Source: DHVE2 group archaeon (GTDB lineage: Archaea; Thermoplasmatota; Thermoplasmata; Thermoplasmatales; Aciduliprofundaceae). From it: a stretch of DNA of 64,000 nucleotides. The stretch spans positions 1 through 64,000 of the forward strand of contig JALWRZ010000004.1 of NCBI GenBank assembly GCA_026993785.1, written 5' to 3'. The position numbers and the translations under genes are program-made. Every line of letters starts with the position of its first letter. Position 1 is the first letter of the stretch. Positions 1-64,000 of this stretch are shown here, one piece after another. The notes under the pieces are model-generated. The model ran no database searches. It was not told the DNA's origin and saw nothing but the letters and a program-made list of their open reading frames with translations.

Positions 1-458
1 AATTCATCCGGCATCTTTATCTCGCACTTCTTTATCCACCACTTCCCTACTTTTGCATCAATGTGGTACCCATCTATCACATCCCCTCTATCTATACCAA
101 GTGCATCTGCCTGCTCAAAATTCCAGCCATCAACATCCACCAGCACATACTTCTCAGTCTCTCCCCTAACTTTGAAAAATGCCCCATTGTACCACACCCA
201 GTAGTAATCCCCCGGATATCTTTTTGGCAACTCTGGATTCTCTTGCTCTTCTGGCCATATTTTTTTCCTATAATGTAAAATTGGCATGCCTGTTGGATCC
301 TTTTCTGTGCTTACACTAACTTCAAATCTATGTTTTTCACCTTTTTCCTTAATCCGTGTCCACAACCGAATATATCTTTTTTTATCACACTCTTTATCTC
401 CACTATGTGGCCATCCATATCCATACCAGTATTCTCCTCTCCATTTGTATATCGGCAT
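1..458 (-). CDS. Trp/Tyr-rich small protein, candidate immunity protein (3' end off window)
   Basis: An open frame starts with ATG at 458 and runs off the left edge, giving at least 152 residues without a stop. It begins MPIYKWRGEYWYGYGW and stays rich in Trp, Tyr, Lys, Asp and Glu, with no signal peptide or membrane segment, so a soluble cytoplasmic protein is likely. The start lies only 6 bases after the stop of the large secreted protein at 465-3734, with a GGTGA ribosome binding site in the overlap of the two ends, so the pair is one transcript. I do not recognise the family. The place directly after a toxin-like gene suggests an immunity protein; that is inference from context only. Confidence 0.72.
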   Translation of the reverse strand, partial: MPIYKWRGEYWYGYGWPHSGDKECDKKRYIRLWTRIKEKGEKHRFEVSVSTEKDPTGMPILHYRKKIWPEEQENPELPKRYPGDYYWVWYNGAFFKVRGETEKYVLVDVDGWNFEQADALGIDRGDVIDGYHIDAKVGKWWIKKCEIKMPDE

Positions 459-464
459 TTTATT

Positions 465-3400
465 TCACCATCCTAAACTCACGTGCCCTTCTTTCGTTAT
501 AATTTTTATTCCCATTATTTCTATATCTTCCGGCATCTCTCCACTCTCAGTAGACCATTTCAAATAATACTCCGGCAATATCTCTCCGTTTTTCGTGGAT
601 ATGAATCCCGTTCCCGTGTAGGGCCAGTGCCATCTATCCTCCACAATCTTATAATGCCCTTCTGGTGTAAATATCTTCGGATTATCGCTCGTTTTCAGCT
701 CGATTATCACCCTTCCATCCGAACTGCCCGGTATGCGCAGCTCATCCATCACTCCTTCCACGCTATCACTATGTATGTCTTCCACCCTGAATATCCCTCT
801 TCCACTTCCAAATTCCTTTTTTCCATTGTACTCCAGATCCTTCAGTATGTTCCTTATCCTCTCCAGTTTCTCCTCTTTGCTCAAACTCCCGTCTCTTAGT
901 ATGCTCTTTATCTTGTTTAGGGTTTTACTATCCATATGTACTACTCTTCCAAACCCTTCATTTAACGGCTTCTTCTCCAGTATCTTATTCCATACCTTCT
1001 CCAGCATCTCCTTTACCTCTTCGTTCCCTTCTATCGCTTTGCGCGGCAATATCGCATAGAGATACACCTCATCACTCTTGTAACCACTCTCCCTTATTGC
1101 ATCCAGTATATGTGTCTTCGTATTCTTCTCCACAAGTTCTTTCTTTACCGCACTAATGGCACTCTTTAAAGTGTTCTCAAAATCGCTCTTCTTTGCTTCA
1201 TCTCCAACTAACCTATACCCCTTCTTTGCATCCTCAATATATTTTTTCAACGCTGCTCTACTTCCAAATGCTTTTATTAAATCTTCATCGTGCTCAAGGC
1301 CGTCCAAATATTTGTAAAAACTCACATGCTCATCGAATATCTCTTTCTCTTTGCCAGTATCTCCACCGGTATATTCTTCTTTTACATCTTCAAGAGCTAA
1401 TTCTATATCCTCAGAATCTGTTCCATCTTCCAGCTTCTTTGCAATATCCTTTATCATATTTTCCTCCCTGCTCACGCCATCCTTCCCGAACCACTGAGCA
1501 ACACGGTTCATCAACTCCTTGGTTTTTTCGGACATCTTGCCACTCTGCACTAATTCCTTCACCGCAGCTTTCAGCGCAGAACTCTTCTCCATCAACTTGC
1601 CCAGCGCTAGGGATTTTGCATCCCTTAGCAAGCTTTTCATCTTCTCTATGGTATTCGCTATCTTCCCAAATGCCTCTGCTAATTTGCTACCGCTGCTGCC
1701 CAGCTTCTCAATGAATTTACTGAGCCCCGTGGGAAAACCATCGGGCTGAATGGCCATGGCTACCACAAAACCTATGATCTCGCCCACCACAAACATGTTG
1801 AAACACTGCTGCCGCACTTCGTTCCTCTTCGTCGCATCGCTTATGTAACTTACAAGCGTGTTCACCTTGCTCTCTATCTCTTCCTTTATTCCGTCCAGCA
1901 CCGCCGTTATCGTGTTCATTACCCCGTTGCTCTTCAGCGCATTGATGAACGATTTTATCCCCTCTATAAACTTACCCGGATCCTTCACTATATCTATAAG
2001 CCCGCCAATGCTGTTGCTCCATAGACTCTCACCCAGCGCCCAGCCCAACGCTATTAAAGGCGCCAAATCTGGATATTTGGAGATGAGATTCTTAACCGCA
2101 TTTATTATGGCTCCTGAAACAAATTTGCTTATCTTGTTCCAGATACTCTTTAGATCCGTGTAAAGATCGTGACTGTAGGAAAAGGTTACCCTGTTTCCAT
2201 TAACATCTGTCACTATAACCTCTATTTTATTTCCGGCAACATAATCCCAGATATCATCCTTAACACTGGTATTTATCCAGGCACGCGAGGCATATACAAA
2301 GAAATTCTTAGTCTCTCTCACCTTGGAGCCAACATAATATTTCACAGTTATCTGAGCAACGCGGGAATTATCCTCCACATACAGATTCTTGATCCACCAC
2401 CTGTGATTTGATGCGTAAATGTGCGGCACATCCATCTTCGGCTTCTCATCATCTTTTATCGTTGGATAATCATCAAAGCTATCGAGAAGACCATCACCAT
2501 CGGTATCCACGCTCCGGGGATCGGTATCCATGTTCCACTCCTCAAAATCCGTTAACCCGTCGCCATCAGTATCTTCCTTTCTCGGGTCTGAGCTTACCCA
2601 CTTACCTTCGCTCCAAACATACCAGCCATGCACCTCCTCATAATCTGTGAGAGCATCTCCATCTGTATCTGCCTTTATTGGTGATGTGCCTAGGCTTTTC
2701 TCTTCCCTGTAATCACTTAGCCCGTCTCCATCCGTATCTCCATTTTGGGGATCCGTCTCTTCCCATTCTTCCTTGTCGGTTAACCCATCTCCATCTGTAT
2801 CCCTCGAATGGGGATCTGAGGTTACGTGCTTCGTATGCTTCTTGCCCTCCGCATCATACCATTCAATATCCCAGCCTGCCTCTTCTGTAGAATCGTAAAG
2901 TCCATCTCCATCACTGTCCTGCTCACCACCACCGCCACTATCGGGAATCGGCGGACGATGCGCAATTATTCCACCAGAGCTTATGTTTCCAGTTGCAGGT
3001 ATATGTATGTCCACCGTATGTGGATGCGTTTTCTCCAGAAATTGCAGAACTCGATATACGTTCTTCTCTAACTCCCAGTTGAACCCAAACTCCTTCTCTC
3101 CGTCATTCCACCCTATTAGTATATCTTGTCCGTCCGCAAAGCTCCTGTTTCCCTCTATCGTGCCATTGTAGATGATGCGCCTTCCATGCCCATCCCTGTA
3201 GGGTGCCCGAGTCTCTCCACTTCCATTGTCTATTATCTCAAAATGCCTTAGTTTTACACCCTCGTAACACCACGTGAGCCGATACTCCGTTGCACCTCTT
3301 ATTTTTAGCTTTAGCTGCGGATATAACGGCTTGTATAGCTTGAAATGCTTCTTCTGCCTGAACTCCAGTATGCCTCTTATCTTCAAACCCTTCTCCTTGT

Positions 3401-3734
3401 GCCTTAGCTTTACCTTTACAATGTGCCACTTCTTCCAATCCTTCTCCTTTATCTTTACTTTAAAGCTTACATTCTTCCATATTTCCCCTTTCTTTATCTC
3501 TAACTTCACATATCCCTTCTCTATCAGTACCTTGCCACTCTTCGCATCTTTGATTACAAAACTCCCGTCATCCTTAATATCTAAAATTATGCGCCCATTA
3601 TTGAACTCCCTGCCCTTGAAATAACCTTTCTTTACTTTTAAATCCTTACCTTGAATAGTTCCCAAGAAAACTCCACTTAACAGTAGAACTACTAGAACCA
3701 ATACTGCTATTTTTGTTATTAGTCCCACCTTCAT
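465..3734 (-). CDS. Large secreted Ca-binding repeat protein, polymorphic toxin-like
   Basis: 1089 residues. Residues 1-28 are a signal peptide or membrane anchor (KIAVLVLVVLLLSGVFLGTI). Residues about 30-260 are a Lys-rich region that looks beta-rich. Residues about 273-425 hold six thrombospondin type 3-like Ca-binding repeats (DTDGDGLTD and variants) with ExxGW/DP spacers. A hydrophobic stretch follows (MFVVGEIIGFVVAMAI), then long charged helices. The last 100 residues contain VIIELKTSDNP near residue 1011, which fits the E-x-K part of a PD-(D/E)xK nuclease, with VMDELRI upstream as a possible Asp. A stalk of Ca repeats, a hydrophobic segment, helices and a C-terminal catalytic-looking tip is the usual layout of polymorphic toxins. 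The toxin role is inferred. The start has a GGGTGGGT site and a TATA-like TTAAATA at 3777-3784. Confidence 0.8.
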   Translation of the reverse strand: MKVGLITKIAVLVLVVLLLSGVFLGTIQGKDLKVKKGYFKGREFNNGRIILDIKDDGSFVIKDAKSGKVLIEKGYVKLEIKKGEIWKNVSFKVKIKEKDWKKWHIVKVKLRHKEKGLKIRGILEFRQKKHFKLYKPLYPQLKLKIRGATEYRLTWCYEGVKLRHFEIIDNGSGETRAPYRDGHGRRIIYNGTIEGNRSFADGQDILIGWNDGEKEFGFNWELEKNVYRVLQFLEKTHPHTVDIHIPATGNISSGGIIAHRPPIPDSGGGGEQDSDGDGLYDSTEEAGWDIEWYDAEGKKHTKHVTSDPHSRDTDGDGLTDKEEWEETDPQNGDTDGDGLSDYREEKSLGTSPIKADTDGDALTDYEEVHGWYVWSEGKWVSSDPRKEDTDGDGLTDFEEWNMDTDPRSVDTDGDGLLDSFDDYPTIKDDEKPKMDVPHIYASNHRWWIKNLYVEDNSRVAQITVKYYVGSKVRETKNFFVYASRAWINTSVKDDIWDYVAGNKIEVIVTDVNGNRVTFSYSHDLYTDLKSIWNKISKFVSGAIINAVKNLISKYPDLAPLIALGWALGESLWSNSIGGLIDIVKDPGKFIEGIKSFINALKSNGVMNTITAVLDGIKEEIESKVNTLVSYISDATKRNEVRQQCFNMFVVGEIIGFVVAMAIQPDGFPTGLSKFIEKLGSSGSKLAEAFGKIANTIEKMKSLLRDAKSLALGKLMEKSSALKAAVKELVQSGKMSEKTKELMNRVAQWFGKDGVSREENMIKDIAKKLEDGTDSEDIELALEDVKEEYTGGDTGKEKEIFDEHVSFYKYLDGLEHDEDLIKAFGSRAALKKYIEDAKKGYRLVGDEAKKSDFENTLKSAISAVKKELVEKNTKTHILDAIRESGYKSDEVYLYAILPRKAIEGNEEVKEMLEKVWNKILEKKPLNEGFGRVVHMDSKTLNKIKSILRDGSLSKEEKLERIRNILKDLEYNGKKEFGSGRGIFRVEDIHSDSVEGVMDELRIPGSSDGRVIIELKTSDNPKIFTPEGHYKIVEDRWHWPYTGTGFISTKNGEILPEYYLKWSTESGEMPEDIEIMGIKIITKEGHVSLGW

Positions 3735-4043
3735 TTTTATTACCCACCCAAGTTTTTAGCTTTCATGATTTTTAGGTATTTAAGTGTTTTCTTTCTTATC
3801 TTCAAATTAATATTTTAACTCTTCATAAAAGAGAATATATAAGGAAAAGACTATTCCCTCCTCGCACACCATGCTTCTCCTCCAAAATAGGATTCTTAAT
3901 ACCAACAATTAGATTCGCCCCTGCACTCCCGCTAATCAGCTAAATATTGGACAAGTTGATTTTAATTTTTTGAAAATAAAAGAATGCATCCCCGTCCATT
4001 TTCTTCGACAAAATCCTTATAAGTCACACTCCCATGTTTCCGT
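3735..4043. other. 309-base AT-rich divergent intergenic region
   Basis: This gap holds the minus-strand promoter of the large secreted protein (TTAAATA-like box at 3777-3784) and the plus-strand promoter of nurA (TTATAAG at 4017-4023). A further plus-strand TATA-like box (ATATATAAGG, about 3835-3844) has no convincing gene after it, only a 13-codon frame from ATG 3871, so a small RNA is possible but unsupported. I see no repeat or tRNA. Confidence 0.5.
4011..4024 (+). promoter_or_regulatory. TATA box of nurA-herA
   Basis: CTTATAAG is centred about 24 bases before the ATG at 4044. That is close to archaeal TATA-to-start-of-transcription spacing, so the mRNA is probably leaderless. Confidence 0.6.
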
Positions 4044-5024
4044 ATGCTTGATATTCTCTCAAGGATTACCATAAGACCCGAGCCCAAGGATTATGGATTA
4101 CCTGCGATTAAGGATGCTCAGCCAGTGCCTCTGAGCGTGGATAATTTTCATGGGGTGGAGCCCCTCTACAATTTGAGTGTAGGCTTTGTGGACGGCGGAA
4201 ACAACTCCCTCTTTATCGCACCCGGCCAGGCGGTACACATGCTCCGCCTTTACTATTCCATATTTAAGGACGGAAAGAAGCAGGAGTTTGGAAGATACAC
4301 CTTCATATTAAATTCAAGAATCGATGTTAAGGATGAGTACTTTAATGTTGAAATATTTGATATAGATGGCAGCGGGATATTTCCCAATAGTATGAGGATA
4401 GGGATGGAAGAGATAGATGAGAGGGAGAAGATAAAGGGGATAGGTGCGTATCTCCGAAGAATTGGCGAGTGGCTTCTCATGGAGAGAATAGCAAATAAAG
4501 CAAATGTACTTGTAAGAGATGGCTCTCTCCAGACAGGGGAGAAGAGAGAATATGAATATGCGAATAGAGTTTTTGAGTCTCTTAATGGAATTCTGGTAGG
4601 CTTCTCCAAAACCTGCACTCTTCTTACCACCCGAGGCTATTCACTCACAGCTTCCGTGCATCATCTATCTTTAAAAGAAGGCGTTAAGGCGCCTTGGTAC
4701 TATCATCCAATTGCCAGAAACATATCCACCATAAAGGGGGACATGTTTATTGTGAAGCTCCATCCCTTCAGCGAGTATGTATTCCGTGTGGAAGTTTATC
4801 CTGAGGATGGGGCGGAAGAAGCTCTTGGCGCTCTTGTTCCCTATTCCAATGATCCAACATTTATAGGATATCCCTACGGGCTTATTGATGCCGATGTAAA
4901 TGCCCGCATAAGGGATGAGGAGGCGAAGATTTATAGAACCATGCTTTACAATTCCGCAGATGCCTTTTCCCGGATGGAGGCAAACTCCATCAATGCCCAT
5001 GACATAATAAGCGAGGTGAGATGA
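4044..5024 (+). CDS. nurA: NurA 5'-3' nuclease
   Basis: 326 residues. NurA is the nuclease partner of the HerA translocase in archaeal DNA end resection, where it works with Mre11-Rad50 to make 3' overhangs. The family's first acidic metal-binding motif is seen as GFVDGGNNS (residues 47-55, Asp50), and a second Asp lies in LVRDGSLQ (Asp159). The C-terminal IDADVNARI carries further acidic residues. The gene overlaps the herA start by four bases (ATGA), the usual nurA-herA coupling. There is no ribosome binding site, and the TATA box about 24 bases upstream points to a leaderless message. No mre11 or rad50 gene is next to it in this window. Confidence 0.92.
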
Positions 5025-6538
5025 TGGTTGGTCAAATAATTGGAGGAAGCTATGGAGAGATATGGATAAGGCAGAAAAGTGGTGAGCGTATAGAGCTTGG
5101 GGATTTGCTTGTGGCTGATGACATACTTCTCCAGGTATTTGATATGGAATACGGTAGCCTTCTTGAGCATGATGACCTGGCCAGGATAAGCGGGATGCAA
5201 CTGGAAGGCTACGGAACCACGGAAATTCATGAAAAAGATGTCCGTAACTACATTATGGTGAAAGCCAAGCCTCTCTTCAATTTAAAAACTAAGAGCATAC
5301 CCAAGCATTTGCCATCCTTCTTCCAGGTTCTGCGAAGGGCCTCTCCACAGGATTTCGAGTTTCTGGAAAAGCCCGATAACGCGATATATCTTGGCAAGAT
5401 AAGAAGTGGCTCCAAGATTCTGGATGTTCCTGTGTACATAAATGGAAGGGAGGTATTGACTCACCATATTTTAATTCCTGCCACCACTGGACGGGGGAAG
5501 AGCAACCTGGTGAAGGTTATTCTGTGGAATCTTGTGGGAAAGGGATACGCCGGTGTGCTTGTTCTTGATGCGCATAATGAATATTACTCCTATCGCAGGA
5601 GCGGAGAGAATTACGGCTTGAAATATCATCCACAAGCCAAGGGTAATGTAATATACTATTCCGTAACTCCACCTCCCGGAGAAAGAAGTTTACGGATTAA
5701 CATAAAGAATGTGAGACCCTGGCATCTCAAGGAAATCGTAGAATTTTCGCCTGCGCAGGAAGATGCCCTTTATCTCTTCTATAAAGAATACGAGGAGCAC
5801 TGGATAGAAGCGATACTTACAAGCGATGCGGAAAGCATAGATATACGGGGAGTAAGACCGGATACTTTGGCATCTCTGCAGCGAAAAATAAAAGTGGCGC
5901 TGGAGATAGATGTCAATAAAAAAGGTGAGATATTCGAAAGGGGTCGGGTATTTTCAGTCACAGAGGGAATGAGGACCGTAAAGGATATCTGTGATTTCCT
6001 GGAGGAGGGTAAAATAGTTATTCTGGACACCTCCTCACTCTCACAGAATATAGAGTTGCTCATTTCCGGAATGATTATGAATGAGATATTCTCGAGATAC
6101 AAGGGATACAAGGAGAGTGGGAAGCTGGAAGATAAACCGGTGATATCCGTGGTGATTGAAGAGGCACCTCGAGTTCTCGGAGAGGGGAAAAGCAATATAT
6201 TTGGCACCATAGCCCGCGAGGGAAGGAAGTTCCATATCGGGATAATTGCCATAACACAGCTTTCTTCAATGATACCAAGAGAGATTTTGGCGAATCTCAA
6301 CACCAAGATAATACTGGGAAATGAGATGAGCAGCGAGAGAAAGGCCATAATAAGCTCTGCTGCCCAGGATCTCAGCAAGGACGATAAGATGATTGCCTCC
6401 CTCGATAAAGGGGAAGCGATAATAAGCAGCATATTCACCAAATTCGCCATACCAATCCACATTGATTCCTTTGAAGAGCTGGTGGATAAAGAGAGAGAGC
6501 GGAAAAAAGAGAGAAATAGCCTATTTTTATTTCAATGA
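5021..6538 (+). CDS. herA: HerA DNA translocase (bipolar ATPase)
   Basis: 505 residues, usual for HerA. It is a hexameric ATPase that pumps DNA and drives the NurA nuclease during double-strand break resection. Residues 1-90 form the beta-barrel (HAS-barrel) region. The Walker A motif is ATTGRGKSN (154-162) and the Walker B-like strand [11 protein letters not shown] follows at about 176-186. [13 protein letters not shown] (about 380) and [21 protein letters not shown] are typical of the HerA/FtsK core with its sensor and arginine-finger region. The ATG at 5021 overlaps the nurA stop. The next gene is on the other strand, so nurA-herA is a two-gene operon. Confidence 0.94.
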
Positions 6539-6540
6539 GA

Positions 6541-7569
6541 TTATCCCACCAGTGCATAGGAAAAACCGAGTTTTTTCACCATTTTTTCAACTTCTCGCAT
6601 CTCCGAATAATTAAGTTTGCGATTTATCTCAGGGTAATGTGATGCCCTGTAATAGGGTTGATATTGAAACATCACATTAACCCTTACCTGGGTGCCCAGA
6701 TTTTCTCTGATCCACCTTAAAACTCGGCGGGTATTCTCTAGATTATTTGGAATTACGAGGTGCCTTATTAGAAGCTCTGCCCCTTGATGCGCAGTCACTA
6801 TTTTGAAATTTCGCGTTATCACATCCCAATATTGAGGTGCGGTAGAGTATTTACGACCTAATGAGTTGCTGCTCCATTTAAAATCTCCAAGATATATATC
6901 CACAATACCATTCAGCAATTCTAAGGCTTCCAAACTCATATACATATTGGAGTTCCAGATCACGGGAATCGGTGTCTCAAGATAAGTTAGCACCTTCAAA
7001 ATGTATGGTAGATTGGGAGTGGGCTCCCCACCCACAAAATTTACATTTCTGGCACCGTTTAAAAATGCCTCTTCTATAATCCTAGCCATTTTTTGAGGAA
7101 ATATGAATATCCCAACGCTTCTCTGACTTATATCCCAGTTCTGGCAGAATACACATCGGAAATTGCAGCCTGAGAAAAATACGGTGAAGGAAGGTACAAG
7201 CTCGGGCTCTTCCCCGAGATGTATGAAGTAGCTGGCTATCTTGCTATCCTTGACCCTGCAATAGCCCATTTCCTCTTTCCTATTAATTCCGCATTTGAAT
7301 TCGCAGAGTTCGCATCTTTCCATCATCTTTTCTGCAATGACAGCTTTGAGCTCCAGCAGATTTTTCTTTCCATCGCCCTCTTTCCTTTTTTTCAATCGCA
7401 CCATAGCTTCTCTATGAATCTTCCACAGTTCCTGCAGTTCCATCTCCTCTCGAAAATCAATTTTGAGCTTCTTTGCCTTAATGAAATTTGGTAGCTCTTT
7501 ACCCTCAAGGATTCGAAAGTAGCGAGGCAGGGATTTTCTTGCCTTATCAAGCTCGAAATCATAGAGCAT
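6541..7569 (-). CDS. Radical SAM protein, PflX-like
   Basis: 342 residues. The radical SAM cluster motif is CNFRCVFCQN (Cys135, Cys139, Cys142), followed by the glycine-rich VGGEPTPN, as in the pyruvate formate-lyase activase-like family (COG1313, PflX). An N-terminal Cys group, CELCEFKCGINRKEEMGYC (Cys86-Cys104), is also typical of PflX and may bind a second metal or cluster. The substrate of this family is not known. It ends two bases from the convergent herA stop and has its own promoter region, shared divergently with kbl. Homology is confident; the function is open. Confidence 0.85.
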   Translation of the reverse strand: MLYDFELDKARKSLPRYFRILEGKELPNFIKAKKLKIDFREEMELQELWKIHREAMVRLKKRKEGDGKKNLLELKAVIAEKMMERCELCEFKCGINRKEEMGYCRVKDSKIASYFIHLGEEPELVPSFTVFFSGCNFRCVFCQNWDISQRSVGIFIFPQKMARIIEEAFLNGARNVNFVGGEPTPNLPYILKVLTYLETPIPVIWNSNMYMSLEALELLNGIVDIYLGDFKWSSNSLGRKYSTAPQYWDVITRNFKIVTAHQGAELLIRHLVIPNNLENTRRVLRWIRENLGTQVRVNVMFQYQPYYRASHYPEINRKLNYSEMREVEKMVKKLGFSYALVG

Positions 7570-7668
7570 TGGATAATAATTTGAGCTGTGGAATATAAAC
7601 TTTAACCAGCAATGGAGGGAAAGGAAAAATCTTTAATTCCATAATTCCATATCTGGGTCGGTGATAAT

Positions 7669-8847
7669 ATGACAGAGAAAACATTACATTTGAAAAAGAT
7701 GCTTGAAGAGATGAGAGAGCGAGGTGAGACCTGGGAGCTTCTGAGACTTTTTGGGCCATCCACCAATCGTGTAATCGTGGAGGGAAAGGAGGCTGTTATG
7801 CTTGCATCCAACAATTATCTTGATCTCGCTAATGACCCCCGCTTAAAGGAGGCAGCAAAGGAAGCTATCGAGAAATACGGCTGGGGTGCAGGTAGCGATT
7901 GGAGCATCGCAGGCTACACGGATCTCCAGGAAAAGCTCCATAAGAAGATTGCAGAATTCAAGGAGACAGAAGCCGGATTGGCATTTCAGACAGGTTTTGC
8001 AACCAACGCGGGTACTCTTGCAAAAATTGTGGGTAAGGGCGACGTGGTTCTGAGCGATGAGCTGAACCACGGAAGCATAATAGATGGGATACGACTGTCC
8101 CGCGCGGATAAGGTGATTTACAAGCATCTGGATATGGGTGACCTTGAGGACAAACTTAGGCAGGTGCACGATAAATACGAGCATATCCTCATCGTAACCG
8201 ATGGTGTATTCAGCATGGATGGTGACATAGCGCCCATGGATGAGATAGTGAAGCTGGCGGATGAGTACGGAGCTATGACCTATGTGGATGATTCCCACGG
8301 AGAAGGGGTCCTTGGAGAAGGGCGCGGCATAGGACATCATTTTGGCGTGCAGAAGAAGATTGATTTTCAGATGGGTACTTTCTCCAAGGCCCTGGGTTCT
8401 ATGGGCGGTATGCTGGCCGGAGATGAGTATGTAATAGAATACGTGTACAACACTGCAAGAACCTGGCTGCTCAGCGCCGCTTATCCCCCCGCAGTTACCG
8501 CGGCGAATATAAAATCCCTGGAAATCGTGATGACGGAAAAGGATAGGGTACAGCGCCTCTGGGATAATCGGAATTATTTCAAGAAAGAGCTCGAATCTCT
8601 GGGCTTTGATACCTGGAAGAGCCAGACCCCCATAATACCCGTGATGGTTCGCGATTCCAAGAAGGCGAAGCAGCTGGGACATATGCTCTTCGAAAATGGA
8701 GTATTCGCCCTACCTATTGTGTTCCCCATGGTTCCAAGGGGGCTTGAGAGAATAAGAAACCAGGTAAGTGCAGGTCATACCAAGGAGGATTTGGATTACG
8801 CCCTGAATGTATATGAGAAGGCGGGCAAGAAGCTGGGATTGATTTAA
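7669..8847 (+). CDS. kbl: 2-amino-3-ketobutyrate CoA ligase / glycine C-acetyltransferase family
   Basis: 392 residues, the normal length for alpha-oxoamine synthases. This PLP enzyme family joins glycine and acetyl-CoA, or cleaves 2-amino-3-ketobutyrate, in threonine breakdown. Visible landmarks are SNNYLDLANDPRL, YGWGAGSDWSIAGY, the cofactor-binding Asp in MTYVDDSHGEGVLG, and the PLP lysine in GTFSKALGSMGG. ATG 7669 follows a GGTGATAAT ribosome binding site. No threonine dehydrogenase lies next to it. Related serine palmitoyltransferase or 8-amino-7-oxononanoate synthase activity cannot be excluded from sequence alone; the GSxWSIxGY and GTFSKAL forms favour KBL. Confidence 0.85.
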   Translation: MTEKTLHLKKMLEEMRERGETWELLRLFGPSTNRVIVEGKEAVMLASNNYLDLANDPRLKEAAKEAIEKYGWGAGSDWSIAGYTDLQEKLHKKIAEFKETEAGLAFQTGFATNAGTLAKIVGKGDVVLSDELNHGSIIDGIRLSRADKVIYKHLDMGDLEDKLRQVHDKYEHILIVTDGVFSMDGDIAPMDEIVKLADEYGAMTYVDDSHGEGVLGEGRGIGHHFGVQKKIDFQMGTFSKALGSMGGMLAGDEYVIEYVYNTARTWLLSAAYPPAVTAANIKSLEIVMTEKDRVQRLWDNRNYFKKELESLGFDTWKSQTPIIPVMVRDSKKAKQLGHMLFENGVFALPIVFPMVPRGLERIRNQVSAGHTKEDLDYALNVYEKAGKKLGLI

Positions 8848-9593
8848 ATAGACTCTATAAACTCTCCCACCCTTTTACCTTCCCTTTTTGCCATTTTTTT
8901 AATCATATTCCATATACCACTCCCATACTGAGCCGCCTTTTTCTCTCTCTCAATTATAGGAGGAGGTACATCAAGCAACCGACCTGCTTCCCTCAATATG
9001 ATTTTTCTTCTTCCCCCAGCAACCCTGAATTGGAGCGGGAGGCTCTGGGCAAATTCGATAATTTCTTTTTTTAAATATGGTGCAACGAGCTCCTTCCTCA
9101 ATTCTTCCACAATGCGTTTCTCCCGGGGAAAGGTTCTCTCAACTACACGCTTTAGATCCTCCTCCATTAGCTCCGGGGAATCGAGATATTTATGATAACC
9201 GCCAAAGAGCTCATCCGCGCCCTGTCCGGTCACAATTATTCTCTCCGAAGAGTTCTTGGCAACAAAATATAGGGGGAGCTCGAAACCTATCTCCAGAGGG
9301 GTTATGCTTCCATCTATCTCCTTTAAGAATCTTATACCCTCCAAAATTCCCTTCTCATCCACGTATATGAATTTCAGGGATACTCCCAGTAAAGCTGCGG
9401 CTTCCTTTGCGTTCACCATATCCTTGCTATTAGGTAACCCTGCTGTATATGCAGTTATACGCTTATTCCTTAAAACCCATGCCAGTATCCCGCTATCCAA
9501 CCCTCCTGACAATGCAAGAGCAACCTCTTCTAAATCTTTTACCGCCTCGGATATAAGCCTGGCAAGCTTTTCAGCTTCTCTCTTCATAGGCAT
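8844..9593 (-). CDS. Asparagine synthase-like PP-loop ATPase lacking a glutaminase domain
   Basis: 249 residues. The ATP-pyrophosphatase P-loop is ALSGGLDSGILAW (about residues 23-35), and GQGADELFGGYHKY is the typical second motif of asparagine synthase C-terminal domains. The N-terminal glutamine amidotransferase half, with its Cys2 nucleophile, is absent, so it would use free ammonia or a different substrate. Its start lies 23 bases inside the 3' end of glyS, so it is translationally coupled to the glycyl-tRNA synthetase. Its 3' end overlaps the convergent kbl end by four bases. The exact product is uncertain. Confidence 0.82.
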   Translation of the reverse strand: MPMKREAEKLARLISEAVKDLEEVALALSGGLDSGILAWVLRNKRITAYTAGLPNSKDMVNAKEAAALLGVSLKFIYVDEKGILEGIRFLKEIDGSITPLEIGFELPLYFVAKNSSERIIVTGQGADELFGGYHKYLDSPELMEEDLKRVVERTFPREKRIVEELRKELVAPYLKKEIIEFAQSLPLQFRVAGGRRKIILREAGRLLDVPPPIIEREKKAAQYGSGIWNMIKKMAKREGKRVGEFIESI

Positions 9594-11277
9594 CTAAATC
9601 TCCGAAGGATATTTCCTCTCGGCATAGCTTCTCCAAAATCTCAGGAAGATGAGAGATGGAAACTCTCTTCTGCTGTGCAGAATCTCTATCTCTTATTGTC
9701 ACAGTATCATCCTTCATGGAATCGTAATCCACGGTGATGCAGAACGGCACACCTATCTCATCTGCCCGCGCATAGCGTCTTCCAATGGAGCCCGAATCAT
9801 CGTAATAGCAGCTTATCCCCGCATTTCTAACCGCGGTCTCTATTTTCTTGGCAATCTCTACAAGCTCCTCCTTATTTACTAGGGGAAATATACCTGCCTT
9901 TATGGGAGCGATTCTGGGAGATAGTCTGAGAACCTTGTACCCACTCTCCTCCCTCTCATAGTAGGAATGCTCTAGGACCGCGTAAAGAAGACGATCTATT
10001 CCAAAGGAAGGTTCTACCACATGGGGCACGAATCTCTCGCCCCCTATACTTTCCTCTTCAGTTACAATCTCATAGGCATCCTGGGGCACCTTTATCTTCT
10101 CCCCATCCACTTCGATTTCTATTTCTCCTTCATGGAACTCTATGCTCTCCAATATCTCCGCTATCTTTCTCGCCTTCTCCTTGAAAAGGGGGCCAAGCAC
10201 ATTCATCTTTGCCCTTAATTTTTTTACCCTTATCTTTTTAGGTTCCTTAAATCTACGAAGCGCCGTCAGATCCTTGCCGGAGTATTCCATATGCCTTCGA
10301 AGGTCGTAATCGCCACGATACGCGATGCCGATTACCTCAACCCAACCCTGGGATAGATTTATCTCACAGTCCCAGGTATCTTGGGAGTAGTGAGCAAGCT
10401 CCTCCTTAAAATGCTGTCTGAACCTTATCCTTGAAAGATCTATTCCCAAAGAGCTTAGGAATTCTACTATCCTTGCCATGAAATAGGCCATGGCTGGATG
10501 CAATATCCCAGATTTTGCAGCTTCTTCAACTTCTATCTTTATCTCCTTTCCCTCGCGGGTTAGCAGCGGGAGGGAAATTCCATTTAGCTCCTGCGGAATG
10601 GGAAATTCTTCCCGGGGATCAATGAAAAATTCTATCTCCGCCATATTAAATTCCCTGAGTCTCAGAAGTCCCTGGCGAGGCGAAATTTCATTTCGGAATC
10701 CCTTGCCTATTTGCCCCACGCCCAAGGGCAGCTTTTCCCTGTTTAAGCGATAGAATATGGGGAAATTTATGAATATCCCCTGTGCGGTCTCAGGTCTTAA
10801 GAATGCTTTTTTATCAAGTCCCACTCTCGTGACAAACATTAGATGAAATCTCTCAGGATAACTCAGCTCACCACCACAGTCGGGACACCTCAGCTTGTTC
10901 TCCACTATGGCATTCCATAAACCGCGATCATCAAGCTTCTCTGGATTCTCTACATACCCCTTGAGGAGCTCATCTGCGCGGAAGGCATGACCGCATTTTT
11001 TGCACTTTACCATATAATCGGTAAACTTGTCCGCATGGCCCGAAGCTACATACATGAGCTCCGGTCCTATATTTGGAGAATCAAGAAGAAGGAAACCCTC
11101 CCTTATTACAAAGTGCTCTTTCCAAAGCTGAATAATATTGTCCTTAAGAGCAGTTCCGAGAGGACCATAATCGTAAAAACCACCAAGGCCTCCATATATT
11201 TCATATGCTCTCCAATAAAATCCCCGTCTTTTTGCGATTTCCATTATCTTGCTTCTCACGTCATTCATACTCGGCAC
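9571..11277 (-). CDS. glyS: Glycyl-tRNA synthetase (archaeal/eukaryotic dimeric type)
   Basis: 568 residues. It charges tRNA-Gly with glycine. The class II core is seen as GFYDYGPLGTALKDNI, RPETAQGIFINF (motif 2 region), GKGFRNEISPRQGLLRLREF, and the motif 3 region VVEPSFGIDRLLYAVLEH. A Cys pair set (CKKCGHAF and CPDCGGEL) forms the inserted zinc finger common in archaeal GlyRS. An anticodon-binding domain occupies the C-terminus (IAPIKAGIFPLV). The start overlaps the upstream CBS-protein stop by 17 bases (MPSMNDV; the second Met at 11268 is an alternative), so CBS protein, glyS and the asparagine-synthase-like gene form one operon. Confidence 0.96.
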   Translation of the reverse strand: MPSMNDVRSKIMEIAKRRGFYWRAYEIYGGLGGFYDYGPLGTALKDNIIQLWKEHFVIREGFLLLDSPNIGPELMYVASGHADKFTDYMVKCKKCGHAFRADELLKGYVENPEKLDDRGLWNAIVENKLRCPDCGGELSYPERFHLMFVTRVGLDKKAFLRPETAQGIFINFPIFYRLNREKLPLGVGQIGKGFRNEISPRQGLLRLREFNMAEIEFFIDPREEFPIPQELNGISLPLLTREGKEIKIEVEEAAKSGILHPAMAYFMARIVEFLSSLGIDLSRIRFRQHFKEELAHYSQDTWDCEINLSQGWVEVIGIAYRGDYDLRRHMEYSGKDLTALRRFKEPKKIRVKKLRAKMNVLGPLFKEKARKIAEILESIEFHEGEIEIEVDGEKIKVPQDAYEIVTEEESIGGERFVPHVVEPSFGIDRLLYAVLEHSYYEREESGYKVLRLSPRIAPIKAGIFPLVNKEELVEIAKKIETAVRNAGISCYYDDSGSIGRRYARADEIGVPFCITVDYDSMKDDTVTIRDRDSAQQKRVSISHLPEILEKLCREEISFGDLDAYEERS

Positions 11278-12121
11278 CCACTAAAGATGCCACCAAATCG
11301 CTATCGAAAATCATTGCCATTAGCTCGTCATGGGTATTCCTAACCGGGAGCTGGGAGAAATTGTTTTTCTTCATTATTTTAGCTGCCTCCCAAACTGGAG
11401 ATTTGGAGAATATTGATACTGGATTGCTTATCATTACCTCGCTCACAGGTATTCCTGGGAGATTTACCTTCTCTTCCATGTAGAAAAGCTTGATTACGTT
11501 TCTCAGACCTTCCCAGTTCCAGGAATCCTCATCGTCGCCCAGCCCTAATTCTGACATTGCCACATTCATATCTATCTTGGCCTTAGCAAATAAATCTCTA
11601 TCAGTGACTATTCCCACAAGCTGGGCATTGTCATCCACTATGGGAAACGCGGAAAGAAGAGTAAGGGTCATTGCCTTGAATACCACAGGCAATGGTGTGC
11701 AGGTATGTAGTGGGAAGCAGGGCTTGGATATATACTTCTCAACAGGCTCGGAAATTTTTCTCTCAATAATAACCCCTAGAAAGTCCTGAGGTGTAATTAT
11801 ACCCAGCACCTTTTTGTTTTCGTCCACCACGACTATATGTCTTCTTCCGTATCTCATCATTATCCTCGCGGCATCCTCAATGGAGTCATTCACATTAACT
11901 ACAGGCACATCTTTTCTCATCAGCAATGCCAGTTGCTCCTCCTCAGGATGTTCAAAAATGTCACGGCGGGAAACTATACCCACCAGGTATCCCTCCTCAT
12001 TTACCACAGGCATACCAGTTATGTTGTGCTTAACTAGTAATCTTAGAACATCTCTCCTCGTACCCGGAACCTTGGCACATACAGGATTCGGCGTCATTAT
12101 CTCGCTGACCTTGGTCTTCAT
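11261..12121 (-). CDS. Protein with four CBS domains
   Basis: 286 residues made of two Bateman modules, i.e. four CBS domains, at about residues 7-58, 70-118, 128-180 and 227-283 (VSEIMTPNPV, LLMRKDVPVV, VEKYISKPCF and VSEVMISNPV mark their starts). CBS pairs usually bind adenosine nucleotides or S-adenosylmethionine and act as energy or ligand sensors. No enzymatic or DNA-binding domain is attached. It is the first gene of an operon with glyS, and the ATG is preceded by AAGGTGG. What it senses or regulates cannot be told. Confidence 0.88.
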   Translation of the reverse strand: MKTKVSEIMTPNPVCAKVPGTRRDVLRLLVKHNITGMPVVNEEGYLVGIVSRRDIFEHPEEEQLALLMRKDVPVVNVNDSIEDAARIMMRYGRRHIVVVDENKKVLGIITPQDFLGVIIERKISEPVEKYISKPCFPLHTCTPLPVVFKAMTLTLLSAFPIVDDNAQLVGIVTDRDLFAKAKIDMNVAMSELGLGDDEDSWNWEGLRNVIKLFYMEEKVNLPGIPVSEVMISNPVSIFSKSPVWEAAKIMKKNNFSQLPVRNTHDELMAMIFDSDLVASLVGAEYE

Positions 12122-12184
12122 CTAACCACCTTACTTCCCTAAAAAACTTCACCTACATAAACTTATTTACCCCATTTTACATGA

Positions 12185-12455
12185 TGGGAACCACCCGCGG
12201 GTTCCCAACGAAGGGGAACCGTAGGTGCCCCTTTCTAAACCCCTCCATTCTTTAAACAAGGAGTAAGGTATCTACGCAGCGCCCTGCTAACGCAGGGCTT
12301 GTTCGCAACTCGCTTTGCTCGTTTAGCCCTCTGCCGAGGGCAAGCTCGCATCTCAGATGCTCGTTCTCCCCTCTACCCTCCTCCCTTATCTTTAGGGGGT
12401 TTAGAAAGGGGGTGAAACCCCCTTCGAGGTTTAGAAAGGGGACGAAGCCCCCTTC
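12185..12455 (+). repeat. Hairpin-rich intergenic repeat element, long copy
   Basis: The element begins with the 23-base near-palindrome TGGGAACCACCCGCGGGTTC(CCA) at 12185-12207 and ends with a perfect 7-bp hairpin, AAGGGGG-TGAAA-CCCCCTT, at 12406-12424. A second, imperfect copy of that last unit follows at 12425-12454. The reverse complement of 45922-46008 carries the same two ends in the same order. This copy holds about 170 extra bases with further hairpins: GCCCTGC-TAAC-GCAGGGC (12281-12298), GCCCTC-TGCC-GAGGGC (12326-12341) and GCATCT-C-AGATGC (12348-12360). It has no coding frame. Confidence 0.75.
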
Positions 12456-12466
12456 TTATCGCAATT

Positions 12467-12476
12467 TTTATAATAT
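12467..12476 (+). promoter_or_regulatory. TATA box of the 12505 phosphoribosyltransferase
   Basis: TTTATAATAT is centred about 33 bases before ATG 12505, leaving a very short leader that contains the GGTGA site at 12496-12500. The box lies about 12 bases after the last hairpin of the repeat element. Confidence 0.6.
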
Positions 12477-12504
12477 TTACCGAGATTACAAAATTGGTGA
12501 TGGT

Positions 12505-13161
12505 ATGATAGAGAAATTCAGATGTCAGCTGGTGAAGTGGAAAGACATAGAATTCTGGTCCAAGGATATCGTTAAGAAGGTGGTTTCCAGTGGCTATGAG
12601 CCAGAGATTGTTATAGGTCTGGCCAGAGGCGGTTTGGTACCTGCCAGGTTGATATCCGATTATCTGAACATAAAAGATCTCTATGCGGTAAAAACAGAGC
12701 ACTGGGGGGTAACTGCAACTCCGGATGGCCAGGCCAAGCTCGCCCAGGGTTTGCAGGTGAGCATAGATGGGAAGAGGGTTCTTGTGATCGACGATATCAC
12801 AGATACTGGTCAGAGCTTGAGGCTCGCAGTGGAACATATAAAGGGACATAATCCCTCGGAGATAAGGAGTGCCACGCTTCTTCATATAACTCACTCTAAA
12901 TATGTTCCTGATTATTACTCTCAAGAGGTTCCGGAGGATCAGTGGACCTGGTTCATATTTCCCTGGAATGTTTACGAGGACCTCAGGAATCTGATACCTA
13001 AGACGCTTTACCGTCCCAAGGGAGTTATGGAAATAAAAAAATCGCTGAAGGAGCAGTTTGAAATAGATGTGAAGCTCCGCCTGATCAGCGAGATTCTGAG
13101 AGACCTTGAGAAGAGGGGTACTGTTAAAAAGAGAAACAAAAAATGGGAGTTGATAAAATGA
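12505..13161 (+). CDS. Phosphoribosyltransferase (purine salvage type)
   Basis: 218 residues from ATG 12505. This start is chosen because GGTGATGGT precedes it and the TATA box is just upstream; the longer frame would begin inside the repeat element. The PRPP-binding motif is VLVIDDITDTGQS (about residues 93-105), and IGLARGGLVPARLISDYL is the upstream loop. The C-terminal 50 residues form a short helical tail (SEILRDLEKRGTVKK) that looks like a small winged-helix piece, as in some archaeal hypoxanthine/xanthine phosphoribosyltransferases. It overlaps the next phosphoribosyltransferase by four bases. The base specificity cannot be told from sequence. Confidence 0.85.
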   Translation: MIEKFRCQLVKWKDIEFWSKDIVKKVVSSGYEPEIVIGLARGGLVPARLISDYLNIKDLYAVKTEHWGVTATPDGQAKLAQGLQVSIDGKRVLVIDDITDTGQSLRLAVEHIKGHNPSEIRSATLLHITHSKYVPDYYSQEVPEDQWTWFIFPWNVYEDLRNLIPKTLYRPKGVMEIKKSLKEQFEIDVKLRLISEILRDLEKRGTVKKRNKKWELIK

Positions 13162-13715
13162 AGTTGCTTCGAGATTCGCTTATAAATGCGCCGGTCATAA
13201 TGAAAGGGGATTACCCATATTTTATTCATCCCCTAACGGATGGAATACCTGAAATAGATCCTGCGGTGCTGAAAGATGCGGTGAATGAGATAATAAAGAG
13301 GATAGATATAGATGGTTTCGATAAGATACTCACAGTGGAGGCCATGGGTCTGCCCATAGGCGTGGCGCTTAGTATGGAGCTCACAAAGCCCATGACTGTG
13401 GTGAGGAAGCGCCCCTATGGATTGCCGGGAGAGGTAGAGGTTGTACAGCACACGGGGTACTCCACCAGCAAGCTGTATATAAATTCCATCACTCCCCAGG
13501 ACAGACTTCTTCTGGTTGATGATGTTCTGAGCACTGGTGGCACAATGGTTGCAGTGGTTGAGGGCATAAAGAAAATAGGTGCAAAGATATCGGACATTGT
13601 AGTGGTAGTGAACAAGAACAGAAATCTAGAGGAGGTGGAGAAGAAGATAGGACATAAAATAAAGGCACTGATAAATATAGAGATAGTGGATGGGAAAGTG
13701 CGTATCTTGGATTAG
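13158..13715 (+). CDS. hpt: Hypoxanthine/guanine phosphoribosyltransferase (archaeal Hpt)
   Basis: 185 residues from ATG 13158, which overlaps the previous stop (ATGA). The PRPP loop is RLLLVDDVLSTGGTM (about residues 114-128), TVEAMGLPIGVALS is the pyrophosphate loop, and KRPYGLPGE the flexible loop seen in archaeal HGPRT. It salvages hypoxanthine and guanine to IMP and GMP. It forms a two-gene operon with the preceding phosphoribosyltransferase and meets the gene at 13712 tail to tail with a four-base overlap. Confidence 0.88.
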   Translation: MKLLRDSLINAPVIMKGDYPYFIHPLTDGIPEIDPAVLKDAVNEIIKRIDIDGFDKILTVEAMGLPIGVALSMELTKPMTVVRKRPYGLPGEVEVVQHTGYSTSKLYINSITPQDRLLLVDDVLSTGGTMVAVVEGIKKIGAKISDIVVVVNKNRNLEEVEKKIGHKIKALINIEIVDGKVRILD

Positions 13716-14053
13716 AGGGTCTTCTCTAAAATTTCATCAATCTCTTTCTGAAATGTTTTGTAGAAGCTCGAGAGCAGGTCCTTCTTTATCTCAGGTGGGA
13801 GAGTAAGTATACCAAGCTCGCCCAAGGCCTTAAGAATTACCGTCGTGGCTTCGGCTTCCATAACCTTGGCATTGACGTACTTAAAAATCCCCTCCCTCAG
13901 CTCCTCCTTTATCTTGGGATTATCTTCCATCTTTTGCCTGATATAGTCCTTTATTTCGTCCTTCATTATCTCCTTGATAACTTCAAGGAAGAGATCCTCA
14001 CTGGGCAGGATATCCTCCGCTTTTTTCATAAGCTCCTGGATATTCTGAATCAT
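13712..14053 (-). CDS. Small helical protein of unknown function
   Basis: 113 residues from ATG 14053. The longer frame from 14116 would start inside the TATA region (ACTTATAATTAG) that sits about 27 bases before 14053, so the shorter, leaderless start is preferred. The protein is mostly predicted helix with alternating acidic and basic residues (KEIMKDEIKDYIRQKMED) and no Cys, signal or membrane segment. I do not recognise a family. It is a single-gene unit between hpt (convergent) and the site-2 protease (divergent). Confidence 0.68.
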   Translation of the reverse strand: MIQNIQELMKKAEDILPSEDLFLEVIKEIMKDEIKDYIRQKMEDNPKIKEELREGIFKYVNAKVMEAEATTVILKALGELGILTLPPEIKKDLLSSFYKTFQKEIDEILEKTL

Positions 14054-14125
14054 AGGGTAACATACACTTCTAATTATAAGTATCTTGCCCTTCATTTTTA
14101 AATATCTGCAGTCCATGGGGTTGCG

Positions 14126-15658
14126 ATGAATGGCTGGCTGGTGGCCTTGCTGCTCATAGCGCTATGGAGCATCGGGGTTTACATACTCTACAAGAAGAAG
14201 AAAATCGGAGGGAAGCTATCCCTAATGGGTCCTGCCCTTATGTTTAAAACCCAGAAAGGTAAAAAATTTATTGAGAAGGTAGGAAAATCAAGGTTCTGGA
14301 AATATTATGGAGACTTTGGAATTGCCCTATCTTTCATCATCATGCTCCTCGTGTTCCTTCTTCTTCTCTGGCAATCCTATATGGTTATGAGCATTCCTGC
14401 ATCCCAGGCGCCATCACCGGTGGAGGCTCTCGGGATTCCCGGCATAAATCCTGTGATACCTGTGGGCTATGGCATATTCGCCCTGGCCATCGCTATAGTT
14501 TTCCACGAATTCTCCCACGGATTTGAGGTTGTTTATCACAAGCTCAAAATTCTATCTCTGGGTGTTCTACTTTTCATTGTTCCCATAGGGGCATTCGTGG
14601 AGCCGGATGAGGAGGAGCTTAAAAAAGCCAGGAGAAGGCACAGAATGAGGGTATTTGCAGCGGGACCCACTACCAATATAATCCTTGCAGTCGTGTTCCT
14701 CATTATTATGAGTGGTTTGATGGGGGGTGTGACCCCCAGATTTCAGGGTCTGTATGTGGCTTCCAATTTTAAGGAGAATCCCAATTTCCATATGCTACCA
14801 CCCGGTGCCATAATCTTGGAAGTAAATGGGATGAAAATTGAGAATTACGAGGACCTGAGCAACATCACCGCTATGCCGGGAGAGAAGCTTCATGCTAAAA
14901 TCTATTACAATGGTATAAAGGATGTGGACATATATTCCGGAATGATCATCGCATCTCTGGCCCGGGGCTATCCCGCAGATGAGGCGGGAATAAAAAAAGG
15001 ATGGATAATATATTCCATAAATGGTACAATTATACGCAACTATGACGATTTTATATCCGCCCTCAACAGAACCAATAGCGGGGAGAAGGTTGAAATAAGA
15101 ATGTTTTACCCGCCAAACAAGTGGTATAATACCACGGTAACGCTTGCTGACAAATATCAGTATTATGAAAAATATGCACCCCAGCTCAATAGCGAAGATT
15201 ATCGCGGCAAAGGATTCTTAGGCGTGACCGCATATTTCCTTGGGGTTTCTCTGGGCGATGTCAATTATTATAGGAATCTGCTTGCAAATCCCTATGGCCA
15301 TGTTAAAACTCTATACGATTTTTTCCAAGCCACCATGCTCTTGATTTCCTTGCCCTTTGCAAGACTCATGCCTGTACCTCCCTCGCTGCAGATGATATAC
15401 ACCATGCCCTTCCCTGGATTCTGGATTGTAATAAACACACTTTACTGGCTTTTCTGGATAAATCTCATGCTTGGAATGACAAACCTTCTTCCCGCAGTGC
15501 CCTTAGATGGAGGGTATTTATTTAAGGACCTCATGGAATACCTGGGCAAAAAGCTTCATCTAAAATCCCCATCCAGGTTCGGGGCACAGATGACCTCACT
15601 CTTCAGTCTTCTGGTTCTCTTCCTCATTCTCTGGCAATTTATTGGTCCCAGAATATAA
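14126..15658 (+). CDS. Site-2-type intramembrane metalloprotease with PDZ domain (M50)
   Basis: 510 residues. The zinc-binding HEFSH motif (His127-His131) lies in a membrane helix, and the second metal motif NLLPAVPLDGG sits near residue 460. Membrane segments are seen at about 3-22, 65-90, 112-130, 175-195, 395-420 and 485-507. Two PDZ-like segments between about 210 and 330 (LPPGAIILEVNGMKI and YPADEAGIKKGWIIYSING) lie between the motifs. The family cuts single-pass membrane proteins such as membrane-bound regulators. No substrate is visible nearby. Its 3' end overlaps the convergent small Cys protein by 63 bases. Confidence 0.93.
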   Translation: MNGWLVALLLIALWSIGVYILYKKKKIGGKLSLMGPALMFKTQKGKKFIEKVGKSRFWKYYGDFGIALSFIIMLLVFLLLLWQSYMVMSIPASQAPSPVEALGIPGINPVIPVGYGIFALAIAIVFHEFSHGFEVVYHKLKILSLGVLLFIVPIGAFVEPDEEELKKARRRHRMRVFAAGPTTNIILAVVFLIIMSGLMGGVTPRFQGLYVASNFKENPNFHMLPPGAIILEVNGMKIENYEDLSNITAMPGEKLHAKIYYNGIKDVDIYSGMIIASLARGYPADEAGIKKGWIIYSINGTIIRNYDDFISALNRTNSGEKVEIRMFYPPNKWYNTTVTLADKYQYYEKYAPQLNSEDYRGKGFLGVTAYFLGVSLGDVNYYRNLLANPYGHVKTLYDFFQATMLLISLPFARLMPVPPSLQMIYTMPFPGFWIVINTLYWLFWINLMLGMTNLLPAVPLDGGYLFKDLMEYLGKKLHLKSPSRFGAQMTSLFSLLVLFLILWQFIGPRI

Positions 15659-15898
15659 AGAGCCGAGACTCATCTGCACCGAGGTGCCACTCTGGGGAAA
15701 CAGGGCACGGTATCTAGAATCACTCATTATGAGATCATAAAACGTGACAACAGGCTTTGAGATCTTAAGCTCTCTTTTAAGCTTGGGATCTGCAGATACA
15801 AAATTGAAGCACAGGCTACATGGCTGTGGCTCAGACACGAGGAAATAGCACATGCCCCCTCTGTTGTATATGCACTTGGATGCTAGGGAGTACTTCAT
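15596..15898 (-). CDS. Small Cys-motif protein of unknown function
   Basis: 100 residues. The N-terminus carries four cysteines spaced as a metal or Fe-S site (SKCIYNRGGMCYFL and PCSLCFNF); the rest is charged. The last about 20 residues (SLYSGTNKLPENEEENQKTEE region) lie antisense to the end of the site-2 protease. It follows the phosphoesterase at 15937 on the same strand with a GGGAG site upstream, so it looks like the last gene of that operon. The N-terminal two thirds look genuinely coding; the long convergent overlap lowers confidence in the C-terminal end. Confidence 0.6.
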   Translation of the reverse strand: MKYSLASKCIYNRGGMCYFLVSEPQPCSLCFNFVSADPKLKRELKISKPVVTFYDLIMSDSRYRALFPQSGTSVQMSLGSLYSGTNKLPENEEENQKTEE

Positions 15899-15936
15899 AA
15901 TTTAACGAATCTCCCAAGATAGATAAATCTTTTCCT

Positions 15937-16653
15937 TCACTCAAGATAAGTCAACAGGTTATTCATTCTGCCCAGGGGAACCAGCCCCCTTTTTTCATCT
16001 ATCCCGTATAGCTCAAAGTTAATAGAATTCTCTCTAAGAATAGGGGATATAAACTCATTTTTAGTTATATCTGTGCCTGCGGCGTATAGGCTTACCGCAG
16101 GCAAAACTATGAGCCTGGTGCTATAAAGGAAGCAGGGAAGCTTGTAGGTTGCTGCAACTTCGTCTCTGAGCGTAACGCTGGGATGTTCATGTCCAATAAT
16201 AAGGATCCTGTCTTCCCTTAATTCCATGGGCCTATGTCCATGGGCAAAGAGAAATTTACCAAGAGAATAGTGTTCTCTAAGAGATATGCCTTTTCTTTTG
16301 AGTATGCTCCTGAGAAAATTGTCATGGTTGCCCCTTATCACAATAAGCTCTCTCCCGGATGCGAGGAAATCAACTATTTCCTCAATTTCCCTCCACTCCT
16401 GGGGCATGTTTCTGGAGAACTCGTGTTTCAAGTCTCCATCAATTATAAATCTCTTGGGCTCATATTTTTCTACGATACGTTCGAGAAGTTCACGGATATA
16501 TGGATACTGGAGCTTTGGCAGAAACAGGCCTTTCTGGGCCATCACATCCTCATAGCCGAGATGGAAATCTGCCATCACCGCAGTGTAGTGCTCTTCTATA
16601 TACAGCATAAAATAGCGAGTCAGCGTGATATCTCTCAGGGTTATCTCTTCCAC
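15937..16653 (-). CDS. ICC-like metallophosphoesterase (COG1407)
   Basis: 238 residues. Calcineurin-like phosphoesterase motifs are present in order: MADFHLGYED (D-x-H), IDGDLKHEF (GD), VIRGNHDN (GNHD), FAHGH and IIGHEHP. The ordering and the IxGDLKH form match the archaeal ICC-like family often linked to DNA repair helicases. The in vivo substrate is unknown. It lies one base after the alpha/beta hydrolase stop on the same strand, so the two are co-transcribed. Confidence 0.87.
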   Translation of the reverse strand: MEEITLRDITLTRYFMLYIEEHYTAVMADFHLGYEDVMAQKGLFLPKLQYPYIRELLERIVEKYEPKRFIIDGDLKHEFSRNMPQEWREIEEIVDFLASGRELIVIRGNHDNFLRSILKRKGISLREHYSLGKFLFAHGHRPMELREDRILIIGHEHPSVTLRDEVAATYKLPCFLYSTRLIVLPAVSLYAAGTDITKNEFISPILRENSINFELYGIDEKRGLVPLGRMNNLLTYLE

Positions 16654-16654
16654 G

Positions 16655-17485
16655 TCACTGTATTCGCAGCAACCTATTTCTTTGTTTCTCCAAAAATTGG
16701 AGGATCGTTGCTATTACATCTCCACGGTCTTCTCCCATCACCGAATGTCCATAGCCTCGGGCTATATAGAGCTCTTTCTCTCCGGAAAGCGATTCGTATA
16801 CCTTTCTCTGATGTTCGGGTCTCACAACCCCATCTTCTGAGGGGATTATCACAAGACAAGGTTTTCTAACCTTTCTCGCTTGGGCCACAGTATCCAGAGA
16901 CATAAGGGGATTGTAAGAGCCTATCCATAGCTTGTTTCCCAGAAAATTCATCTTCTCTGCTTTCTCGGCGATATGTGCATCTCTATAAATGGCTCGATAG
17001 TTAACCCGGTAGCTAATGTAAAAATCTTTCCCGGTTATCCTCTCCCAGAGCCTCCCCAGTCCATAAATTATAGGGAGAAGAATTCTTTCTCCTATACCAA
17101 GCTCCTCACGTATCGTGGATGGCGGAGCTATGGCAACTCCCGCATCCCCTATATTCCTTGCAAGCGCATAGATAACCGTGGCGGCTCCAAGGCTATGACC
17201 CAGAAGAATAAGGGGCTTTTTCAACGCATCTTTCCTTTGGAGATATTCCGTCCAAGTTTTTATATTCTCCACATTCTTGGAAACGCTCTCAAAGCCTCTC
17301 TTGCCTCGACTTCGACCATGACCTTCGAGATCCAGAAGCAGTGTGGCATAGCCTCTTTCGTTTATCTTTTCAGGGTAATCAAAAAATTCGGGGTGGGAGG
17401 AGAGCAGACCGTGGATCAGTATAACCGTTCCCTTCTCTCCTGGATAGTATTTGGCGTAGAGCCCCTTGACCCAGAGCTCTTTCAT
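16655..17485 (-). CDS. Alpha/beta hydrolase, lysophospholipase-like
   Basis: 276 residues. VILIHGLLSSHPEFF is the oxyanion-hole region, LLGHSLGAATVIYA holds the nucleophile Ser in GHSLG (about residue 96), and the catalytic Asp and His fit VIIPSEDGVVRPEH and ARGYGHSVMGEDRGD. This matches serine aminopeptidase S33 or monoacylglycerol lipase-like hydrolases. There is no signal peptide. It is followed directly by the phosphoesterase at 15937. The substrate is probably a lipid or small ester, but this is only a family-level guess. Confidence 0.88.
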   Translation of the reverse strand: MKELWVKGLYAKYYPGEKGTVILIHGLLSSHPEFFDYPEKINERGYATLLLDLEGHGRSRGKRGFESVSKNVENIKTWTEYLQRKDALKKPLILLGHSLGAATVIYALARNIGDAGVAIAPPSTIREELGIGERILLPIIYGLGRLWERITGKDFYISYRVNYRAIYRDAHIAEKAEKMNFLGNKLWIGSYNPLMSLDTVAQARKVRKPCLVIIPSEDGVVRPEHQRKVYESLSGEKELYIARGYGHSVMGEDRGDVIATILQFLEKQRNRLLRIQ

Positions 17486-17505
17486 GTATGCGTGATGATT
17501 TCCTG

Positions 17506-18126
17506 CTACTTAACCCTGTTGCCCAGGATAATTTTTGCATCTAAAACAACGCAATCCTGTTCCCTGGCAAGCACGGGATTTAAATCCATGCCCTCAATAT
17601 CAGAGTTCTCTTCCACGAGATGTGACACATTGAGGAGGAGATCCACAAGCTTCTCCTTGTTCACCTTTATGCCACGATAACCCTCAAGAATTCTTCTACC
17701 CTTTATATCCTGGAGCATGCTCTCTGCATCTTTCCTGCTTATAGGTAGCACCCGAAACGTAACGTCCTTGAATACCTCGGTAAATATGCCTCCCAGCCCA
17801 AACATTATGGCATGACCGAAGGTGGCATCTTTTAAAACGCCTACAATCACTTCCACTCCACCGCTCACCATCTCTTCCACGAGTACCGGTGAGGAGAATT
17901 TTTCATGCAGCTTCTTAACAGCGTTCTCCAGCTCTTCCTCATTCCTTATGTTAAGAATAACACCACCCACATCGCTCTTGTGAAGTATATCCTCACGCAC
18001 TACCTTGGCCACCAGCGGATATTCCAGATTCAGCTCCTTTAATTCTTGAGGCGATGTTATAAGGACTCCCGGTGGCACAGATATGCCATATCTTTTGAGC
18101 ATATTTTTCGCTTCATACTCATTCAT
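17506..18126 (-). CDS. acdB: Acetyl-CoA synthetase (ADP-forming), beta subunit
   Basis: 206 residues, a little shorter than the roughly 230-residue beta subunits known from Thermococcales. It is the ATP-grasp subunit that passes phosphate to ADP and so makes ATP from acyl-CoA. Seen are ILHKSDVGGV, the grasp strand VLVEEMVSGGVEVIVGV, FGLGGIFTEVFKDVTFR, and MDLNPVLAREQ. The ATG overlaps the acdA stop by four bases. A second, fused system lies directly upstream at 19608. The acyl substrate cannot be read from sequence. Confidence 0.92.
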   Translation of the reverse strand: MNEYEAKNMLKRYGISVPPGVLITSPQELKELNLEYPLVAKVVREDILHKSDVGGVILNIRNEEELENAVKKLHEKFSSPVLVEEMVSGGVEVIVGVLKDATFGHAIMFGLGGIFTEVFKDVTFRVLPISRKDAESMLQDIKGRRILEGYRGIKVNKEKLVDLLLNVSHLVEENSDIEGMDLNPVLAREQDCVVLDAKIILGNRVK

Positions 18127-19520
18127 TCTTCTCCCTCCAGATATTCAAGAATTTTTGCTCTCTTATGGAGAACCTTCAACGCCTTAACGCTACGCTCTAT
18201 ACCCGGAAAAACGGGGACCTTGTTTCTTTCAAACTTTCTCATCATTTCCAAAGCAAAATCGCTGCCTATGGTGCCCACAACCAGTGGTTTATCGCCTTCC
18301 CTGTGCCATCTTGTAATTATATCAACGAGCTTCTCGCTTATCAACGGTGTCTGGAAAAGCGCATATACCAGTATGGCGTCTACATTCTCATCAGAATTAA
18401 GGGCCTCAAGAACTCCATCATAATCATCGTCACTGGCCTGCGCAGTCATATCCACGGGATTCTCCACGGAGGCAAAGGGCACAACCTCTTCCTTTATCCT
18501 GCGCTTAGTTTCATCGCTGAGATCTGCCATCTTCATGCCTATGCCATGAACCTCGCTTTCAATGTAATCTGTTGTGACCACACCAACACCACCTGCAGAG
18601 GTTACCACCGCGATCCTATTTCCTTTTATAGGTCTTCCATATGCCAGCGCTCTAGCATAGTCCACAAGCTCCACTTCGTTATAGGCCCTTATAACTCCAC
18701 ATTGCTTAAAGGCGCCGTCGGCTACGGCATCACTGCCTCCCAGAGCACCTGTGTGCAAACTCGCTGCTCTACCCCCACGAGCCGTGCGTCCGGCCTTGAG
18801 AACGACTATGGGCTTTTTCTTTGAAACTTCCCTTGCAATGCGCATGAACTCCCTGCCATCTGCAAAGCTCTCTATGTAGAGAATTATAACCTTGCTCTTT
18901 TCATCATCGCCAAAAAACTGGAGGAGCTCGTTCTCATTCACATCTACACGATTGCCGAGATTTATGAACGCTGAGAAACCCACATCGTACATGCTCACAG
19001 AGTCCATGGTCAGTAGACCCAGGGCACCGCTTTGGGTTATGAACGCAATATCTCCATCTCCTGGAAATCTCGAGCGCTCTGGAACAACCAGGGCAGTGTT
19101 TACTCCGGTAGATGGTATGTATATCCCCACTGTGTTAGGGCCTATTACCCTTGTCCCATACTTTTTGGCAATTCTCCGCAGCTCTTCCTCCATCTTCTTT
19201 CCCTTCTCTCCAGTTTCACCAAATCCACCTGCAATGGGAATAACGAACCTGGATTTTCTGGCGACGGATTCGAATAATGCCACTGTTGTTTCTGCAGGAA
19301 GCGTTATAACGGAAAGATCTATCCTTTCTTCAGGGATTTCCTCCACGTTTTTATAAATCTTGAATCCAAGGAGCTTCCCACCCTTGGGATTCACAGGATA
19401 AACTTTGCCCTGATAACCATTATTCTTTAGATTCTCCACCACCACATACCCAATTTTCTTTGGATTTGTTGAGGCACCAATCACCGCTACACTTCTTGGA
19501 TTCAGTAACCTTTCAAACAT
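18123..19520 (-). CDS. acdA: Acetyl-CoA synthetase (ADP-forming), alpha subunit
   Basis: 465 residues. The N-terminal CoA-binding Rossmann domain starts VAVIGASTNPKKIGYVV, and the ligase domain carries the phosphorylated His in SLHTGALGGSD (about residue 254). ITQSGALGLL and VVTSAGGVGVVTTDYIES are the usual loops. With AcdB it converts acyl-CoA, ADP and phosphate to acid, CoA and ATP. A TATA box (TTTTAAAT, 19541-19548) is centred 25 bases before the ATG, so the message is leaderless. acdA-acdB form a tight operon. Confidence 0.94.
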   Translation of the reverse strand: MFERLLNPRSVAVIGASTNPKKIGYVVVENLKNNGYQGKVYPVNPKGGKLLGFKIYKNVEEIPEERIDLSVITLPAETTVALFESVARKSRFVIPIAGGFGETGEKGKKMEEELRRIAKKYGTRVIGPNTVGIYIPSTGVNTALVVPERSRFPGDGDIAFITQSGALGLLTMDSVSMYDVGFSAFINLGNRVDVNENELLQFFGDDEKSKVIILYIESFADGREFMRIAREVSKKKPIVVLKAGRTARGGRAASLHTGALGGSDAVADGAFKQCGVIRAYNEVELVDYARALAYGRPIKGNRIAVVTSAGGVGVVTTDYIESEVHGIGMKMADLSDETKRRIKEEVVPFASVENPVDMTAQASDDDYDGVLEALNSDENVDAILVYALFQTPLISEKLVDIITRWHREGDKPLVVGTIGSDFALEMMRKFERNKVPVFPGIERSVKALKVLHKRAKILEYLEGEE

Positions 19521-19607
19521 ATTTGGAGAAATGCAGATTTATTTAAAAGGATTTTTATAGATATGCTGTATCATGGTCAGAAAAATTAGAGAAAAGAATA
19601 AAAAGGT

Positions 19608-21746
19608 TTATCCGCACTTGTCCTTGGGTATGGGATGAATCTTTGTTATCTCACCCTTCCTTTTAAGGATTATTCGGGCATCCACAACACTGAGGCCTTT
19701 CTCGTACACTATAACCGGATTTGCGTCCACCTCTTTTATATCCTCCCGGAAATCCCATACAAGCTGGGAGAGACGACTTATGGCATCTGCTATGGCCTCG
19801 ATATCTCTGGGCTTTTCGCCTCTTGCGCCTCTAAGAATTGCGTATCCCTTTATCTCCTTGATCATATCCAGGGCCTCTTCTTTGGAGAAAGGCGCAATTC
19901 TGAAGGTCACGTCTTTCAGAATCTCTACGAATATGCCTCCAAGACCAAACATTACCGTGGGTCCGAATTGGATATCGTTGACACTTCCAATTATGGTTTC
20001 TGTACCCCATGGCTCCATATGCTGCACATACACTCCAAGAATCTGGGCATGGGGATCGTAACGACTCGCATTCTCTATAATCTCCTTGAAAGCTTCTCTA
20101 ACCTCTTCATCACTCTTGAGATTTACCTTCACGCCACCGGCATCGCTCTTGTGTATTATCTGTGGAGATACTATTTTGAGAACCACAGGATATTCTACAG
20201 CCTTTGCGATTTTAACGGCATCCTCAGGGGTCTTGGCCAGCTTACCTTTCGGCACAGGTAACCCATACGCGGCGAATACCTCCTTTGCTTCAGGCTCCGT
20301 AAGGATATCTCTTCCGCAGGCCCTTGCCTTGCCTATTATGGCCTCTACCTTGCTCTTATTAACCGCATAGGGCTTGAACTCATATTTTGCTCTCTCAAGA
20401 TACCTACCATAGGTTCTCAGCGCTGCTATGGCACGAACAGCTGCATCTGGGCTCTTGTAGTATGGAATTCCATGCTCGATAAGCCATTCTCCGGCCTTTA
20501 TGCTTCTCTCACCACCCACAAAGCTCACCGCTACGGGCTTCTCCACACCGCTTTCCTTTATGGCTTTGTATATCCCTTCCGCTATATTCTGCGGATCTGT
20601 AAATGATGTCTCACAGTAGAGAATCACGAGCCCATCAACCCAGGAATTCTTGAGGGCATCCTTTATGGAGCCTTCGTAATGTGGGCGATCTGCCATTCCT
20701 GTTAAATCCACAGGATTCTTCGGGCTGCCAAATTCCGGCATGTGCTTTCTCATGTGAAGCTTGAGGTCGTCGGGGGCGTCTTTAATCGGCACTCCATATT
20801 TCTCGGCAGCATCTGTGGCCAGGACTCCAACACCGCCCCCATTGGTTATTATTAGAAGATTATCTCCCCTCATGGGCGGCTGGAGTGATAGAGCCATGGT
20901 TTCATCGAATAGCGCATCTAAATTCTCTGCCTTCACTATATGGCCCTGCTTAAAGGCTGCATCGTAAATCTTCGTGCTTCCTGCCAGGCTACCCGTATGA
21001 GAAGCAGCCGCAGCCGCGCCTCTCTGAGAAACCCCTGCTTTAAGGGCAACTATGGGCTTCTTGGAATTTCTGGCAGCATCCAGAAACTTTCTGCCATCCT
21101 TCACGCCTTCCATATACAGGGATATCACAGCCGTATCCTCATCCTCGTTGAAATACTTAATGAGGTCCCCGAAATCCAAATCCGCCATATTCCCTATGCT
21201 TATCATATGCGCAATTCCCACCTTATCTGTCCAGGTTCTTGCATCCATGGCTATTAAAAGTGCACCACTTTGAGATATGAGCGCGGCTTTTCCGGGATAC
21301 GGGAGATATGGGCCAAATGAGGCATTGGCCTTCAGGGGATTATTCATCACACCAACAACATTGGGGCCCAGAATACGCATCCCGTATTTTCTGGCGATTC
21401 TGACAACTTCATCCTCCAGATCCTTCCTACCCACCTCGCTGAATCCAGAGGCTATTATCACTAGACCCTTCACACCCTTCTTTCCGCATTCTTCCGTAAC
21501 AGCGGGAACATACTTTGCGGGCACCACTATCAGGGCCAGATCTATTTCATCCGGAACCTCGAGAATTGAGTGGTAGCATTTCAACCCCGCTATTTCATCC
21601 GCCTTGGGGTTTATTGGATAAATCTTGCCTTGGTAACCAGATTCTATGAGATTCTTAACGCATTGATGACCTATGGCCTTGGGGTCACGGCTGGCTCCGA
21701 CGATTGCTATGGATTTGGGCTTGAATATCGCATCCAGATTGTCCAT
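19608..21746 (-). CDS. Acyl-CoA synthetase (ADP-forming), fused alpha-beta
   Basis: 712 residues from ATG 21746, chosen because AAGGAGG lies just before it; the frame opens 33 bases earlier without such a site. The alpha part (residues 1 to about 465) has SIAIVGASRDPKAIGHQ and the phospho-His loop ASHTGSLAGS; the beta ATP-grasp part (about 490-712) has IIHKSDAGGV, FGLGGIFVEILKDVTFR and DANPVIV. This is the one-chain form of ADP-forming acetyl-CoA synthetase, as opposed to the split acdA/acdB next door. Parallel isoforms usually differ in acyl-acid preference, for example acetate versus branched or aryl acids; which is which is not visible here. Confidence 0.92.
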   Translation of the reverse strand: MDNLDAIFKPKSIAIVGASRDPKAIGHQCVKNLIESGYQGKIYPINPKADEIAGLKCYHSILEVPDEIDLALIVVPAKYVPAVTEECGKKGVKGLVIIASGFSEVGRKDLEDEVVRIARKYGMRILGPNVVGVMNNPLKANASFGPYLPYPGKAALISQSGALLIAMDARTWTDKVGIAHMISIGNMADLDFGDLIKYFNEDEDTAVISLYMEGVKDGRKFLDAARNSKKPIVALKAGVSQRGAAAAASHTGSLAGSTKIYDAAFKQGHIVKAENLDALFDETMALSLQPPMRGDNLLIITNGGGVGVLATDAAEKYGVPIKDAPDDLKLHMRKHMPEFGSPKNPVDLTGMADRPHYEGSIKDALKNSWVDGLVILYCETSFTDPQNIAEGIYKAIKESGVEKPVAVSFVGGERSIKAGEWLIEHGIPYYKSPDAAVRAIAALRTYGRYLERAKYEFKPYAVNKSKVEAIIGKARACGRDILTEPEAKEVFAAYGLPVPKGKLAKTPEDAVKIAKAVEYPVVLKIVSPQIIHKSDAGGVKVNLKSDEEVREAFKEIIENASRYDPHAQILGVYVQHMEPWGTETIIGSVNDIQFGPTVMFGLGGIFVEILKDVTFRIAPFSKEEALDMIKEIKGYAILRGARGEKPRDIEAIADAISRLSQLVWDFREDIKEVDANPVIVYEKGLSVVDARIILKRKGEITKIHPIPKDKCG

Positions 21747-21884
21747 TTTTATTACCTCCTTGTGGGGAAATTGCATCATAAGATAATAAATTTCGCATTT
21801 CGACTATCAACGATTCAAAGATTAACGTTTGCAAAAGAAAAAGTGAGTTAAGTATAAATACAGCGAGATATTTTCATATATTGG

Positions 21885-22049
21885 ATGGATGAAAAGATAG
21901 TGCATCTGAGGCTGGAAGAGCATCCTGAGCTTACGGTGGGTGAATTATACGAGATTATGAAGGAGCTATCCCAAAAGTATCCCGATAGGGAGATATTTTT
22001 TGATGGTGATGAGCAGGCCATATGCTCCAGGCCTAAAAAGCCCAGGTAA
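21885..22049 (+). CDS. 54-residue protein of unknown function
   Basis: A short frame begins MDEKIVHLRLEEHPEL, has the pattern of a folded alpha/beta peptide, and ends at TAA 22047. Its TATA box (AGTATAAATA, 21850-21860) is centred about 29 bases before the ATG, fitting a leaderless gene. It overlaps the convergent membrane protein at 22033 by 17 bases. I do not recognise the family. Confidence 0.65.
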   Translation: MDEKIVHLRLEEHPELTVGELYEIMKELSQKYPDREIFFDGDEQAICSRPKKPR

Positions 22050-22260
22050 TGGGGGTCAAAACAAGACCAAATATTTCTTTGAAATAGTAGCCCGCGGCTC
22101 CTAAGAGGACAAGCACTATGAGGATAAGTATGATCCACATGATGAGCTTTAGAAAGAATTTAGCAATTATTATAACTGCCAGGGCTATTAGAAGTATTAC
22201 CAGACAGCTTGTTCCCGATGGGTTAGCGCCGCTTATTGTTGCAAGTGTAAATGGGTCCAC
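22033..22260 (-). CDS. Small membrane protein, two transmembrane helices
   Basis: 75 residues from a GTG start at 22260. Two hydrophobic helices (CLVILLIALAVIIIAKFFL and LIMWIILILIVLVLLGAAGYYF) make up most of the protein, with a short polar N-terminus. No ribosome binding site is clear, but a TATA-like TATTAAAT lies about 26 bases before the GTG, consistent with a leaderless message. The function is unknown. It lies downstream of, but apparently separate from, the histidine operon. Confidence 0.6.
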   Translation of the reverse strand: MDPFTLATISGANPSGTSCLVILLIALAVIIIAKFFLKLIMWIILILIVLVLLGAAGYYFKEIFGLVLTPITWAF

Positions 22261-22290
22261 AGAGCCTTAACGTCTTGCAGGTATTTAATA

Positions 22291-22992
22291 TTAATGCATA
22301 GAATATGAGCCAAGATAATCTGCAGCCATCTCAACTGCCTGAGCGGTGCTCTCTGCGTCTCTGGGAACCATAATGAAGAGGAACTCCCCGTAGCTCCGGC
22401 GATACTTCTCCACAAGCAGCTCATCCACCTTGGAATCTCCGATATACACACCCAATTCTCCCTTGGTAATACTCCACAATGCCCGTGGATCCGGCTTACG
22501 ATAATCCTCCCTTGTTACCGCATGGAAAAATCGAAAATTTAGCAGATGCTCCGCAAGACGAAGCTCCAGTCTATCTCTTCCTGTGATGACCCCCAGCTTA
22601 AAACCCCGTCGTGAAAGATCTTCGAGGATAGCAGAGGATAATAGAGGTCTCTCATGCTTCCAGAGGCCTGAATATGGAAAAATTCTATGAGAATAGAGCT
22701 CCCCCAGATAATAGGTGTTGAAAACTCTCTCAATTTCTATGCGAAGTCCATGAGAAAAATTGTGGCTTATTTCCTCATCCTCGCACCTCCGATATTTTTT
22801 GATCATCCATTCCGAGAGCTCAAAATCATCACTGAAACTTCTCCTTTGTCTTAACTCTCTGATATCATCAAGAGATATACTGCTCATAACCCCGTACTTT
22901 CTAAGAATGTGTTCCACGGTCATCTTTACAGCCGTATCATAGCTCCTGGATGTGTCTATGAGTACGCCATCCACATCAAAAATTATCCACAA
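22291..22992 (-). CDS. HAD-family phosphatase, candidate histidinol-phosphatase
   Basis: 233 residues. All four HAD catalytic motifs are intact: FDVDGVLIDT (nucleophile Asp), GVITGRDRLE, the Lys in REDYRKPDP, and VYIGDSKVDE. A helical cap (about residues 18-110) sits between motifs 1 and 2, so it is subfamily IA. The start overlaps hisC by 10 bases, making it the last gene of a his operon that holds every other step of the pathway except histidinol-phosphate dephosphorylation. A histidinol-phosphatase role is therefore strongly suggested by context, though not by a specific sequence signature. Confidence 0.85.
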   Translation of the reverse strand: MWIIFDVDGVLIDTSRSYDTAVKMTVEHILRKYGVMSSISLDDIRELRQRRSFSDDFELSEWMIKKYRRCEDEEISHNFSHGLRIEIERVFNTYYLGELYSHRIFPYSGLWKHERPLLSSAILEDLSRRGFKLGVITGRDRLELRLAEHLLNFRFFHAVTREDYRKPDPRALWSITKGELGVYIGDSKVDELLVEKYRRSYGEFLFIMVPRDAESTAQAVEMAADYLGSYSMH

Positions 22993-24002
22993 TTCCGCGC
23001 CTCCTGGAATTCTTTTAGAGCGAGAAGCAGCATATTGTTTTCCTCCCTTCTGCCCACAGTAACCCGAATATGCCCTCTCAGACGACCTTCCAGCCTCTTT
23101 ACTGCGATGCCTCTGCGCATAAGGAAATCGTAGGCATCAAGCTTTATCAGAAGAAAGTTTGCTTGGCTTGGATAGGCATATCTCCCCATTTTCCTGTATA
23201 TTCTCTCCCTCTCGGCAATAATGTATCTCACCCTTCTCATCACAAGCTCTTTGTGCTCCAAAAGCTTAGAGGCGACCATCATGCTAAGGGCATTCATACC
23301 ATAGGGGACTTTGATTCTGTGAAGTGCATCCACTATTTCTTCAGAGGCGAGCATGTATCCTGCCCTGATGGCCGCGAGTCCGAAGGCCTTGGAGAATGTT
23401 CTAACTATGATGAGGTTTGGATACTCATGCAGGAGATTTATTAGACTCTTGCCCGCAAATTCCCAGTAGGCCTCATCCAGTATTACCGGCGCGCCGGTAT
23501 CCAATATTTTCGCAATTTCATCCTCTGGTTGGGTGTTTCCCGTAGGATTATTGGGCGAAGCTATGAACACTGCAGCGGCATTATTTGCCTCCTTTGCCAT
23601 TTTTTCTCCGTCTATGGTGAAATCCCTGCGAAGGGGTATCTCCCTCATAGGTATTCCATGGAATCTGGCATAGAGTGCGTACATGGAGAATGTAGGCGGA
23701 GCTATTATCACATAATTACCCGTGAAAAGCTTCACAAGGTATCCAAGAAGCTCATCACATCCGTTTCCCACCGCCACATTTTTAAAGGATAAACCGTAGG
23801 TCTCCGCTATATTCTCGCGGAGGGGACGGGAATGTATGTGGGGATATCTGTTGAATTCAATTTTTTTAATCTCTCTTGCTATTTCTTCCTTTAACTCGTG
23901 GGGTAAATCCCACGGGCTTTCATTTTTATCAAGATTGATCCTTGCGGTGCTCTCGTTGCCTCTGTATGCTGGAAATCTCAATACATCATCCCTTATTCTC
24001 AT
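22983..24002 (-). CDS. hisC: Histidinol-phosphate aminotransferase
   Basis: 339 residues, usual for HisC. This PLP enzyme transfers an amino group from glutamate to imidazole-acetol phosphate. Seen are [48 protein letters not shown], and the PLP lysine in [17 protein letters not shown]. It overlaps the hisIE end by 17 bases and the HAD phosphatase start by 10 bases. Confidence 0.95.
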
Positions 24003-24645
24003 CTCTTCTCCTCCTCAACTCGGCCATAACTTCACCAAGGGATACATTGTTGAAAGAGAGCAGTACGAGAAGGTGATAGAGGAGATCCGCAGTTTCTTCA
24101 ATTATGCGTTCCTTGGAATCTGCTACAAGAACCTCTATTGCCTCCTCGCCAAATTTTTTGTAGATTCTCTCTCTTCCTAAGGAAAAAAGCTTGGAGGTGT
24201 ATGAGCCCTCCTTTCTCTCAAATTTCCTTTTCTCTATAATCGCTTCCAGTTTCTTAAGGATGGATAGAGAATAATCTATCTCTCCCCTTTGCAAAGGCTC
24301 TCCCAGTTTGCGATAAAAACAGGAATAGTTTCCCGTGTGACAGGCAGGTCCATGAGGCTCTACTGTGAGAAGGAGGGTATCGTTGTCGCAGTCTATTCTT
24401 ATCTCTTTCACCCTCTGAATGTTGCCGCTCACCTCACCCTTCATCCATAGTCTTCCTCTACTTCTGGAATAATAGTGGGCAAGACCGCTGCCAAGGGTTT
24501 TTCTCAGGGCCTCTTTATCCATATATGCCAGGGTGAGCACCTTGCCCTGGGTATCCTGGACTACCACAGGTACTACGCCATCCATCTTATTCCAATCAAT
24601 GGAGTCCAAAAGCCCCGCCTCATCTTTTTCCATATTCATTTTCAT
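23986..24645 (-). CDS. hisIE: Fused phosphoribosyl-AMP cyclohydrolase / phosphoribosyl-ATP pyrophosphatase
   Basis: 219 residues. The N-terminal HisI part (about 1-115) has the zinc-site signature DCDNDTLLL and [13 protein letters not shown]; the C-terminal HisE part (about 120-219) has the MazG-like helices [29 protein letters not shown]. The two activities hydrolyse phosphoribosyl-ATP and then open the adenine ring. The I-E fusion is common in bacteria and less so in archaea. A GGTGAT site precedes ATG 24645, six bases after the hisF stop. Confidence 0.95.
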
Positions 24646-24651
24646 TATTTA

Positions 24652-25410
24652 TCACCTCTCCAGCCTCACCGGTACACCTTTTCTCTTCAGATATTTCTTT
24701 ATCTCGTCTATCCTGTATTCCCCTCGATGAAATATGGACGCCGCCAAAGCCGCTGAAGCACCTGCCTTAAAGGCCTCGTAGAAGTGCCTTGGAGAGCCTG
24801 CTCCTCCCGATGCTATAATAGGTATATCCACTCTTTTTACCACTTCCCGGAGCAGTGGAATATCGAAGCCCTCCTTTGTACCATCGGTATCCATGCTGGT
24901 AAGAAGTATCTCACCTGCACCAAGTTCCTGCACTCTTCTTGCCCACTGCAGCGCATCGATGCTTCGGGCCATTCTTCCCCCATGAGTGTGTACCTCCCAG
25001 TAGCTTCCATTATGCTTGGCATCTATGGCCACCACCAGATTGGCCGTTCCTATTACCCGCGCGATTTCTCTTATAAGCTCTGGATTCTCCACCGCGGCGG
25101 TGTTCACAAATACTTTATCAGCACCTCTTTTTATCAGTGCCTTGACCTCTTCCACGCTCCTAATTCCTCCGCCCACGGTAAAAGGGATAGAAAGAACATC
25201 AGCCACTCTTTTAACCACGTTTATTAAGATGCTTCTCTTCTCATAGGATGCGGTGATGTCCAGGAATACTATCTCATCTACTCCTTCTTCTTCATATTTC
25301 ACGGCTAGCTCCACAGGGTCTCCTGCATCTCTCATATTCTGAAAACGCACACCCTTTACGACTCTTCCATCTTTTATATCCAGCGCGGCAATTATCCTGC
25401 GGGCAAGCAT
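24652..25410 (-). CDS. hisF: Imidazole glycerol phosphate synthase, cyclase subunit
   Basis: 252 residues. The half-barrel signatures IIAALDIKDGRVVKGVRF (catalytic Asp11-like), FLDITAS, VGGGIRSVEE, LLTSMDTDGTKEGFD (catalytic Asp) and IIASGGAGSP are all present. With HisH it makes imidazole glycerol phosphate and AICAR. Its ATG directly follows the hisA stop with no gap. Confidence 0.96.
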   Translation of the reverse strand: MLARRIIAALDIKDGRVVKGVRFQNMRDAGDPVELAVKYEEEGVDEIVFLDITASYEKRSILINVVKRVADVLSIPFTVGGGIRSVEEVKALIKRGADKVFVNTAAVENPELIREIARVIGTANLVVAIDAKHNGSYWEVHTHGGRMARSIDALQWARRVQELGAGEILLTSMDTDGTKEGFDIPLLREVVKRVDIPIIASGGAGSPRHFYEAFKAGASAALAASIFHRGEYRIDEIKKYLKRKGVPVRLER

Positions 25411-26094
25411 TCATAGCACCTCCTTCAGGGTCCTCAGATCCAATGCGCCCTCATAGAGGGCCTTGCCTATAATCGCCCCGGAAAAGCCAATTTCGCGGAG
25501 CTTGTGAATATCTTCCACAGTGGAGACACCCCCAGCATAGATGAATTCCTCATCCTCCCAGAATTTGGATATTCTACTAATTCCCTCCAGGGTACCATCT
25601 TGAGACACGGAAGTATATATGAACCTCCCAACAAGTTCCTTGAGCATCCTGTATGCTACCTTCACGTCCATATCGATTTTTTGCTGCCACCCACAAAGTA
25701 GAATTTTTTCGTTTCTAACATCAAGACTCACGGTGATTCCTGGAAAGTCCTTAGTTATCGAGGAAATAAAACTGTGGTTTAAAGCGGCAGTGCTCACTAT
25801 CACATTATCCACACCTATGCTGTAGGCTTGTTCCACAGATTCGTAGGTTCTGAAGCCGCCACCCACCTGAACCTTTACGCCTGTTTCCTCAATGATTCTC
25901 CTTACAATCCCAAGATTTTGAGGGATGCCCATATAAGCGCCGTCTAAATCCACCACATGCAATTTATTGGCAAATTCTGCAAATTTCGCTGCGATCTCTA
26001 CGGGATCTCCGTAAATCTTTGCGGTGTCTCTCTTTCCCCGACAGAGCCTTACTGCCTTGCCCTTCATTATATCCACCGCGGGATAAATTTCCAT
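25411..26094 (-). CDS. hisA: ProFAR isomerase
   Basis: 227 residues. It is a TIM barrel that isomerises ProFAR to PRFAR. Seen are YPAVDIMKGKAVRLCRGKR (catalytic Asp8-like), VVDLDGAY, VQVGGGFRTYE, SVSQDGTLEGI (second catalytic Asp), and YAGGVSTVEDI. It lies one base after hisH. Confidence 0.95.
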   Translation of the reverse strand: MEIYPAVDIMKGKAVRLCRGKRDTAKIYGDPVEIAAKFAEFANKLHVVDLDGAYMGIPQNLGIVRRIIEETGVKVQVGGGFRTYESVEQAYSIGVDNVIVSTAALNHSFISSITKDFPGITVSLDVRNEKILLCGWQQKIDMDVKVAYRMLKELVGRFIYTSVSQDGTLEGISRISKFWEDEEFIYAGGVSTVEDIHKLREIGFSGAIIGKALYEGALDLRTLKEVL

Positions 26095-26095
26095 T

Positions 26096-26686
26096 TCATA
26101 ACCTCCTGAAATTCTTAAGTAGACGCAAGCCCACTTTCCCCGACTTCTCCGGATGAAATTGAACCCCGTAGATGCTATCCATGGCTACAGCGCTGGGAAA
26201 TCTCGTAGCTATGTTTTCAGTGAGATGCTCCGTTTCAGCAAGTATGTAGTCATCAGGCACCTCCTTCACATAATAGCTGTGCACGAAATAAAAGTAGGAA
26301 CCATTTTCGATTCCCTGCAGGAGAGGATGCTCCTTCCTGATAAATATCTGGTTCCATCCAATATGGGGGATTCCCTTTTTTCCGAATGCCACAACTTTTC
26401 CTGGAAAAACGTTCAGGCCCCTGGCCTCCGGCTGCTCCTCGCTGCCTTTAAAGAGATAATGGAGACCGAGACATATGCCCAGGAAGGGCTTTCCATCGCC
26501 TATGAAATCTAGTAAAGAGGGTTTGAGTTCTTTTACCCTCTCCGCGATTTCTCCAAAATTGCCAACTCCTGGAAATATGAGCTTTTCAGTCCTCTCTATC
26601 CCATAAGAATCCTTTACTATTATCCCATCTACAGCTCTTCGAACGTTTTCTATGTTGCCTATCCCGAGATCCAGTACTCCTATCAT
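26096..26686 (-). CDS. hisH: Imidazole glycerol phosphate synthase, glutaminase subunit
   Basis: 196 residues. It is a class I glutamine amidotransferase with the nucleophile Cys in FLGICLGLHYLF (about residue 73) and the His-Glu pair in VQFHPEKSG (near the C-terminus). It supplies ammonia to HisF. Its start overlaps the hisB stop by four bases. Confidence 0.95.
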   Translation of the reverse strand: MIGVLDLGIGNIENVRRAVDGIIVKDSYGIERTEKLIFPGVGNFGEIAERVKELKPSLLDFIGDGKPFLGICLGLHYLFKGSEEQPEARGLNVFPGKVVAFGKKGIPHIGWNQIFIRKEHPLLQGIENGSYFYFVHSYYVKEVPDDYILAETEHLTENIATRFPSAVAMDSIYGVQFHPEKSGKVGLRLLKNFRRL

Positions 26687-27216
26687 TCAAGCACCCCCTT
26701 TGTGCTCATTGTCCCCTCCTTCTCACTGATAGCCTGAGATATGGCAACTCCAAGGGCCTTGAATGCCGCCTCTATTATATGATGGGCATTCACACCGTCA
26801 ATCTGTTTCACATGCAATGTGGCACGTAGCCCTCTCACCAATCCCCACAGAAACTCCCTGAAAAGCGAAACCTCGAAACCGCTCTCGCTCTCCTCTGGCT
26901 GCAGTTCCATATGAAGATAGGTACGTCCGGATATGTCTAAGGCAACGAGAACCAGGGCATCATCCATGGGAACTATGGCTGTTCCGAATCTCCCATAATT
27001 AGGCGGTAAATTCTGCCGGAGCTCACTGCCCAGGGTTATACCCACATCTTCCCATAAATGGTGCCTAAGATCATAGCTCACCTTTACATGGGGGACGATG
27101 CCCATATAGAAAAACAGGGTGGAGAGCATATGATCCAGAACTCTATCCCCTGTGGATATCGCTCCCTTTTTATTCAGCTCCACCACCACATCCGTTTCTC
27201 GGGTCACTCTCCTCAT
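26683..27216 (-). CDS. hisB: Imidazoleglycerol-phosphate dehydratase
   Basis: 177 residues, the single-domain form without the N-terminal histidinol-phosphatase of the enterobacterial HisB. Metal-binding His motifs are [26 protein letters not shown] and [15 protein letters not shown]. It dehydrates imidazole glycerol phosphate. It overlaps hisH and hisD by four bases on each side, showing tight translational coupling. Confidence 0.95.
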
Positions 27217-28340
27217 CTCCTCACCTCCAGGCTTCTCTTGTGAAACTCCATGCCCTCGATCTGGGACATCAGCAGCCCCAGCTCCCTTTCGTCAAGGAAT
27301 TCCTGGCGGCTCACCTCCGCTACACTCATGGGCTTTAAGAAATCCAATACGGTAAGAACTCCACTGAATCTCGCGGCCCCTCCCGTTGGAAGAACATGAT
27401 TCACACCTAAGAAATAATCGGCTGAGGGTACAGACGTGTAGGGGCCAAGATAAACAGCACCGGCGTTTTCAATCAGCGGGAGAAGCGTTGCCGGATTCTC
27501 CACCATGAGCTCCAGATGCTCTGGAGCAATTTCATTAACCTCCTTTACGCATTCTTGCAGGGATGTGCATAGATGCACCTCCACACCTTCCACACGACAA
27601 AAAGAGGCAAGCTCACGTGAGGTGGTTAGAAGCCACGCTTTGCTATCATCCCCATGCTCTCTCTGACTTAGCAAATCTGCCAGTACATACTCTGGCGGTG
27701 CGCTGGAATCTGCTATCACGGCTATTTCCGAGGGTCCTGCTAGGCCGTCGATCCCTACATCTCCATACACCTGTCTTTTTGCCTCATTTACGAATTTGTT
27801 TCCCGGACCGAAGATCTTATCCACCTTAGGTAAGAGGATTCCGTAAGCCATGGCTGCAATGGCATGGGCACCTCCGAGCTTGTAAACATCCCCTATTCCC
27901 AGGAGCTCAGCTATGTACAGCACCAGAGGATGCACCTTCCCATTTTTAGGTGGAGTAGCGAGAACTATCTCCTTCACCCCCGCAAGTCTTGCAGGCACAG
28001 CGCTCATTATCAGGCTGGAGGGTAGAGGTCTTCCACCGGGCACATATATGCCTATTCTACGAATCGGTTTGAAAATCAAGCCGTAAAGAGAGCCATTTTT
28101 AAGGAAGAGAATGTCCCGGGGCAACTGTCTTCGATGGTAATCCTGTACCCGCTGAATTATGCGCTCCACAACTCTTTTTTCTTTGAGGGTAATCTCATTC
28201 CTCGCCTTATGGAATTCTTCCTCGCTCACCTTAAGAGGTCCTTCATAGCCATCAAACCTTCTCGCGTATTCTCTCAGGGCTTCTTCTCCTCTCTCTCTAA
28301 CATCCTGAATTATCTTTCTCACATACTCCCTCAGTTCCAT
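27213..28340 (-). CDS. hisD: Histidinol dehydrogenase
   Basis: 375 residues, somewhat shorter at the N-terminus than the usual 420-430. It oxidises histidinol to histidine with two NAD. Conserved parts are [34 protein letters not shown], the zinc ligands in [10 protein letters not shown], the catalytic Glu-His in IAPEHLELM, and [21 protein letters not shown]. The short N-terminus is compatible with the start at 28340, which overlaps hisG by 10 bases. Confidence 0.95.
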
Positions 28341-28936
28341 TTATCACCCTCCTTCAGAAAATTTACCAGGGAATTTATCTCCTGGAATTTTATCTTCTGC
28401 GCAACTCGATTCACAAGAAGCAGTGCGGACACATCCATTATCTTCTCCACCTCCCAAAGACCATGAACTCTGAGGGTTTGGGCAGTCTCCACTATGTCCA
28501 CTATGGCATCAGCTATGCCTGTGATTGCGGCAAGCTCCACGCTTCCATGAAGCTCTATGAGCTCCACATCCACACCTCGACTTTGAAAAAATTTTTTGGT
28601 AATTCGTGGATACTTTGTGGCAATCCTGAAACCGTCCATGCGTTCCACATCTACCCTATTATCCTTGGGAACTGCTATACTCAATCTGCATTTGCCAAAG
28701 GGCAACTCCAAGGGTATGAATACATCGGGCGATAGCTCTTCAACCACGTCACTTCCTGCGATTCCCACATCTATTCCATGCTCCACATACACAGGCACAT
28801 CAAAGGCCCGTGCCAGCAGCACTTTTCCTTCCCGAGACACCAAAGAGCGACCGGTAGGCAGCTCCAGGGGGATAAATTTTCTCAGTAGATTTACCGAGTC
28901 CTTTAAAAGTCTTCCCTTAGGTAGCACAAATCTCAT
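28331..28936 (-). CDS. hisG: ATP phosphoribosyltransferase, short (catalytic) form
   Basis: 201 residues. It starts [14 protein letters not shown] and has the PRPP loop [14 protein letters not shown] near residues 138-151. The C-terminal regulatory domain of long HisG is missing, so this is the short form that needs HisZ, and hisZ lies directly upstream with a four-base overlap. It catalyses the first, normally histidine-inhibited, step of the pathway. Confidence 0.95.
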
Positions 28937-29820
28937 GGGGCCACCTCCACTGGTATGCCCATCTTAACCAGTTTTTTGGCTTGGTAAAACGTCTCGCGGA
29001 TATCTTCACCACGCATTTTTATTCTTTTAATCTCTCTGTCTTCATAGAGCCTTTTCAGAATTCCCAGATCAAGCATGAATCCCATACCCTTTTTTCCCTG
29101 CAGATTATATTCTCCGCCGCCACCGATGGGCTTTCCTATCTCGGGGGAATATATTTCAAAAATCACATCTATGTAGTAGGGCAGGGGCCTTACTGTGCCA
29201 AGGTCTATGAACAATCGCTCATCATCCACCGCGTACGCTATTCTATCGAGTTTCTCTATCCCACTTACCTTGCCACGGAAATTGAAGAGGTTCCACAGCT
29301 CCAACTTCTTCTCCTTGGAAATAGGTAGCTTCTCGATAATCTGAAAATTTCTATGATGCAGTGCGCTCCATACTTTTTCAGCATATTTCTCGATTCCCTT
29401 TATAGCTCTTCTCCACACTTCCATACTACCCATATCGATGTAGAACTCTTTGACTCCCAGAGCCTCCAGGGCTCCAATGGCAATGGATAGAACCTCTGCA
29501 TGTAGCCAGATATCCTGGGCTCCTATGAGCTCTATACCTGCCTGCCATTGACCCTTGATATCACCATCAAGGACCTCGCCTACGTAATAGACCCTAAGAT
29601 TTTCAGCTTCGTTCCACTTGAGCATTATTCTTGAGGTGGCGTCGGGAGCTATAAGATATAGCTCTCCATGCTGAAGAAACTTGGTGCCTTTTCTTATCCT
29701 GGAATCATACTCCGCCACTGCAGGAAACAGAATTTCTTTGTATCCCCAAAGCTGGAAAAGAGTGCGGAGCCTGTTGGAAATCTCTCCAAGAACCAAGAGA
29801 TCATAAGATGATGAAATCAA
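28933..29820 (-). CDS. hisZ: ATP phosphoribosyltransferase regulatory subunit
   Basis: 295 residues from a TTG start at 29820 with a strong GAGGAGGTGA site just before it. It resembles the catalytic core of histidyl-tRNA synthetase: a motif 2-like region ([22 protein letters not shown]), [13 protein letters not shown], and a motif 3-like IGGGGEYNL. HisZ pairs with short HisG and gives it catalytic competence and histidine feedback. It is the first gene of the operon, after a leader of about 140 bases. HisZ is mainly bacterial, so transfer is likely. Confidence 0.9.
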
Positions 29821-29899
29821 TCCCTCACCTCCTCCACGGATAAGAGAGGAGAATAAAGAAAAGCCCTATCGCTCTCCCTTTCAAAACTTGGAGCTGGTG

Positions 29900-29959
29900 T
29901 TAATAATGTTGGCGTTGACCAACCCTGGAAAGCGCATAGATGTCAGAGGTCATTAGCAT
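29900..29959 (-). CDS. Mini-ORF in the his operon leader
   Basis: A 19-codon frame, MLMTSDIYALSRVGQRQHY, starts exactly where transcription is predicted to begin (TATA box centre about 26 bases upstream), so it could be translated as a leaderless peptide. It ends with Gln-Arg-Gln-His-Tyr and stops 79 bases before hisZ. The end overlaps a 5-bp hairpin (GTTGG/CCAAC). A leader-peptide role is inference; only one His codon is present. Confidence 0.35.
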   Translation of the reverse strand: MLMTSDIYALSRVGQRQHY

Positions 29960-29980
29960 ATCCGCTCCCAATGCACCTCA

Positions 29981-29991
29981 CTATATAATTT
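29981..29991 (-). promoter_or_regulatory. TATA box of the his operon
   Basis: The minus-strand sequence AAATTATATAG lies here, which predicts transcription from about 29959 and a leader of about 140 bases before the hisZ TTG at 29820. Confidence 0.55.
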
Positions 29992-30024
29992 TTATGATAC
30001 AAAATTATTTTTCGTTTTAATAAA

Positions 30025-30071
30025 TGGAACAGCATTCATCAAAATTGAAATATATGGAACATTATTCACCA
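30025..30071. promoter_or_regulatory. Paired 17-base direct repeats, operator-like
   Basis: TGGAACAGCATTCATCA (30025-30041) and TGGAACATTATTCACCA (30055-30071) match at 14 of 17 positions and start exactly 30 bases apart, about three helical turns. Each holds the inverted triplets GAA-N5-TTC. They sit between the divergent TATA boxes of the his operon and the methyltransferase, as a regulator site would. Confidence 0.5.
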
Positions 30072-30144
30072 TATAGAATTTTTTCATAATTTTGTCAAAA
30101 GTGTTATAAAGGTGAAATCCATGTGCCATTCAGGGTGAGTTGAG

Positions 30145-30768
30145 TTGGATGTGGTTAGAGCCTATTACGAGGAGTTACTGAAAGAGTTTTACGAAAGTGG
30201 CGGTAGTGAGGATGAGCTTTACTGGCTTATGAGCAGTGTGCTACTCAGAAAACCTGAAATTCACGGGGAATACAGGCTCCGGGAAAGATTGGTGGATGAA
30301 ATCGCCGAGCTTGCCCGGGGAAGAGTTTTGGATGTGGGCTGCGGAATGGGCCTACTCTCCTTTCGCCTTGCACTCAAAGAAAACGTGGAAAAGGTGGTGG
30401 GTATAGATAGCGATCCCGAGCTTATTGATTTCTGTATTAAGGTAAGAAATAAGATTTCCAGCAAACCACGTTTTATCAGGGGCAATTTTTTAGATACCAA
30501 GTTTCAGGGTACCTTCGACACGGTGATTTTTCTTTATACCCTTCGCCACAACCGATACAACGAGTTTCTTAGAAAAGCGCTGCAATTGTTAGAACCATCC
30601 GGAAATATAATTATTGGAGACATCGATATGGACGGGCTCAGGGATAAAATAATAAAGTTTGCGGATAGACGCAGGCTCAAGGTACTTCGTAATATCTCCC
30701 TGGGTATGATAGGAGATAGAGACAGGGAGGAAAAGGGCAGGCTATTTCTAATGGTTCTCTCTCGATAA
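30145..30768 (+). CDS. SAM-dependent methyltransferase (class I)
   Basis: 207 residues from TTG 30145, placed six bases after a GGTGA site (30134-30138); GTG 30151 is the alternative. The SAM-binding loop is RVLDVGCGMGLLSFRLA (about residues 59-75), with VVGIDSDPELIDFC as the acidic strand and a motif IV-like FDTVIFLYTLRHNR. The substrate is not evident. It is divergent from the his operon and shares the repeat-bearing intergenic region. TATA box TTATAAAG at 30104-30111. Confidence 0.83.
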   Translation: MDVVRAYYEELLKEFYESGGSEDELYWLMSSVLLRKPEIHGEYRLRERLVDEIAELARGRVLDVGCGMGLLSFRLALKENVEKVVGIDSDPELIDFCIKVRNKISSKPRFIRGNFLDTKFQGTFDTVIFLYTLRHNRYNEFLRKALQLLEPSGNIIIGDIDMDGLRDKIIKFADRRRLKVLRNISLGMIGDRDREEKGRLFLMVLSR

Positions 30769-30863
30769 TTTTTCATTTTATGCCCGAATATTTGTAAAAT
30801 AAACGATTATTTTCCAATTTTTCTGGAGAAAATATAAATATCGCCATCTTTATCCATCATAGA

Positions 30864-31964
30864 TTGGAGGTGATTATTCTGGGTGAGAAGCTAACGCTAT
30901 CAGAATTGAGAAAAAGGCTGGGAAAACTCTCCCTCTATGATATATCAACCTGGGTGAAATCCAGAAATCCAGAGATAAGGCTCGACTTGGGTCAGCCCGA
31001 TGTGCCTGTAGATGAAAGAATTATCGAAGCTGCGGTGAATTCTCTGCGGAGAGGGGAAACTGGATATACGGCTACAGCTGGAATAAATGAGCTTCGAGAA
31101 ATCATTGCTGAGAGGGAGGGCGTGGATCCTGATGAGGTTGTGGTGGGTGCCGGTGGAAAAATCATGCTCTCCGCTGCCATAATGAGGGCATCTCTTGTGG
31201 GTCTTATCTCTCCGCACTGGACGGCCTATGAGAGAACGGCCAGTAGTTTCGATACGCCCGTAAAATTCTTCAAAACAAGCATAGAAGATGGATGGATCCC
31301 GCATCTCCAGGAGCTTGGCGTGGATCTTCTTATACTCAACTACCCGAACAATCCCACGGGAAGGATTATTCCCAAAGAAAGTATAAGGGAAATTCTGGAG
31401 CTCGCAGAGGATGAGGATGTAAAGGTGATAAGCGATGAGGTCTATGCAGAAATTTCGTGGAGAGACTTCACACCTCTTAGGGAGATGAGCGAGAATGTGA
31501 TTACTGTGAAGAGCTTCTCCAAGCTTTTCAGTATGACCGGATTCAGACTGGGATATGCCATCGGTCCCAAGAAGGATATACGGGAGCTTCAGAAGTTTAT
31601 GGAGGCCACCATAACCTGCGTTCCGATATTTGTGCAGAGAGCAGGAATAAGGGCGATGGAGCTATGGGATGAGATAAGAGCCAGAATTTCAGAGGTCTAC
31701 AGGAAGAGGGGTGAACTAGCCTATAAAATCCTCTCCAAGAAATTCCAGTTAACTCCTCCCGATGGAGCGTTTTACATATTTGTTGATACCGGTGTTGATA
31801 GCACGCTCTTTGTGGATAAAATGGTGGATGAAGGCATCTCTATGTTCCCCGGAGATGTGTTTGGAGGCTATGATACCTTCGTGAGAATATCCTTGGTTAG
31901 CGATAGATTGGAATATGCGCTTGGAAAAATGGTGAAAGTCAAAGAAGAGCTGGAAGACTCTTAA
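30864..31964 (+). CDS. Class I/II PLP aminotransferase, aspartate-aminotransferase-like
   Basis: About 366 residues. Motifs are LDLGQPDVPVDERI, ETGYTATAGINELREIIA, LNYPNNPTGRIIP, VISDEVYAEISW and the PLP lysine in VKSFSKLFSMTGFRLGYAIG. The substrate is undefined; aspartate, aromatic or branched-chain types are possible. The start is unclear: TTG 30864 opens the frame, but the ribosome binding site GGAGGTGA lies just after it (30866-30873), so initiation may instead be at the in-frame ATT 30876 or CTG 30879. The TATA box AATATAAATA (30831-30840) would start the mRNA near 30860. Confidence 0.9.
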   Translation: MEVIILGEKLTLSELRKRLGKLSLYDISTWVKSRNPEIRLDLGQPDVPVDERIIEAAVNSLRRGETGYTATAGINELREIIAEREGVDPDEVVVGAGGKIMLSAAIMRASLVGLISPHWTAYERTASSFDTPVKFFKTSIEDGWIPHLQELGVDLLILNYPNNPTGRIIPKESIREILELAEDEDVKVISDEVYAEISWRDFTPLREMSENVITVKSFSKLFSMTGFRLGYAIGPKKDIRELQKFMEATITCVPIFVQRAGIRAMELWDEIRARISEVYRKRGELAYKILSKKFQLTPPDGAFYIFVDTGVDSTLFVDKMVDEGISMFPGDVFGGYDTFVRISLVSDRLEYALGKMVKVKEELEDS

Positions 31965-31978
31965 ATCCTCCAAAGCAA

Positions 31979-32060
31979 CGCGGGGAGGGGGATTCGAACC
32001 CCCGCGGGCAACAGCCCAATGGCTTAGCAGGCCATCGCCGTACCACTCGGCCATCCCCGC
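31979..32060 (-). tRNA. tRNA-Ser (GCU)
   Basis: 82 bases on the minus strand. The acceptor stem GCGGGGA pairs with TCCCCGC, with discriminator G. The anticodon loop reads CTGCTAA (anticodon GCT), followed by a long class II variable arm (GGGCTGTTGCCC), and the T arm GGGGGTTCGAATCCCCC. The 3' CCA is not encoded. A TATA-like AATTAATATACC lies about 25-35 bases upstream. Confidence 0.93.
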
Positions 32061-32176
32061 TCTTGATGCCATATGAAAATTTGGTATATTAATTTAGCCC
32101 CCAAACCATCTGAGAGATATTTCCATATAGCATTCATAGGGTTTCTCCCTTAAGCTTCCAAAGTAGTGGAACCAAG

Positions 32177-32298
32177 AGCCACCGGGGGGATTCGAACCCC
32201 CGACCTGCTGATTTCTTGAAGCCCGCGGCTTTGGGGTAAAGCCCTTTTTTAAAGGGCTTTTACAAGTCAGCCGCTCTACCGGGCTAAGCTACGGTGGC
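32177..32298 (-). tRNA. tRNA-Thr (UGU) with a 48-base intron
   Basis: Minus strand. Exon 1 is 32261-32298 and exon 2 is about 32177-32212. Acceptor GCCACCG/CGGTGGC with discriminator T; anticodon stem GCTGA/TCAGC with loop CTTGTA-A, anticodon TGT. The intron (about 32213-32260) interrupts after base 37, the standard archaeal site, and contains two strong hairpins (AAAGCCC/GGGCTTT and AAGCCGCGGGCTT). TTTATAAG upstream near 32322-32332 is a likely TATA box. Confidence 0.9.
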
Positions 32299-32456
32299 AG
32301 CGAAGGTGAAATATGCCTTTTTCTTATAAATTTTTCTCCCTTATTATTCATTCTTATCTTTGATTTTCTTGGGCAGATAACTGGAATGACAAATTTTCAG
32401 GCTAGGGTAAAAATTCAAGAAAGATTTAAATATTGGCTGGAGATAAATAGGAAACG

Positions 32457-32609
32457 ATGAGCAGGATTATAAAAAGTGAGGTTAAATATATCTCCCTTTA
32501 TCTTGAGGGCCAGTATATAGACTACCTTATCTCAGAAAGGGTACATCGCATTCTGAGAGAGATTAAAGAATTGGAGAGGGAGCTTTTAGAGGAGATCGAA
32601 GAAATGTGA
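32457..32609 (+). CDS. 50-residue protein of unknown function
   Basis: A short frame on the strand opposite the flanking tRNA genes begins MSRIIKSEVKYISLYLEG and ends in an acidic helix (REIKELERELLEEIEEM). The TATA box TTTAAATA (32425-32432) is centred about 28 bases before the ATG, consistent with a leaderless gene. The N-terminal strand-turn followed by helices resembles a small DNA-binding or ribbon-helix-helix-sized protein, but no family is recognised. Confidence 0.55.
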   Translation: MSRIIKSEVKYISLYLEGQYIDYLISERVHRILREIKELERELLEEIEEM

Positions 32610-32615
32610 TTTTAA

Positions 32616-32723
32616 TGCCGGGGCCGGGGTTCGAACCCGGGACCTTCGGATTTCTCAGGCTTGGAGGTGGAGAATATTTTTTCCCTATGAGTCCGACGCT
32701 CCACCAGGCTGAGCCACCCCGGC
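32616..32723 (-). tRNA. tRNA-Met (CAU, elongator-like) with a 34-base intron
   Basis: Minus strand. Exon 1 is 32686-32723 and exon 2 is 32616-32651. Acceptor GCCGGGG/CCCCGGC with discriminator A; anticodon stem TCGGA/TCCGA, loop CTCATA-A, anticodon CAT. The intron (32652-32685) follows base 37. The G1-C72 pair and G-rich acceptor fit an elongator tRNA-Met; tRNA-Ile2 with a modified CAU anticodon is less likely. The 5' end lies one base after the eS1 stop codon. Confidence 0.9.
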
Positions 32724-32724
32724 A

Positions 32725-33444
32725 TCATTCCTGCACTTCAGGAGTAGCCTCCACTTTGGGCTCATTCTCCACATCTGTTTTCTCAACTTCTGGTTCCTCA
32801 GCCTCAGAGCTCTCCTCTTCGGAGGGCATCTCCACAATCTTTTCTTCCGGGAAGTGGAGAACCTCGGATTTTCTTATCTCAATCCTCCTAACGGGATATA
32901 TGGGCTTTAAAAGATGAACAAGATCCTTCTTGGAATCCTCGGTGAGTATGTATTTAACATATTCTGAGAATGTCATCTCCTGCGCTTTTTTGGTAAGAAA
33001 CTCAGCTATAGCTTTGCGAATCTGGCTCTTGATGGAACTTTTGATTCTCTTATCGGGTACAGCTATGACCTTCACCCTCATTCGGTAACCATCCGAAGTT
33101 TGAACATTGAAGATTGAATCTATTCTGCTCCTTCTCCTTCTCACCATGCGACGGATATAATCCGTGGTCATATCGTGCCCTATGAAGCGTGTGTAAGCAT
33201 TTGTCCCCTGGATTCTGTTTATCTTGAAATAGAGCTTTACGTGCATCTTCTTGAAATTACCCGTTAAATCATAGAGAGTAGCCTCTGCGATTCTTCCTAT
33301 AACCTTCTCTGGGTCGTTGGAAGGAGTCATCCCCAGCTCCTTAGAGCTGAAGGTCTCCGGGGCTATTATAGTGTACCACACCTTTGCTCGCCATCTATCG
33401 CGAATTCTCCTGGCCGCTGCTCTTTCTGCTCTTTTACTTGCCAT
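32725..33444 (-). CDS. rps3ae: Small-subunit ribosomal protein eS1 (S3Ae)
   Basis: 239 residues. It is the archaeal/eukaryotic ribosomal protein eS1. It begins MASKRAERAAARRIRDRWRA and carries APETFSSKELGMTPSNDPEKVIGR and MVRRRRSRIDSIFNVQTSDGYRMRVKV, typical of the family. The last about 35 residues are an acidic Glu-rich tail. A GGTGA site precedes the ATG. The stop is one base from the tRNA-Met 5' end, so the two are probably cut from one transcript. Confidence 0.96.
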   Translation of the reverse strand: MASKRAERAAARRIRDRWRAKVWYTIIAPETFSSKELGMTPSNDPEKVIGRIAEATLYDLTGNFKKMHVKLYFKINRIQGTNAYTRFIGHDMTTDYIRRMVRRRRSRIDSIFNVQTSDGYRMRVKVIAVPDKRIKSSIKSQIRKAIAEFLTKKAQEMTFSEYVKYILTEDSKKDLVHLLKPIYPVRRIEIRKSEVLHFPEEKIVEMPSEEESSEAEEPEVEKTDVENEPKVEATPEVQE

Positions 33445-33635
33445 GTTGACTCACCTTGCGATGGTAAATAGACATTCCTTTAAATAATTTTTGTAGTCTG
33501 CGGAGATTTGAAATCCACACAAAGCATCTCAATGTATAAGGAGTCCATATCTAAACTTTGTCTACTTTCCTTGGGAATTTTGTAGCTAACCGATCAAGGA
33601 AAAATATTTATACTATGTACTCTATTGTCATACAA

Positions 33636-33992
33636 ATGTCAGACAAAGATCTTGAGTGGGTTGGAGATACGGTATGGAAATTGAGAATGGGTGCTGAGAA
33701 ATTAAAGAGATATGGGAGAACAAGTGAGAATTTGATGGAATACTCTTCGCTACTCTCCCTTCTGCCCCACAGGGTGATAGAGAAGGAGATGCTGGAATAT
33801 ATAAAAGAGAAGAGTGATACGATCCTGGCATTTATCAACGCTGCAGAGAGGAGCAGCCATCTGGAGGAGCTTATATCTCGGGGTATCCAGACAATTCTTA
33901 GAGACGAGATTCCCAAGTTAAGGGATATTATGCGCTTAGAGGATGGAATAGGAGTCAATTCTAGGCATATTTCCGAGGAATCCAGCGGATGA
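33636..33992 (+). CDS. Helical protein of unknown function
   Basis: 118 residues from ATG 33636. This start is chosen over the upstream frame opening because the TATA box ATATTTATAC (33604-33613) is centred about 27 bases before it, giving a leaderless mRNA. The protein is almost all predicted helix (DLEWVGDTVWKLRMGAEKLKRY, VIEKEMLEYIKEKSDTILAFINAAE) with no Cys or membrane segment. I do not recognise it. Confidence 0.72.
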   Translation: MSDKDLEWVGDTVWKLRMGAEKLKRYGRTSENLMEYSSLLSLLPHRVIEKEMLEYIKEKSDTILAFINAAERSSHLEELISRGIQTILRDEIPKLRDIMRLEDGIGVNSRHISEESSG

Positions 33993-34056
33993 AATCCCTC
34001 AGAGTATCTATGGGTTTTGCGAAAAAATTATTACTCCCAATGCTATATACTCAGGG

Positions 34057-35061
34057 ATGTATCGTTTTGGTTTAGCCGGGATTCCCCTATCGTGCAAGGG
34101 ACGAACCTTAAAGGATGCCATAGAAGATACCCACAGGATGGGTCTTCATGCCATGGAGATACAGTTCCTGCGGGTGAATGTGCAGGAGAGAAATGTGGTG
34201 GATGAGATCGGTCTCAAACCCAGGGAGGTCGAGAATTCTCTCATTATAGATGTTCTCCGTCCAGACGAAGAAGGAAATTACCGATACATAGGGATAGATT
34301 CTCCCCTGGAAGAGGATGACATAGTTCTGGAGCTTTTCTGGAATCTGGCAACCAGCTACATAGAGCTAAGGTATTTAAAGAATCTTGCCAAGGAGCTTGA
34401 TGTGCAGCTTACGCTCCACACTCCGTATTATATGGATCTTGTGAGCAATGGTGAGCTCACGGAAAATTCCCTGAATTATATAATCTGGGGCGGAATATTG
34501 GCCAATGAGGTGGGTGCCAAATATGTGGTAAATCATATTGGGCTTTATGGGGAGCTGAGCAGAGCTCAGGCCATGAAGAATGTGGTGGAAAATGTCAAAT
34601 ATCTTAAGAAAAGATACAAGGAGCTTAAGCTACAACCCAAGCTGGGTTTCGAAGTTTCTGGCAAGCAGGTGGTTTTTGGTTCGCTGGAAGAAATTTTGCA
34701 GCTTTGCAAGAAAGTTAAGGGTGTCCTGCCCATAGTTAATTTTGCCCATATTCATGCGAGAACCAATGGTGGGTTAAAAGAGCAGAAGGATTTTCAGGAG
34801 ATATTTGATAAAATTGCACCTTTCTGGAAGGATGAGTTCTATGTGCATTTCGCAGGAGTACTCTACGAAAATGGAAATGAAACTATGATTGCACCAATAA
34901 AGAAGGGGGATCTTAAGTTCGAGACTCTTGCTCATGTAATTCTTGAGAATGAATACAATATAACGATAATCTCCTCCTCTCCTCTCTTGGAACACGATGC
35001 CGCTTATATGCGCACCATAATGGAAAGGATACTCCTTCGAAAGCTTATGAAGAGGAAGTGA
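34057..35061 (+). CDS. Endonuclease IV-like TIM-barrel protein
   Basis: 334 residues. The metal-binding pattern of the endonuclease IV/AP endonuclease 2 barrel is seen along the chain: LTLHTPYYMDL (His), VVNHIGLYGEL (His), LGFEVSGK (Glu), VNFAHIHARTNG (His pair), YVHFAGVLY (His) and SSSPLLEHDA (Glu). Endonuclease IV cuts DNA at abasic sites using three zinc ions. The protein is longer than bacterial Nfo (about 285) and could also be a divergent sugar-isomerase-like enzyme. Its stop overlaps the hxlB region, so the two are co-transcribed. Confidence 0.82.
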   Translation: MYRFGLAGIPLSCKGRTLKDAIEDTHRMGLHAMEIQFLRVNVQERNVVDEIGLKPREVENSLIIDVLRPDEEGNYRYIGIDSPLEEDDIVLELFWNLATSYIELRYLKNLAKELDVQLTLHTPYYMDLVSNGELTENSLNYIIWGGILANEVGAKYVVNHIGLYGELSRAQAMKNVVENVKYLKKRYKELKLQPKLGFEVSGKQVVFGSLEEILQLCKKVKGVLPIVNFAHIHARTNGGLKEQKDFQEIFDKIAPFWKDEFYVHFAGVLYENGNETMIAPIKKGDLKFETLAHVILENEYNITIISSSPLLEHDAAYMRTIMERILLRKLMKRK

Positions 35062-35066
35062 GCCCT

Positions 35067-35603
35067 ATGTTCCGTGAGGCTTACAATTACATCCTGGAGA
35101 ATGCTAAGGTATCTCTTGATGGCATAAATAACCAGGATGTACAAAAAGCCGTTGAGATGATAAAGGAGGCAAAGCAGATTTTTGTATACGGTTCCGGGCG
35201 CTCAGGACTCGTGGGCAAATTCTTTGCCATGCGCCTGGTGCAGCTTGGACTGGTTGCCTATTTTATCGGTGAGACCATAACCCCTGTGGTGAATCCAGAG
35301 GATCTTGTTGTACTCATCTCCAACACAGGAAGAACTAAATCCACTATCCTGGTAGAGAGCATAGCTAAGAGGATAGGTGCAAAGGTTATGGGCATAACCT
35401 CCAATAAAAATTCGCCCCTGGCCAAGCATGCGGATCTCGTGTTTCACATTAAGCCCAAGAATGGAAGAAAGGAGCTGGCACCTTTAGGCACACTCTTTGA
35501 AATTTCAGCAGTGATATTCTTGGATTCCCTGATAGCAGAGCTCATGGAGGCCTTAAATCAAAGTGAGGAAGATATGAGGAGGAGACATGCCATATGGGTG
35601 TAG
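35067..35603 (+). CDS. hxlB: 6-phospho-3-hexuloisomerase (SIS domain)
   Basis: 178 residues from ATG 35067, preceded by GGAAGTGA; the GTG at 35058 is a less likely start. The single SIS sugar-isomerase domain has IFVYGSGRSGLVGKFFAMRLVQLG, VLISNTGRTKSTI and PLGTLFEISAVIFLDS, all typical of HxlB. It interconverts fructose 6-phosphate and hexulose 6-phosphate, the archaeal route to ribose 5-phosphate by the reverse ribulose monophosphate pathway. The partner hexulose-phosphate synthase is not in the window. Confidence 0.92.
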   Translation: MFREAYNYILENAKVSLDGINNQDVQKAVEMIKEAKQIFVYGSGRSGLVGKFFAMRLVQLGLVAYFIGETITPVVNPEDLVVLISNTGRTKSTILVESIAKRIGAKVMGITSNKNSPLAKHADLVFHIKPKNGRKELAPLGTLFEISAVIFLDSLIAELMEALNQSEEDMRRRHAIWV

Positions 35604-35977
35604 AGATAGAGATTGAAGCTAAAATCTATCCCACAGAAAGCGTAGAGAAGATAAAAGAGGCAATACTAAAACTATTCCCCGACGCGCAGCTGGAGATTCT
35701 TCCCGGAAAAATAAAGGGTAAAGCCCAAAGTCTTGAGGAATTTGGAAAAATTCTTAAGGAAGAGAGGATAAGAGATGCAGCCAGGAGCGTGTTTCTCTCA
35801 TCTCTAAAGAGAAAACAGGAGATTTATTTTGAGCTGAATAAGCAGGCAGCCACCAGGGGCAAGGTGAACTTCGCTGTGGGTAATGTTCCCCTGGGAAGCA
35901 TTAAGGTGACTATTCGGGGTGATGATCTTCTTTCTCTGATTGACCTGATTGCTCCGGATACGCGGAAACATCAATAA
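35594..35977 (+). CDS. UPF0201 family protein
   Basis: 127 residues. The opening IEIEAKIYPTESVEKIKEAILKLFPDAQLEI, the RIRDAARSVFLSSL helix, and the LNKQAATRGKVNFA...PLGSIKVTI block match the archaeal UPF0201 (COG1931) family, a small conserved alpha/beta protein with no agreed function, possibly RNA-related. It overlaps the hxlB end by 10 bases and the convergent CPBP protease end by 68 bases. Confidence 0.85.
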   Translation: MGVEIEIEAKIYPTESVEKIKEAILKLFPDAQLEILPGKIKGKAQSLEEFGKILKEERIRDAARSVFLSSLKRKQEIYFELNKQAATRGKVNFAVGNVPLGSIKVTIRGDDLLSLIDLIAPDTRKHQ

Positions 35978-37139
35978 TTGCTCCACATTTCAAACACCGA
36001 AGCTTATTTTTGTCCACGTACTGGAACACATCACCGCCGCATACGGGACAGCGTAGATTTATCCATCCATCAGCACGGGTATTGGAGACCCTCTCGTTCC
36101 TTTCCTTTCCGGAAGTTTCCATCCATGGTGGTGGCGGTGGTGGAAGAGACGGAGGACTTTGCACCTTTGGCTTTTTCTTTTCTGGGAAAAAGTGATGATA
36201 CACCCTTATGGAATAGGAGATGAAAAAAACAAGTCCTGCGATCACAAAGTAGAGGGTAAGTATACCCATTGGAATTGAAATCTCAGGATATATGCCCATG
36301 GGTATGCTTATGAAATCGTTGATGAAGTGAAGAGCAATGGATGCAAGAATTCCATATCTCAGGAATAAGTATCCTAGAATTAGACCTGCCACGAATGCAG
36401 GCAGTACTTTCCAAGCCCCCCAAGAAGACCAGTGAGCGAGGCCAAACACCGTGGCGGATATAAGAAGATATATAGTTTCCCAGATTCCAATTTTGTACCC
36501 CCCACCAAATATTCGAATCAGTGGCAGTTTTTTGCCCAGTGCCACATATGTGAAAAAGAGAGGTAATCCGAGGAACAGAACACGTACAATCAGCTCTTCG
36601 TAAACTGCAGCATGGAGCAGTTGAAGCATCTGAAACCATAGGGGTGTTTTCTCTATCCCAATGGAACTGGGATGATAGCCCAAAAGTGTTGCAGCGAAAT
36701 ATACAAGCATGGTGAAGAACATGGATAGGGAAAAAAGCTCCATAAGCTCCTGATAGGGGTTATGTCTATAGGCGAAGGGCCTTTTGAAGAAGTCGCGGAA
36801 GTAGGGGATTATGCCTGAATATCCCAGATAGAAGGTGCTGGCAAGAGCTATGATAAATAGAAGGATATACCACATGTAAGCTGCCATACCCTCAAGGAAG
36901 AATACCATTATGGGAAAGGGTATGGCCAAGTAAAAAGGTACAATAAAATGCGCGTCGGTATAGAAATTCTGAAGATAGGGCACACTATAGCCCAGGGAGA
37001 AGAGAATTATTACCAGGAGGAAGAGAAGTATGAGGGTGCCTATGAAGGATACGATTTCCTTAAGAGCATGGAGAATGGAAGCCATGGAAGGGGGATAAAC
37101 TGGAGAAATATATCTTTTTCCCCAAAATGTTTCCTTCAA
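35910..37139 (-). CDS. CPBP-family intramembrane protease with C-terminal zinc ribbon
   Basis: 409 residues from a TTG start (alternative ATG 37085). About eight hydrophobic helices are seen. The CPBP (Abi, Rce1-like) catalytic motifs are present: YEELIVRVLF (EExxxR), VFGLAHWSSW (FxxxH) and ALHFINDF (HxxN). A Pro-rich linker (PPSLPPPPPPW) leads to a zinc ribbon, LRCPVCGGDVFQYVDKNKLRCLKCG. Bacterial CPBP proteins include CAAX-like proteases and bacteriocin self-immunity proteins; the substrate here is unknown. TATA-like TTTTAAATAC lies at 37158-37168. Confidence 0.88.
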   Translation of the reverse strand: MKETFWGKRYISPVYPPSMASILHALKEIVSFIGTLILLFLLVIILFSLGYSVPYLQNFYTDAHFIVPFYLAIPFPIMVFFLEGMAAYMWYILLFIIALASTFYLGYSGIIPYFRDFFKRPFAYRHNPYQELMELFSLSMFFTMLVYFAATLLGYHPSSIGIEKTPLWFQMLQLLHAAVYEELIVRVLFLGLPLFFTYVALGKKLPLIRIFGGGYKIGIWETIYLLISATVFGLAHWSSWGAWKVLPAFVAGLILGYLFLRYGILASIALHFINDFISIPMGIYPEISIPMGILTLYFVIAGLVFFISYSIRVYHHFFPEKKKPKVQSPPSLPPPPPPWMETSGKERNERVSNTRADGWINLRCPVCGGDVFQYVDKNKLRCLKCGAIIDVSAYPEQSGQSEKEDHHPE

Positions 37140-37188
37140 GATAACCGTGAGAAAAAGTATTTAAAATCGGCTCAAATTATCAATAATT

Positions 37189-37206
37189 GTTCTCAGAAAT
37201 GAGAAC
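37189..37206. promoter_or_regulatory. Perfect 7-base inverted repeat between CPBP gene and archaellin
   Basis: GTTCTCA-GAAA-TGAGAAC lies 54 bases before the archaellin ATG and 50 bases before the CPBP start. A palindrome in a divergent promoter region suggests a regulator site; a small RNA hairpin is also possible. Confidence 0.45.
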
Positions 37207-37259
37207 ATCTATTACTGCTATCACCTGCGGGCACAGGGCTCCCTTAGGAGATATGAGAA

Positions 37260-38135
37260 ATGATAAAGATGTATCGCAAGGAAAAGGGCGAATTCGGCAT
37301 CGGCACGCTCATACTGTTCATCGCAATGATTATCGTGGCCGCTGTGGCAGCCACAGTGATTATACAGACAGCCTATGTACTGCAGCAACAGGCAGAGGAG
37401 ACGGGGAATATAGCCAGACAGGATGTAGCCACAGGATTTAAGATAATCACAATACAGGGGATAAGAGAGGATCTCATGTACCAGGAAACCATTGGAACCG
37501 GAGATGGTAGCACAACCACGTTCACTAAAACCTTGGCACACAGACCAATCAACCCTGGCTCCATAACAATCACAAATTCCACGGGAGAGATAGTGCTCAG
37601 AGACGATGGAACGGGGAACCTCGTGCTGGTCTCTGGCTCAGGGGTCTCGGGATGGGTTGGTTACGATAACGGCACGGTGGGTCTTACATTCACCACAGCT
37701 CCACCCAACGGGGATGAGATAAACATAACCTACGGCTCAGGATACAAGGGAACGATCTCTTATCTGGATATCAAAGTTGGCCTGATGGCAGGTAGCCCAC
37801 CCATTTCCATAGACAGTGTTCTTGTTGAAATAAGCGATGGTTACACCGATAAAACTCTCACCTACAATGCCTCTGCCACAAGTTTCAGCGATCTCGACGG
37901 TTCCCATTTCGGCGTTGAGATAGCCAGGGATATGCCACCCTCTAACTGGGAAAGGGATCATGTGATTACGGCAGGAGACATAATCAGGATATACATAAAT
38001 ACCAGTGCTGTTGGCCTATACCTAGAGCCACAGACCCATGTGATGGTAAAGCTCATACCGAAGCATGGAGTACCCAATCTTGTGGAGTTCACTACCCCGT
38101 CCACATATACCACCAAGTACATGGAGCTATGGTGA
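37260..38135 (+). CDS. flaB: Archaellin (FlaB) with an inserted beta domain
   Basis: 291 residues. The class III signal is cut by the FlaK/PibD peptidase after Gly10 (KEKG|EFGIGTLILF), followed by the hydrophobic assembly helix (LILFIAMIIVAAVAATVIIQTAYVL region, about 17-41). The core resumes with GTISYLDIKVGLMAGSPPISI and IDSVLVEISDG. Between them, residues about 76-163 form an extra beta domain (GTGDGSTTTFTKTLAHRPINP ... VGLTFTTAPPNGDEINITYG) that normal archaellins lack and that resembles a domain common in phage tail proteins. AGGAGAT lies 12 bases before ATG 37260. A FlaD/E-like gene follows. Confidence 0.9.
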   Translation: MIKMYRKEKGEFGIGTLILFIAMIIVAAVAATVIIQTAYVLQQQAEETGNIARQDVATGFKIITIQGIREDLMYQETIGTGDGSTTTFTKTLAHRPINPGSITITNSTGEIVLRDDGTGNLVLVSGSGVSGWVGYDNGTVGLTFTTAPPNGDEINITYGSGYKGTISYLDIKVGLMAGSPPISIDSVLVEISDGYTDKTLTYNASATSFSDLDGSHFGVEIARDMPPSNWERDHVITAGDIIRIYINTSAVGLYLEPQTHVMVKLIPKHGVPNLVEFTTPSTYTTKYMELW

Positions 38136-38140
38136 GCGCC

Positions 38141-38488
38141 ATGCTCCTCCCAGATATAGGTGATGACCTTCCCACACAGGTGCTTGCCACGCGGTGGCTC
38201 GGTTATCTCCTGCAATTCGTTGATCACGAGAATCTTCAGAAGCTTCTGGATTACTATGAGAGCATTGGATGGATAGGCAAAGAAGCAAAGAAAAAGCTGA
38301 TTGCCATGGCCAAAGGGATGAAGAGCAGTGGCTCCAAGAACGAATGGGTTCTACCCCACAGGGTGCATCTCACCTCGTTGCTCTTCATACAGCGGCTCAG
38401 CGGAAGGAATCAAGAAGGAGAGCTGGCAGGCCTGAATACCTATATCAAGAGCTACATTGAGTCCCCGGAGGAATTTCTATCCGTTTGA
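38141..38488 (+). CDS. Archaellum FlaD/FlaE-domain protein
   Basis: 115 residues from ATG 38141, which is five bases after GGTGA; ATG 38129 overlaps the archaellin stop and is the alternative. The FlaD/E signature is clear: LPTQVLATRWLGYLLQFVDHENLQKLLDYYESIGWIGKEA. FlaD/E forms part of the archaellum motor switch complex that links to CheF/CheY signalling in other archaea. No flaC-flaJ genes follow, so the rest of the archaellum genes must be elsewhere. Confidence 0.85.
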   Translation: MLLPDIGDDLPTQVLATRWLGYLLQFVDHENLQKLLDYYESIGWIGKEAKKKLIAMAKGMKSSGSKNEWVLPHRVHLTSLLFIQRLSGRNQEGELAGLNTYIKSYIESPEEFLSV

Positions 38489-38490
38489 AT

Positions 38491-39636
38491 TTATTTATCG
38501 TCTAAAATTTCTATGACATCTAGCCATTTGACCTTTACCTCTTTCCCCAATTTTTCTGCAAGACTGGGCGAGGTTCTTCCTTCATCTCCGTGCATGAGCT
38601 CTTTAATGTACGTCCCACTTTGTGCCAAAACCTCTATTATAAATTCGCCATCTTTATGCTCAACCAGCCTTATCTCGTAGACCTCCCTAATTCTTACCTT
38701 ATCCGCTCTCCGGTGCTTCACCCTTGTCGGGGTTCGCTGTCTTATTTTACCTATCAGAGCTTTAAGAGCGTCTCTAACCTCTTCCTCCGAGGCCTCTACT
38801 TCCACGGCGATTCGATACCTCTTCCGGGACTCAGCTTCCTTTATTTTCCTTATCTCTTCCTTCTCTGCAAATCTCAAATCAAATATCTCCACCTTACCGG
38901 AAGAGTTCACCCGTTTCGCGATTTCCTCTAAATCTATGCTCCTTACCCGCGGTCTCTTGATTTCTAAGATAAACGGTCTGCCATTGCCTAGCATCCTGGC
39001 ATCTATATCCTCTCTACCCATTCCATGAAGCATATGCTCCTCCCCCCTAGTTAGCTCCATCACAGGTCGAGCTATTATCTCTTCCACACTCTCCTTATAC
39101 TTTCCCGAGGGCCATTTCGTCTGGGGAATGCCCCGCACAAGCTTGCGATACCGACCATAAATTAGAAGGGGCTTAACCTCTATCTCTATGGAATCGTATC
39201 TCGTATCCACAATTACCGTTATATCAGGAGCTTTTAGATCTACCTCTTTTCCAGTGATTTTGCTCACTCTCTTTCCAACCTCACGGTTAAATTCGCGACT
39301 TATGCTTTCGCCACTCCCTCCAAATCTGGCTTGCAACTCTTTCTCCCTCTCAAGAATATCCTCATAAAACTTGCTTCCTATTAAGAATGTGGAAAACTCA
39401 TAATCTTTAAGCTTCTCCACAACATATCTGGCATATTCATCCAGCCTGTTAAATATACCTCCGCAGAGCTCACAGGTATCCGGGTACAGGGAATTTATAT
39501 CCTCGTTGTGGTCCATGGCATAGAGAACCCTTATTGCACGTCCTCTCTCATCATTGCTTAATCCATGGCCGCGAAGCCCGAAGATTCTTCCCAGACAATG
39601 ATCACACAGCTTCAGTTTTGCGGCTTCAAGATCCAT
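38491..39636 (-). CDS. pus10: tRNA pseudouridine synthase Pus10
   Basis: 381 residues. It makes pseudouridine 54 and 55 in the T arm of archaeal tRNAs. An N-terminal THUMP-like zinc region has paired Cys (KLCDHCLGRIFG and CELCGGIF). The catalytic Asp lies in MGREDIDARMLGNGRPFILEIKRPR (about residue 213). QSGTYIKELMHGDEGRTSPSL is the C-terminal motif. A TATA box (TTTTATAATTG) just upstream suggests a leaderless message. Confidence 0.94.
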   Translation of the reverse strand: MDLEAAKLKLCDHCLGRIFGLRGHGLSNDERGRAIRVLYAMDHNEDINSLYPDTCELCGGIFNRLDEYARYVVEKLKDYEFSTFLIGSKFYEDILEREKELQARFGGSGESISREFNREVGKRVSKITGKEVDLKAPDITVIVDTRYDSIEIEVKPLLIYGRYRKLVRGIPQTKWPSGKYKESVEEIIARPVMELTRGEEHMLHGMGREDIDARMLGNGRPFILEIKRPRVRSIDLEEIAKRVNSSGKVEIFDLRFAEKEEIRKIKEAESRKRYRIAVEVEASEEEVRDALKALIGKIRQRTPTRVKHRRADKVRIREVYEIRLVEHKDGEFIIEVLAQSGTYIKELMHGDEGRTSPSLAEKLGKEVKVKWLDVIEILDDK

Positions 39637-39667
39637 AGAATGAGATGTTTTTCAATTATAAAAAACC

Positions 39668-40756
39668 CTACTTCTTAAGGGAGACCAGATAATTGAGCAG
39701 ATGAATCTGCTCCCGAGAGAGAGCTATGCCATCCACCTTCTCAAGGGCACCTCTTTTAAGCAGGCTGAGTAACCTTGGATGTCCCTGTGTTATCTGATAT
39801 ATTCTCTTGAAGGAATCTTCCCTCACATCCGGGAACATTAATCTTGCCTCTTCGTAGCTTAGAGGAGATAGAATGAGCTCCATAACCCTGCCCTCCTCCA
39901 CATCCTCCCTGCTATAGAATCTGTTGTAGTAGGGTGTCTCTGAGAGCATTGACACTATTATCTTGCTCCTTCCCAAATCCTCTTTAACAAGAGAATTGAG
40001 AGCATTGACAAAATAATCATCAACCTTGAAATACCCGTCAAAGATTAAGAGAAGCTCCTCGCTTCTCAACACAGAGAGAACGTCCCTCTTTCCGTAGAGG
40101 CTCTCAAAAACACTTTTCACGCTCTCCCATTTTCTTCCAGGAAACACATCAAGCCAGATTATTCCGCATCTTGGCCTTACTGCTTTGAGAAACTGCTCTA
40201 TGAGGGATGTTTTACCCATTCCCCGTGAACCTATTATGGTGGCAAATCTCCCCTCTCTGAACCATTCATTTAGTAGCTGCAATTCCTTTTCTCTGCCCAC
40301 AAACTCATCCTCCTCAGGTGTGACTTCCCTGAAGATTATCCTCTCCCCGCGACGTATCTCGTCCTCAATTTCATTTCTCTCTATCTTGTGAAGGATCTCC
40401 AGGTGACTGAGACCCGTGAGTTTTCTAATTTCCCTTATTTTCATATATTTCTCTTCCACCTTTACTTCGTAATTCTCAATTTTCTCTATTATTTCCTTTG
40501 CCTTCCTTACTCCTGAGGGAGTTAGGAAATAAACAGCAACGCGCTTCTTCTTCCCACTTACATGCCCCTTCTGCATGCTCACAAGACCCTCTTCCATTAA
40601 TCTCTTTATATTGCGAGGGATATGTGTGACGGAGATACCCACAGCATGGGCAATTCCTGCCTGGGTCATCTCCACAGGATACTCGTATCTATCCACATAT
40701 TTTCGATATGCATATAAATGCACAAGAATCCTTTCAAGAACGGGAAGACGGAGCAT
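39668..40756 (-). CDS. Winged-helix regulator fused to an archaeal STAND-type ATPase
   Basis: 362 residues. The N-terminus (about 1-95) is a MarR-like winged helix (MTQAGIAHAVGISVTHIPRNIKRLMEEGLVS). From about 150 it is a P-loop ATPase of the archaeal ATPase/Orc-like group: VGREKELQLLNEWF, Walker A IIGSRGMGKTSL (about 177-188), Walker B-like ELLLIFDGYFKVDD and a sensor-like ITQGHPRLLSLL. Such proteins are probably ligand- or stress-responsive regulators. TATA box CTTAAATAAG lies about 27 bases upstream, so the message is leaderless. The target is unknown. Confidence 0.86.
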   Translation of the reverse strand: MLRLPVLERILVHLYAYRKYVDRYEYPVEMTQAGIAHAVGISVTHIPRNIKRLMEEGLVSMQKGHVSGKKKRVAVYFLTPSGVRKAKEIIEKIENYEVKVEEKYMKIREIRKLTGLSHLEILHKIERNEIEDEIRRGERIIFREVTPEEDEFVGREKELQLLNEWFREGRFATIIGSRGMGKTSLIEQFLKAVRPRCGIIWLDVFPGRKWESVKSVFESLYGKRDVLSVLRSEELLLIFDGYFKVDDYFVNALNSLVKEDLGRSKIIVSMLSETPYYNRFYSREDVEEGRVMELILSPLSYEEARLMFPDVREDSFKRIYQITQGHPRLLSLLKRGALEKVDGIALSREQIHLLNYLVSLKK

Positions 40757-40872
40757 TATACTGTGATTAGCTTTCTCTTATTTAAGATTCACCTTTACTT
40801 CGCTGAAGCTTAAATATGGGGGGAAGAAATATTTAAGTATGTGATGATATTAGCCACTCAAAGGTGAAGTTC

Positions 40873-41328
40873 ATGGGAAGGATTCACGCTCGCAGAAGAG
40901 GAAAGTCCGGTTCGAAGAAGCCTCTGAGGCTGGAAAAACCTGAGTGGGTTGAGATGAGCGAGGAGGAGATAGTAAACAAGGTGCTGGAGCTGGCCAAAGA
41001 GGGACATTCCCAGGCCATGATTGGTACCATTCTTAGGGACCAGTACGGGGTGCCGGATGTTAAACTCATCACGGGAAAAAGCATCGGCAAAATTTTGCAG
41101 GAAAATAATATGGCACCCCAGATTCCCGAGGATCTCATGTTCCTCATGAAGAGGGCTGTGAATATTCATAACCATCTGTTGAATCACCCCAAGGATCTTG
41201 GAAACAAGAGGGGTTTACAGCTTGTGGAAGCCAAGATACGCAGGCTAGTTAAGTATTATAAGAGGGTAGGTAAGCTGCCTCCCGACTGGCACTATAGCCT
41301 GAGGGAGGCAGAGCTGCTGGTGAAGTGA
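40873..41328 (+). CDS. rps15: Small-subunit ribosomal protein uS15
   Basis: 151 residues from ATG 40873, five bases after GGTGA; the GTG at 40864 is part of that site. It begins [19 protein letters not shown] and has the archaeal uS15 body ([45 protein letters not shown]). It overlaps the DHH nuclease start by one base. The uS15-DHH pair is a known archaeal neighbourhood. Confidence 0.96.
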
Positions 41329-42593
41329 TGGATTCGCAACTCCAAAAAAGATTGGAGAAGGCGAGAGAATTAATAGAGGAGCAAACGGAGTTTAGAATTC
41401 TGACCCATTATGATGCTGATGGCATATGCTCCGCAGGAATAATTGCGAGATATCTGAAAGATAGGGGCAAAAGATTCCACATATCATTTTTCCGCAATGT
41501 GGATAGGGAGAAGATACTTGCCATAGTTGAGCAGGAAGAAAATGTTATACTCACAGACATGGGCTCTTCCATGGTTGATGAGCTCACCGGCAATGTGATA
41601 GTAATCGATCACCACAAGGTATCTACGGATAATGAAAGTATAGTGCATATAAACCCGCATCTTTTCGGCTATGATGGTGCAAGGGATGCCTGTGCAAGCA
41701 CCCTTGCATATTTTCTCGTGAATGACCCTATTTTAGCTCCATATGCGCTTGCAGGCATATTTGGAGATAAGCAGTATATTGGTGGATTAACGGGGCTTAA
41801 TAGAGAGCTTGTAGAGAGGCTATCCCTCAAAATTAGGAGAGATCTTGTTCTCTCTGGTAATGTTCTTAATGCGGTGACCTACTCCACAGAGCCGTTTTTT
41901 CCTGGATTGAGTGGAAGGAAGGAGAATGTTGAGAAAATGCTGGAGAAGCTTAAAATCCCGCCTTCCAAAGATGTAGAGAATTTAAGTGAGGAGGAGAAAA
42001 CAAAATTAGGCTCTTATTTGGCATTGAATCTAATTAAAAATAGCAAAAATCCCCACGCTGCAAGGTACATAGTGGATGTGGATATAAATCTCGGCGGTAG
42101 TGTAAGATATCTTACAGAGCTAATAGATTCTGCAGCACGCACAGATAATCAAGGAATCGCCATGAGCTACATCCTTGGGAATAAGAGCTACCTTGAAAGG
42201 ATGGAAGTGCTTCGTAAGGAATACAAGAGTAAGGTACTGAAAGCCCTTTACAATATCTTGGATAATTTGTTCCAGAAAGGCCGTATAACCTACTTCTTTG
42301 TGGAGGATGGATATCTGGCAAGCACCCTTGCTACTATAACCTCTATCTATCTCTTCCCACCAGACAGGGTGATTGTGGCCTTCTATAACGATAAGATGAC
42401 CCATATTTCGGCTCGGTGCTCTCAGCAGCTGGGCAAGAAGGTGCATCTTGGCGATATTCTTTCAAGCATAGCTTCCAAGTTGGGAGGTTACGGAGGGGGG
42501 CATAGTGTGGCTGCAGGTGCAACCATACCTAGGGATAGGGAGCAGGAGTTCCTTGAACTCCTGCAGCAGGAGATAGAAAAAAGTTTATCGTAG
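41328..42593 (+). CDS. DHH-family RecJ-like exonuclease (GAN-type)
   Basis: 421 residues from ATG 41328, with GGTGA four bases before. The DHH motifs are seen in order: THYDADGICSAGII (motif I), ILTDMGSS, VIDHHKVS (motif III, DHH), and the DHHA1-type GGYGGGHSVAAGATIP near the C-terminus. Archaeal proteins of this type include GAN, a 5'-3' exonuclease of the GINS-Cdc45-like replisome. The strand and substrate choice cannot be told from sequence. It is co-transcribed with uS15. Confidence 0.9.
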   Translation: MDSQLQKRLEKARELIEEQTEFRILTHYDADGICSAGIIARYLKDRGKRFHISFFRNVDREKILAIVEQEENVILTDMGSSMVDELTGNVIVIDHHKVSTDNESIVHINPHLFGYDGARDACASTLAYFLVNDPILAPYALAGIFGDKQYIGGLTGLNRELVERLSLKIRRDLVLSGNVLNAVTYSTEPFFPGLSGRKENVEKMLEKLKIPPSKDVENLSEEEKTKLGSYLALNLIKNSKNPHAARYIVDVDINLGGSVRYLTELIDSAARTDNQGIAMSYILGNKSYLERMEVLRKEYKSKVLKALYNILDNLFQKGRITYFFVEDGYLASTLATITSIYLFPPDRVIVAFYNDKMTHISARCSQQLGKKVHLGDILSSIASKLGGYGGGHSVAAGATIPRDREQEFLELLQQEIEKSLS

Positions 42594-42611
42594 GATTGCA
42601 TCTTTTAAACC

Positions 42612-43367
42612 ATGATACCCAGGAGTCATCCAAGATACCAGTCCCTCATCAAAAGAGAACTGCTAGTTGAAGGTTTTGAGAAGGGTATAGTGGCTCCCGC
42701 TGGACTTATTGCCCACGGTCGGGGAGAGACCTTTGACTACCTAATAGGGGAGAGAAGCGAAGATTTTGCGATCCTAGCAGAGAAAGCGGCGGTTGCTAAG
42801 ATGCTGATGGCAAGAAATCCTGTGATATCCGTGAATGGGAATGTAACCGCACTTGCATCTGCCGATATCGTGGAGCTTGCAAAACTTTTGAACGCAAAAA
42901 TCGAGGTAAATCTCTTCTATCGCACCGAGGAAAGGGTGAGAAAAATAGTGGAAGAATTTCTGAAATACGGGGTGCGAATTCTTGGAGATAAGCCAGATGC
43001 CAGAATTCCAGGTCTTGAGCACAAGAGGGCCCTCTGCACCACTGAAGGTATATACTCTGCGGATGTAGTTTTAGTTCCCTTGGAAGACGGTGATCGTGCT
43101 CAGGCACTAAAAAATATGGGTAAATTCGTAATCACAATTGATTTAAACCCCCTTTCAAGAACCGCACGCACGGCTCATATAACCATAGTGGATGAGCTCA
43201 CCAGAGCCGTTAAAAATATGATAGATTTTGCAAAGGAAATCAATGATAAAGAGGCAGAGAGAATACTCTCACATTATCAAAATAAGGTAATACTTGCGCA
43301 GGCACTGCGACATATAAATAAAAGACTGGAAAAGCTGGCTACTGATTTTCAAGCTCTTCAGGCTTGA
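42612..43367 (+). CDS. 4-phosphopantoate-beta-alanine ligase
   Basis: 251 residues. The N-terminal IPRSHPRYQSLIKRELLVEGFEKGIVAPAGLIAHGRGETFDYLIGE block is the signature of archaeal phosphopantothenate synthetase (COG1701). NPVISVNGNVTALA and IDLNPLSRTARTAHITIVDEL support it. It joins 4-phosphopantoate and beta-alanine with ATP in the archaeal route to coenzyme A. It follows the DHH nuclease by 18 bases and overlaps the convergent coiled-coil gene by 29 bases. Confidence 0.93.
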   Translation: MIPRSHPRYQSLIKRELLVEGFEKGIVAPAGLIAHGRGETFDYLIGERSEDFAILAEKAAVAKMLMARNPVISVNGNVTALASADIVELAKLLNAKIEVNLFYRTEERVRKIVEEFLKYGVRILGDKPDARIPGLEHKRALCTTEGIYSADVVLVPLEDGDRAQALKNMGKFVITIDLNPLSRTARTAHITIVDELTRAVKNMIDFAKEINDKEAERILSHYQNKVILAQALRHINKRLEKLATDFQALQA

Positions 43368-44124
43368 AGACGTAGCCACAATTGTAGCACATTATGGCGT
43401 CCTTGGAGTTGAGAGTTCCACACTGGGGACATTTGATGAACTCTTCGCCGTCAACGATGACCACTTCGAACTCTTCTTCCTTCTTTTCCTCGGGTGCTGC
43501 AGCTCCTTCTTCGGGTTTAGCTTCCACCGCTTTGCTCTCTGCAGCTGCAGTCTCTGGTGCCGCGACTTCAGGAAGTGGAACCTTGGCGGATTCGGCAAGG
43601 CTCTGAATGGTGGAAATCATCTTCTCCCTCAAATCAGAAAGTGTTGTTTGCATTTTAATTACCTGACTGCTTTTCTCTATAAACTCCTTCTGCTTTGCCG
43701 TAATCTCCTCTACAGCTTTTGTGAAATACTCTTGGAACTTTGTTAGTTCCTCTAAATTTGCCTCTATCTTCTCCTTGGCGCTGGCAAGAGCCTCTTCGTA
43801 TTCCTTGAGAACCTTCTCACTCTGCAGAATAGCATTAATCTTTTCCTCAATTTCCTTGGTTTTCTGCGCATATTCGTTTTTCATCTCTTCCAATTTTTTA
43901 GCGTACTCTTCGAGCTCGGAGCTCTTCTTATCTAAGAATTTCTCCTTTTCCTCAATTTTTTTCTGAAGGTCCTGAATCTTTGCCTCCTTCTCGGCAAGCT
44001 CCTTTTCCTTCTCCTCAATTTGCTTTGATTTTTCTTTAATCTCCACTTCCAGTTTCTTTATCTTAGCCACATAGGTTTGAACCTGGTCCCAGAGGCTTAA
44101 CCCTCCCAAATCCTCATTGCTCAT
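43339..44124 (-). CDS. Long coiled-coil protein with a C-terminal zinc ribbon
   Basis: 261 residues. Residues about 15-185 are an uninterrupted coiled coil rich in Glu and Lys (KEKELAEKEAKIQDLQKKIEEKE). An Ala/Pro/Glu-rich linker (about 190-220) follows, then a zinc ribbon with two Cys pairs, CPQCGTLNSKDAIMCYNCGY. No signal or membrane segment. A GGAGGTAATAATT site precedes the ATG. It resembles structural or scaffold proteins, but I know no function. It is a single-gene unit ahead of the phosphoesterase promoter. Confidence 0.82.
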   Translation of the reverse strand: MSNEDLGGLSLWDQVQTYVAKIKKLEVEIKEKSKQIEEKEKELAEKEAKIQDLQKKIEEKEKFLDKKSSELEEYAKKLEEMKNEYAQKTKEIEEKINAILQSEKVLKEYEEALASAKEKIEANLEELTKFQEYFTKAVEEITAKQKEFIEKSSQVIKMQTTLSDLREKMISTIQSLAESAKVPLPEVAAPETAAAESKAVEAKPEEGAAAPEEKKEEEFEVVIVDGEEFIKCPQCGTLNSKDAIMCYNCGYVFKPEELENQ

Positions 44125-44184
44125 AATTATTACCTCCTAATGATGGTATTATCTTTATTAAATATGAAATTTTTGCTTCTATTC

Positions 44185-44808
44185 TCAATGTTCAATCATT
44201 TTCACCTCCTTTTTCTCAAGATCCACTAGGGCTGCATAGCCCATTTTGAGAGGCCCAGGATTCACAAAAATGGTTCTATCTTTAATTTCATAGCCTCTAG
44301 CTTCATGAACATGCCCGGAGACCACTAAAACTGGCGAGGCCTTATCAACCGCTCTCCTTATCCCTTTACTGCCTATATGACGATTGCCTACCATATCTAG
44401 AATACCAAAGGATGGCTGATGAAGCAAAAATATACAGCCGTGACACTCGCCTAGGAAATGATATGCGAAGTCTTCGGAAAATGTTATGCCCATAGTAAAT
44501 CCCCGTCCATCAGTGCCACCCAATCCGGCAATTCTGTAGCCATTAAACTCCACGATTTTGCGATGCACATTGATGCCCTTGCTCTCTTCAATAGCCTTTA
44601 TAACATCGGGAGGATCACAATTACCTGGTACGGCAAATACCTGGACACCCAGGGAATCTATGAATCTCTTGGCAAAATCTCCCGGACCAAAGTTAGTTAT
44701 ATCTCCGGCTATTAAAATGGCATCGAACTCATAGAGGCCCTTGAGCTCTTCCACAAGATACACGCCGTTTTCGGAACCATGAAGATCGGCGATTGCCAGA
44801 ATCTTCAT
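44185..44808 (-). CDS. YfcE-like metallophosphoesterase
   Basis: 207 residues. The calcineurin-like order is intact: IADLHGSENG (D-x-H), IAGDITNFGPGD (GD), VPGNCDPPD (GNxD), LLHQPSFG, and VVSGHVHEARG (GHxH), ending FVNPGPLKMGYAAL. It matches the small YfcE-type phosphodiesterases. The Cys in GNCD where many have His is common in archaeal members. The natural substrate is unknown. Confidence 0.87.
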   Translation of the reverse strand: MKILAIADLHGSENGVYLVEELKGLYEFDAILIAGDITNFGPGDFAKRFIDSLGVQVFAVPGNCDPPDVIKAIEESKGINVHRKIVEFNGYRIAGLGGTDGRGFTMGITFSEDFAYHFLGECHGCIFLLHQPSFGILDMVGNRHIGSKGIRRAVDKASPVLVVSGHVHEARGYEIKDRTIFVNPGPLKMGYAALVDLEKKEVKMIEH

Positions 44809-44935
44809 AGAGGGTGAATGATTCTTTCGCTTAAAAATTCTCTTATCCGCATTTCTGAAATTTTGTCAGGAAAAGGTGGAGAAGAGTTAGGCTAACAAAA
44901 AATATAAATTGTATAGAGCTATTGGGAAAAATAAG

Positions 44936-45235
44936 ATGGAGCAGAACCACGGTATAAGAAGGCTTGTGCTGGATGTTATGAAACCGCACCGACCCAGCAT
45001 AGTGGATGTGGCCATAAAGCTCAGTAGAGTCAAGGGGGTTAGCGGCGTTAACTGCATGCTGGACGAGGTAGATCAAGACACAGAAAGCCTCAAGGTGGTA
45101 ATAGAAGGTCCCAACATAGATTTTGATGAAGTCTCTGATACCTTGGAGTCCTTAGGCGCAGTTATCCACTCCATTGATGTCGTGGTGGCAGGTAAAAAAA
45201 TCGTGGAGGATGTGGAAACACCGCAGGATAGATAA
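44936..45235 (+). CDS. DUF211 family protein
   Basis: 99 residues from ATG 44936, placed about 31 bases after the TATA box AATATAAATT (44900-44910). It begins [29 protein letters not shown] and has [25 protein letters not shown] and [18 protein letters not shown], the pattern of the archaeal DUF211 (MTH889-like) family, a ferredoxin-like fold of unknown role. It converges with SRP19, their stops being one base apart. Confidence 0.87.
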
Positions 45236-45499
45236 TCAAAGATTTTTCACCTTTCTCGCTATTTTTCTTATAACTTCATTTTTCGGTTCATCTGTCTCAA
45301 TTATAATTCTTCCCTTTTCCTTCCACCAGAAACGTGGGTATCTTTTATCCTCCTCCACCTCAAATTCATAACCTAGAGCCTTTGCTGCCTTAACTATGGT
45401 ATCCAATTTTGCCTCAAAAGCCAGGCTTTTTGGGACTCTACGCCCCTCCCTACGGGAGTAATGAACATTAAAATATGCAGGATAAATAATCACGCTCAT
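45236..45499 (-). CDS. srp19: Signal recognition particle 19 kDa protein
   Basis: 87 residues. [29 protein letters not shown] is the SRP19 signature, with the C-terminal [18 protein letters not shown] typical of archaeal SRP19. It binds 7S RNA and helps SRP54 assemble. Its ATG overlaps the eS8 stop by four bases, so the two are co-transcribed. Confidence 0.94.
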
Positions 45500-45876
45500 T
45501 CTACGAGCACTCCGTTGAGCACTCCATGCTGTCCAGGCCTAGAAGTTATTTTCACCTTACCAAGGGTTGTATTAACGATGGCCCCCTTTGTGATAATATT
45601 TCTCTGGGCAAAGTGGGGATTCGCGGGATTCTCCACTACCGTGAGAATCTTTGCCTTCTCCGTCTTTCCTGTTTTGGGGTTATATACATTTACCACATCA
45701 GCTCTTAAAAGCTTTACCTTATAGTTTCCGCCTCTAACACGAATGATCTTTCTCCTAACAGGAGCTATATGCGTGTATACTGGTTCCCTGCCAAGCTCGT
45801 ATCTCCTCTTCTTCCTAGCCATTCGTATTCTTCCACCACTAATCTTTCTTAGAGATCTTCCCTGCCATATGGCCAT
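45496..45876 (-). CDS. rps8e: Small-subunit ribosomal protein eS8
   Basis: 126 residues from ATG 45876, with GGTGATAAG immediately before; the frame opens earlier at 45897 without a site. It starts [18 protein letters not shown] and has [18 protein letters not shown] and [21 protein letters not shown], standard for archaeal eS8. A TATA box (TTTAAATATT, 45909-45918) lies upstream, about 10 bases beyond which the hairpin repeat element ends. Confidence 0.95.
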
Positions 45877-45921
45877 CTTATCACCTTGAAACCGCATATA
45901 TAGGTGTAATATTTAAACCTT

Positions 45922-46008
45922 CCCCACGAAGGGGGTTTCACCCCCTCTCTACACCCCCACGTGTTTGGTTGGTTGCAGGAGGGAATGGGAACCCGCTGGT
46001 GGTTCCCA
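45922..46008 (-). repeat. Hairpin-rich intergenic repeat element, short copy
   Basis: Read on the minus strand it begins with the 23-base near-palindrome TGGGAACCACCAGCGGGTTC(CCA) (46008-45986) and ends with the hairpin AGGGGGTGAAACCCCCT (45946-45930) plus CGTGG. The long copy at 12185-12455 has the same two ends in the same order. The hairpin end again lies about 10 bases upstream of a TATA box, here that of eS8-srp19. The middle is only about 40 bases and lacks the extra hairpins of the long copy. Confidence 0.72.
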
Positions 46009-46093
46009 GAACTGAAAAATCCAAACTCAGTGAATTCTAAGGTGCAACCGTCAAAATTAAATATAAGAAAGAGTTTTAACATTTTGTGATAAA

Positions 46094-46768
46094 ATGATAA
46101 GAAAAGAGCCAAATGCAACAAAGTATGTGGAAAGCTACCTGTGGAAACATCCCATGGTAAGGGACCTCCTGAGAAGAGGACTTCTCAATCATACGGCAGT
46201 TGCGCGGGAGATAATAGATGATGCGCAAAGAGAAGGAATAGAGCTTACACTGGGCGCAGTGAAGATGGCCTTGCTGCGTATCAGCGAAGAGATGAAGAGG
46301 AAAAAAGAAGAGATAGAGAGAAAATTGCTAAATGTGATAAAGGAAAGCGTTATCCAGGTGCAATCGGACCTCATAATTTTCACGGTGGAGAAGAGAAATA
46401 TCCTGGGAAAGATGAGGGATCTGAGCAGGCTCATGGAAGATGCACGATTTTTCCAGCTAACCCAGGGTGTGGATATCTTCAATATTTTAGTTGCGAAGGA
46501 AATGAGAGGTGAGGTCCTTAAAATTCTGGGCGAAGATAAGATTTTGGATGTAACAGATGAGCAGACCGCCATAATACTAATAAGCCCCGAGGAAAATATA
46601 AGAACACCTGGATTTATCCATCTTCTTACTTCCGTTCTCTCTTATCACGGAATAAATATAACCCAGATAATATCCTGCCACAAGGATACCGTCTTTGTGT
46701 TTCATCGCAAAGATGCCATTCACGCCTACGAAGTTTTGGAGAACTTCATAATATCCCTTCGGGAATGA
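46094..46768 (+). CDS. ACT-domain regulator of amino-acid metabolism (paralogue 1)
   Basis: 224 residues. The N-terminal about 75 residues look like a winged-helix DNA-binding domain (NHTAVAREIIDDAQREGIELTLGAVKMALLRISEEM), followed by a long basic/acidic helix and a C-terminal ACT-like region (TAIILISPEENIRTPG, HGINITQIISCHKDTVFVFHRKDA). It is a clear paralogue of the protein at 52793. It lies 82 bases before the homocitrate synthase/LysW block on the same strand, so a lysine/arginine-responsive regulator is likely. TATA box TTAAATATA (46057-46065) is about 33 bases upstream. Confidence 0.8.
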   Translation: MIRKEPNATKYVESYLWKHPMVRDLLRRGLLNHTAVAREIIDDAQREGIELTLGAVKMALLRISEEMKRKKEEIERKLLNVIKESVIQVQSDLIIFTVEKRNILGKMRDLSRLMEDARFFQLTQGVDIFNILVAKEMRGEVLKILGEDKILDVTDEQTAIILISPEENIRTPGFIHLLTSVLSYHGINITQIISCHKDTVFVFHRKDAIHAYEVLENFIISLRE

Positions 46769-46808
46769 TTTTACATTTGTAATTGAATTTTAATTTCTTT
46801 TTATTCAT

Positions 46809-46830
46809 GTTACAAAATTCATAAATATAT
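46809..46830 (+). promoter_or_regulatory. Promoter of the lysS-lysWXYZJK operon with GTTACAAA motif
   Basis: GTTACAAA (46809-46816) is followed after four bases by the TATA box ATAAATATA (46821-46829). The TATA centre is about 26 bases before GTG 46851. The same octamer with the same four-base spacing occurs before argG. A 12-base palindrome TTACATTTGTAA lies at 46771-46782. Confidence 0.55.
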
Positions 46831-46850
46831 TTCCTCACTCCACCGCTTCA

Positions 46851-47954
46851 GTGAGAACCATGGAGATATTGGATAGCACGCTCAGAGAAGGCGAGCAGAG
46901 TCCCGAGGTGAGCTTTACACCAGAGCAGCGATTAGAGCTTGCCATAGCTATAGACGAGTTAGGAGTGGAATTCATCGAAGCAGGGCACCCAGCAGTAAGC
47001 GAGGATGTATTTAAGGGTATAAAGAGTGTGGCATCTCAGGGATTGAACGCAAAAATACTGGCGCATTCCCGGGCAAGGAGAGAGGACATAGACCTTGTTT
47101 TGCGCACCGATGCATCGTGGATAGGAATATTTTTCTGCGTGTCTAATAGATGTCTATCCAAGAGATTTCACATAACTCTTGAAGAGGCGGTGGCGAGAGT
47201 TGTGGATTCTATAGATTATGCAAAATCTCATGGTCTGAAGGTTAGATTCACCCCCGAGGATACTACCAGAACAGAATGGGAGAATCTCGAGAAAGTAATA
47301 CAAGCTGCAGTGCAGGCTGGGGTGGACAGGATAAGCGTTGCCGACACTACTGGGGTGGCACATCCCTGGAGCTTCTATTCACTGGTTTCAAGACTTCGAG
47401 AATTTGGAGTTCCCCTGCATGTGCACTGCCACAACGACATGGGCCTAGCTCTGGCCAACGCCATAATGGGCATCGAAGCAGGTGCCATACTTGTGGATGC
47501 CACAGTAAACGGAATCGGTGAGAGAACAGGCATCGTTGATTTAGCGCAAATTACCACCATTGCCAATTACCACTACGGAAAGAACTACAACTTGGAGATG
47601 CTGCCACTCCTGAGCAAGAAGCTACAAGAAATCACGGGGTTGAGGATTGAGAAAAACAGGCCCATCGTGGGTGACTTTGCCTTTGTTCACAAGGCAGGTT
47701 TGCATGTGGCCGCCGTTATTCGTGACCCCTATTTCTACGAATTTCTACCTCCTGAGTTCTTCGGGAGAAACCGGGAGATATTTGTGGACAAATACGCAGG
47801 GAGAGCTTCTCTGGAGCACTATCTTCATCGAGTTGGAATAAGAAATGAGAAGGTGGTAGAAAAACTGCTTAGAAGGATAAAGAGCTCCAATATGGCCTAT
47901 ACCCCCGAGATGATTGTGGAAGAAGCCAAAAGAATAGAAAAGGAGGTGATGTGA
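46851..47954 (+). CDS. lysS: Homocitrate synthase (LysS-type)
   Basis: 367 residues. It condenses acetyl-CoA and 2-oxoglutarate to homocitrate, the first step of the alpha-aminoadipate lysine route. Seen are ILDSTLREGEQSPEVSFTPEQ, FTPEDTTRTEW, VHCHNDMGLALANAI, the lid-region NGIGERTGIVDLAQ, and HKAGLHVAAVI. The start is either GTG 46851, which lies at the predicted transcript start, or ATG 46860. It is the first gene of the LysW operon and implies that the carrier pathway makes lysine here. Isopropylmalate synthase-like activity is less likely given the neighbours. Confidence 0.9.
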   Translation: MRTMEILDSTLREGEQSPEVSFTPEQRLELAIAIDELGVEFIEAGHPAVSEDVFKGIKSVASQGLNAKILAHSRARREDIDLVLRTDASWIGIFFCVSNRCLSKRFHITLEEAVARVVDSIDYAKSHGLKVRFTPEDTTRTEWENLEKVIQAAVQAGVDRISVADTTGVAHPWSFYSLVSRLREFGVPLHVHCHNDMGLALANAIMGIEAGAILVDATVNGIGERTGIVDLAQITTIANYHYGKNYNLEMLPLLSKKLQEITGLRIEKNRPIVGDFAFVHKAGLHVAAVIRDPYFYEFLPPEFFGRNREIFVDKYAGRASLEHYLHRVGIRNEKVVEKLLRRIKSSNMAYTPEMIVEEAKRIEKEVM

Positions 47955-47955
47955 A

Positions 47956-48117
47956 ATGCCACTTTGTCCGGTATGTGGTAATGAGCTGAATTTACAAGAT
48001 GTGGAGAGATACGAGCTTGTAGAGTGCCCAAGATGCGGTGCTGAGCTTGAGGTTGTGGATACGGATCCCATACTCCTCGAAGAGCTTCCACCTGTGGAAG
48101 AGGATTGGGGAGAGTAA
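47956..48117 (+). CDS. lysW: LysW amino-group carrier protein
   Basis: 53 residues. It is the carrier protein whose C-terminal Glu is joined to the amino group of 2-aminoadipate or glutamate. A zinc site is seen as CPVCGNEL and CPRCGAEL, followed by an acidic C-terminus ending EEDWGE, the family hallmark. AGGAGGTGATGTGAA precedes ATG 47956. Confidence 0.95.
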   Translation: MPLCPVCGNELNLQDVERYELVECPRCGAELEVVDTDPILLEELPPVEEDWGE

Positions 48118-48132
48118 AAAGGGTGGGAACGA

Positions 48133-48954
48133 ATGAGGATAGGCATCACCTACACCCTCCTTCGCCCGGAAGAAAGGATGCTCAGGGACAGAGCGCGCGA
48201 AAAGGGAGAAGTGAAAATGCTGCATGAGAGTGAGCTCGTATTTCCAAAGAAGTATGATGTGGATGTGGTCATAATAAGGAACATGGGACATTATAAGGCG
48301 CTATACACCGCGAGGCTCTTTGAGGAAATGGGCATACCTACTGTAAATCCATGGCAAATCATTCACGGGGCAGGTGATAAGCTTCTCACCACATTGAAAT
48401 TACAGCGCTGCGTGAAGGTTCCACCCTGGCATGTGAGCCTCAGCGAAGAATCCGTCGCTTTAGCTGCGGAAGAGCTTGGATATCCCATCGTGATGAAACC
48501 CCTCGCAGGAAGCTGGGGGAGAATGGTCTCCAAGATAAACGATGAGGATGCGCTAAACGCGGTGGTGGAGCACAGGAGATGGATGAGCAATCCCCTTCAC
48601 AGGATTTACTATATGCAGAGATTTCTAAACAAGCCGGGAAGGGATATAAGGAGCTATGTGATAAACGGAAAATACATCACGGCTATCTATCGCTACTCCT
48701 CAAACTGGATTACCAACACCGCGAGGGGTGGAAGAGCTGAAATTTGTGAAGATGAAAGAGTACGGGAGATTTCCATCAAGGCCTGGGAATGCTTCGGCGA
48801 AGGGGCCCTTGCCATAGATCTCATGGAGGAGAAAGGAGAAATTTATGTCAACGAGGTAAACCCGGGAATGGAATTCAAGAACACGGTAAGAGTGACAGGT
48901 GTGGATATAGCAGAAGAAGTTGTCAGCTACGCTGTGGAGGTGGCTAAAAAGTGA
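48133..48954 (+). CDS. lysX: LysW-aminoadipate/glutamate ligase (LysX/ArgX, ATP-grasp)
   Basis: 273 residues. It is an ATP-grasp ligase that joins the C-terminal Glu of LysW to the amino group of aminoadipate (LysX) or glutamate (ArgX). Seen are VNPWQIIHGAGDKLLTTLKLQ, YPIVMKPLAGSWGRMVSKI, and the metal-binding YVNEVNPGMEFKN. Only one such ligase gene is in the cluster, so it may serve both substrates, as in Thermococcus. It overlaps lysY by four bases. Confidence 0.92.
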   Translation: MRIGITYTLLRPEERMLRDRAREKGEVKMLHESELVFPKKYDVDVVIIRNMGHYKALYTARLFEEMGIPTVNPWQIIHGAGDKLLTTLKLQRCVKVPPWHVSLSEESVALAAEELGYPIVMKPLAGSWGRMVSKINDEDALNAVVEHRRWMSNPLHRIYYMQRFLNKPGRDIRSYVINGKYITAIYRYSSNWITNTARGGRAEICEDERVREISIKAWECFGEGALAIDLMEEKGEIYVNEVNPGMEFKNTVRVTGVDIAEEVVSYAVEVAKK

Positions 48955-49946
48955 TAAAAGCTGCTGTGATTGGTGCCAGTGGATATATTGGAGGCGAATT
49001 GCTCAGGCTTCTCTACATGCATCCCGAGGTGGAGCTTGGCACAATAACCTCCAGGATATACGTGGGCAGGAGGGTGGAGGTGGTGCATCCACATCTTAAG
49101 GGCCTTGGTCTGAGATTCTCCTCTCCTGGAGAGGTGGATGCCGATGTTATATTCCTCTCAGTGCCCCATGGAGAATCCATGAAAATAGTGGAAGAGTATA
49201 TAGGAAGCGCCAAGTTGATTGATTTAAGCGCGGATTTCCGGCTTCCCCTGGGGCTTTACAGGAAATACTATGGTGAGCATGAAAAGCCGGAGCTTATAGA
49301 CTCATTTGTTTACGGACTTCCTGAAGTTTATAGGGAGGAAATAAAAAGAGCAGAGTATGTGGCAAATCCCGGATGTAACGCCACAGCGGTAATTCTTGCA
49401 CTTTATCCCTTCCGCAATATGATTTCCGAGGCCCTGGCAGACATAAAGGCGGCATCCAGCGCTGCAGGGAGAAGAGAGAGCATAATGGGTATGCATCCCG
49501 AGAGAAGTCATGTGGTGAGAATATACAAGACTCATCATCACAGGCACGAAGCTGAGGTTCTCCATATCACGGGAATAAAGTGCCCCTTCACGGTTCATTC
49601 CGTGGACATGGTTCGCGGCGTATTTGCCACTGTGTATTTCAGAATCTCCGGAGACGAAAGATCGCTTTTCCGTCGCCTTTTTCAGGAGTATGAAGGGGAG
49701 CGTTTCGTGAAGGTTATAAGGGAGAGGGAAGGCCCACTTAAGCAGCCAAATGTAAAGTATGTAATAGGCAGTAACTATGCGCATCTCTGGGCTTCCTACG
49801 ATGTGGAGAACGAAAGAGCGATGATATTCGCGGCGATAGACAATCTCATAAAGGGTGGTGCAGGACAGGCGGTGCAAAATATGAATCTTATGTTCGGGCT
49901 GAGGGAAGAAACAGGGCTTGGATATCTTCCATTGCATCCCATATGA
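48951..49946 (+). CDS. lysY: LysW-gamma-aminoadipyl/glutamyl phosphate reductase (LysY/ArgC)
   Basis: 331 residues from a GTG start at 48951 overlapping the lysX stop, with GGAGGTGG before it. The Rossmann loop is AAVIGASGYIGGELLRLL, the catalytic Cys is in YVANPGCNATAVILAL (about residue 142), and the His in GLPEVYREEI/HHHRHEAEVLHITG fits the ArgC fold. It reduces the acyl phosphate made by LysZ to the semialdehyde on LysW. Confidence 0.93.
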   Translation: MIKAAVIGASGYIGGELLRLLYMHPEVELGTITSRIYVGRRVEVVHPHLKGLGLRFSSPGEVDADVIFLSVPHGESMKIVEEYIGSAKLIDLSADFRLPLGLYRKYYGEHEKPELIDSFVYGLPEVYREEIKRAEYVANPGCNATAVILALYPFRNMISEALADIKAASSAAGRRESIMGMHPERSHVVRIYKTHHHRHEAEVLHITGIKCPFTVHSVDMVRGVFATVYFRISGDERSLFRRLFQEYEGERFVKVIREREGPLKQPNVKYVIGSNYAHLWASYDVENERAMIFAAIDNLIKGGAGQAVQNMNLMFGLREETGLGYLPLHPI

Positions 49947-49955
49947 GGTGTGATT

Positions 49956-50684
49956 ATGAGAATAGTAAAGATAGGGGGTGGGGTCATTCCACATCTGGAT
50001 GCTTTTCGGGAATATCTCAAGGGAGATATCTATATCCATGGTGCATCGGATTATGTGGACGAAATTTGCAGAAGAGCCGGCGTAGAGGTGAAGAGATTTC
50101 GAAGTGTTTCAGGAATAGAGTTTCGCTATACCCCTAGGGAAGTGCTTGAATACTATGTAATGGGTGTTATGTGGGCCAATAAGGAACTCGTATCTTATCT
50201 TCACAGAATTGGGATAAATGCCATAGGAATAAGCGGTGTGGATCTCGCGTTAATTAAGGCCAAGAGAAAGAGAATTGTGAAAATAGTGGATGGAGGGAAG
50301 AAAAGGGTGCTAAGGGACGACCACTCGGGGAAAATAGAAGAAATAGACAAAGGGGTCATAAAGGCCCTTATGGAAATAGGGGTACCCGTAATCGCCTCTC
50401 TTGCTTTGGGGGAAGAGTATGTGCCTCTTAACGTTGATGGGGATACCCTGGCCTCTAAGATCGCCGCCGCTTTTCATGCGGATGAACTTCTCTTTCTCTC
50501 CGATTCTGCCTTCTTGAAGGAAGGCTCCGTTGTTCCAGAAATACCGGTGGAGAAGGTGGAGGAGTATATTGAGCACTCCAGTGGTGGTATGAGACGCAAG
50601 CTGAAGATGGCCGAAGAGGCTATTAGAAGCGGAGTGGGTAGGGTCATTATCCAGGGCCTGAACGGGAGAACGGTGATTCGATGA
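49956..50684 (+). CDS. lysZ: LysW-aminoadipate/glutamate kinase (LysZ/ArgB)
   Basis: 242 residues from ATG 49956, five bases after GAGGTG. It is an amino-acid kinase: [28 protein letters not shown] (the usual GG pair is altered to GAS), [27 protein letters not shown], and a C-terminal [24 protein letters not shown]. It phosphorylates LysW-aminoadipate or LysW-glutamate. It overlaps lysJ by four bases. Confidence 0.91.
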
Positions 50685-51772
50685 TGGAAATGAGTCTCTA
50701 TAGAAAGAGATTGAAACTTGTGCGTGGCCACGGAGTCTATGTGTGGGACGATGAAAATCGCAGGTATCTGGATGCCATAGCAGGAGTAGGCGTTGCAGTT
50801 CTTGGCCACGCGCATCCCGAGCTTGCGAGAGCTCTGTGTGAGCAAGCCCAAAAATTGCTGGTGGCAGGTCCCATGTTCCATCACGAGGAGAAATTTGCTG
50901 CTCTGAAAGAGCTGCATCGGTTTGTAGATTTCGAATATGCCTTCTTTGGCAATTCTGGCACTGAAGCGGTGGAAGCTGCATTGAAATTTGCAAGGTTTTA
51001 CACCAAGCGCAAGGAGATAATAGCCATGAGCAACGCGTTCCACGGCAGAACCTTCGGTGCTTTGAGCGCAACATGGAAAAAGAAATATCGGGAGGATTAC
51101 GAGCCGCTCGTTCCTGGATTCAGGCACATTCCCTTCAACGATGTGGAGGCTGCAAAGGAAAGCGTTAGCAAGAACACTGCCGCGGTTATCGTGGAGCCGA
51201 TTCAGGGGGAGAGCGGTATAATCCCAGCCACCAGAGAGTTTCTCAGAACGCTACGAGATGTCACAGAAGATAAAGGCGCACTTCTTATCCTGGATGAGAT
51301 CCAAAGCTCACTGCGCACCGGAAAGTTTCTTGCTTCGGAACACTATGGAGTTAAGGGGGACATAATAACTTTAGGAAAGGGTCTCGCTAATGGAGTTCCC
51401 ATAGGGGTCACACTTGCCAACTTCGATGTCCCCCATGGAAAGCATGGCTCTACCTTTGGAGGTAATCCTCTGGCCTCTCGAGCCATGGCTGAGACCTTGA
51501 AAATACTGAGAAGGGAAGGGCTGATAGAAAAGGCAGGGGAGAAGCGCATAGAGGTACGGGGAGAGAAGGTTATAGAAACAAGGGGGATGGGTCTCATGCT
51601 AGGTATTCTGATTAGAGAACCGGCAGGCAAATATGTAGAGGCGTTGCAAACTCGCGGACTTCTTGTTAATACAGCAGGTAGCAGGGTTATCCGCCTTCTC
51701 CCACCTCTTATAATATCCAAGGAGCAGATGATGTGTATAAAGCAACTGCTGGAGGAGGTGCTCAATGATTAG
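50681..51772 (+). CDS. lysJ: LysW-lysine/ornithine aminotransferase (LysJ/ArgD)
   Basis: 363 residues. It is a class III PLP aminotransferase: [69 protein letters not shown] (cofactor Asp), and the PLP lysine in [14 protein letters not shown]. It aminates the semialdehyde bound to LysW. Two Met codons lie at 50681 and 50684 after GGTGA, so the exact start is open. It overlaps lysK by eight bases. Confidence 0.93.
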
Positions 51773-52763
51773 CTCCGAGGAGAAAGTGGAATTCCTTGTA
51801 AAGCTTGTTGAACTGTATAGCCCTACAGGCAAGGAAAGCCCGGTGGCAAGTTATTTACTCGAGAGCTTTGAGAGTTTTGGGATAGAAGCGTATTTAGATT
51901 CCGCGGGTAATGTAATAGCGGAGAAGCGGGGCAACGGACCCCGTATACTCCTCGCTGGGCATATGGACACGGTGCCCGGCAGGATACCCGTTAGGATTGA
52001 AAATGGTTTTCTCTGGGGTCGTGGAAGTGTTGATGCCAAGGGTCCCCTGGCAACCTTCTTCTTTGCATTTCTTGAATCTCAGGCCAATTTAATTTTTGCA
52101 GGGCTTGTGGATGAGGAGGGTGCTTCCCGAGGTGCCAGAAATCTTGACATTCCGCGGCCTGATTTCATAGTAATTGGAGAGCCAAGCAGTGTGGATGGAG
52201 TAACCATAGGCTATAAAGGGAGTCTCCTTCTCAAATTGGTGGAGCGTGTGGAGAAGTTTCATGGAAGCGTAGAGCAGGAGGGTGCTGCTGAGAGGCTGAT
52301 AAACAAATGGATGGAGCTGCGATCCACCTTTGGTGATGGGTGGCATATGCCTATGGGAAGGATTCTTGAGTTTCATGCCTACGAGCGTGATTTTGACTTT
52401 TACGGAGAGATGAAGGTGAATATAAGGACTCCTCCCAACTATAAGCCTCCAGAAATCGGGCAAATTTTGGATTTTGTTCCAGCCTATGAGGTATCCCCCC
52501 GTAGTCTAATTGTGCGTGCCTTTGCAGGAGCCATAAGAAGACACGGGATGAGGCCCATGCTGAAGAAGAAGAGCGGCACTGCAGATATGAATATCCTGGC
52601 CCCGAAATATGGTGTGGATGTAATAGCCTACGGACCTGGCGATTCCAGGCTTGATCACACACCAAGAGAGCATGTAAATCTGGAGGAATATCTCCTGGCC
52701 ATAGAAGTGCTCAAAGATGCCATTGCTGAGCTGAGGAGAAGAACAATGAAAAATAATTTATAG
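51765..52763 (+). CDS. lysK: LysW-lysine/ornithine hydrolase (LysK/ArgE)
   Basis: 332 residues. It is an M20 metallopeptidase that releases lysine or ornithine from LysW. Metal ligands are in [11 protein letters not shown] (His-x-Asp), [13 protein letters not shown] (Asp), [14 protein letters not shown] (Glu pair), [11 protein letters not shown], and a C-terminal [10 protein letters not shown] (His). It closes the LysW-X-Y-Z-J-K block. A short gap leads to the second ACT regulator. Confidence 0.92.
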
Positions 52764-52792
52764 GGTAACCCTATGGGGAATGCGGTGAGCCG

Positions 52793-53470
52793 ATGGAAAA
52801 AGAGAAGCTCAGCGTGGCCAAGGTAGTTAGGGATTTGATAATGTCCAAACCAATGATAAAGGAATGCATGCTTCTGGATGTGATAAACTATAGCGCCACG
52901 GCGCGGATTCTCGCCAAAGAGCTGGAAGAGATGGGCTATACAACATCTACAGAAGCAATAAAGATGTCCCTTCTGAGGTTAAGAGAAGAGCTAAAAAAGG
53001 AGAGGGGGCTTCTTGAGAAGAGAATACAGAAAATAATTGCAAAGACTGTTATAGAGCTGCAGTCTGATCTTGCGGTAATAACCGTGGAGAAGAGCGCCCT
53101 TCTTCGGGATTTCCACAGTTTTTCGGGGATAATGGAGCGGGCCAGATTTTTTCAGCTTACCCAGGGCCTGGAGACCTTCACCGTTGTCATATCCTCGGAG
53201 CAGAAGGATGAGATCTTAAGGCTGTGGGAGGGTTACATAGTGGATGTAATTGAGGATCAGACTGCCATCGTGCTTATAAGCCCAAAGGAAATAATAGAAA
53301 CCCCCGGTGTGGTCACCTTTATAACCTCGGCACTTTCATTCAACGGCATAAATGTTACCCAGGTAATATCCTGTCATCGCGAAACGATATTTGTGGTAAA
53401 TAGAAAAGATGCACCTTTCGCATATCAGATAATAGAGAAACCCATACTGCAGATGAGGGCAAGGAAATAG
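52793..53470 (+). CDS. ACT-domain regulator of amino-acid metabolism (paralogue 2)
   Basis: 225 residues. It has the same layout as the protein at 46094: an N-terminal winged-helix-like part (NYSATARILAKELEEMGYTTSTEAIKMSLLRLREELK), a long linker helix, and the ACT-like region with TAIVLISPKEIIETPG and NGINVTQVISCHRETIFVVNRKDA. The shared RFFQLTQG, TAI(I/V)LISP and V(T)QVISCH blocks prove the paralogy. It lies 29 bases after lysK and 90 bases before argG. It may end the LysW operon and regulate argG onwards. Confidence 0.8.
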   Translation: MEKEKLSVAKVVRDLIMSKPMIKECMLLDVINYSATARILAKELEEMGYTTSTEAIKMSLLRLREELKKERGLLEKRIQKIIAKTVIELQSDLAVITVEKSALLRDFHSFSGIMERARFFQLTQGLETFTVVISSEQKDEILRLWEGYIVDVIEDQTAIVLISPKEIIETPGVVTFITSALSFNGINVTQVISCHRETIFVVNRKDAPFAYQIIEKPILQMRARK

Positions 53471-53508
53471 TTCTATTTAGAACATTTATTTTTTATTTTG
53501 ACACATAG

Positions 53509-53527
53509 GTTACAAAGGGTATAAAAG
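53509..53527 (+). promoter_or_regulatory. Promoter of argG-argH-carA-carB with GTTACAAA motif
   Basis: GTTACAAA (53509-53516) is followed after four bases by ATAAAAG (TATA box, 53521-53527). The transcript would start near 53548, just before the GGTGA site at 53550-53554. The octamer and spacing match the lysS promoter. An imperfect hairpin/palindrome GTTCTATTTAGAAC with a following T-rich run (53470-53500) may end the upstream transcript. Confidence 0.55.
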
Positions 53528-53560
53528 AGACTTGTTTATTGCGGTCAAAGGTGAGACGAG

Positions 53561-54739
53561 TTGAAGGTGGTGCTTGCCTATTCAGGAGGTCTTGACACAT
53601 CGGTTATACTGAAGCTCCTGCAAGAGAGATTAAAGGCGGAGGTTATCACGGTAACCGTAGATGTTGGACAGCAGGATGATTTTGCAGAGATAGAAGAAAA
53701 GGCTCTAAAATTTGGGGCTGTAAAGCACTATACCGTGGATGCAAAAAAGGAATTCGTGGAGGAATATGTTTTTCCTGCCATAAAGGCCAATGCTCTGTAC
53801 GGAGGAGAATATCCCCTGGCCACTGCTCTGGCAAGACCTCTTATGGCAAAAAAGCTGGTGGATATTGCAAAGAAAGAGGGTGCAGATACCATTGCCCATG
53901 GCTGCACAGGTAAGGGAAACGACCAAGTAAGGTTCGATATATCCATAAAATCTCTGTATCCTGAAGCTAATGTAGCTGCACCCGTCAGGGAGTGGGGGCT
54001 GGATCGGGCATGGGAGATAGACTATGCCCGCAAGCACGGGATACCTGTGAAGGAGGGGATATACAGTGTGGATGAGAACCTCTGGGGCCGCTCGGTGGAG
54101 GGTGGTATTCTAGAGGACCCATCCACACCCCCTCCCGAGGAGATATACGCCTGGACCGTATCTCCTGAGAAGGTCTCTCAACCGGAGGATATTGTGATAG
54201 ATTTTGTGAAGGGCATTCCCGTGGCTCTTGATGGAGAAAAAGTGGATGCTGTGAAGCTCATAGAAGAACTTAATTTCTTGGCGGGGAGACATGGGGTGGG
54301 CAGAATAGACCATATTGAGGATAGAGCTGTTGGTATTAAGAGCAGGGAGATATACGAAGCTCCTGCAGCCATTACCCTTATTAGAGCTCACAGGGATCTG
54401 GAAAAATTTGTGCTTACGAAATGGGTTCTAGAATTCAAGAGATTGGTAGAAGAAAAATGGGCCTGGTTGATCTACCATGGCCTGTGGTTCGAACCGCTCA
54501 AGGCGGGGCTGGATGCTTTCATAGACCATGTGGAAGCGTCCGTTGATGGAAGCGTGAAGGTTCGCCTCTATAAGGGCCATGCCATGGTGGTCGGAAGGGA
54601 ATCCCCCCATGCCCTCTATGAGCATGAGCTTGCTACCTTCGAGGCCTCAGATTATGATCAGAGCATGGCCGTTGGATACATAAATCTATTTGGCCTGCAG
54701 AGCATTCTTGCAAGTAGGAGAGCCCTGGGTGGGAGGTGA
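53561..54739 (+). CDS. argG: Argininosuccinate synthase
   Basis: 392 residues from a TTG start, six bases after GGTGA (53550-53554). The N-type PP-loop is VLAYSGGLDTSVILKLL, with AHGCTGKGNDQVRFD and SVDENLWGRSVEGGILEDP as family signatures and a final DYDQSMAVGYINLFGL. It joins citrulline and aspartate. It starts the argG-argH-carA-carB operon; ornithine carbamoyltransferase is not in the window. Confidence 0.96.
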   Translation: MKVVLAYSGGLDTSVILKLLQERLKAEVITVTVDVGQQDDFAEIEEKALKFGAVKHYTVDAKKEFVEEYVFPAIKANALYGGEYPLATALARPLMAKKLVDIAKKEGADTIAHGCTGKGNDQVRFDISIKSLYPEANVAAPVREWGLDRAWEIDYARKHGIPVKEGIYSVDENLWGRSVEGGILEDPSTPPPEEIYAWTVSPEKVSQPEDIVIDFVKGIPVALDGEKVDAVKLIEELNFLAGRHGVGRIDHIEDRAVGIKSREIYEAPAAITLIRAHRDLEKFVLTKWVLEFKRLVEEKWAWLIYHGLWFEPLKAGLDAFIDHVEASVDGSVKVRLYKGHAMVVGRESPHALYEHELATFEASDYDQSMAVGYINLFGLQSILASRRALGGR

Positions 54740-54744
54740 GCCCT

Positions 54745-56088
54745 GTGTATCGCAGGGCTCTTCTTGGCTCTTCCTGTAAGGATATTTTGGATTATACATC
54801 CTCGCTTAAGCAGGATAGGGAAATAGCGGGGGAGGTAATAGAGGTTCTAAGGGTGCATGTGGAGAGCCTTATGGAAAATGAGCTCATACCAGGGAAGGCT
54901 GGAGAAAGAATTCTAAAGGAGTTGGAAAAAATAAAAAAGAAGCCAGATCCACTATTTCATCTTGATGCCGAGGATATTCACGAAGCCATAGAAATTTATC
55001 TTCTAAAGAAACTGGGGCGGGATGCAGAGTATCTGCCCCTGGGGAGAAGCAGGAACGACCATGTAGCTGCCGCTCTTAGACTGAAATGCAAGAAATTGCT
55101 CGCTGAGGAGATATCTCTACTTTTCTCCCTCAGAGAAGTGCTTTTAAGCAGGGCGGAAGAATATCTTTATGTTATCATGCCCGCCTTCACCCATCTTCAA
55201 CCGGCACAGCCAATAACCTTTGCCCACTATCTATGCCATCTCGAAGAGATTTTGCAGGAATATACTGAACTTCTATTGCATCTCTTAAGGATTGTGGATA
55301 AATCGCCCTTAGGTGCCGCTGCACTGGGCGGTACAAGAGTGCCTTTGTCCAGGGAAAAAATGGCGGAGAAACTATTTGCCGGGATGCTCAAAAATACTCT
55401 CAGTGCTGTAAGCAGCAGGGATTTCCTTTATCTCTCTGGCTCCATAAACGCCTCTCTTTCTGTGGCATTATCGCGGATTGCCGAGGATATGGTGGTGTTT
55501 GCAACTCCGCAGTTTGATTACATACTCATACCTTCCGAGCATCTTGCCACCAGTAGCATGATGCCCCAGAAAAAGAATCCAGCAACCATGGAAATAGCCC
55601 GTGCCTGGGCAGGGGAGTGTATGGGTCATCTGATATCTCTTTTAGCTATACACAAGGCCTTGTCCACAGGGTACAATCTGGATATGCAACAAGCCAATTC
55701 TCATGCTATCTCCATATTTCAGGGTACCATAGCAACGCTCCGCATCTTTATAGATTTCTTTTCCACTTTGCGGGTAAAAGAAGAGAATCTTCTGAGAGAT
55801 TCGTGCCTATTCCCAATTCTTGTTACGGACCTTGCAGAGCTCATAAGCCTGAAGAAAAATTTACCCTACAGACAGGTTCACAGGAAAGTTGCGGCAATTG
55901 TGAAGGAGAATAATACACCCCAGGAGATTTACAACGCCATAGAAAAGGAATTTGGGGTGAAGATAACCCTCAGGGAAGGAATTGAAAAACCTGTTAAGGG
56001 TTCTCCTTCGCCAAAGGATGTCACACGGTATATAGAGAATGCGAAAAAACTGCTGGAAAAAGAGCGCAGGGAATTGGGAGGTGGGTGA
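54745..56088 (+). CDS. argH: Argininosuccinate lyase
   Basis: 447 residues from GTG 54745, five bases after GGAGGTGA; GTG 54736 overlaps argG but sits inside that site. Seen are DAEDIHEAIEIYLLKKLG, LPLGRSRNDHVAAALRL, MPAFTHLQPAQPITFAHYL, and the fumarase/aspartase signature SSMMPQKKNPATME with the catalytic Ser loop. It splits argininosuccinate to arginine and fumarate. Confidence 0.94.
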   Translation: MYRRALLGSSCKDILDYTSSLKQDREIAGEVIEVLRVHVESLMENELIPGKAGERILKELEKIKKKPDPLFHLDAEDIHEAIEIYLLKKLGRDAEYLPLGRSRNDHVAAALRLKCKKLLAEEISLLFSLREVLLSRAEEYLYVIMPAFTHLQPAQPITFAHYLCHLEEILQEYTELLLHLLRIVDKSPLGAAALGGTRVPLSREKMAEKLFAGMLKNTLSAVSSRDFLYLSGSINASLSVALSRIAEDMVVFATPQFDYILIPSEHLATSSMMPQKKNPATMEIARAWAGECMGHLISLLAIHKALSTGYNLDMQQANSHAISIFQGTIATLRIFIDFFSTLRVKEENLLRDSCLFPILVTDLAELISLKKNLPYRQVHRKVAAIVKENNTPQEIYNAIEKEFGVKITLREGIEKPVKGSPSPKDVTRYIENAKKLLEKERRELGGG

Positions 56089-57200
56089 TGGCCTTGACAT
56101 CTTATCTCGTGCTTGAAGATGGCACAGTGCTTCCGGGCCGCGGGTTCGGTGCTGAGAAGAATGTCTATGGGGAAGTTGTGTTCACCACAGCCATGGTGGG
56201 CTATCCAGAATCTATGACAGATCCGTCTTACAGGGGCCAGATCCTCGTGCTTACCTACCCTTTAATTGGCAATTATGGAGTGCCAGATGGTGAGCTGGGT
56301 GAATATGGCCTCCCCTTGCACTTCGAGTCTCACAGGATACAGATTCGCGCACTGGTAATATCCAAGCTCATGGGGCCCAGTCACTGGAGCAGTAAGATGA
56401 GTTTGGATGAGTGGATGAAGATGGAGGGCGTTCCAGGCATAGAGGGCATAGATACCAGAGCGCTTGTAAAGAAAATCCGGGAGCGGGGGGTAATGATGGG
56501 TGCCTTGATTCAAGAGGAGGAAGAGATAGAGATAGCTATAGAGAAGCTTAAAAAAATCAGGTACGATGATATGAGTTTCCTGGATGAGGTCTCTCCCAGA
56601 TTCATGTGGATTCATCCTGCCAGGAAAAAAGAGAGAAGAATAGTGGTGCTCGACTGCGGTATAAAGTACGGAATATTGAGGGAACTGCTCAAACGCAACT
56701 TCGAAGTTCTTAGGATTCCCTGCCGGGAGGATCCTGTTAGAGCAGTGGAAGAGTTTCGCGCCCATGGGGTGCTGTTAAGCAACGGACCCGGAAATCCGGC
56801 GATCCTTCGCGACCTCATCGAGAAGGCGGTGCAGCTCATAGAGTACGGGATACCAACCATGGGCATATGCCTCGGTGAGCAGCTCCTGGCCCTTGCCGAC
56901 GGTGCCGAGATATACAAGCTGAAATACGGACACCGGGGAATAAACAAACCGGTTAAGGATGTGCTTAGCGGTCGCGTTTTTGTTACCACCCAGAATCATG
57001 GTTATGCCATAAAGAAGGATAGCCTCAATGAATTTCGGGTATGGATGGTGAACATGGACGATGGAACTGTAGAAGGGATATATCATCCCAGAAAACCCAT
57101 AATTGCCACACAGTTTCATCCTGAAGGTTCTCCGGGACCCTGGGATTCGCTCTGGGTGTTTGATAAATTCAAGAAGCTTACAGGGGGCGGTGCCCTTTGA
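56088..57200 (+). CDS. carA: Carbamoyl-phosphate synthase, small subunit
   Basis: 370 residues from ATG 56088 after GGGAGGTGG. It has the N-terminal CarA domain (FTTAMVGYPESMTDPSYRGQILVLTYPLIGNYG) and a class I glutaminase with nucleophile Cys in MGICLGEQLLALA and the His-Glu in TQFHPEGSPGP. The residue after GICLG is Glu instead of the common His, which is not catalytic. It feeds ammonia to CarB. It overlaps carB by four bases. Confidence 0.95.
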   Translation: MALTSYLVLEDGTVLPGRGFGAEKNVYGEVVFTTAMVGYPESMTDPSYRGQILVLTYPLIGNYGVPDGELGEYGLPLHFESHRIQIRALVISKLMGPSHWSSKMSLDEWMKMEGVPGIEGIDTRALVKKIRERGVMMGALIQEEEEIEIAIEKLKKIRYDDMSFLDEVSPRFMWIHPARKKERRIVVLDCGIKYGILRELLKRNFEVLRIPCREDPVRAVEEFRAHGVLLSNGPGNPAILRDLIEKAVQLIEYGIPTMGICLGEQLLALADGAEIYKLKYGHRGINKPVKDVLSGRVFVTTQNHGYAIKKDSLNEFRVWMVNMDDGTVEGIYHPRKPIIATQFHPEGSPGPWDSLWVFDKFKKLTGGGAL

Positions 57201-60200
57201 GGAAAGCCCTCGTTCTCGGTTCTGGGGCGATTAAGATAGGCGAGGCTGCCGAATTCGATTACAGTGGTAGCCAAGCGTTGAAAGCCCTGAAAGAAGAAGG
57301 CATAGAAACGGTTCTTGTGAATCCCAACGTTGCAACCATACAGACGAGCTATGAAATCGCAGACCATGTGTATCTCCTCCCCTTAACTCCAGAGTTCGTG
57401 GAGGGAGTGATAAAAAAAGAAAGGCCTGATAGCATACTTCTCGGATTCGGTGGGCAAACCGCTCTATCCCTTGGAGTGGCTCTGCATGAGAAGGGTATCC
57501 TGAAAAAGTATGGGGTAAAGGTTCTGGGCACACCTGTGGAAGGGATAAAAAAAGCTCTGGATCGGGGTGCATTTCGCCAAACTATGAAATCTGCCGGGCT
57601 TCCTGTGCCGCCCAGTCGAGAAGCAAAGAGTATGGATGAAGCTTTGAAAATAGCGGATGAAATAGGCTATCCCGTCATGGTTCGTGTCAGTTTCAATCTT
57701 GGTGGTCGCGGCTCCTTCATCGCTCACACCCGCGAGGAGATGGAAAGAAACATAGTTAGGGCCTTTGCCCACACAGAGATAGGTGAGGTTTTAGTTGAGA
57801 AATACTTGCATCACTGGAAAGAGGTGGAATTCGAGGTAGTCAGGGATCGTCGTGGCAATTCCGTCGCAGTAGCGTGCCTGGAGAATGTGGACCCCATGGG
57901 AGTTCATACAGGGGAATCCATAGTGGTTGCGCCCTCACAGACGCTCACCAATAGAGAATATCAGATGCTGAGAGACATATCTCTAAAAGTAGCTGAGGCC
58001 ATCGGGCTCGTTGGAGAGTGTAATGTGCAGCTAGCTTTAAATCCTCGCTCCGAGGAGTTCTATGTCATAGAAACCAACCCCAGAATGAGCAGAAGCAGTG
58101 CGCTGGCAAGCAAGGCCACGGGATATCCCCTCGCCTATATTGCCACCAAGCTTGCTCTTGGATATACCCTTGATGAGCTTAAAAACGGTGTGACGGGGGC
58201 GACCACAGCAGCCTTTGAACCCTCGCTGGATTATGTGGTGGTAAAAATTCCCCGCTGGGATCTCGAAAAATTTGAAGAAGCATCGCCGCGGATAAATTCT
58301 GAGATGAAGAGCATTGGCGAGGTCATGGCCATCGGAAGAAATCTCCACGAAGCATTTCAGAAGGCTATAAGAATGGTGGATATGGGTGATGAACTTATAG
58401 GCCGCTACTATCTTGAAGATGAGCCCCTGGAGAGGGTCATGGCTCGTATAAAGAATTACGGGCCCTACATACTTATGCACATTACCAAAGCACTGAGACT
58501 TGGTGCATCCGTTTCGGAGCTCAGTAAAATCACGGGAATAGACCCATTTTATATACGCATTCTTGCAGATCTTATGGAACTGGCCGAGAAGCTAAGAGAA
58601 AATCCAACCGATGAGCTTGTGCAGGAGGCTAAAAAATATGGGTTTAGCGATGCAACCATATCTCTTCTTACCGGTAAAAAATGGAATCTCCGTAGGAATT
58701 CCAGGGCGAAGGTAAAACAGATAGATACCCTGGCGGGCGAGTTCCCCGCAAAAACTAATTATCTATACATGAGCCACGATGCTCTTGAGGATGATATTGA
58801 AAGAAGTGAAAAACAAAGCCTCATGGTGTTAGGGGCGGGTGTATTCAGGATAGGTGTGAGTGTAGAGTTTGACTGGGCAGTTGTCAATTTCGCCAATGCT
58901 GCCAGAAAACGAGGTTACGAGGTCATAGTGGTTAATTACAATCCTGAGACGGTATCCACGGACTGGGATATTAACGACAGACTATACTTTGAGGAGATAA
59001 CCCTGGAGAGAGTCCTGGAAATATACAGTGCGGAAAAGCCCCTGGGCATTGCGGCATTTGCCGGCGGGCAGCTTGCCAATTCTCTGGCAAAAAAGCTAGA
59101 AAGCGCAGGCATTAATCTTCTCGGTACCCCGGGACATAGGGTGGATATTGCAGAGAATCGTGCCAAGTTTTCACAGCTCCTGGAAGACCTGGGCATAAAA
59201 CAGCCTCCATGGATAAGCGCATCTTCCCTCTCCGATATTCTCAAGTTTGCGGAGGAGGTTGGATATCCTCTTATGATAAGGCCCAGCTATGTTCTGAGCG
59301 GCACAGCCATGAAGATTGCCCGCAGTGAGGAGGATGTGAAAAGGTATCTCAACCTCGCGGCAAAGGTTTCGCCGAAGCATCCTGTAGTGGTCTCTAAGTT
59401 CTTGGACGCACGGGAAGCTGAGATTGATGCCGTATCCGACGGTAAAAGGGTTGTGGGTGTGACCTTGGAGCATGTGGAGAAGGCCGGGGTTCACAGCGGC
59501 GATGCAACCATGCTTACCCCTTTCGTATATCTTAAGGAGGGGGAAGTCAAGAAGATGCAGGAGATAGCGTTAGAAATATCACATGCTCTTGAAATAAAGG
59601 GACCCTTTAATCTTCAATTCCTCCTTAACAGGGAAATACATGTGCTGGAGCTAAATTTGAGAACAAGTCGCTCCATGCCCTTTTCCAGCAAATCTAGAGG
59701 CATGAATTTGATGGAGCTTTCTGCCCAGGCGATTCTTGATGGAAAACTCAAGATAGGCAACCCCGAAGAGTATTTGGAGCTTCCATCCAACAGCTTTGCG
59801 GTAAAGAGCCCGCAGTTCTCGTGGTCACAGATGCAGAGGGCATACCCCTATCTCGGCCCAGAAATGCGCTCCACAGGTGAGGTTGCATCCTTTGGTAGAG
59901 AGTATCCCGAGGCACTCTTAAAAAGTTGGTTGGCTGCTAAACCCAATCGTTTGCCGAAGCATAGGATTCTCCTATATGCCTGGGAAGGAAACAGCGCCAT
60001 GGAAAAGGCGGCAGAGCTTCTAGAGCAGGCAGGTTATGAAATCCTTACGCTTCCCTGCTCCACGATTTCCAGAGGTGTGGAGTACCCTGAGGATAGGCTC
60101 CTCGAGATGATGAAGAGCGGCAAAATTGATGCGTTGATAACCACAGGTTACGCCAAGGATAAGGATTATCGCATCAGAAGATGGGCTGCAGATCTAAATA

Positions 60201-60325
60201 TACCCCTCATACTTGAGGAAAATCTTGCCCGCGAACTTGCTTCTGCATTTTTATGGGCAAAAAATAGGGAATGGGAAATAATGGAGATGAGGGAGTATTA
60301 CTCAAAAAGGAAGGGCGAGATATAA
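57197..60325 (+). CDS. carB: Carbamoyl-phosphate synthase, large subunit
   Basis: 1042 residues from TTG 57197, overlapping the carA stop, with GGTG four bases before. It has the tandem ATP-grasp halves: AAEFDYSGSQALKAL, LNLGGRGSF and ETNPRMSRSSALASKATGYPLA in the first, then FAGGQLANSLAKKL, PSYVLSGTAMKIA and the C-terminal allosteric domain with ILLYAWEGNSAMEKA. It makes carbamoyl phosphate for arginine and pyrimidines. The end overlaps the convergent PEP carboxykinase by 28 bases. Confidence 0.96.
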   Translation: MRKALVLGSGAIKIGEAAEFDYSGSQALKALKEEGIETVLVNPNVATIQTSYEIADHVYLLPLTPEFVEGVIKKERPDSILLGFGGQTALSLGVALHEKGILKKYGVKVLGTPVEGIKKALDRGAFRQTMKSAGLPVPPSREAKSMDEALKIADEIGYPVMVRVSFNLGGRGSFIAHTREEMERNIVRAFAHTEIGEVLVEKYLHHWKEVEFEVVRDRRGNSVAVACLENVDPMGVHTGESIVVAPSQTLTNREYQMLRDISLKVAEAIGLVGECNVQLALNPRSEEFYVIETNPRMSRSSALASKATGYPLAYIATKLALGYTLDELKNGVTGATTAAFEPSLDYVVVKIPRWDLEKFEEASPRINSEMKSIGEVMAIGRNLHEAFQKAIRMVDMGDELIGRYYLEDEPLERVMARIKNYGPYILMHITKALRLGASVSELSKITGIDPFYIRILADLMELAEKLRENPTDELVQEAKKYGFSDATISLLTGKKWNLRRNSRAKVKQIDTLAGEFPAKTNYLYMSHDALEDDIERSEKQSLMVLGAGVFRIGVSVEFDWAVVNFANAARKRGYEVIVVNYNPETVSTDWDINDRLYFEEITLERVLEIYSAEKPLGIAAFAGGQLANSLAKKLESAGINLLGTPGHRVDIAENRAKFSQLLEDLGIKQPPWISASSLSDILKFAEEVGYPLMIRPSYVLSGTAMKIARSEEDVKRYLNLAAKVSPKHPVVVSKFLDAREAEIDAVSDGKRVVGVTLEHVEKAGVHSGDATMLTPFVYLKEGEVKKMQEIALEISHALEIKGPFNLQFLLNREIHVLELNLRTSRSMPFSSKSRGMNLMELSAQAILDGKLKIGNPEEYLELPSNSFAVKSPQFSWSQMQRAYPYLGPEMRSTGEVASFGREYPEALLKSWLAAKPNRLPKHRILLYAWEGNSAMEKAAELLEQAGYEILTLPCSTISRGVEYPEDRLLEMMKSGKIDALITTGYAKDKDYRIRRWAADLNIPLILEENLARELASAFLWAKNREWEIMEMREYYSKRKGEI

Positions 60326-62163
60326 TCCCCATATTTCTCTCTTGCCTCCTGGAGCCTTTTTTCCTCCGCATCCAGCTCCTGGAATAGTTCATCGGGTATG
60401 TTGTCCATAGCGCTATAGATTTTCCTTATTCTCTCAATTTTAGCCAGGAGCTCGGGCACTCTAATCATAAACTGCTTCTCATAGTCTTCCTTGGTGTAAT
60501 CCTTATTAAGGACTTCCTTGAATAATCTTTTGAGGTCCGGGTATTTTGGAAGATAGCCTATGGGCGTCTCTATTGCCTCCACATCTCCGTGAACACGCAG
60601 CTCCATCCATTTGAGCCACACCTTTTTATCCAGCTTGGAGTTAAGATACTCACCCTTCTCGTCCTTGAGGAAATAATTCACGGCGAAAATTTTGGGTGGA
60701 TTGCGCAGCTTCTTTCCGAATTCAAGATAGTTCTTTATATAGACCGCTAGATGCACCGACATAAAATCAAGGATGGACATTATATTGAACTTTCTTATGC
60801 CTTCCTTGCCCAGAGTAGCTGCGGTGGTCTCCGACTCTATGGATGCACCCTTCATTATCACCCCATGCTGCCAGTTGAAAGACTCGCATACCGGAGGCCA
60901 GGTATCGGAGTCACGGCCCCCGAATATCATGCCGCTCAGCTTAACACCCTTCGGAGCGTCTAAGGCATCTCTGTCAAGGTTGGAGAAGTATGAGAGCCGC
61001 ACGGTAAATCTTGCATTTTTATGACTAGGCGGAATTTCATTGCCTTCAGCATCCTTCTTTCCACGCCACCATTTTCCGCTGTGGTTCTCTCCACTGTCCG
61101 GTATCTCCTCGCCCATTCCGTTCCAGTAGGGCTTACCTTCGTGGATGAGCACATTGGAGAAGATTATCTCATAGGGCTTATGCAAAACTTCCCATATATA
61201 GGGATCATCTTCTTTGTTCACTCCCTGAATTATTCCGAATACACCGTATTCTACATTGACCGCGCGGGCCTCGCCATCGATAATCTTGATGAAGGATAGG
61301 TCATCCCCCACCAAACGCTCGCCTACAAGCATGCAGGTGGATGTCTTCCCGCACATGCTTGGAAATGCACCCGTAAAGTAGGATACGCGTCCATTGGGCC
61401 CGTTGACTCCCATCAGGAACATATGCTCCGAGAGCCATCCCTCTTTTGTTGCCCTGTTTATGGTCAATCGAAACGCGGGTTTCTTAAGGCCTATGGTGTT
61501 ACCAGCATACTGGGTATTTACCGCGTAGGTTATTTCGTCTTCCAGATCTATCATCACCCTCCTCTTATCTATATTCTTGCTTGTTTTCCTCTCATCAAGC
61601 TCTCCAGCAGAATGCACGAATTTCAGGAAATCGATATTTGGAGTATTCGCAAAGACATCGTAGGCCTTGCGATAGAGCAGAAACTCGCTGTGGGCCACAT
61701 ATGCGGAATCTGTAAGCTGAACTGCTGGAATCATAAAGGGCGAGTTTTTAGGACCAAGGGAGAAGAAGAGAACAAAGAGCTCTTTTCCTTTCATTATGCC
61801 TTTCAGCAGCTCATGAATTTCCTTCAGACCTTCATCCCTCTTTTTGGTGTTGAGATAGGGTAGCTTCTCACCATGGGGCGTTAGGATATATGTATGCTCC
61901 TTATCTCTTGCTTGATCATAATAGTTGTCGAAATGCACGGTATGCCCGGGCATCTTGAGCAATCTTTCCTCTCCATAAACTACGGCTCGATTTCTTATAT
62001 AGAGCTCATCATCCTCGCTATTCGTGGCAACAAAAACCTTAATGGGCTCGCACAGCTCTATGTATTTTGCGAGGAATTCGTGTAGTTTGGTATTTTTTAT
62101 CCTTTCAATCTTCTCATACTGCTCTTCATCAAGCACGCTTTTTAAATATTTTAAAGGCTCCAT
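60298..62163 (-). CDS. pckG: Phosphoenolpyruvate carboxykinase (GTP)
   Basis: 621 residues, usual for the GTP form. It converts oxaloacetate and GTP to PEP, CO2 and GDP in gluconeogenesis. The GTP-type P-loop is FPSMCGKTSTCM with the reactive Cys (about residue 272), and KKPAFRLTINRATKEGWLSEHMFLMGV and IFGGRDSDTWPPVCESFNWQHGV are conserved blocks. AGGTGATTTAA precedes the ATG. Confidence 0.96.
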   Translation of the reverse strand: MEPLKYLKSVLDEEQYEKIERIKNTKLHEFLAKYIELCEPIKVFVATNSEDDELYIRNRAVVYGEERLLKMPGHTVHFDNYYDQARDKEHTYILTPHGEKLPYLNTKKRDEGLKEIHELLKGIMKGKELFVLFFSLGPKNSPFMIPAVQLTDSAYVAHSEFLLYRKAYDVFANTPNIDFLKFVHSAGELDERKTSKNIDKRRVMIDLEDEITYAVNTQYAGNTIGLKKPAFRLTINRATKEGWLSEHMFLMGVNGPNGRVSYFTGAFPSMCGKTSTCMLVGERLVGDDLSFIKIIDGEARAVNVEYGVFGIIQGVNKEDDPYIWEVLHKPYEIIFSNVLIHEGKPYWNGMGEEIPDSGENHSGKWWRGKKDAEGNEIPPSHKNARFTVRLSYFSNLDRDALDAPKGVKLSGMIFGGRDSDTWPPVCESFNWQHGVIMKGASIESETTAATLGKEGIRKFNIMSILDFMSVHLAVYIKNYLEFGKKLRNPPKIFAVNYFLKDEKGEYLNSKLDKKVWLKWMELRVHGDVEAIETPIGYLPKYPDLKRLFKEVLNKDYTKEDYEKQFMIRVPELLAKIERIRKIYSAMDNIPDELFQELDAEEKRLQEAREKYGDYISPFLFE

Positions 62164-62217
62164 TTAAATCACCTGTGGGTAGGGGAATTGAGGCACACCT
62201 TAAAAATATTTCGTAAA

Positions 62218-62718
62218 TTATATGCGATCCTTATGCAACTCGTACCACATGTGATTTATTTCCTCAAATATGATTTCGCATCCCGTTTTTGCGGCGTTGG
62301 GTGAGCCGGGTATCGCGAAGATGAGCTTATCACAGCACACTCCTGCCAGGGCACGGGTCATTAAGGCTGCGGTTCCTATCTCCTGATAGCTCTTCATGCG
62401 GAATATCTCTCCAAACCCCAAAAGCTCCTTATCTAGGATAGGTGCCACCGAATCTACGGTCACATCTCTTTTACTTATACCCGTTCCCCCATTTAGAATC
62501 ACTGCGTCGCAATCCTGCAGCAGGAAGAAGAGAGCAGCCAGAATATCAAGCTTGGAGTCCTTTACCACCTTATAGCCGCAAACCTCATGCCCGTGCTTTT
62601 TTATCTCCTCCGCTATTATTTTCCCCGATTCATCACTCCTCTCATCTCTTGTGGAGCTTACGGTAATCACGCCTATTCTCAGATGGTAACTATGCTTTTT
62701 ATGCTCCTGGTGTCCCAT
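62218..62718 (-). CDS. moaB: Molybdopterin adenylyltransferase-type MoaB
   Basis: 166 residues. It has the MoaB/Mog fold: LRIGVITVSSTRDERSDESG, DAVILNGGTGISKRDVTVDSV, and FAIPGSPNAAKTGCEII. It adenylates molybdopterin for molybdenum or tungsten cofactor synthesis. It follows moaC on the same strand two bases after its stop. Confidence 0.94.
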   Translation of the reverse strand: MGHQEHKKHSYHLRIGVITVSSTRDERSDESGKIIAEEIKKHGHEVCGYKVVKDSKLDILAALFFLLQDCDAVILNGGTGISKRDVTVDSVAPILDKELLGFGEIFRMKSYQEIGTAALMTRALAGVCCDKLIFAIPGSPNAAKTGCEIIFEEINHMWYELHKDRI

Positions 62719-62720
62719 TT

Positions 62721-63155
62721 TTACTCCTCCTTTTTCTTCTCTAAAACTTCTATATCTTTAATCTGCGTCATGGGATACTGTCCCTGCTCATCCTTTTCCA
62801 GGTATTTCACCATATCCCAGATGGTGAGGAGAGCTACACTCACCCCTGTGAGAGCTTCCATCTCAACCCCTGTCTTGTAATGCGCCTTTACTTCACATTC
62901 CACATCTATGCGATTACCATGCATATGAAACTCAAAATTCACAGCTTCTATAGGTATTGGATGGCAATGGGGAATTATATGAGGAGTTTTCTTGACCGCA
63001 AGCATTCCGGCAATTTTTGCTGTCTCGAAAACATCTCCTTTTTTTATCTCCCCTTTTTTTATGGCATCCACTGTTGTGCTTCTTAGAACTATGGTACCTC
63101 GGGCCCTGGCAGTGCGAAGCACATCACTCTTCGCGCTTATATCCACCATTCCCAT
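62721..63155 (-). CDS. moaC: Cyclic pyranopterin monophosphate synthase
   Basis: 144 residues from ATG 63155 (MGMVDISAKSDVLRTARARG). Earlier ATG 63170 and later 63149 are possible; 63155 fits a leaderless message from the TATA-like GATAAAAATT just before it. Catalytic blocks are KKTPHIIPHCHPIPIEAVNFEF and KAHYKTGVEMEALTGVSVALLTIWDMVKYLEKD. With MoaA, encoded elsewhere, it forms the pterin precursor. It is co-transcribed with moaB. Confidence 0.93.
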   Translation of the reverse strand: MGMVDISAKSDVLRTARARGTIVLRSTTVDAIKKGEIKKGDVFETAKIAGMLAVKKTPHIIPHCHPIPIEAVNFEFHMHGNRIDVECEVKAHYKTGVEMEALTGVSVALLTIWDMVKYLEKDEQGQYPMTQIKDIEVLEKKKEE

Positions 63156-63190
63156 GGGTGAGCATCGCATTATCCGTATTAATTTTTATC

Positions 63191-64000
63191 TTATCCCACA
63201 GGATTTGCAACCCAGCCCAAGAAGAATATGGCCCCTGTTTTGCTATCCTGAATGAGGAAAAAGAATGGGTGATCCACATTGAAATCTACCCTTGGAAGAG
63301 GAGAAATAGCTTTCTGTATGGGAATCGCAGTAGCGGCAGCAGCTTCAGTGCCGTTCTCCCTCACAGCAATATAGGCCTTGTGATAGACATTCCCTGCATA
63401 TATTCCTCCGGATGGGAGAATACCGGTTAAATTCGCAGAAGGGGTAAACACACTCCCTAAACCTAATCTTTCCAGAGGTTTCTTAAGCTTGTAGCTTGTA
63501 GAGAGCTCGAATTTCGGTAGTGAAAGATTTGCACATACATACCTCAAACTACTCCTCCAGGCCATAATCTTATCCATACTGAGATTTAGTGCCACATGCT
63601 TTGGCAGCACAATTAGCATGGATATATTGGAGTTTCTGTAGGGTAGCTCAAGAATCTGGGCATCATTATCCTCCGTATATCGGAGATTTTGGTACTGATG
63701 CATCATATTCACCATAACCTTGCCTTTAGGTGTGTAAAAGGCCCTCACCTCCGTATACTGCTCTCTGAAAAGATATTTCCACACCGCACGGAAATAGATT
63801 GCATTGGTTAACACGGCGATAGTGTCTGGAGTTATGCTTCCCTGAGGAAGCAGATTCTTTATCTTCCCCTTGGTGTAATTCTCGACCCAGGAATTGATTA
63901 TGCTTCTAGCCTTTTCCGCGTATCTAAAATTCAAGTATTGGAAATAAGCGTTATAATAATCTTGCAGAATTTGTACATAGCTCTTATTTATATCCAAACC
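63191..64000 (-). CDS. Serpin, C-terminal two thirds (5' end off window)
   Basis: The frame runs in from the right edge; about 270 residues of a roughly 390-residue serpin are visible. Serpin signatures are LTNAIYFRAVWKYLF, VNMMHQYQNLRY, LPYRNSNISMLIVLPK, LSLPKFELSTSYKLKKPLERLGLGSVF, the hinge GTEAAAATA, and the end VDHPFFFLIQDSKTGAIFFLGWVANP. The hinge is Ala-rich and Thr-containing, as in inhibitory serpins, and the cleavage point lies in AIPIQKAISP. It would inhibit serine or cysteine proteases. The signal peptide, if any, is outside the window. Confidence 0.93.
   Translation of the reverse strand, partial: GLDINKSYVQILQDYYNAYFQYLNFRYAEKARSIINSWVENYTKGKIKNLLPQGSITPDTIAVLTNAIYFRAVWKYLFREQYTEVRAFYTPKGKVMVNMMHQYQNLRYTEDNDAQILELPYRNSNISMLIVLPKHVALNLSMDKIMAWRSSLRYVCANLSLPKFELSTSYKLKKPLERLGLGSVFTPSANLTGILPSGGIYAGNVYHKAYIAVRENGTEAAAATAIPIQKAISPLPRVDFNVDHPFFFLIQDSKTGAIFFLGWVANPVG

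Follow-up and report, generated by a model that had tools for sequence, protein, structure and literature searches.

Hairpin modules placed before promoters in a DHVE2 archaeon recur as predicted tRNA introns

The genome of a DHVE2 group archaeon from deep-sea vents (assembly GCA_026993785.1) carries about 48 intergenic copies of a patchwork hairpin element, nearly all set at a narrow distance before a gene's TATA box. The same hairpin modules are found as predicted introns within tRNA genes, which suggests that one family of small mobile sequences gives rise to both. The element is a polarised chain of modules in the order A-C-B-D, and a further module, E, is found mainly in tRNA genes. The genome is a draft of 1.66 Mb in 14 contigs (99.8% complete), and its relatives include DHVE2 (hydrothermal-vent archaea) MAGs. 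The stretch examined first, here called the window, comprises positions 1 to 64,000 of contig JALWRZ010000004.1 and contains two copies of the element. Below, G numbers denote genomes of relatives, C numbers contigs of this genome, and L numbers individual sequence stretches that were examined. G003 and G008 correspond to DHVE2 MAGs S014_41 and S013_21_esom through matching contigs, and G007 is possibly Aciduliprofundum boonei.

The two window copies were first recognised in a first-pass annotation, which described a shared 23-base near-palindrome at one end and a hairpin with a TGAAA loop (GGGGGTGAAACCCCC) at the other, in the same order, in inverted orientation to each other and with unequal middles. 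This observation is confirmed, as are the neighbouring genes (Table 1). One correction is required. The TGAAA hairpin, described as lying about 10 bases upstream of a TATA box in both copies, is terminal only in copy 2, where it ends 11 nt before the box. In copy 1 it is followed by another hairpin, which lies 12 nt before the box. Copy 1 contains all of the modules A, C, B and D, whereas the inverted copy 2 consists only of A, its tail and one D hairpin. Copy 1 folds with z = -5.57. A search of Rfam 15 returned only tRNAs in the window, and a phage or plasmid origin is rejected, as no similar record was found.

Table 1. Positions of element modules and neighbouring features in the 64,000-nt window
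Position	Strand	Feature	Sequence	Remarks
465..3734	-	Large ORF		Contains the tandem repeats of the next row
2539..2801		Tandem DNA repeats		Apparently encode DTDGDGLTD-type calcium-binding repeats; ordinary
12185..12207	+	Copy 1, A unit, 23-nt palindrome	TGGGAACCACCCGCGGGTTCCCA
12210..12235	+	Copy 1, small C-type hairpin	GAAGGGGAACCGTAGGTGCCCCTTTC	Same type of unit as the intron of a tRNA-Pro in sister genome G003 (L053)
12281..12298	+	Copy 1, C-module hairpin	GCCCTGCTAACGCAGGGC	First of the block 12281-12360
12326..12341	+	Copy 1, C-module hairpin	GCCCTCTGCCGAGGGC
12348..12360	+	Copy 1, C-module hairpin	GCATCTCAGATGC
12372..12405	+	Copy 1, B module	TCTACCCTCCTCCCTTATCTTTAGGGGGTTTAGA	27 instances of this type
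12406..12424	+	Copy 1, D hairpin with TGAAA loop	AAGGGGGTGAAACCCCCTT	Not terminal
12438..12452	+	Copy 1, terminal D hairpin	GGGGACGAAGCCCCC
12467..12474	+	TATA box of the phosphoribosyltransferase gene	TTTATAAT	Native, not part of the element
12505..13161	+	Phosphoribosyltransferase gene		PF00156
32177..32298	-	tRNA-Thr gene with intron		Missed by ARAGORN without the intron option
32213..32260	-	Intron of tRNA-Thr, E-type hairpin	AAAGCCCTTTAAAAAAGGGCTTTACCCC	Another member of the hairpin set
32616..32723	-	tRNA gene with intron		Different, AT-rich intron; missed by ARAGORN without the intron option
45496..45897	-	Ribosomal protein S8e gene
45910..45917	-	TATA box of the S8e gene	TTTAAATA	Native
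45928..45950	-	Copy 2, terminal D hairpin	AGAGAGGGGGTGAAACCCCCTTC	TGAAA loop
45971..46007	-	Copy 2, A palindrome plus tail	ATTCCCTCCTGCAACC type	89% identical over 37 nt to the intron of this genome's tRNA-Pro (C12:857-975)
45986..46008	-	Copy 2, A palindrome, inverted

A search of the whole genome returned 171 partial matches. The A palindrome, with up to 2 mismatches allowed, occurs at 51 places as compared with 1 for a reversed control, although two of the 51 (C3:77126 and C14:47922) look unrelated. The TGAAA-type hairpin occurs at 28 places as compared with 0 for its control, and the recurrence of both is far beyond chance. Grouping of these matches gave 48 loci, which share a fixed order of one to three A units, often about 39 nt apart and with the tail TTCCCTCCTGCAACC, followed by C, B and D. 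The C units fall into length classes of 28, 70-80 and 116-120 nt, as if pairs of hairpins had been added inside one outer hairpin. The D hairpins vary in their loops, but the base pair next to the G-run is C-G in 40 and T-A in 13 of 69, with few mixed pairs. An RNAalifold analysis of 13 C units gave only weak formal covariation (1 of 13 pairs), so the argument for structure rests on the fold z-score, the D closing pair and the discrete lengths of the C units. A third A-like variant (CTAGACACCTCCAGCGGGTTTCTAGTACTTCCAGCAACC), with a changed stem but a similar loop and tail, occurs at C1:26719, C6:358, C10:259564, C10:334830, C10:375843, C10:382434 and C14:93222.

The position of the element relative to genes also follows a rule. 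Based on gene starts from a simple codon-usage caller, the D side faces a gene start in 44 of 48 loci, and one of the remaining four faces a tRNA start (C3:46789, tRNA at 47246). The A side faces a start in 33. In gaps containing a single start, the D side faces it 13 times against 2, one of the 2 being a tRNA start on the D side. Measured from the last CCCCCTT, the best TATA-like octamer begins 10-13 nt downstream in 32 of the 37 copies in which one scored well. The distances at the A end are more scattered (3-28 nt). The downstream genes are varied and include tRNAs.

In relatives the same promoters are largely found without the element. The S8e promoter (TTTAAATATTAC...) is preceded by an element in this genome (A+D) and in G002, where the junction carries a different combination (E+D), but by none in G001, G003, G005, G007, G009, G011 and G013. 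The phosphoribosyltransferase promoter carries none in the seven relatives whose start could be read (G001, G002, G003, G006, G007, G009 and G013), and in G002 homology to this genome begins exactly where the D end stops. The TATA boxes are therefore native, and the possibility that the element carries its own promoter is rejected, since the TATA region is conserved in relatives without the element. However, the sister genomes are fragmented and complete two-flank empty sites are few; at both window promoters the upstream neighbours differ between species, and an empty site with both original flanks was not recovered there. In G001 the S8e gene is divergent from a neighbour 118 bp away with no element between, while in this genome the two genes are on different contigs and each has an element in front. 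Similarly, a G002 contig joins two genes that are far apart here, each next to an element. Elements thus mark rearrangement breakpoints. A stretch of about 1.5 kb in G008 (L035) is 92.7% identical to C7:183140-184630 (L136 3143-4631) although the genomes are of different genera; this is above the roughly 66-80% of most other shared genes and probably reflects recent horizontal transfer. This genome has an extra 118-bp hairpin unit nearby.

The unexpected result is that the same modules are found as introns in tRNA genes, located by ARAGORN with introns allowed in the anticodon loops of otherwise intact tRNAs; Rfam tRNA matches span many of them. The A unit is the predicted intron of this genome's tRNA-Pro, of G009 tRNA-Pro and of G013 and G001 tRNA-Gln, and also of a tRNA of G041. 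The tRNA-Pro intron of this genome is 94% identical over 35 nt to an intergenic copy. The C/B unit is the predicted intron of the G003 tRNA-Pro. A scan of 84,980 species genomes for the A core gave four places: two in DHVE2 MAGs and two in vent MAGs, in which the unit lies inside a tRNA-Ser (L159 2674-2820) or directly after a tRNA-Ser with the tRNA end repeated on the far side (L162 930-1065). The latter two are small vent archaeal genomes (about 0.7-0.8 Mb) of unknown placement, indicating possible transfer between lineages. Some isotype names are tentative, as they rest on anticodons read by eye or by ARAGORN. A bulge-helix-bulge at the exon-intron junction is seen in the free fold of pre-tRNA-Asp but is not clear in the others.

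Module E (AAGCCCCTTTNNAAAAGGTGCTTTACCCCC) occurs 49 times in 13 of 20 genomes, as compared with 0 for controls. Of 30 E loci read, 20 are placed by ARAGORN inside tRNAs of several types. The other 10 are intergenic, including chains with C and D modules in G001 and G002, sites directly after tRNA 3' ends (L251, L261), and one inside an A unit in G006 (L278). This nested copy is flanked by CTTTA repeats, and the uninterrupted A variant is common. In this genome E was found only in tRNAs, the intergenic copies being in relatives. Among 390 genomes of the phylum E was found in 8, five in this family and three in one other family. The latter (L308-L310, from G223, G176 and G076) are E-type tRNA introns, so E is not confined to this family.

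Based on these observations, it seems likely, though with only moderate confidence, that short (about 30-120 nt) hairpin modules, A, C/B, D and E, spread within this archaeal family as non-autonomous mobile DNA. In this view copies accumulate, singly or chained, just upstream of the BRE/TATA of a promoter, just after tRNA 3' ends, and in tRNA anticodon loops, where they persist as introns. At promoters the D end would dock 10-13 nt before the TATA box. In an anticodon loop the insert would be tolerated because a hairpin next to the anticodon can form the bulge-helix-bulge that the archaeal splicing endonuclease removes. Modules would insert into or beside each other, and recombination between copies would scramble modules and gene order. 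Several unrelated hairpin modules share the same three kinds of site, appear at new sites in sister species and nest in one another, which is how small mobile DNA behaves. The analysis itself establishes the copy number, the polarity, the TATA spacing, presence and absence between congeners, the identity of modules with tRNA introns and one nested insertion. That copying occurs by transposition, that promoters are targeted rather than merely tolerant, and that the introns are spliced out by the endonuclease are inferences from sequence. However, no candidate mobilising enzyme was identified, and the two ends are not inverted repeats of each other. Target duplications are seen in only two cases and differ in length (5 and 10 bp): CTTTA around E in L278, and CTCCCGGCGT at the tRNA-Ser 3' end in L162.

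An alternative, considered unlikely but not excluded, is that the G-rich D hairpin next to the BRE has a function at the promoter border, such as insulating the promoter from upstream or divergent transcription, fixing the edge of the initiation complex or absorbing supercoils, and that the host keeps and spreads it by gene conversion. The narrow TATA spacing and polarity, the occupation of the same junction by different modules in this genome and G002, and the concerted change of the D closing pair speak for this. The very tight D-to-TATA distance suggests either such a function or insertion guided by the TBP/TFB complex, since tolerance alone would give a wider spread. A border function is weakened by the absence of the element at the same promoters in most relatives, the lack of a common function among target genes, and the presence of the same modules inside tRNA introns and after tRNA genes, where this job does not apply. 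Somewhat less likely still is passive accumulation, in which hairpin-prone sequence is copied by replication slippage, template switching and recombination between repeats and survives only where insertion is harmless. Mosaic copies, tandem A units about 39 nt apart, and the extra 118-bp unit between direct repeats at C7:183988 as compared with L035 speak for this, and promoter borders and tRNA loops are the tolerant sites of a compact genome. However, this does not explain a 4-nt window of D-to-TATA distance, new positions in sister species, or the jump of A, C and E units into anticodon loops of different tRNAs.

Remnants or passengers of a known mobile family (REP/RAYT, IS200/IS605 or a MITE of a DDE transposase) are very unlikely. 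Small palindromic intergenic repeats of this copy number are typical of such families, and Y1 transposase genes (PF01797) occur once each in G002 and G003, but a profile search found none in this genome and no A, C, D or E motif flanks the Y1 genes of the sister genomes (L155-L158). The A end (TGGGAACC) and D end (CCCCCTTC) lack the inverted repeats of a MITE. The proposal of the first-pass annotation is partly supported. It suggested either a mobile or spreading element or a regulatory cassette placed before purine-salvage and ribosomal genes. The former is supported, together with a positional rule relative to TATA boxes, and the condition it set for its own refutation, only two copies with no such rule, does not hold. 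A cassette specific to those genes is not supported, as the downstream genes are varied and most relatives lack the element at both window promoters. The occurrence of the modules as tRNA introns was missed.

Among described systems, transposition of archaeal tRNA introns in Thermoproteales (reported by Fujishima et al. 2010, cited from PMC4090602) likewise involves near-identical introns in several unrelated tRNA genes, mostly at the canonical position after the anticodon. Here the same hairpins are also dispersed outside tRNA genes, in front of promoters and after tRNA 3' ends, in a different phylum, while the papers found describe transposition among tRNA genes only. Literature searches for DHVE2 tRNA introns and for dispersed copies of archaeal tRNA introns found nothing matching. 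Mitochondrial double-hairpin elements, GC clusters and repetitive hairpin-forming elements (PMC4478555, PMC2800124) are also short mobile hairpins without a gene of their own in intergenic DNA, but they are organellar, have no known promoter docking or link to spliced tRNA introns, and are unrelated in sequence as far as known. REP/BIME elements with RAYT transposases (PMC2817692, PMC3733652) share intergenic palindromes, many copies and mosaic arrays, whereas the present element is polarised, lies at a fixed distance to TATA and occurs in a genome in which no Y1/RAYT gene was found. In Caldiarchaeum, tRNA introns are also proposed to come from mobile elements (Sugahara et al. 2012, PMC3293823); there an integrase-bearing plasmid-like element supplies an intron with its att site, while here the inserted hairpin itself is the intron.

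A more far-reaching possibility, which remains tentative, is a new class of minimal mobile DNA whose insertion is guided by the promoter complex at one site and by the tRNA anticodon hairpin at another. It would generate both a promoter-border architecture and archaeal tRNA introns, so that the long-debated source of these introns would be a free-standing hairpin element. The fixed 10-13 nt distance to the TATA box also makes promoter-guided insertion, or a promoter-border function, testable in archaea. Where archaeal tRNA introns come from is debated, with intron-first views set against late gain (PMC4090602). In this one family the same hairpins lie as free intergenic repeats and as tRNA introns, with empty and filled sites between congeners, so gain can be followed directly in genomes.
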